Origin: a virus
IMG/VR virus record: IMGVR_UViG_3300000116_000276
Span: 115 to 21,955 of that record
Strand: one strand, 5' to 3'
DNA length: 21,841 nucleotides
Below the pieces are notes generated by a model that had not been told where the DNA came from, did not search any database, and saw only the letters and a list, made by a program, of their open reading frames with translations. The position numbers were made by a program, and so were the translations under genes. Each line of letters opens with the position of its first letter. The first letter of the stretch is position 1. Of this stretch, positions 1-21,841 are shown piece by piece.

Positions 1-366
1 GGTGAGCGTGTGCAAATGTTAAAAGATTTACAGGAATTAATTCCTGATAGTATATGCTTAATAGGAGAATCAGATGAATCAACTAGAACAGATGTTCTTC
101 AAAATGTTGGAGGAAAGTACAAGTGTGTCTTATCCACAAAATTATTTGATGAAGGTATTAGTTGTCACCGTCTTGATACTCTTTATCTTACTTGTCCTTC
201 TAATAACCCTATTAAATTAGAACAACGAGTAGGTCGCATAATTCGTGAACATCCTGACAAGCAAGTACCAATGATAGTAGATTGGTGGTTATCTGGAGGG
301 ATTGTCGCACGCCAACAAACTAAACGTCTTGAGTGGTATAAGCATCGTGGATACTATATACTTTAA
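1..366 (+). CDS. SF2 DNA helicase, C-terminal part (5' end outside window)
   Basis: The reading frame is open from base 1, so the gene begins upstream and only about 121 C-terminal residues are visible. They look like the second RecA-like domain of a superfamily 2 helicase. A motif V-like segment (LFDEGISCHRLDTLYL) is followed by motif VI with its arginine finger (QRVGRIIREHP). The GTG at base 10 is simply an internal codon. Phage SF2 helicases of this kind (T4 UvsW is the best known) unwind branched recombination intermediates or drive branch migration. That would suit the ssDNA-binding protein and gp46/47 genes downstream. The N-terminal Walker motifs are not in the window, so the subfamily cannot be fixed. 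The SF2 helicase class is fairly secure; the specific role is inferred. Confidence 0.8.
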   Translation, partial: GERVQMLKDLQELIPDSICLIGESDESTRTDVLQNVGGKYKCVLSTKLFDEGISCHRLDTLYLTCPSNNPIKLEQRVGRIIREHPDKQVPMIVDWWLSGGIVARQQTKRLEWYKHRGYYIL

Positions 367-796
367 TTGGTATGAAATAGAATCAAGGGCAAGAAAAGAT
401 CAAGCTGCCATTCTTATCTTGACCTTTGCACAAACAAAATTGTATAATCCTAAAACAACTAAGGGATTAATGAACGCATTAAAAATTAATCACATACCAG
501 CACACCTATTTACTGATGGTGTTTTAGAACAAACAAAAACAGAATTGAAATGTCACTATAAAACCCAAGAACCAATGAGCTATCTCACTAATGCTTGGTT
601 TCTTACTCATAACGTAAATATTCTAAAAAAGATAGAATACTTACAGCTTTTATCAATGAGGCGTATAAGTGAAAAACAAGATTATATTGACAAAGACTAC
701 ATTAACAAGGAAATTAATAATCCTTACATAAACATAAAAGATAATAAAATTTATTTTTTAACTGAGTCCTCGGTTTCGAGGAAATCCTACACATAA
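347..796 (+). CDS. Hypothetical protein with uncertain start
   Basis: This frame runs open from 302 to the stop at 796 and I do not recognise the product. No start is convincing. TTG at 302 has GGAGGG only 2 nt away, too close. GTG at 347 has no visible ribosome binding site but gives a short 20-nt overlap with the helicase gene. ATG at 470 has AAGGG 4 nt upstream but leaves a 103-nt gap. I chose 347 because the residues just before 470 (for example AAILILTFAQTKLY) look like ordinary protein with codon use like the neighbours. The C-terminal half is rich in Lys, Asn and Ile and probably partly disordered. The last codons overlap a GC-rich hairpin at 767-782, 45 nt before the ssDNA-binding protein gene. 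Confidence 0.55.
   Translation: MDTIYFNWYEIESRARKDQAAILILTFAQTKLYNPKTTKGLMNALKINHIPAHLFTDGVLEQTKTELKCHYKTQEPMSYLTNAWFLTHNVNILKKIEYLQLLSMRRISEKQDYIDKDYINKEINNPYINIKDNKIYFLTESSVSRKSYT
767..782 (+). other. GC-rich hairpin upstream of the ssDNA-binding protein gene
   Basis: A perfect 6-bp stem, TCCTCG (767-772) with CGAGGA (777-782), closes a GTTT loop, just before the stop of the preceding gene and about 45 nt before the ATG at 827. No T-run follows on either strand, so it is not a classical terminator. Position and form suggest an mRNA processing or translational control element. T4 gene 32 is known to be autoregulated through a leader RNA structure, so a similar role here is possible but inferred. 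Confidence 0.4.
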
Positions 797-826
797 GAAC
801 CAACGTTCAACAAAAGGAGAAACAAT

Positions 827-1486
827 ATGGTCGCATGGGATCAAGCTAAAGGAAAACAATCCAATGGCTCAAATCAACGCAGAGAAATCCAAAGATTAAC
901 ACTAGGTGTCGGAGACACTAAAGTCAGATTGATCGGAGATGTCATGCCTCGTTACTGCTATTGGGTAGTAACAAAAGAAGGTAAGAAGATGCCGGTAGAA
1001 TGTCTTCAATTTAGTCGCGAGACAGAATCTTTTGATAATTCTGCTCAAGACCCTTTCAAAGAAATTGACGAAGCTATCTATTCGGACAAGCCTCAATTTT
1101 CTTATGTCTGTAATGTAATTGATCGTGCAGACGGATCTATTAAGCTCTTTGACCTAAGAGCTACTATCTATTCACAAATTGTAGATTATGCAACAAATCC
1201 TGATTATGGTAATCCTGCAGATGCTAGTAATGGGTATGATATTACTATTAAAAAAGAAAAGACTGGTCCTTTACCTCAGAATGTAAAGTATTCAATTATT
1301 CCAGCTCGTAATAACGCACCTCTATCTGACGTAGAAAAAGAACTAGAACTGTTTGATCTATCTAAGATTTACAAGCGTCAATCTTATGATGAACAAAAAG
1401 AGTGGTTATTACAAAACACTGCCTACTTCGCGGGAGATGTTTCCGATGAATTTAAACCTGCAGAAGATGTGGATGATTTAGCCTAA
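827..1486 (+). CDS. Putative single-stranded DNA-binding protein (gp32-type)
   Basis: This 219-residue protein would coat ssDNA during replication and recombination. The N-terminus is basic and polar (KGKQSNGSNQRRE). A beta-rich core follows at about residues 25-165, with aromatic and basic residues typical of OB folds (RYCYWVV, VECLQFSRE, YVCNVID, IKLFDLRATIYSQIV). The last 15 residues form an acidic tail ending DVDDLA, like the protein-interaction tails of SSB and gp32 proteins. Three Cys lie in the core, too few to assert the gp32 zinc site. The start is well supported by AAAGGAG about 6 nt before the ATG. The stop overlaps the next start as TAATG, so the two are probably co-translated. 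Assignment rests on overall pattern and replication-gene context rather than a unique catalytic motif. Confidence 0.65.
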   Translation: MVAWDQAKGKQSNGSNQRREIQRLTLGVGDTKVRLIGDVMPRYCYWVVTKEGKKMPVECLQFSRETESFDNSAQDPFKEIDEAIYSDKPQFSYVCNVIDRADGSIKLFDLRATIYSQIVDYATNPDYGNPADASNGYDITIKKEKTGPLPQNVKYSIIPARNNAPLSDVEKELELFDLSKIYKRQSYDEQKEWLLQNTAYFAGDVSDEFKPAEDVDDLA

Positions 1487-2295
1487 TGAAAAAATCTTTA
1501 TCAGATATGAAACCTGATAACAGTAAAGAAGCACCGAAAGAACGTTCTTTTGGTGCTTTCAAAGCTGTTGAAGGTAATCAAGCAACAATTGATCTTGAGA
1601 AACTAAGGGGTCATAATATCTTTTTTGCCACCCCTTGCTATGGAGGAATGCTAACAGACCAGTATTTTCTTTCGATGTTCAGGATGTCACAAACTTTTAT
1701 GCGACACGGGATTAACTTTAGGATTACAACTCTTCGTAATGAATCACTAGTAACTCGTGCTAGAAACATCTTAACAGCAATGTTTATGGAATCAGACTGT
1801 ACACATCTAATGTTTATTGATTCAGATATAGAATTTGATCCTGACTCAGTTCTTAGAGCACTAGCCTACGATAAACCAATTATGGCAGCTGCTTATCCTA
1901 AAAAAGCACTTCCAGTACAATATGCTATTAACTTTAAATTTCAAGACTTAGATAAGAAACAAGTACGTGTTGAGAACGGTGCTATAGAAGTACTAGACGC
2001 ATCAACAGGGTTTTTCTTAATTAAACGTGAAGTAGTAGAAAAGATGATGCAAGCCCATCCAGAACTGCATTATCGCAATGATTCTAATATTGATCCAAAG
2101 TTTAATAAATACTGTTATGCACTATTTGATACTTGGTTAGACCCGGATGATAATAGATATCTTTCAGAAGACTATACTTTCTGCCGTCGCTGGCAAAAAC
2201 TTGGCGGTGAGATTTGGTTAGATCCTAATACAAAACTTAACCATGTTGGAAGTTATACTTTTGAAGGTGATGTTGGAAAGATTATAGGAAGATAG
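1486..2295 (+). CDS. GT-A-fold glycosyltransferase (family 2-like)
   Basis: This 269-residue protein shows the layout of GT-A glycosyltransferases. A first beta strand, NIFFATPCYGG (about 44-54), is followed by a nucleotide-sugar binding region with RARN (91-94). The metal-binding DxD motif is DSD (112-114) after a hydrophobic strand (HLMFI). An acceptor-side segment (STGFFLIKREVV) and an acidic SEDYTFCRRWQKLGG segment are typical of the catalytic end of this family. It would transfer a sugar from a nucleotide donor. The acceptor is unknown: phage DNA, a virion protein or a host surface glycan are all possible. Its start overlaps the stop of the ssDNA-binding protein gene (TAATG), placing it in a DNA-metabolism operon, which mildly favours a nucleic-acid role. 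A structured 167-nt gap follows. Confidence 0.75.
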   Translation: MKKSLSDMKPDNSKEAPKERSFGAFKAVEGNQATIDLEKLRGHNIFFATPCYGGMLTDQYFLSMFRMSQTFMRHGINFRITTLRNESLVTRARNILTAMFMESDCTHLMFIDSDIEFDPDSVLRALAYDKPIMAAAYPKKALPVQYAINFKFQDLDKKQVRVENGAIEVLDASTGFFLIKREVVEKMMQAHPELHYRNDSNIDPKFNKYCYALFDTWLDPDDNRYLSEDYTFCRRWQKLGGEIWLDPNTKLNHVGSYTFEGDVGKIIGR

Positions 2296-2305
2296 ATACA
2301 CGGGT

Positions 2306-2407
2306 GACGTGACGGCTAGGCAACTACGTTGCCACGTTACGTCTCTCCGAGACCGAATCTGCAAAACAACTGTTCAAGCGGTGTTCAACAGCTTTTCACC
2401 TACGGTG
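2306..2407 (+). other. Structured noncoding region: cluster of hairpins
   Basis: The gap 2296-2462 is the longest without a gene and its first half is clearly more GC-rich than the surroundings. It can form: an outer stem 2306-2314 with 2335-2343 (9 bp, one G-U) enclosing 2319-2324 with 2328-2333 (GGCAAC/GTTGCC, loop TAC); GTCTC 2341-2345 with GAGAC 2349-2353, which shares bases with the outer stem and is therefore an alternative fold; CTGTT 2370-2374 with AACAG 2387-2391; and CACC 2397-2400 with GGTG 2404-2407, again with a TAC loop. TGTTCAA occurs twice (2371-2377, 2382-2388). No T-run follows any hairpin. It may be a leader RNA, a small RNA, an RNA processing site or a replication origin. 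The sequence does not decide. Confidence 0.5.
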
Positions 2408-2431
2408 TTACATTATTCACTAACTAGTTCA

Positions 2432-2448
2432 CATAAATTAGCATAAAT
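2432..2448 (+). promoter_or_regulatory. Tandem CATAAAT boxes, weak promoter candidate
   Basis: CATAAAT occurs at 2432-2438 and 2442-2448, exactly 10 bp apart and just before the gp47 start. The boxes resemble the TATAAATA core of T4-type late promoters or a sigma70 -10 element, but no matching -35 element was found at 16-18 bp. This is a suggestion only. Confidence 0.25.
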
Positions 2449-2462
2449 GAAGAGGAATTGCA

Positions 2463-3428
2463 ATGACAAAAATTTTATGTTCAGCAGACTGGCATATCAA
2501 TCTACATAAGAAAAAAGTTCCATACGATTGGCAGACTGGAAGATTTCGTGAAATGTTTCGGAAACTGATCGCTTTAGAACAACGCGTGGATGTGCATGTG
2601 ATAGCTGGTGACATCTTTGATAAAAAACCAGAACCAGATGAAATCTCACTGTTTTTGAGCTATATCAATTCAGTCACTATCCCCACTCTCATCATCCCCG
2701 GCAACCATGAAGCAACACGCAAAGGAGAAACATTCTTTGAACATCTTACCGAAAAAAACGCTATCAAGAATCCGAGTGTGGAGGTATTTACTAGAAACGG
2801 ACGTAAGACTGTGGGTCAAACGTCATTTCAGCTATTCCCGTATGGAGAAATGCAAACAAACAATCTACCAGCCTATGTTGAGGGTGACATCTTGGTCACA
2901 CACATCAGGGGAGAAGTTCCGCCGCATATTACACCGGAATATGATTTCTCCAATCTCTCCCCTTGGGGCTTATGTCTACTTGGCGATCTACACTTTAATC
3001 ATCGTTATGGTGACACTAATTGCTACTATCCTGGTTCCCCACTTAATACAACTTTTGACCGAGACGACAAGCGAGAGTATGGAGTTGATATCTATGAGGT
3101 CGTAGACTCTCACAACTACACTCGTGAGTTTTACAATTTAGATCTTCCAAAACTGCTTCGTCGCACAATTAAAGCAGGAGATGAAATGCGCTCTGACTCT
3201 CGTCATCACGTGGTATACGAAGTGACAGGTAACATTGATCAGCTATCAAAGATTGGTCGTACTGAACTGTTAGATAAAAAAGTAGTTGAAAAACCTAATG
3301 AAGACGTAACTCTTGATTTGAAGAACAAAACAATCTACGAAGAACTTGAGATCTATCTTAATCATATCAAAGTAGCTGATACTGATACAGTGCTTAAACA
3401 GTTTAAAGACCTTGGAGTCTCTTCGTGA
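2463..3428 (+). CDS. 47: SbcD/Mre11-type exonuclease subunit (T4 gp47-like)
   Basis: This 321-residue calcineurin-like metallophosphoesterase is the nuclease half of an SbcCD/gp46-47 complex, which processes double-strand ends for recombination-dependent replication. All metal-binding motifs are visible: D9 and H11 (SADWH), GDIFD at 50-54, GNHE at 81-84, THIRG with H148, and GDLHFNH with H178 and H181, then a GSP loop at 192-194. Length is close to T4 gp47. The start has GAGGAA about 6 nt before the ATG. The stop overlaps the next gene by 4 nt (GTGA). The partner gp46 gene lies one gene downstream, separated by a PP-loop gene. The first 750 bases are about 43-45% GC in the segments I counted, against about 32% at the 3' end and in gp46, suggesting recombination mosaicism. 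Confidence 0.92.
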   Translation: MTKILCSADWHINLHKKKVPYDWQTGRFREMFRKLIALEQRVDVHVIAGDIFDKKPEPDEISLFLSYINSVTIPTLIIPGNHEATRKGETFFEHLTEKNAIKNPSVEVFTRNGRKTVGQTSFQLFPYGEMQTNNLPAYVEGDILVTHIRGEVPPHITPEYDFSNLSPWGLCLLGDLHFNHRYGDTNCYYPGSPLNTTFDRDDKREYGVDIYEVVDSHNYTREFYNLDLPKLLRRTIKAGDEMRSDSRHHVVYEVTGNIDQLSKIGRTELLDKKVVEKPNEDVTLDLKNKTIYEELEIYLNHIKVADTDTVLKQFKDLGVSS

Positions 3429-4345
3429 GTTTAGACTTATCTTTAAACCGTGTTTACTGGGAGTATGTACAGAACCGTTCTTGGATGCGTCCTGATAAAT
3501 ACGAAACTTCTCAGGTATGCCCTTCTTTAGGAGTTCGTTGTACAACTCCTATGTACTATAGACGTGGTAAGTCATTTTATAATGATTTAAAAATATTGGT
3601 TGAACAGTTTCATAAACGTTATGGAGAAACTCACCGATACGTGTTAACTCTCTCTGGAGGAATAGATTCAGAAGTGACTGCAGAGATGTTTTATCAGTTA
3701 GGAATTCCTTTTCGTACCGTCTCACAAAGACTTCTTGGAGGCATAAATGACGATGACCTAAAGTATGCTTTTGAGTGGGTTAAAGAAAGAGCAGTTGAGC
3801 ACGAAGTAGTAGAGTTAAACAGAGATCAGTTTGTATCTGAAACTATACCTGAAGGAGTTAAGCTAGGGCAGTTTACTCACTCTTACTCACAAATTGCCCA
3901 TACTAACATGTTTCATCATGTAGATGACGATGAAATTTTAATATTTTCTGGTCATAATCCTGACTGGCATAATGGAGTTGGTATTGGATGGTGGGAAGAT
4001 TCTCCTAATTTAGTAAAGTATGCTATCAATGCTAATAAACTGTTCTTTACCTTTACATCTCTTGAGCCTATCTTTTGTCACTATGCTGCAAACTATGATG
4101 CGAAACAACCTGGAGATAAAAACAATGATTTTTTGTATGAAGCATTTCCTCACCTACCTCGTAGAATCAAACTAACAGGTTGGGAAAATGGATATAATCA
4201 TGCAGGAATTATTAGAGATAAAATAAGAGCTACCCACAACTATACTAGACAAAGTTTTATAACATGGGACACATTTACTCTTCAGTACATTAGAAAAGAG
4301 TACTATAAAAATAACCAACATGATGAAAGGTTAATCAAACTATGA
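3425..4345 (+). CDS. PP-loop (N-type) ATP-pyrophosphatase superfamily protein
   Basis: The protein carries the ATP-binding PP-loop signature SGGIDSE (77-83) after a hydrophobic strand (YVLTL). That is the hallmark of N-type ATP pyrophosphatases such as asparagine synthetase B, NAD synthetase, GMP synthetase and QueC, which activate a carbonyl or carboxyl group by adenylation. A second conserved-looking stretch is IFSGHNPDWHNGVGIGWW (about 177-194). The C-terminal Cys cluster that binds zinc in QueC is absent, so a preQ0 synthase is unlikely. There is no glutamine amidotransferase domain. It starts at GTG overlapping the gp47 stop by 4 nt and ends overlapping the gp46 start by 4 nt, so it is locked into translation of the recombination nuclease. 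The substrate is unknown; nucleotide, RNA or peptide modification are possible. Confidence 0.75.
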   Translation: MSLDLSLNRVYWEYVQNRSWMRPDKYETSQVCPSLGVRCTTPMYYRRGKSFYNDLKILVEQFHKRYGETHRYVLTLSGGIDSEVTAEMFYQLGIPFRTVSQRLLGGINDDDLKYAFEWVKERAVEHEVVELNRDQFVSETIPEGVKLGQFTHSYSQIAHTNMFHHVDDDEILIFSGHNPDWHNGVGIGWWEDSPNLVKYAINANKLFFTFTSLEPIFCHYAANYDAKQPGDKNNDFLYEAFPHLPRRIKLTGWENGYNHAGIIRDKIRATHNYTRQSFITWDTFTLQYIRKEYYKNNQHDERLIKL

Positions 4346-6168
4346 CTATGATTAAACTAAAAACTTTATCTTTTTCAAATATGTTTTCTTATGGAAAAGT
4401 TAATAAGATAGATTTAGATAAAGCAAGAATTACTCAACTTACTGCTCCTAACGGCAGCGGAAAATCATCTATTGCGATGATCATACAAGAAACTCTTTTT
4501 AATAAGAATGTCAAAGGAATTAAAAAGTCAGACATCCTTAATCGCTGGTCAAAAGACAAGAACTGGAATTCAGAACTTACTTTTGTTGCTGACGATAAAG
4601 ATTATGTAATCCAAGTAACTCGCACAGGAGCACAAACAAAAGTTAAACTGCTAGAAAACGGTGTAGATATATCTGATCACAAAGTATTAGACACTTATAA
4701 GATGATTGCAGATATAGTAGGACTAGATTTTGATGTATTTTCTCAACTCACCTATCAATCATCTACAGACTTATTAGAGTTTTTAAGAGCAACAGATGCT
4801 AATCGTAAAAAGTTTTTAATCAATCTCTTTAACCTAGAAAAATATATTGCTATTGGAGAACAAGTTAAAGTACGTTCTACAGAAGTTGATAGAGAGCTTG
4901 TTAAGCTACAAGGAGAATTAAAAACTATTGAAGATTTTCTCTCTATTACTACTATCCCAGAAAAACAAACTGAAATCGCTGTTCCTACAGTAAATGAATC
5001 TCTTCAACAACAGATTGGTATTTTACAACAAGAGTTAAATAACTACGAAGAAACTTGTAAAAAAATAGATAAAAATAATATGTACTCAGAAGAAAGAGAT
5101 GCAATCCAATTCGATGCAGGATTATCTGAACCTACAGAATTTGAGTATTGGGATGAGTATCAGACATTAAAACATGATCTTGTAATGCTTAAGAGGGATA
5201 TAGAGAAAATAAAAGCTGATATAGAAACTACTGATATTAATGATACCTGTCCTTCGTGTGGTCAAACTATTGACACCTCTCACCTAGAAAAACTTAAAAT
5301 TGACTTAGTAAGTCAAGTAGAAGAAAAAATAGAGATTCATCAAAAAGGACTTGTAAAAGCTACTAAGTGGTCAAATGAGATTAAAGATATTGATAACAAG
5401 AAAAAATTGTATTTAGATAATAAGAGAGCTATTGAACGGTTTGAGCACTTAACCCAACTAATTGATTCTACTATTCCTAGTCAATATCCTAATATCGGTA
5501 ATATTGAGACTAAAATTGCGGATCTCAAAAGAGAGTACTCTGCAGAGTTTAGTGCAGCTAATGAAGCTCAAGACTACAATAAACAGGTAGGGATTCATAA
5601 TGCCCGCGTTGACGCACTAAATGACCAAAAAAATGATTTTTCAATTAGACAAAGAAACGTAAAAGATGTTACATTAACTAAATCAAATCAGATAAATTCT
5701 TTAAATATTCTTAAAAAAGCGTTCAGCACATCCGGCATCGTAGCATTTAAGTTAGAGAATTTGACTAAAGAGTTAGAAAACTCTATTAATTATTACTTAT
5801 CTTTATTAAGTGATGGTCAGTTTCAAGTTGAGTTTAAATTAGATAAAGAGAAACTAAATATCTCAGTTATCAATAACGGCATCTCAACACCAATTGAAAC
5901 TGTATCTGGCGGTGAATTTAGTAGGATTCAAACATCGATTCTTTTAGCTATTCGTAATCTGCTATCTAAACTAGGAGGTAGTAGCGTAAATCTATTATTC
6001 CTTGATGAAATAACAGGTGTTTTAGATGACGAAGGAAAAGACAAGCTAATTGAAGTTCTACAGCGAGAAGATAATCTTAATGTGTTTCTCATCTCTCATG
6101 ATTTCACTCACCCCCTAATAGATAAAATTTCTATTGTCAAAGAAGATAATATCAGCTCAATACAATAA
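4342..6168 (+). CDS. 46: SbcC/Rad50-type ATPase subunit (T4 gp46-like)
   Basis: This 608-residue SMC-like ATPase is the partner of the gp47 nuclease. Walker A is APNGSGKSS (35-43). Two coiled-coil arms (about 170-300 and 310-460) flank a zinc-hook CPSC (303-306). The ABC signature VSGGEFSR lies at about 523-530, Walker B LLFLDEI at about 552-558, and the H-loop ISHD near the end. All elements of a working Rad50-type head are present, and the length is typical for phage gp46. The gene overlaps the previous one as ATGA; a second ATG at 4348 could also serve. It is among the most AT-rich of the large genes, in contrast to the 5' part of gp47. It ends 11 nt before nrdA, whose ribosome binding site overlaps this end. 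Confidence 0.93.
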   Translation: MTMIKLKTLSFSNMFSYGKVNKIDLDKARITQLTAPNGSGKSSIAMIIQETLFNKNVKGIKKSDILNRWSKDKNWNSELTFVADDKDYVIQVTRTGAQTKVKLLENGVDISDHKVLDTYKMIADIVGLDFDVFSQLTYQSSTDLLEFLRATDANRKKFLINLFNLEKYIAIGEQVKVRSTEVDRELVKLQGELKTIEDFLSITTIPEKQTEIAVPTVNESLQQQIGILQQELNNYEETCKKIDKNNMYSEERDAIQFDAGLSEPTEFEYWDEYQTLKHDLVMLKRDIEKIKADIETTDINDTCPSCGQTIDTSHLEKLKIDLVSQVEEKIEIHQKGLVKATKWSNEIKDIDNKKKLYLDNKRAIERFEHLTQLIDSTIPSQYPNIGNIETKIADLKREYSAEFSAANEAQDYNKQVGIHNARVDALNDQKNDFSIRQRNVKDVTLTKSNQINSLNILKKAFSTSGIVAFKLENLTKELENSINYYLSLLSDGQFQVEFKLDKEKLNISVINNGISTPIETVSGGEFSRIQTSILLAIRNLLSKLGGSSVNLLFLDEITGVLDDEGKDKLIEVLQREDNLNVFLISHDFTHPLIDKISIVKEDNISSIQ

Positions 6169-6179
6169 AGGAAAAACAT

Positions 6180-8474
6180 ATGACAGAAGTAATTAAGCGT
6201 GATGGTTCTCACGAATCTCTCGATATTGAAAAATTACACAAGGTAGTATTTTATGCTTGTGAAGATATTAAAGGTGTGAGTGCCAGCGAAGTTGAAATTA
6301 AAAGCCAGATTCAATTTTTTGATGGAATCAAAACTTCAGATGTTCAGGAAACTCTAATTAAGTCTGCGGCAGATTTAATATCAGAAGAAGCACCAAACTA
6401 TCAATGGGTTGCGGGTCGTTTAATTAACTATCACTTGCGTAAAATGGTTTATGGTCAATTTGATCCTTGGCATTTGCATGACTTAGTAAAAAAGAATATA
6501 GAGCTCGGCTTTTATGATTCAGAAATTTTAGAGTCGTACTCCAAATCCGAATTCAATAAACTTAATAGTTACATAAAGCACCAAAGAGATGATACACTCA
6601 CCTACGCAGCTATGGAACAGTTTCGTGGCAAATACTTAGTCCAGAACCGTGTTACAAAGCAAATTTATGAAACTCCACAAATGGCGTATATGCTTATTGC
6701 TATGACTTTATTTCAGTCATATGATAAAGATGCTCGTATTAAGTGGGTGAAAGAATATTATGACGCAATTTCTACCTTTGATATTTCTCTTCCTACTCCT
6801 GTTATGGCAGGTGTCAGGACTCCTCAACGACAGTTCTCATCCTGTGTCCTCATCGAAACTGACGACTCGCTGGATAGTATCAATGCTTCTACTTCTTCTA
6901 TTGTCAAGTATGTTAGCCAAAAAGCAGGTATCGGGATCGGAGCTGGGCGAATCAGAGCTCTTGGAAGTCCAATTAGAAGTGGAGATGCCTACCACACAGG
7001 AGTTATTCCATTCTACAAGATGTTTCAATCAGCTACAAGAAGCTGTTCACAAGGCGGTGTGCGAAACGGAGCCGCTACATTGTATTATCCTATCTGGCAC
7101 CTTGAAGTCGAAGACTTGCTTGTGCTTAAAAACAATAAAGGAACCGACGACAATAGAGTCAGACATATGGACTACGGAGTGCAATTCAACAAACTAATGT
7201 ATGAACGCCTTCTCGAAGGTGGTGACATTACACTGTTTTCTCCGTCAGATGTTCCAGGACTGTATGAATCTTTTTTTAATAATCAAGATGAATTTAAATA
7301 TTTATATGAAAAAGCAGAAGTTCATCCAAATATTCGTAAAAAGACTATCCCAGCTATAGAATTATTCTCCCAATTCATGGAAGAGCGTAAAAATACTGGT
7401 CGTATTTACTTGATGAATGTTGATCATGCAAATACACACTCTTCTTTTGATGAAAAAGCTGCCCCAATTCACCAATCTAATCTATGTTGTGAAATTAATC
7501 TTCCTACAAAACCTCTTACAGACTTTAATGATGAAGAAGGCGAAATTGCTCTCTGCACCCTTTCAGCCATAAATTGGGGTAAAATTAATAAACCAGAAGA
7601 CTTTAAAAAACCTTGTGAACTAGCCATTCGAGGACTAGATGCTCTTCTATCGTACCAAAACTATCCTGTTAAGGCAGCTCATAACGCAACCATGAAACGC
7701 CGCCCTCTCGGTGTAGGAATTATTAATCTTGCATATTGGTTAGCTCGTAATAACACAAGTTATGAAGAACCAAATCTGGAACTGCTAGATGAATATGCTG
7801 AAGCATGGTCCTACTATCTCATTAAAGCCTCTGCAGACTTAGCACATGAACAAGGTGCTCCTTCTGGCAATAAAGAAACAAAGTACGGGCATGGAGTAGT
7901 TCCCATTGATACTCGTAAAATAGATGTAGACGAGTTAGTACCTCATCAAGAACGCATGCCTTGGGATCAATTAAGAGAACAGTTACACAAAACAGGAATT
8001 CGTAATTCAACTGTAATGGCTCTAATGCCTTCAGAAACTTCAGCACAGATTGCAAATGCTACAAACGGTATTGAGCCTCCTCGTTCTTTTGTGTCTATTA
8101 AACAATCAAAAGATGGAGTGCTTAAACAAGTAGTTCCTGGAATACACAAACTACGTTCTAAATATAATCTTCTTTGGGATCAACGATCACCCGAAGGATA
8201 TTTAAAGATTTGTGCTATCCTACAAAAATACATTGATCAAGGTATCTCTGTAAACACTTCTTATAATCCAACATTTTTTGAAGACGAAAAAATACCAATG
8301 AGCACTATGATTCAACATCTTCTCATGTTTTACAAGTATGGCGGTAAGCAACTATATTACTTTAATACTTTTGACGGACAGGGAGAGATTGATATTAATA
8401 AATTTGATGAAACACAATCACAAGAGCTTCCAGATATTGATGATGAAGCTAACTGTGACTCTTGTGTACTATAG
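6180..8474 (+). CDS. nrdA: Class Ia ribonucleoside-diphosphate reductase, alpha subunit
   Basis: The large subunit reduces ribonucleoside diphosphates to deoxy forms. At 764 residues it is nearly the size of E. coli NrdA (761). Visible parts: an N-terminal ATP-cone (about 3-90) for allosteric control; C222 in FSSCVL and C459 in LCTLSAIN, the redox pair; N434, C436 and E438 in SNLCCEIN, the radical-site residues; the loop ALMPSETSAQ with NATNGIEPP; the radical-transfer tyrosines Y726 and Y727 in KQLYYFNT; and a C-terminal swinging CDSC (C759, C762) that is reloaded by glutaredoxin. Everything needed for activity is present. AAGGA lies about 7 nt before the ATG. nrdB follows after 8 nt. A patch at about 6840-7080 is 43-50% GC against about 35% in the flanks. 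Confidence 0.97.
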   Translation: MTEVIKRDGSHESLDIEKLHKVVFYACEDIKGVSASEVEIKSQIQFFDGIKTSDVQETLIKSAADLISEEAPNYQWVAGRLINYHLRKMVYGQFDPWHLHDLVKKNIELGFYDSEILESYSKSEFNKLNSYIKHQRDDTLTYAAMEQFRGKYLVQNRVTKQIYETPQMAYMLIAMTLFQSYDKDARIKWVKEYYDAISTFDISLPTPVMAGVRTPQRQFSSCVLIETDDSLDSINASTSSIVKYVSQKAGIGIGAGRIRALGSPIRSGDAYHTGVIPFYKMFQSATRSCSQGGVRNGAATLYYPIWHLEVEDLLVLKNNKGTDDNRVRHMDYGVQFNKLMYERLLEGGDITLFSPSDVPGLYESFFNNQDEFKYLYEKAEVHPNIRKKTIPAIELFSQFMEERKNTGRIYLMNVDHANTHSSFDEKAAPIHQSNLCCEINLPTKPLTDFNDEEGEIALCTLSAINWGKINKPEDFKKPCELAIRGLDALLSYQNYPVKAAHNATMKRRPLGVGIINLAYWLARNNTSYEEPNLELLDEYAEAWSYYLIKASADLAHEQGAPSGNKETKYGHGVVPIDTRKIDVDELVPHQERMPWDQLREQLHKTGIRNSTVMALMPSETSAQIANATNGIEPPRSFVSIKQSKDGVLKQVVPGIHKLRSKYNLLWDQRSPEGYLKICAILQKYIDQGISVNTSYNPTFFEDEKIPMSTMIQHLLMFYKYGGKQLYYFNTFDGQGEIDINKFDETQSQELPDIDDEANCDSCVL

Positions 8475-8482
8475 GTGATATA

Positions 8483-9604
8483 ATGACTGTATTAAACAAA
8501 ACAACTAATGACCATACAACTGCTAAAATGTTTTTTGATGAGCCTCTTGGTATGCAAAGATTCGATACTTTAAAGTATCGTGCTTTTGATAAACTTACTG
8601 ATAAGCAACTAGGATTCTTTTGGCGACCCGAAGAAATTGATATATTGCGTGATGCTTCAGATTTTAAAAACCTAACAGAGCATGAACAGCATATTTTTAC
8701 CTCTAACTTAAAACGTCAGATCGTGTTAGACTCTGTACAGGGTCGTGCTCCTGCAGAATCTTTTGGCTCAATTGTGGGACTACCAGAGTTAGAGAATTGG
8801 ATTATCACATGGACTTTTTCTGAAACTATCCACTCACGCTCTTACACCCATATTATTCGTAATATTTATCCAAACCCTTCTAAGATATTTGATGAAATGA
8901 TGAATATTAATGAAATTGTTGATTGTGCTGATTCAATATCAAAACACTATGATGAGTTAATTGAAATGACAAAGTGGTATCAACTTTTAGGGGAAGGTGA
9001 GCACGAAATCAATGGAAAGCAAATTAAAGTAGATCTGTATGAACTGAAGAAGCTTTTATACTTGTGTATCGCAAGTGTTAACATTCTTGAAGGTGTAAGG
9101 TTTTATGTGTCATTTGCTTGTTCTTGGGCATTTGCCGAATTAAAAAAGATGGAAGGTAATGCTAAAATTATTAAATTGATTGCCCGTGATGAAAATGTCC
9201 ATCTCGGTTCTACACAACAAATCCTAAAACTTCTCCCACAAGACGATCCAGACTTTATTAAGATAGCAAAAGAATGTGAACAAGAAGTTATTGATATGTT
9301 TATAGAAGCTGTTGATCAAGAAAAACAATGGGCTCAGTATTTATTTAAAGATGGCTCTATGATTGGTTTAAACACTAAACTTCTTGAAGACTATATTGAG
9401 TGGATTGCTAATAAGCGTATTACTGCTATAGGTATAAAGTCTCCTTACAATGTTCCTCGTGCTAATCCTCTTCCGTGGACACAGAAGTGGATTTCAGGTT
9501 CCGAAGTACAAGTAGCTCCTCAAGAAACAGAAATCTCCAGTTATGTGATTGGAGGAACAAAACAAGACGTATCAAAAGATACATTTAAGGGTTTTGCTCT
9601 ATGA
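8483..9604 (+). CDS. nrdB: Class Ia ribonucleotide reductase, beta subunit
   Basis: The small subunit houses the di-iron centre and tyrosyl radical. Counting from the ATG at 8483, the E. coli residues D84, E115, H118, Y122, E204, E238 and H241 correspond to D83, E114, H117, Y121 (ETIHSRSY), E203, E237 and H240 (RDENVH), a constant offset of one. This is a canonical tyrosine-radical class Ia enzyme, not an NrdF or tyrosine-lacking type. The radical-relay tyrosine near the C-terminus is in SSYVIG, and the tail that docks on NrdA is present. The frame is open from 8462, but ATG 8483 has AGGTGA 4 nt upstream and avoids overlapping the nrdA CDSC codons. The stop overlaps the next start as ATGA. 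Confidence 0.96.
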   Translation: MTVLNKTTNDHTTAKMFFDEPLGMQRFDTLKYRAFDKLTDKQLGFFWRPEEIDILRDASDFKNLTEHEQHIFTSNLKRQIVLDSVQGRAPAESFGSIVGLPELENWIITWTFSETIHSRSYTHIIRNIYPNPSKIFDEMMNINEIVDCADSISKHYDELIEMTKWYQLLGEGEHEINGKQIKVDLYELKKLLYLCIASVNILEGVRFYVSFACSWAFAELKKMEGNAKIIKLIARDENVHLGSTQQILKLLPQDDPDFIKIAKECEQEVIDMFIEAVDQEKQWAQYLFKDGSMIGLNTKLLEDYIEWIANKRITAIGIKSPYNVPRANPLPWTQKWISGSEVQVAPQETEISSYVIGGTKQDVSKDTFKGFAL

Positions 9605-10005
9605 TTAATTTTGAAAAGTATAAAGAATTTGTAAAAGAAGTAACATCTGATGCTTCTAACCACCGTGAAGAAATGATACAACGACTAGTTGATATTGAAA
9701 AAACTTATGGTATTAATCCTAGTTTATTAATGACTGCAGCAATAGGTCTATCAAGCGAGAGTGGTGAGTTTATTGAGATTGTCAAAAAAGCGGTATTTCA
9801 AGGTAAGCCACTAGACAAAGATGTACAATTTCATCTTAAAAGAGAACTTGGTGATATTATGTGGTATGTTGCTAATGCTTGTAGAGCCTTAGATCTTACT
9901 CTTGATGATATTATATCTGAAAACGTTGATAAATTAAAATCACGTTATCCAGGCGGTGAATTTGATGTTCACTACTCAGAAAATCGCAAAGAAGGTGATT
10001 TATAA
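9601..10005 (+). CDS. MazG-like nucleotide pyrophosphohydrolase
   Basis: This 134-residue all-helical protein fits the MazG/dUTPase-2 superfamily. An ESGEFIEIVKKA helix (about 53-64) and ELGDIMWYV (about 82-90) give the paired acidic motifs (ExxE and ExxD) that bind magnesium. These enzymes hydrolyse (d)NTPs to monophosphates. In phages they are thought to trim unwanted nucleotides or lower host alarmone levels; which applies here cannot be told. It sits between nrdB and a glutaredoxin gene and overlaps both (ATGA at the start, TAATG at the end), so it belongs to the dNTP supply operon. Length matches single-domain phage MazG proteins. Confidence 0.85.
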   Translation: MINFEKYKEFVKEVTSDASNHREEMIQRLVDIEKTYGINPSLLMTAAIGLSSESGEFIEIVKKAVFQGKPLDKDVQFHLKRELGDIMWYVANACRALDLTLDDIISENVDKLKSRYPGGEFDVHYSENRKEGDL

Positions 10006-10241
10006 TGAAAGTCGTTGTCTGGAGTCGTGATTTATGTCAATATTGTGTAAGAGCTACATACCAACTTAAACAACATGGAATAGATTTTGAAGAGCGTAAA
10101 ATAGGTCATGGTTGGACTAAAGAACAACTTTTAAAAGAAGTACCCAATGCTCGCACAATTCCACAAATTATTATTGATGGAAAAGTTATTGGAGGATATA
10201 CTGAGTTGATGGAGTCAGGCATACTTGATTCAAATAATTAA
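10005..10241 (+). CDS. Glutaredoxin
   Basis: This 78-residue thioredoxin-fold protein has the redox motif CQYC (12-15) after a first strand VVVWSRD. It also has the cis-proline segment TIPQIIIDG (about 45-53) and the GGYTEL glutathione-side loop (about 57-62). This is the classic layout of a small phage or E. coli Grx1/NrdH-like protein. It would pass electrons to the C-terminal CDSC of NrdA encoded four kilobases upstream in the same operon. The start codon overlaps the stop of the MazG-like gene (TAATG). The two-Cys site with the YC order favours glutaredoxin over thioredoxin. Confidence 0.93.
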   Translation: MKVVVWSRDLCQYCVRATYQLKQHGIDFEERKIGHGWTKEQLLKEVPNARTIPQIIIDGKVIGGYTELMESGILDSNN

Positions 10242-10255
10242 AGGAGAAGTAGCTA

Positions 10256-10957
10256 TTGGCTAACGGAAATAATAAACCTCTTAAAAAAGTCAGAATTGAC
10301 GACCTCTTAACATTTAAACCTATCACTGATAATCAAACAAAAACATACGAAGCCTATAAACAAAATAAACATCTTTTACTACATGGAATAGCTGGGACAG
10401 GTAAAACTTTTTTATCTCTTTATTTAGCTCTTGAAGAAGTATTAGATCCTTCTACGGTATATGATGATGTATTTATTGTTCGTTCAGTAGTTTCTACTAG
10501 AGATATTGGATTCTTACCAGGAGATGAGCAAGAAAAAGTATCTATTTATGAAGCTCCCTATCGATCTATATGTAGGGAGCTTTTTGGTATTAGAGATGCT
10601 TATGACTCTTTAAAACAACAAAGTAATGTAAAGTTTATGAGCACCTCTTTTATAAGGGGCATAACTATTAATAATGCAGTGGTTATTGTGGATGAATGTC
10701 AGAACTTGAATTTTCATGAATTAGATAGTATAATCACTCGTATAGGAAAAAACTCAAAGATCATATTCTGTGGTGACTATACTCAGACTGATTTAACAAG
10801 GGAAAATGATAAACGTGGGATATGGAATTTTATGAAAATTCTTAAATCATTAGAAGAGTTTGAAACTGTTGAGTTTTTAATTGATGACATTGTAAGAAGT
10901 GACTTTTTAAAGTCATACATTATAGCAAAATATAAGTTGGGATACGATGGCTCATAA
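10256..10957 (+). CDS. phoH: PhoH-like P-loop ATPase
   Basis: This 233-residue protein is a PhoH-family ATPase. An N-terminal segment TDNQTKTYEAY resembles a Q-motif. Walker A is GIAGTGKTF (about 44-52), the IVRSVVSTRDIGFLPGD block (about 73-89) is characteristic of PhoH, Walker B is IVDECQN, and sensor-like IFCGDYTQTD follows. PhoH genes are very common in marine phages. Their role is unsettled, with proposals ranging from phosphate response to RNA handling. The start is TTG at 10256, preceded by AAGGAG 9 nt upstream; no ATG lies near. The 3' end overlaps the next gene by 11 nt. A 16-nt near-palindrome at 10900-10915 lies in the coding end and is probably incidental. Confidence 0.9.
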   Translation: MANGNNKPLKKVRIDDLLTFKPITDNQTKTYEAYKQNKHLLLHGIAGTGKTFLSLYLALEEVLDPSTVYDDVFIVRSVVSTRDIGFLPGDEQEKVSIYEAPYRSICRELFGIRDAYDSLKQQSNVKFMSTSFIRGITINNAVVIVDECQNLNFHELDSIITRIGKNSKIIFCGDYTQTDLTRENDKRGIWNFMKILKSLEEFETVEFLIDDIVRSDFLKSYIIAKYKLGYDGS

Positions 10958-11405
10958 TAAAAGTAAAGCAAAAGGGTCAGCATACGAACAAAAAATTGCA
11001 ACTAGACTATCAAGCGAGTTTGGTAGGGAATTTAGAAGAGTCCCTCTATCGGGAGCGATAGATTATCTAAAAGGAGATATTTGGACTCCTCACGACACAG
11101 CCTGGTGGCCTTATGCAGTGGAATGTAAGCACTATAAAGATCTTCAGTGGAATAACCTGTTAACATCTAAAACCACAGACATTCTTAACTTCTGGCGGCA
11201 AACGGTACGTGAAGCAGAAGTAATGAAAAAGAAACCCCTCCTTATATTTCGATGGAATCGGTCAAAAGATTTTGTTGCGTATGATGATGATATAAAAGTT
11301 CCCTTCTTTATCGAAATTAAATCTTTTGGTTGTCAGTTCAAAGTAACGAAACTTGATGACTGGCTAGACTCCATTAAAGACCAAACTAACCTTGCTTCTT
11401 CTTAA
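10947..11405 (+). CDS. PD-(D/E)XK nuclease, Hjc/Holliday junction resolvase-like
   Basis: This 152-residue protein shows the pattern of Hjc-like resolvases. An N-terminal KGSAYEQKIATRL helix supplies E14, then RRVPLSGA, D44 in GDIW, and E59 with K61 in AVECKHY, forming the PD-(D/E)XK catalytic core. Enzymes of this family cut branched DNA such as Holliday junctions, consistent with nearby recombination genes and with resolving concatemers before packaging. Other PD-(D/E)XK roles cannot be excluded. It overlaps phoH by 11 nt. Segments counted here are about 43% GC, far above the SGNH-like gene that follows. Its last codons form one copy of a 19-bp direct repeat whose other copy lies past that next gene. 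Confidence 0.78.
   Translation: MAHNKSKAKGSAYEQKIATRLSSEFGREFRRVPLSGAIDYLKGDIWTPHDTAWWPYAVECKHYKDLQWNNLLTSKTTDILNFWRQTVREAEVMKKKPLLIFRWNRSKDFVAYDDDIKVPFFIEIKSFGCQFKVTKLDDWLDSIKDQTNLASS
11383..11401 (+). repeat. Direct repeat, copy 1 (flanks the SGNH-like gene)
   Basis: AAACTAACCTTGCTTCTTC lies at the 3' end of the nuclease gene and encodes its C-terminal TNLAS. It matches 18 of 19 bases with 12109-12127. Looser similarity continues through TTAAA and the leader down to the following ATG. The pair brackets the SGNH-like gene. Confidence 0.8.
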
Positions 11406-11441
11406 AGATAGTCTTATTTTTTAGTAAAACAGAAAGTAAAA

Positions 11442-12086
11442 ATGTTTATACCTAAAACAGTACTCTGTAAAGAAGGTATTAAATTACCGTATAAGATAAA
11501 AGTAGATAATCCTAAATATAAAATAGGAATTTTCGGAGATAGTTTCGCGCAATTAGCAGAAGATGCTGTACACAATAAAAAAATTTGGCAAGACAGATCT
11601 GAACCTGTTTTTAACCACGAAAATACTTGGCAGTATTATTTAGCTAACTTACTATCTGCTGAAGCACATACTTACGGTATCTCTGGTTCAAGCATTGGTG
11701 ATGTTGCATATACAATTATTAATTGCGAAATATTATATGATCTATATATTATATTTCATCCTAAACCAGGTAGAAAAAATATATTTGCATTAGAAGAATA
11801 TAGCGCTAAAATCTACAAAAAAATTAGAAAAATATTAGAAGACAAAAAAGTTATAAACATATATTGGGATAAAAATAATAAAATTAAATCTTTCGGTAAT
11901 ATAGATCTTATAAGTAGTTACCATCTTACTAATAGAAACACTTATGAATCTAATAAAACTAGATTTTATACAGACCCTAATCCCTTAGATATATTAGATA
12001 GTTATTGTCATATGTCTGGAAGAGGTAATTTGCTTTTAGCAAGAGATATATACAAAGGTATTATCAAAGAGTTTAATATTAATTAG
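11442..12086 (+). CDS. SGNH/GDSL hydrolase-like protein
   Basis: This 214-residue protein has the features of an SGNH-fold hydrolase. Block I is IGIFGDSFA (28-36) with the nucleophile S34, a block II-like GISGSSIGD glycine stretch lies at about 79-87, and a late D..CHMSGRGN segment (about 187-198) could supply the catalytic Asp and His. The expected block III GxND is not obvious; the segment reads YIIFHPKPG. SGNH proteins remove or add acyl groups on sugars, lipids or peptides, so a surface-glycan role is possible but unproven. The ribosome binding site is weak (AGAAAG). The gene is extremely AT-rich, with segments near 15-27% GC and heavy use of ATA codons, unlike the nuclease gene before it. 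Direct repeats on both sides suggest insertion as a cassette. Confidence 0.65.
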   Translation: MFIPKTVLCKEGIKLPYKIKVDNPKYKIGIFGDSFAQLAEDAVHNKKIWQDRSEPVFNHENTWQYYLANLLSAEAHTYGISGSSIGDVAYTIINCEILYDLYIIFHPKPGRKNIFALEEYSAKIYKKIRKILEDKKVINIYWDKNNKIKSFGNIDLISSYHLTNRNTYESNKTRFYTDPNPLDILDSYCHMSGRGNLLLARDIYKGIIKEFNIN

Positions 12087-12108
12087 TAGCTTATAAGATA
12101 TCAAAAGT

Positions 12109-12127
12109 AAACTAATCTTGCTTCTTC
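12109..12127 (+). repeat. Direct repeat, copy 2 (flanks the SGNH-like gene)
   Basis: AAACTAATCTTGCTTCTTC repeats 11383-11401 with one mismatch. In the matching frame it still reads TNLASSF then TAA, like the nuclease C-terminus TNLASS, but an in-frame stop immediately precedes it. It looks like a relic of that gene's end displaced by an insertion. Confidence 0.8.
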
Positions 12128-12146
12128 CTTTTAAAATTGGTATAGT
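12118..12146 (+). promoter_or_regulatory. Possible sigma70-type promoter before the exonuclease gene
   Basis: TTGCTT (12118-12123), a 17-bp spacer and TATAGT (12141-12146) approximate a sigma70 promoter, with a strong -10 and a mediocre -35. The -35 lies in the repeat copy, and copy 1 has a weaker equivalent (TTGCTT, 17 bp, TATTTT at 11415-11420). The 84-nt gap here is one of the few in the + block large enough for a promoter. Confidence 0.35.
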
Positions 12147-12170
12147 TATTTATAAACACAGGAGATAACT

Positions 12171-13013
12171 ATGACCAAATCTTGGAATGATCTTGCAGAC
12201 TTGCAAGAGACCGATTACTCAACTTATAATAATCTATTAATTATTGATGCTAATAACCTATCTTATCGCTGGTTGCAGCGACCTAACTATGCGTCGTTCG
12301 ATGCAGATTTCATCCGCACAATCCAATCTTTAGCAAAATCATACGAAGCAGCTCGTACTATAGTCTGCTTTGACTTCGGTAAGTCATACTACAGAATGGA
12401 AATGCACGAAGAATATAAAGGAACTCGTAAAAAACCTCAAGACGAAGATGAGATTAAAAAGTATGAAGATTTTTTCTCAGTTTTAAATGCACTACCTGAT
12501 CAGCTCGATGAAGAAGTATTGAAGTTTCGCGGAGTTGAGGCTGACGATATATTAGCTTGGATTACTCAAAATATGTCTGATCGCTATGATCATACTTGGA
12601 TAGTGTCTTCTGACCGAGATTTGTATCAACTAATTGATGATAATATCTCTATCTTTAATATCTTCGGACGTAAAGAAGTCACTTTACAAACACTTCAAGA
12701 AGATTTTGATGTAAATCCTTCTGAATATATGCTTTCAAGAATTATTGAGGGTGATAAGTCAGACAACATTTTAGGCATTGATGGTATAGGTCCTAAGCGT
12801 GCTCAAGCTCTTGCCCGTGAGTATAAAACACTAGATAATCTTTTAGAGGCTTTACCTATAAAAGGTAAGTCTAAGTATATTACTAATCTAAATGCAGGTC
12901 ACGATCAATTAGTTAGAAATGAAAAACTTATCAATCTTAAACAATATTGTGTAGATGCGATTTGTGCAGGTAAAGAAGGAGAAGAGCCTCTTGAAAGACT
13001 TACAAGTTTGTGA
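12171..13013 (+). CDS. 5'-3' exonuclease / RNase H of the FEN family
   Basis: This 280-residue protein matches the T4 RNase H/T5 exonuclease (FEN) fold that removes RNA primers and 5' flaps during lagging-strand synthesis. Metal-site motifs appear in order: IIDANN with D26, VCFDFGKSYYR, EYKGTRK, GVEADDILA, SSDRDLYQL, and GDKSDNILGIDGIGPKRA. The last contains the final metal ligands and the helix-3-turn-helix that grips DNA. All acidic ligands look intact. AGGAG stands 6 nt before the ATG, and a possible promoter lies in the preceding gap. The 3' end overlaps the following gene by about 23 nt if that gene starts at TTG 12991. Confidence 0.92.
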   Translation: MTKSWNDLADLQETDYSTYNNLLIIDANNLSYRWLQRPNYASFDADFIRTIQSLAKSYEAARTIVCFDFGKSYYRMEMHEEYKGTRKKPQDEDEIKKYEDFFSVLNALPDQLDEEVLKFRGVEADDILAWITQNMSDRYDHTWIVSSDRDLYQLIDDNISIFNIFGRKEVTLQTLQEDFDVNPSEYMLSRIIEGDKSDNILGIDGIGPKRAQALAREYKTLDNLLEALPIKGKSKYITNLNAGHDQLVRNEKLINLKQYCVDAICAGKEGEEPLERLTSL

Positions 13014-13572
13014 GATAAAAATAGAAAAAAGCTCTAAAGCTAAGTATCTTGAAAGTAAACTAGGTACAAGCTGGTCTTTTGAAATATATAATCATTTAGA
13101 GCCTTTTTTCCACTTAAGAGCATGTATTGATACTGACGTTACTTTAGAGCCTGGAGAAATATTCCCTTTCCCAACAGGTATTTATCCTCAGCTTACTAAT
13201 CCAAATTTCACAATTGAGGTTAACTCTTTAAGTGGTTTAATATATAGTTATGGGGTAGTCATGTGTGAAAGAGTTACATACTTTCCCTATACGTTTAGAG
13301 ATGAAATATGGATTCATCTTGAAAATAAAAATCACGAAGCTGTAATCATACGTCCTGGACAAAAAATAGCGCAGATGACTGTAAAACAACTTCCACGAAT
13401 AGTGATAAAATACGTTGATGAGATAGAGAAATCTGATTGGAAAATTAATTCTGGAAAAACTTTTATAAAACTTATAAAAGACCAGATAAGAAACAGAACA
13501 AAGGTAAAAGCTACTGAACAGTACAGTAGAGAAAAAATTATGAAACTTTATGGAGAAAATAATGAAAGTTAG
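12991..13572 (+). CDS. dUTPase/dCTP deaminase-fold protein with degenerate motifs
   Basis: The frame is open from an ATG at 12955, but TTG 12991 has AAGGAG 10 nt upstream and reduces overlap with the exonuclease gene; it gives 193 residues. The layout is that of trimeric dUTPases: HLRACIDTDV (41-50, motif 1), NSLSGLIYSYGV (78-89, motif 2), a FRDEIWIHLEN strand (102-112, motif 3 end) and RPGQKIAQM (121-129, motif 4). However, the motif 1 Asp is His, the motif 2 PRSG Arg is lost, the motif 3 catalytic Asp position is Pro, and the glycine-rich motif 5 is replaced by a basic helical tail. It lies next to thyX, which uses dUMP, so it may bind nucleotides or have a changed activity. Fold moderately sure, activity unknown. 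Confidence 0.65.
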   Translation: MKDLQVCEIKIEKSSKAKYLESKLGTSWSFEIYNHLEPFFHLRACIDTDVTLEPGEIFPFPTGIYPQLTNPNFTIEVNSLSGLIYSYGVVMCERVTYFPYTFRDEIWIHLENKNHEAVIIRPGQKIAQMTVKQLPRIVIKYVDEIEKSDWKINSGKTFIKLIKDQIRNRTKVKATEQYSREKIMKLYGENNES

Positions 13573-14230
13573 ATTAATATCTTACTCAAAACCAGTTGAT
13601 ATGATTGGAGTAGATAATGCAGAAGATCTAGTTGCTTATTGTGCTAGGGTTTCTAACCCTGATAATCAAATGAGTACTGAAACTTCAGAGAAACTATTAA
13701 AATACTTAATAAGAGAAAATCACTGGTCACCGTTTGAAATGGTTTCAGTGTGTATGGAAATTGAAACTACACGAGATATAGCTCGTCAGATTCTAAGACA
13801 CAGATCTTTCTCTTTTCAAGAGTTTTCTCAGAGATACGCTAATCCTGAAGATTCTTTAGGTTGGACTAATCGAGAAGCCAGACTTCAAGATAAACAAAAT
13901 CGCCAAAATTCAATAGACACTGAAGATGACGAACTACAGCACGATTGGTTGATAAAACAAGATAAAGTAAAATTAGCATCTATTCAAGCCTATAATTGGG
14001 CACTAGAAATGGGTATAGCTAAAGAACAAGCTCGTGCAGTACTTCCAGAAGGTATGATGAGATCACGACTCTATATGAACGGTACTCTGCGATCTTGGTT
14101 ACATTATATCGACTTACGATCAGCACACGGAACACAAAAAGAACATATTGAAATTGCTAAAGAGTGCGGTGTTGAGATTGGAAAAATATTTCCTTTTGCA
14201 GAGCGTTGGTTTAATCCTAGTGGTAAATGA
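13562..14230 (+). CDS. thyX: Flavin-dependent thymidylate synthase
   Basis: ThyX makes dTMP from dUMP using FAD, NADPH and methylene-tetrahydrofolate. The signature RHRx7S is present as RHRSFSFQEFS (79-89), followed by QRY. LPEGMMRSRLYMNGTLRSW and the HGTQKEHIEIAKE helix complete the nucleotide and FAD site. Length (222 residues) is usual for the family. The frame is open from 13550, but ATG 13562 has GGAG 6 nt upstream and gives a clean MKVRLISYSKP start; it overlaps the previous gene by 11 nt. The stop overlaps the next ATG as ATGA. With NrdAB and MazG-like proteins it completes a dNTP supply set. Confidence 0.95.
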   Translation: MKVRLISYSKPVDMIGVDNAEDLVAYCARVSNPDNQMSTETSEKLLKYLIRENHWSPFEMVSVCMEIETTRDIARQILRHRSFSFQEFSQRYANPEDSLGWTNREARLQDKQNRQNSIDTEDDELQHDWLIKQDKVKLASIQAYNWALEMGIAKEQARAVLPEGMMRSRLYMNGTLRSWLHYIDLRSAHGTQKEHIEIAKECGVEIGKIFPFAERWFNPSGK

Positions 14231-15339
14231 TTGCTTTTTTAACCCAGTATATCTATGGACTAGGTCATAGTAATAGAATTAAGCTAATAGCAGAAGAAAC
14301 TGCTAAACTTACTGATGTACTAATAATAAACCAGTTATTTAAACCTCCTTTAGACTTTAGTGTGCCACAAGTATCTTTTTTGGAAAACTCTAAACCCCCA
14401 AAAGGAACAGCCTTATCGAGTTATGTTCAAAATGAAAACATAATAAACTTTAGAATATCAAAATTCATTGAAACACTAGATAAATATAAAATAAAAGTAT
14501 TAGTCAGTGAAGGTTTTCCTTTTTGTAGACACCAATACTCTCATGAGTTATTTAAATGCTTTGAAGAGTGCAAAAAAAGGGGAATTAAAATTGTAATATC
14601 TATAAGAGATTTTCCATGGGATGATCCACACGAAAATCAACTAAAAGACTGGGTTAACTATACGCAAAATATTGTTTGTAAATATTATGCAGATAAAATA
14701 CTAGTTCACGGCGATCCTAATATACTTCCCCTATATAGTGATAGAACGGTTAGAGGGAATCCAAAAATAATTATAGATGAGATTAAAGATTTAATATCTT
14801 ATACTGGTTATGTATGTGATGATTCTTTAAAACCACACAAACAAAGAAATAATCATATATATGTATCTACAGGGTTAAATAAAAATGAAGGACTACTACT
14901 TTTTAAAGAAGTAACTAAAATAGCACATAAGTTTACTGACTATAAATTTATTATGCCTATGGCTAATAGGTATAACCAATTAGGAGCTAAAAGTAAGGGA
15001 AATATGTTATTTGTTGACTATATACCTAATTTAGCAAAAAAACTTGAAAAGTGTTCTGGAATAATTACTTATGGTGGTTATAATACAACTGTAGAAATTT
15101 TAAAAACTGGAGTTCCTGCAGTAGTAGTACCTAGACAAGATGGACAAAAAATAGAACAATTTGTACGTGCCTATGTATTTGAGCCTTATGAGTATTTCAA
15201 AGTTATTAATAATCAAGAGTTTAGTAAGCTAGAAGAGATGCTTTCTTCTATTCTTACTTCTAAACCTAGAAAGTTTGAGTTTAATTTAGATGGAACAAAA
15301 AGATCAGCAAGAGAAATCTTTGCTATTTTTAAAAGCTAG
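14227..15339 (+). CDS. GT-B-fold glycosyltransferase (UGT/MurG-like)
   Basis: This 370-residue protein has two Rossmann-like halves. The N-terminal half begins IAFLTQYIYGLGHSNRI, where GLGHSNR (11-17) matches the glycine-rich acceptor-side loop of MurG-like enzymes. The C-terminal half has YVSTG, then GIITYGGYNTTVEILKTG (about 278-295) and PAVVVPR, the donor-binding region of GT28/GT1 families. It would transfer a sugar from a nucleotide donor; the acceptor is unknown. The start overlaps thyX by 4 nt. Segments counted are as low as 22% GC, comparable to the SGNH-like gene, so both may come from a similar source. The 3' end overlaps the next gene by 50 nt. Overall pattern resembles a predicted bacterial glycosyltransferase group (COG4671-like), from memory only. 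Confidence 0.75.
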   Translation: MIAFLTQYIYGLGHSNRIKLIAEETAKLTDVLIINQLFKPPLDFSVPQVSFLENSKPPKGTALSSYVQNENIINFRISKFIETLDKYKIKVLVSEGFPFCRHQYSHELFKCFEECKKRGIKIVISIRDFPWDDPHENQLKDWVNYTQNIVCKYYADKILVHGDPNILPLYSDRTVRGNPKIIIDEIKDLISYTGYVCDDSLKPHKQRNNHIYVSTGLNKNEGLLLFKEVTKIAHKFTDYKFIMPMANRYNQLGAKSKGNMLFVDYIPNLAKKLEKCSGIITYGGYNTTVEILKTGVPAVVVPRQDGQKIEQFVRAYVFEPYEYFKVINNQEFSKLEEMLSSILTSKPRKFEFNLDGTKRSAREIFAIFKS

Positions 15340-15847
15340 AGAAGAATGGAAGCAAAGAAACATAGATGCTGAACTAAGTTTAATAAATATGCAGTTTTCA
15401 AGAAATGCTCCTGAAAATTTGTATAACTATGTTTACAGTAAAAACTCTTGGATTTATAAAACTATCATAGACAAGAGTATCATGCATAAACTAAGAAATG
15501 CAGATAAAGTGGTGTTAGTTGGGTCAGGTATGTATCCTTATTCAATTTTTGATATGCATAAAAGATACTCAGAAAAGAAGTATTATGGAATTGAGATATC
15601 AGAACAAAAGGTAAAGTTAGCACACTTGATTACTAGTAAAACACCTGCAAAAGATGCTATAATATACTATAGAGCAGATGCTTGTACATTTGATTATTCT
15701 GAGTTTGGGGAAGATGATATGATATTTATATCTTGTGATGTAGATTCAAAAGATGTAATATCCCAGATCGTAAAAACAAGCGGGGCACAGTTTTGGATCT
15801 GCGCCCCGTATGAAAAGATTTGGGTTAAAAACCTATTATCGAAGTGA
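15290..15847 (+). CDS. Nicotianamine synthase-like / SAM-binding Rossmann protein
   Basis: This 185-residue protein has an N-terminal helical part (1-70), then a Rossmann core. KVVLVGSGMYPYSIFD (73-88) corresponds to methyltransferase motif I and resembles the GSGPLPLTS loop of nicotianamine synthases. YYGIEIS with E102 ends the second strand, YYRADACTFD holds D130, and DDMIFISCDVD is the fourth strand. It probably binds S-adenosylmethionine and transfers either a methyl or an aminopropyl-carboxyl group; the acceptor is unknown. It is shorter than plant nicotianamine synthase and lacks most of its helical domain. The start is ATG 15290, overlapping the glycosyltransferase by 50 nt, with no clear ribosome binding site. 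It is the last + gene, and its 3' end holds the opposite-strand terminator. Confidence 0.6.
   Translation: MEQKDQQEKSLLFLKAREEWKQRNIDAELSLINMQFSRNAPENLYNYVYSKNSWIYKTIIDKSIMHKLRNADKVVLVGSGMYPYSIFDMHKRYSEKKYYGIEISEQKVKLAHLITSKTPAKDAIIYYRADACTFDYSEFGEDDMIFISCDVDSKDVISQIVKTSGAQFWICAPYEKIWVKNLLSK
15771..15808 (-). terminator. Rho-independent terminator for the - strand block
   Basis: CGGGGC (15781-15786) pairs with GCCCCG (15803-15808), and CAG (15788-15790) pairs inside with CTG (15799-15801) around an 8-nt loop. Read on the - strand the stem is followed by CTTGTTTTTA (15780-15771), a usable U-tract. On the + strand no U-tract follows. It lies 27 nt past the - strand 39-codon gene and inside the + strand NAS-like gene. 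Confidence 0.75.
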
Positions 15848-15955
15848 TTTATAAATATTTTTTAATGGTATCACTTCTCGCGTTTTATAACGCTTTTTTT
15901 GTTTCTTATTTTTAGGTTTTGGCATTGAACGCTGAAATACTTCAGGTACAATCAT
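15836..15955 (-). CDS. Small basic protein, 39 residues
   Basis: An uninterrupted 40-codon frame begins with ATG overlapping the stop of the 66-codon gene as ATGA (15955-15952) and ends with TAA at 15838-15836. The product starts MIVPEVFQRSMPKPKNKKQK and has 13 Lys/Arg in 39 residues, no Cys, and no membrane segment. The four-base overlap and its place just before the - strand terminator argue that it is a translated last gene of the late block. Its codons include the whole hairpin of the + strand terminator and it overlaps the end of the last + gene by 12 nt. No function is recognised; nucleic-acid or capsid-interior binding is a guess from charge. Chance open frame remains possible. Confidence 0.6.
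   Translation of the reverse strand: MIVPEVFQRSMPKPKNKKQKKRYKTREVIPLKNIYKSLR
15880..15900 (+). terminator. Rho-independent terminator for the + strand block
   Basis: GCGTT (15880-15884), a TTAT loop and AACGC (15889-15893) form a short stem followed directly by seven T (15894-15900). It lies 33 nt past the stop of the last + gene, where the long + transcript should end, and inside the - strand 39-codon gene. Confidence 0.85.
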
Positions 15956-16152
15956 TTTTTAGTCACTGTTTTTACTGTCTGAGTAAGTGGGTTTTTCACT
16001 TCGGTGACAGTAAGATTATGGCCTGTACGATAATGTTCAAGAGTCTCACGCTTTACTTCTGGGTCATACTCTTCACGCAGACCATAACGGTTATCACCGA
16101 TTCTTATAGTCTTTCCATTTCTCGCTTCGGCTCCTGATAGTGTTTTAGCCAT
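15952..16152 (-). CDS. Hypothetical protein, 66 residues
   Basis: A small soluble protein without a recognised domain. It begins MAKTLSGAEARNGKTIRIGD and has a mixed charged composition, with a central NRYGLREEYDPEVKRETLEHYR segment likely to be helical and a Thr/Val/Lys-rich tail. AGGAG stands about 4 nt before the ATG. It follows the 90-codon gene by 9 nt and its stop overlaps the 39-codon gene by 4 nt, so it is part of the late - strand operon. A minor structural or assembly role fits the location but nothing in the sequence shows it. Confidence 0.75.
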   Translation of the reverse strand: MAKTLSGAEARNGKTIRIGDNRYGLREEYDPEVKRETLEHYRTGHNLTVTEVKNPLTQTVKTVTKK

Positions 16153-16161
16153 AATAGCTCC

Positions 16162-16434
16162 TTATTGCATGTCCTTGATAACACGACCACCCATGCCTTT
16201 TGTCACATCTTCAGATGCTACAGACACTTTTTTGTCGATTGCGCCACCAGGTCCTCCAGATGTATCACCTGAACGGAAATTACCCATATGTTTTGGGGCT
16301 CTCATATCTGCAGCCCAAGCACCACCGTCTGAACCAGAACCGGTTTTTTTAGCGCCTTCTGCAGCTCCCCATGGTGAAGAGGCTGAAGAAGCACCTTCCA
16401 TAGGTTGTTTAGCTGATTTTGAAATCATTGCCAT
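16162..16434 (-). CDS. Hypothetical Gly/Ser/Ala-rich protein, 90 residues
   Basis: This protein is dominated by small residues (for example GASSASSPWGAAEGA and GDTSGGPGGA) and is probably largely disordered, with a more ordered charged end (DKKVSVASEDVTKGMGG). No domain is recognised. GGAGAATAAATC before the ATG provides a ribosome binding site. It follows the beta-helix-like gene by 22 nt in the same late transcript. Low-complexity small proteins like this are often virion accessories, but that is context only. A + strand open frame opposite (16169-16558) is judged a shadow because the - frame has the ribosome binding site and operon spacing. Confidence 0.7.
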   Translation of the reverse strand: MAMISKSAKQPMEGASSASSPWGAAEGAKKTGSGSDGGAWAADMRAPKHMGNFRSGDTSGGPGGAIDKKVSVASEDVTKGMGGRVIKDMQ

Positions 16435-16456
16435 GATTTATTCTCCTTTATCTAGT

Positions 16457-17095
16457 TTAAGAAATCAGTGCAAGAACTGTTTCTGTCATGTTACCTGCGT
16501 TAGCACCGCCAGATGTGGAAGCACGTACAGTAACTGTGTGAGCTGGATCACCGTTTAATGTGCTATCTCCAACTGTGTAGTATGCGTTTGAACCAGTGTT
16601 CAGAGCTGAGAAATTAATCTCTGAGTTAGCGTTTGATACGATAGCACGATCAACGCCTGAAGCATCACACCACCACATTTCAACACCGTTAGTACCGGCA
16701 GCTGCGTGTGATGTTAGGTTAGCTTGTTGATTAACTCCAAAATCTGAATTTGTAAATACACAATTCTCAAACTTGAGCGTCACTGCTGTATTACCAAGTT
16801 TGGATACACAAGATGTTCCGCCAGCAGCTGTTGCTGAAGAACCTTGAAAAGTAATATTCTTAAATACGATTGAACCTGTTGATCCGTCTGCAAAACTCAT
16901 ATCACCACTAATGATGATTTCATCTGCATCACCCATGCCAACATAAGCATAATCAGATGCTACAACACCTGTAGGTGCTGTATATGTACCTGGGTACATG
17001 TGTACTTCATTACCGCCTTGCGTTAGAGCAGCGGTTGGAATGTCGGAAATATCAGCTGGAAAGCCGTCATGTCCTCTTTTATCTACTATAGCCAT
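16457..17095 (-). CDS. Putative virion protein with a right-handed beta-helix
   Basis: This 212-residue protein resembles pectate-lyase or pectinesterase-like beta-helices. VHMYPGTYTAPTG (about 32-44) is the typical entry segment, followed by YVGMGDADEIIISGD, GSIVFKNITFQG and LKFENCVFTNSDFG. These short strand-turn rungs with Asn and Gly at turns occur in tail spikes and capsid decoration proteins. It is rich in Ala, Gly, Ser, Thr and Val with few charges, as virion proteins tend to be. No catalytic residues are evident, so a structural role is more likely than an enzyme. It has the best promoter in the window (17129-17157) and AAGGAG about 8 nt before the ATG, suggesting high expression as a decoration or spike protein. 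Confidence 0.6.
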   Translation of the reverse strand: MAIVDKRGHDGFPADISDIPTAALTQGGNEVHMYPGTYTAPTGVVASDYAYVGMGDADEIIISGDMSFADGSTGSIVFKNITFQGSSATAAGGTSCVSKLGNTAVTLKFENCVFTNSDFGVNQQANLTSHAAAGTNGVEMWWCDASGVDRAIVSNANSEINFSALNTGSNAYYTVGDSTLNGDPAHTVTVRASTSGGANAGNMTETVLALIS

Positions 17096-17128
17096 AGTTT
17101 TTCTCCTTGAGGGGTTTGTTTATGAATT

Positions 17129-17157
17129 ATTATCACAAACAACCGTTTATATGTCAA
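17129..17157 (-). promoter_or_regulatory. Near-consensus sigma70 promoter driving the beta-helix gene
   Basis: On the - strand TTGACA (17157-17152) is followed by exactly 17 bp and GATAAT (17134-17129), eleven of twelve consensus bases. Transcription would start near 17122, about 27 nt before the ATG. GTTTGT (17114-17119) and ACAAAC (17135-17140) form a 6-bp inverted repeat straddling the -10 element, a possible operator. Confidence 0.75.
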
Positions 17158-17160
17158 TTT

Positions 17161-17367
17161 TTATTTTTTACGTTTTGAAAGAGGTTTACCAGCCGCACGG
17201 AGAGCTATAGCTACCGCTTGACGACGTTGTGCCTCTTTCTGCGTAGTACCCATACGTTTGGCCAAGGTGCGCACGCCTTTAGCACGAGCTTTTGAAGGTT
17301 TTTTCATTAGCTCCTTAATATTTGTTGAAATAGTTTTTTTAGACTTGCCACGTTTAAGAGGCATCAC
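17161..17367 (-). CDS. Small basic protein, 68 residues (DUF6496-like)
   Basis: The product begins MMPLKRGKSKKTISTNIKEL and has about 23 Lys/Arg in 68 residues. The ending segment RRQAVAIALRAAGKPLSKRKK has the QAVAIAL..AGK pattern I associate with a family of short phage and bacterial proteins annotated DUF6496; this is from memory and unverified. No catalytic motif is visible. DNA binding or capsid-interior packing would fit the charge but is inferred. The start overlaps the end of the 209-codon gene by 14 nt (or 11 nt from the second Met). It is the last gene before the internal promoter. Confidence 0.7.
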   Translation of the reverse strand: MMPLKRGKSKKTISTNIKELMKKPSKARAKGVRTLAKRMGTTQKEAQRRQAVAIALRAAGKPLSKRKK

Positions 17368-17983
17368 GCATCATCTTTGCTGATGGAGGAAGCATATCAT
17401 CCTCAGCTAATTCTTTAATTTTTGCCATATGAACATCTTCTACGTAAGAATGTTCTTCTTCAAGATTCATTTCACGTGCAAGACTCATGATCATATCAGC
17501 GTAGTGTTGAGCTTTTTCTACCATGTCTGAATCTGCATTGTCCATAGCAATTGCTTGTTTTTCTAACTTGAAAAGCATATCTTGTAACATCATAGATTCT
17601 ACAACAAGATGAACCATGTCAGTTTTAGATTCAATATCTGAGTAGAGAGCTTGAGCTGATGGACAAATATCAAAGTGACGAGTTGTATAATCACCCTTGC
17701 TAATTTGCCCAGATGAAGTCATCTCTTCCATATCATCATTCTTCATATTGTCATCATCATCCATCTCTTCACGAGGCTCTTGCATTGGAGAGTCAGAATA
17801 CACTAAGTAGTCACGAGCACTATTCATATATGCTGAACATTTTGCGAGTTTATTAGTCCACCAAGTTGGAAGCGGAGCTTCCATATCACGGGGTAATGCG
17901 TCTAAAATGTCATTTGCATCTTCGATGATCGTTTTACACATTCTACGTGAAGAAGATACATCGGTATGTCCGTCTTTTCTCAT
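17354..17983 (-). CDS. Conserved-type phage hypothetical protein, 209 residues
   Basis: A helical, acidic protein. The N-terminus (about 1-65) has a Cys-containing helix CKTIIEDANDILDALP and LPTWWTNKLAKCSAYMNSARDYL, a pattern I recall in hypothetical phage proteins encoded among structural genes. An acidic, probably disordered linker (EEMDDDDNMKNDDMEEM, about 72-88) follows, then Met-rich helices. No enzymatic motif is visible. It starts at an ATGA overlap with the 70-codon gene and its end overlaps the 68-codon gene. The N-terminal WW..K..C region may bind a virion or host partner; that is speculation. Coding status is secure from length, overlaps and composition. Confidence 0.75.
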   Translation of the reverse strand: MRKDGHTDVSSSRRMCKTIIEDANDILDALPRDMEAPLPTWWTNKLAKCSAYMNSARDYLVYSDSPMQEPREEMDDDDNMKNDDMEEMTSSGQISKGDYTTRHFDICPSAQALYSDIESKTDMVHLVVESMMLQDMLFKLEKQAIAMDNADSDMVEKAQHYADMIMSLAREMNLEEEHSYVEDVHMAKIKELAEDDMLPPSAKMMRDAS

Positions 17984-18192
17984 TTGCGTTTCCTTTTAAA
18001 TCCGATTGGTTTAGAATATTTTATAGGATATCCTAAATTACGTTCTTTTTCTATAAATTTTTCAAGTGTAGGATAACTTAATTTTCCGCGAGTGGCAAGT
18101 TTTCTAATCTTCTCATTCTTGCGAATGCCCTGATTAGGAAATCTTAAAAATTTAAATTTTCCTACTTTGCTTATAATATTAGGTTTTTTCAT
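17980..18192 (-). CDS. Small very basic protein, 70 residues
   Basis: About 23 of 70 residues are Lys or Arg and the protein ends KPIGFKRKRK. There are aromatic and Gly/Pro residues but no Cys and no recognised domain. The composition suggests nucleic-acid or ribosome binding. It lies directly after the radical SAM gene, whose TAA overlaps its ATG (TAATG) with CAGGAG just upstream, and it overlaps the next gene by 4 nt. Because it is coupled to the radical SAM gene, it is worth considering as a substrate, though it lacks Cys. Confidence 0.7.
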   Translation of the reverse strand: MKKPNIISKVGKFKFLRFPNQGIRKNEKIRKLATRGKLSYPTLEKFIEKERNLGYPIKYSKPIGFKRKRK

Positions 18193-19175
18193 TAGTTCTC
18201 CTGAGTGTTAAAATTAACATTCTCTATATTACCTGTCTTAAGATTTTCTTCTCTTTTCTCAATAGATGATACAATTTTACCACACTGAGATTTACATAGT
18301 TTAAATGAACGTTCATAGCCTTGCAGATATTGTTGCAACTTTGTCCAGTAATTATACGATATTATTTTTTGAAGAGGAACTTCAAAACCGTTAAACATAC
18401 GTTCAAACTGAGGAGGATAGTAGAATTTATCGTTCTGTTGATCATAATAATGCCCACCAGTCCAACAACATCTAAATACTAAACCGTCAGGAGCAATATA
18501 CCATTTACCCCAATCATCCCAAACACAATGAATCTTCTTTTCTGCTTGTACATATTCTTTAGTCTTTTTAGAGTGAACGAACTGACCTGTTTTAGGAGCA
18601 AAAACATCGCGGGAAGTTTTAACAGTAGAAAAAGTAGTAAATCCTGACTTCTTAGCAAGTTCTCGTGCTTCGTTTACCTGATGCTTATTATGCTCAAAAA
18701 CAATATATTTCCAATGAACCTGTGACTGACTAGTTGCAATTACAGATTTTGCATTAGATAATACAGTTTCAAACTCTGTGTTAATGCGATATTTAGAATG
18801 AGTATCCCACAAACCGTCTAAGTCAAAATTAATTATATCTTGATCAGTTAAAATGTTGCCTACATCAGTCCAATATGAATGATCGTGGATTCCACCATTA
18901 GTATGAATTTTAAGCCGAGTTCCCTGAGATTTTACATATGAAATTATCTCTCTAAACTGTTTATTCATTATAGAGTCACCAAAATTACCGTTTAACATTA
19001 GCCACTCTACGTTTTGGAGAAGCTCTGGATTAAACAATTGTTGGAACCGTTCAAGTGAAATTGTGTAACGTGCATCATTTAAATTAACGCGAAGAGGTTT
19101 CCAACGATGGCATGCAGGACACTTTGCGTTACAGCGAAATGTTAGTTCAGTAGTAAGTTGTCTGATAGATCTCAT
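18192..19175 (-). CDS. Radical SAM enzyme with SPASM/twitch-like C-terminal cluster
   Basis: The canonical 4Fe-4S motif CxxxCxxC is present as CNAKCPAC (C15, C19, C22), followed by LNGNFGDSI (61-69) in place of the usual GGEP SAM-binding segment and KIHTNGG (89-95). The C-terminus has C217, then 13 residues, G231, four residues and C236, fitting the SPASM start CX9-15GX4C, with C294 and C298 as further ligands. These suggest one auxiliary cluster, as in enzymes that modify peptides or oxidise alcohols. At 327 residues it is full length. It starts with a TAATG overlap with the coiled-coil tail-fibre gene, so it is made together with a virion protein. The substrate is unknown; a virion protein or a small neighbouring peptide are candidates. 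Confidence 0.85.
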   Translation of the reverse strand: MRSIRQLTTELTFRCNAKCPACHRWKPLRVNLNDARYTISLERFQQLFNPELLQNVEWLMLNGNFGDSIMNKQFREIISYVKSQGTRLKIHTNGGIHDHSYWTDVGNILTDQDIINFDLDGLWDTHSKYRINTEFETVLSNAKSVIATSQSQVHWKYIVFEHNKHQVNEARELAKKSGFTTFSTVKTSRDVFAPKTGQFVHSKKTKEYVQAEKKIHCVWDDWGKWYIAPDGLVFRCCWTGGHYYDQQNDKFYYPPQFERMFNGFEVPLQKIISYNYWTKLQQYLQGYERSFKLCKSQCGKIVSSIEKREENLKTGNIENVNFNTQEN

Positions 19176-20725
19176 TATGGAGCAAGTGAAGTAATTGAAA
19201 CTATTATGCCAGAGGGGATAGTGGCATCTACAAACTGAACCGTATCATTTGAATAGTTACCAACCCAGTCGATCGTAGGATGCTGACGAACACCATCAAG
19301 AGTGACGACAAGAACATTTGAATCATTAGCACAATCTGTCCCAATGAAAAATACATTTGATGTACCAAGAGCTGAGTTAACATTTGTAAAAGGTACTAGA
19401 AGAGTAGCTCCACCAGTTAAAGCTGTCACGTTATCTTGTACAATATTAACATTATCAGTGACGGTATTGATATTATCTGTAGTTGAATTTAGATTAGCGT
19501 TAAGACGGGTATAGGTTACATAGTCGTTAGCCATAACCCCAATACCTGCAATATTAGCATCAAAAGCCATACTTACAGAATTAGCAAATACCTCTCCGTT
19601 ATCACGAATAGAGAAAATAGCAGTTTCACGAGTAGAAGCGCTTAAATCTGCTACGTCATTGAATACGCCTATATATGCATTAGGATCGTCACCGTTGTTG
19701 TTTTTATCAATTAAGAAAAAGATAGAGTTAACAGACTCCATAGAAATAGAATTAATAACATCAGCTTCTTCATCAACATCTAAATCAATAGCATTTCGGT
19801 CGCCAGCAGCGTTTGGATTACCAGTTAACCTACCGTCATTTAAAACAAGATTAGCCGAAGCGTCTAGATTAGCTACTTCTGTACCACCAACCACAAACTT
19901 AATATGAGAGTTTGTTGTATCAATGATAATACCTGTGGATTCGTCGTTAACATGACCAAAATGAACTACATTAAAATCCATAGATTGATGTACATGAAAA
20001 GCATTAGCGTGTACATCAATGTACTCTTGAATTGCAATAGTAGCATTGTCGTGAGGAGATTGTGTTGTTGCAAAAACGATTGCATCTTCACCGATATGAT
20101 CACCAATAAATACGTTGCCCTCATCACCACGATTAATGATAATACCAGAGTCTGTCGCAGGAACACCTGTTAAGTTAGCCGATACCACAATAAAGTTATC
20201 ATCAATTGTAGCTGTACCCACTCCCAAGTCAACTTGAGAACCAACAACAATTAAGTTACCTTGGATAGTGACATTTTGTTGAAATATCTTAGCAGAACTA
20301 AATTGTGTATCACCACTTATTATTCCTGTCACATTTGCTTGAGTTGCTACTACATTATCTTGTACAGAGTTAACATTACCGACAGTAGTTAAAAGATTAG
20401 CTGAAACTGATGCCACATTATCTTGTACATCATCAATGTACCCTGTTACTGTGGTAAAATCAGCATATACATTAGTCTGAACTGTGTCTACATTATCAGT
20501 AACAGTATTCACACCAGTAGTAAGTGTGTTTACATTACTTTGTACTATATCTAAATTAGCATTTACTCGTATTTCTACTGCAGCAGCATTAGCTGATTCC
20601 ACAAATAAATCAGTAGTAATCGCACCAGGTTGAATATGGCGTGTTTGTATGATACTGTTCTGAAGTAAATCAGACGTAATTACGTTTGAACTAATTACAC
20701 TAGTAGTAACGCGAGTAAGGGACAT
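19175..20725 (-). CDS. Tail fibre protein with trimeric coiled-coil repeats
   Basis: This 516-residue protein is built like a phage tail fibre. The N-terminus (about 1-55) contains TSDLLQNSIIQTRHIQPGAI, a common attachment-type segment of such proteins. Coiled-coil blocks with Val/Leu heptads follow at about 57-135 (repeated VQxNV separated by 21, 18 and 21 residues). A beta-rich shaft comes next (QGNLIVVGS, IINRGDEGNVFIGDHIG, LNDGRLTG), then a second coiled-coil block at about 406-435 (TVTDNVNIVQDNV). The C-terminal domain (about 445-516) contains VVTLDGVRQHP and IVSITSLAP. No chaperone or collar domain is seen here. It follows the acidic-protein gene and is coupled to the radical SAM gene by a TAATG overlap. 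Confidence 0.8.
   Translation of the reverse strand: MSLTRVTTSVISSNVITSDLLQNSIIQTRHIQPGAITTDLFVESANAAAVEIRVNANLDIVQSNVNTLTTGVNTVTDNVDTVQTNVYADFTTVTGYIDDVQDNVASVSANLLTTVGNVNSVQDNVVATQANVTGIISGDTQFSSAKIFQQNVTIQGNLIVVGSQVDLGVGTATIDDNFIVVSANLTGVPATDSGIIINRGDEGNVFIGDHIGEDAIVFATTQSPHDNATIAIQEYIDVHANAFHVHQSMDFNVVHFGHVNDESTGIIIDTTNSHIKFVVGGTEVANLDASANLVLNDGRLTGNPNAAGDRNAIDLDVDEEADVINSISMESVNSIFFLIDKNNNGDDPNAYIGVFNDVADLSASTRETAIFSIRDNGEVFANSVSMAFDANIAGIGVMANDYVTYTRLNANLNSTTDNINTVTDNVNIVQDNVTALTGGATLLVPFTNVNSALGTSNVFFIGTDCANDSNVLVVTLDGVRQHPTIDWVGNYSNDTVQFVDATIPSGIIVSITSLAP
20352..20429 (-). repeat. 63-nt-period repeat in the tail-fibre coiled coil
   Basis: The 15-mer ACATTATCTTGTACA (+ strand orientation) is at 20352-20366 and 20415-20429, exactly 63 nt apart, with a one-mismatch copy at 19428-19442. 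Each encodes VQDNV. The 63-nt period equals three heptads, matching coiled-coil growth by internal duplication. Confidence 0.65.
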
Positions 20726-21228
20726 TATTTCTCCACTTCGTCAGAGTCTTCTTCAAGTTCTGCGAAAAATTCAGCTAAAAAGTCTTTTTGTTCTAAAGGT
20801 TTTTCATTATCTAAATCATTAAAATCTGAAAGAGGGTCTTCGTCTCCCTCAAAGAATTCTTTAATAAAATCTTCTACCTGTTGATCTACAGATGGCGGAG
20901 CTAACAACTCGTCATACTTTTCTTCTAAACATACGGTTTTAGCAAGAGTAGTTAAAAACTCTACAGCTTCTTCAGAGAGTTCTCCAGTAGTAAAACCGTC
21001 TTCTGAAATTTGGTTTACGGTTACTGTTTTTTTAATTTCAAGATAAGCATTATCTGTATCACCTGCAACAAAGTCTAACAATCTAGGCTCATGTTCTGCA
21101 ATTAGATCTAAAGGAAAATGACGTGCAAGTAAAGGAGCTCTTTTTCCTTTGTCATAATCTTTTATAGCAAAATATGCAAAAGGATCTTCTCCACGTTCTG
21201 CGATATTTACTTTAACATAGTAATTCAT
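20725..21228 (-). CDS. Hypothetical acidic protein, 167 residues
   Basis: The first 60 residues are mixed (MNYYVKVNIAERGEDPFAYF) and may form a small beta domain. The C-terminal third is strongly acidic (EFFEGDEDPLSDFNDLD and AELEEDSDEVEK) and likely disordered or helical. There is no recognised domain, signal peptide or membrane segment. GGAGATTTTTAA precedes the ATG, giving a workable ribosome binding site. The start of the tail-fibre gene overlaps its stop (1 nt). Sitting between two fibre genes, it could be a fibre assembly factor or chaperone; this is context inference only. Confidence 0.7.
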   Translation of the reverse strand: MNYYVKVNIAERGEDPFAYFAIKDYDKGKRAPLLARHFPLDLIAEHEPRLLDFVAGDTDNAYLEIKKTVTVNQISEDGFTTGELSEEAVEFLTTLAKTVCLEEKYDELLAPPSVDQQVEDFIKEFFEGDEDPLSDFNDLDNEKPLEQKDFLAEFFAELEEDSDEVEK

Positions 21229-21241
21229 TTAAAAATCTCCA

Positions 21242-21841
21242 TTAAGTTTTAATAATATAGTTAACAACAGAAGAAGGAACTGTTATAGAATGAGTGTGTG
21301 CTGCCTGAGTTACTGAATTTACTACTGTAGTAGAGGTTGAATCTTTTGCTGTTGCAGCAACAGATGTTGTACCTACCGTTAGATCTCCATCACCGTCTGA
21401 AGCTGTTGTTAAAATAGAACTAGCACTCACAGAACCTGTTTCAGCTCCTAATGTGCTATTATTAGTTCCTTTGCCTAGAGGGAATCTATCTCTTAAATCA
21501 GGTAGTCCAAACGTAGTAGAGCCATCACCAACACCATAACTAGTGCCCGCAATTGCAAATAGAGAGGCATACGTAGTTCTATTAATATCAGAACCATCAC
21601 ACAGTAACCATCCCGTTGGAGCTGTAGAACCACTCCACATAATAACAGACCCTGCAGGTAGTAGAGGTGCTGGTGACGAATCAGGGTCATTTTCTATTGA
21701 GTTTTGACTTAAGGTAGCTGCAGCTAGGTTGGCATAGTTGCCTGGAGTTTTCATCACATGCATGCCGTTTAGAGACGAAGTAGCAGCTGCATCAGTTCTG
21801 TGAACTATAGCTACATTTCCGTTATTTAAGGTACCTAATCC
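21242..21841 (-). CDS. Tail fibre with phage tail collar domain (5' end outside window)
   Basis: The frame is open to the right edge, so the 199 visible residues are the C-terminal part; the ATG at 21763 is internal. Visible sequence starts GLGTLNNGNVAIVHRTDAAA. A phage tail collar domain follows: PAGSVIMWSGSTAPTGWLLCDG, then YASLFAIAGTSYGVGDGSTTF and LPDLRDRFPLGKG, the well-known signature of distal tail-fibre proteins. The last 70 residues are Ser/Thr/Val-rich and end TQAAHTHSITVPSSVVNYIIKT, with the HTH segment typical of such tips. It would sit at a fibre tip and touch the host surface. The stop is 13 nt before the acidic-protein start. Confidence 0.88.
   Translation of the reverse strand, partial: GLGTLNNGNVAIVHRTDAAATSSLNGMHVMKTPGNYANLAAATLSQNSIENDPDSSPAPLLPAGSVIMWSGSTAPTGWLLCDGSDINRTTYASLFAIAGTSYGVGDGSTTFGLPDLRDRFPLGKGTNNSTLGAETGSVSASSILTTASDGDGDLTVGTTSVAATAKDSTSTTVVNSVTQAAHTHSITVPSSVVNYIIKT

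Follow-up and report, generated by a model that had tools for sequence, protein, structure and literature searches.

A gene for a predicted radical SAM/Twitch enzyme in the tail-tip operon of uncultivated marine siphoviruses

Genes of the tail-tip operon and their junctions

The gene encoding the putative radical SAM enzyme (here denoted F1) is located at 18192..19175 on the minus strand of the window, the whole stretch of 21,841 nucleotides that was analysed. It lies within an operon whose gene order is near-identical across relatives: a J-like protein (F5), a Collar protein (F2), F3, F0, F1, F6, F4, F8, F7, F14 and F10, after which, in the relatives' loci, come DNA metabolism genes in the opposite orientation. 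The window, in which these operon genes are all on the minus strand, holds the C-terminal part of F2 with its Phage Tail Collar domain (21242..21841; PF07484, E 4.1e-25), followed by F3, of 167 amino acids (20725..21228), and F0, of 516 amino acids (19175..20725). Downstream of F1 are F6, a basic protein of 70 amino acids (17980..18192), F4, of 209 amino acids with a conserved N-terminus (KDGHTDV...LPTWWTNKLA) and a variable middle (17354..17983), F8, a small, basic, conserved protein (17161..17367; phrog_2423), and F7, of 212 amino acids (16457..17095), which served as a bait independent of the radical SAM gene. Two loci (L055:3510-4277 and L099/L238) carry an extra gene of 243-255 amino acids between F1 and F4, without a Pfam match.

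Longer relatives encode a terminase, a major tail protein, a tape measure protein and a lambda-J-like central tail fibre. This tail gene set indicates a siphovirus, and the lineage carrying F1 is an uncultivated marine one. A DNA-level search of phage records detected no relatives, F7 matched none of 50,697 phage records, and the matches of F1 in phage records reached only ~23% identity, with no close isolate. The replication genes of the window include an SbcCD/gp46-47 type pair, whose gp46 has its nearest counterpart in T5-like phages (34%). The DNA metabolism genes also include an asparagine-synthase-like gene (3425-4345), an Anp1-like gene (phrog_1574; 1486-2295) and a GT28-like glycosyltransferase gene (14227-15339).

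F0 had been labelled a tail fibre in an earlier note on this DNA. The window protein itself has no significant family match and a search against 50,697 phage records returned nothing, but its position after the lambda-J-like and Collar-domain proteins, together with matches of phrog_16122 ('virion structural protein') to three of its sister proteins (up to 1.9e-40), supports a more cautious description as a fibre-like virion protein. It is hypervariable: across relatives its length ranges from 163 to 1090 amino acids, and 119 of 148 copies are free of Cys and 115 of 148 free of Trp. The part common to the clades is mainly an N-terminal anchor, conserved along with Asn-rich heptads, in which Asn positions are 90-97% conserved. 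In one clade (L034/L043) the C-terminal domain of F0 is replaced while F1 is retained. We also noticed repeated Asn-Val heptads in F0 of the window and its relatives, a pattern that suggests a trimeric coiled-coil stalk whose core contains Asn.

The junction of F0 and F1 reads TAATG, the ATG of F1 having one base, A, in common with the upstream TAA. The overlap between the fibre-gene stop and the F1 start that the earlier note described is therefore present, and it is exactly 1 nt in 70 of 80 relatives. F6 likewise starts in a TAATG at the F1 stop, as described before, and F0 is joined in the same way to F3. In relatives, start/stop overlaps are also found at F1/F6, F6/F4 and F4/F8. Because other junctions of the operon overlap too, we rejected the overlap as a special sign of pairing between F0 and F1; TAATG coupling is operon-wide. 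F1 is probably made together with the tail-tip and fibre proteins through translational coupling, and its membership in the operon would make it a late-expressed gene. A sigma-70 and terminator scan of the region detected no clear promoter at F1. The site that most resembles a promoter in this region (TTGACA-17-GATAAT, preceded by TG) lies at 17129-17157 on the minus strand, in the gap between F8 and F7 and upstream of F7, and a hairpin followed by a T run, resembling a terminator, was found at 15880-15893, between two convergent gene blocks.

Cysteine motifs and predicted fold of F1

F1 is an intact ORF of 327 amino acids. It contains CxxxCxxC (C15/C19/C22, residues 15-22), the motif of the radical SAM superfamily for the SAM-binding [4Fe-4S] cluster, and, towards the C-terminus, C217-X13-G231-X4-C236 followed by C294-X3-C298, as well as C237. 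A scan of viral contigs found 132 relatives, of which 80 were kept; in the 78 that were sufficiently complete (identity down to 73%) all eight cysteines are invariant. In 105 distant viral homologues C15, C19, C22 and C236 are conserved in 100%, C217 in 94%, C237 in 90% and C294/C298 in 97%. F1 matches the phrog_21308 'radical SAM' profile at E 7.8e-29. Its score against Pfam Radical_SAM is below threshold (19.1 bits, cut-off 29.5), many NCBIfam radical SAM models match it weakly, none reaching its cut-off, and N_Twi_rSAM (NF033640) gave no match at E 0.1.

These data bear out the earlier description of a well-formed radical SAM protein with an auxiliary cluster. The SPASM label given with it did not hold: a full SPASM domain has seven auxiliary cysteines and two clusters, and beyond the core motif F1 has only C217, C236, C237, C294 and C298. 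Its four-cysteine pattern (CX9-15GX4C plus a second cysteine pair) instead fits a Twitch domain, that is, a truncated SPASM with one auxiliary cluster. Very probably, F1 is an active radical SAM/Twitch enzyme, presumably with both clusters loaded.

Structure prediction with AlphaFold2 on a 69-row alignment yielded a model with a radical SAM domain and an auxiliary domain (pLDDT 86.8, pTM 0.87); it replaced a first model from a shallow alignment (pLDDT 65), in which the auxiliary domain was unresolved. The model contains a partial TIM barrel, and all its top PDB matches are radical SAM enzymes, although a PDB sequence search with the close F1 family found no real match. The best fold matches were SuiB (VIA Z 19.9; 262 residues aligned, 3.7 A) and SkfB (18.5; 245 residues, 3.5 A), followed by BlsE (18.2), DesII (17.5), ChlB (17.3), MoaA (17.2), anSME (17.1) and BtrN (15.8), rows no more than about one Z unit apart being counted as tied. 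BtrN, BlsE, anSME, SkfB, SuiB and MoaA (Z 15.8-19.9) share with F1 the partial TIM barrel and a C-terminal auxiliary-cluster domain, yet merely 11-21% sequence identity. The presence of SuiB, SkfB and anSME among the best matches agrees with the earlier assignment of F1 to a type known to modify peptides; given the tied rows, the fold fits peptide and small-molecule substrates alike. In contrast to SuiB and SkfB, F1 has no fused N-terminal RRE, the leader-binding domain of RiPP maturases: its residue 1-2 aligns at residue 104 of SuiB, and with SkfB the alignment runs from residue 96 onward.

A scan of cellular genome contigs with two patterns detected one weak F1 homologue, in Vibrio; on the basis of this two-pattern scan, F1 may still be of cellular origin.

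F1 is a fixed gene of the tail-tip operon

The first set of loci had been selected by F1 itself, and the linkage searches were therefore repeated with the F7 bait and an F2 alignment as selectors. F1 was present in 25 of 25 F7-selected loci with upstream sequence (F7 identity down to 25%). Among newly fetched F2-selected loci it was the next gene in all 39 that continue past F0, the other 30 stopping within or before F0. The sets partly overlap, and because some contigs recur between them these loci are not all independent. F1 is in single copy on each of the 14 contigs tested (26-63 kb). Together these data demonstrate that F1 belongs to the fixed core of the tail-tip operon in this marine siphovirus lineage and that its linkage to the fibre gene, the co-occurrence that the earlier note proposed to analyse, is lineage-wide. 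We found no description of this F0-F1 arrangement in the open-access literature.

On a common set of loci the median pairwise identity was 77% for F1, 76% for the replication exonuclease and 42% for F0, and dN/dS was 0.02-0.065 for F1 (informative pairs) versus 0.07-0.52 for F0. F1 is thus under purifying selection and conserved like the replication exonuclease. Conservation of F1 beside a hypervariable F0 suggests a conserved substrate and speaks against the variable fibre body.

Phage radical SAM genes are usually classed as auxiliary metabolic cargo. F1 acts like a core gene of the structural module: it is in single copy, it is under purifying selection and no loss was seen beside the hypervariable fibre. 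This behaviour makes it a testable case in which phages may use radical chemistry to alter proteins of the virion, or else a host target late in infection, and its relatives form a tractable family of uncharacterised enzymes.

Distant homologues and candidate substrates of F1

A scan with the pattern DGLxDTNxxYR recovered at least 120 additional stretches of viral DNA, most of them with homologues that have the F1 cysteine set. The phrog_21308 profile matches 68 of 69 superfamily members and N_Twi_rSAM matches 52 of the 69 below E 0.001; in the 69-row tree F1 is a clade of its own (100/100, branch length 1.55). As judged from sequence, F1 is a distinct clade within a viral radical SAM/Twitch superfamily that is both large and uncharacterised. 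The phrog_21308 members of Campylobacter phages CP220/F379 and Pelagibacter phage Mosig EXVC030M have the motifs GNxGD, DGLxDTxxxYR and HN.HQ as in F1, and nearly all aligned distant homologues of this family have its CX13GX4C...CX3C-type Twitch cysteines. These relatives are only 23-35% identical to F1, however, and sit in replication or metabolic/radical SAM clusters, whereas F1 is beside the fibre. Of 115 immediate neighbours of distant homologues 32 match Radical_SAM; others are DNA primase/helicase, SbcCD and short-chain dehydrogenase genes, with an epimerase or a sulfotransferase gene in single cases. The 25 neighbour families seen most often include no tail genes. In the Mosig island the homologue lies alongside aminotransferase and carbamoyltransferase genes, and in the CP220-type cluster it occurs with an amidinotransferase (PMC2853527). 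These non-fibre contexts make the fibre-linked F1 clade the exception in the superfamily. The earlier note had named homologues consistently found away from fibre genes and linked to nucleotide or sugar metabolism as evidence against a role linked to the virion; the distant homologues do lie away from fibre genes, and the close lineage has F1 beside F0 in every locus that could be tested. In 56 loci (L107-L226) we noticed a second radical SAM gene (CALPF...CCD, N-terminal Twitch-like) at most four genes away. At locus L240:3247-4252 the radical SAM ORF is broken into 246 and 94 amino acids in overlapping frames, by a frameshift or an assembly error.

Our tentative first choice among the mechanisms is that F1 is a late enzyme modifying a conserved virion or tail-tip protein. 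F1 would use SAM and two [4Fe-4S] clusters, the SAM cluster and an auxiliary one, and would carry out a radical modification on a conserved protein segment of the virion tail tip. Candidate targets would be the fibre's invariant N-terminal anchor and conserved neighbours such as F4, F8, F3 or the J-like protein. The operon is structural in the relatives' contigs, which encode the J-like tip protein, the Collar protein, the tape measure and the major tail protein; that the substrate is a protein, and what its modification is and serves, are inferred. We regard it as possible, with greater reserve, that the dedicated enzyme installs its modification on the virion as an obligatory step of assembly or adsorption. 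In the open-access literature searched, no case of a radical SAM enzyme modifying a virion was found.

Following closely, and nearly as plausible, is a late auxiliary function in which F1 would take a glycan, a sugar, a nucleotide sugar or some other small molecule as its substrate and would either alter the host surface (superinfection exclusion, or receptor masking at lysis) or produce a modified sugar; the place beside the fibre would then simply be the host-interaction locus. The sugar, nucleotide and cofactor enzymes BlsE, BtrN, DesII and MoaA rank high among the fold matches, and the genes that accompany distant homologues include glycosyltransferase-like, carbamoyltransferase/aminotransferase, epimerase and N-Twitch-like radical SAM genes; the window itself encodes the GT28-like and Anp1-like proteins. 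Strong conservation of F1 beside a hypervariable F0 would also fit a conserved small substrate. Marine T4-like phages carry many radical SAM genes (PMC5332604, PMC7029224), pelagimyophages are reported to have radical SAM cassettes within the host recognition cluster, and metabolic genes are known to insert in tail-fibre regions (PMC7029224). However, the radical SAM genes of marine T4-like phages and CP220 (PMC7029224, PMC5332604, PMC2853527), some of them in a host recognition island, are variable and often multi-copy cargo, whereas F1 belongs, in single copy, to the core of a siphovirus tail operon and always lies inside this structural operon, to which it is coupled. Moreover, none of the relatives has a recognisable sugar gene linked to F1 inside the operon, where the 243-255-amino-acid gene of two loci is the sole insertion.

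Modification of the variable fibre body, for instance of conserved Asn residues in the coiled-coil heptads or of the receptor-binding head, would explain why the F0-F1 linkage is absolute and could draw on the conserved Asn positions of the N-terminal region. F0 evolves fast, varies several-fold in length, is mostly Cys-free and has its C-terminal domain swapped in a clade that keeps F1, which makes the fibre body an unlikely substrate.

Least probable is a RiPP-like maturation, by F1, of F6 or of another small protein from the operon: F6 lies next to F1, is coupled to it and is conserved (median identity 78%), and SuiB, SkfB and ChlB are fold neighbours of RiPP or peptide type, but F6, found in 48 relatives, is absent from at least 17 F1-bearing loci with readable downstream DNA and so is not an obligate partner, it has no Cys or Trp and no visible leader/core layout, and F1 has no fused RRE. 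We accordingly rejected the dispensable F6 as the obligate substrate, a role the earlier note had considered for a small basic protein; the small ORF next to F1 is too inconstant for a linked precursor peptide, and a RiPP-type precursor may lie elsewhere in the genome.

In the wider superfamily, a family of 74-amino-acid proteins without a Pfam match (L146:1841-2065) was observed near the radical SAM gene on 18 contigs, often immediately upstream of it, and is a possible substrate or partner of the superfamily enzyme.
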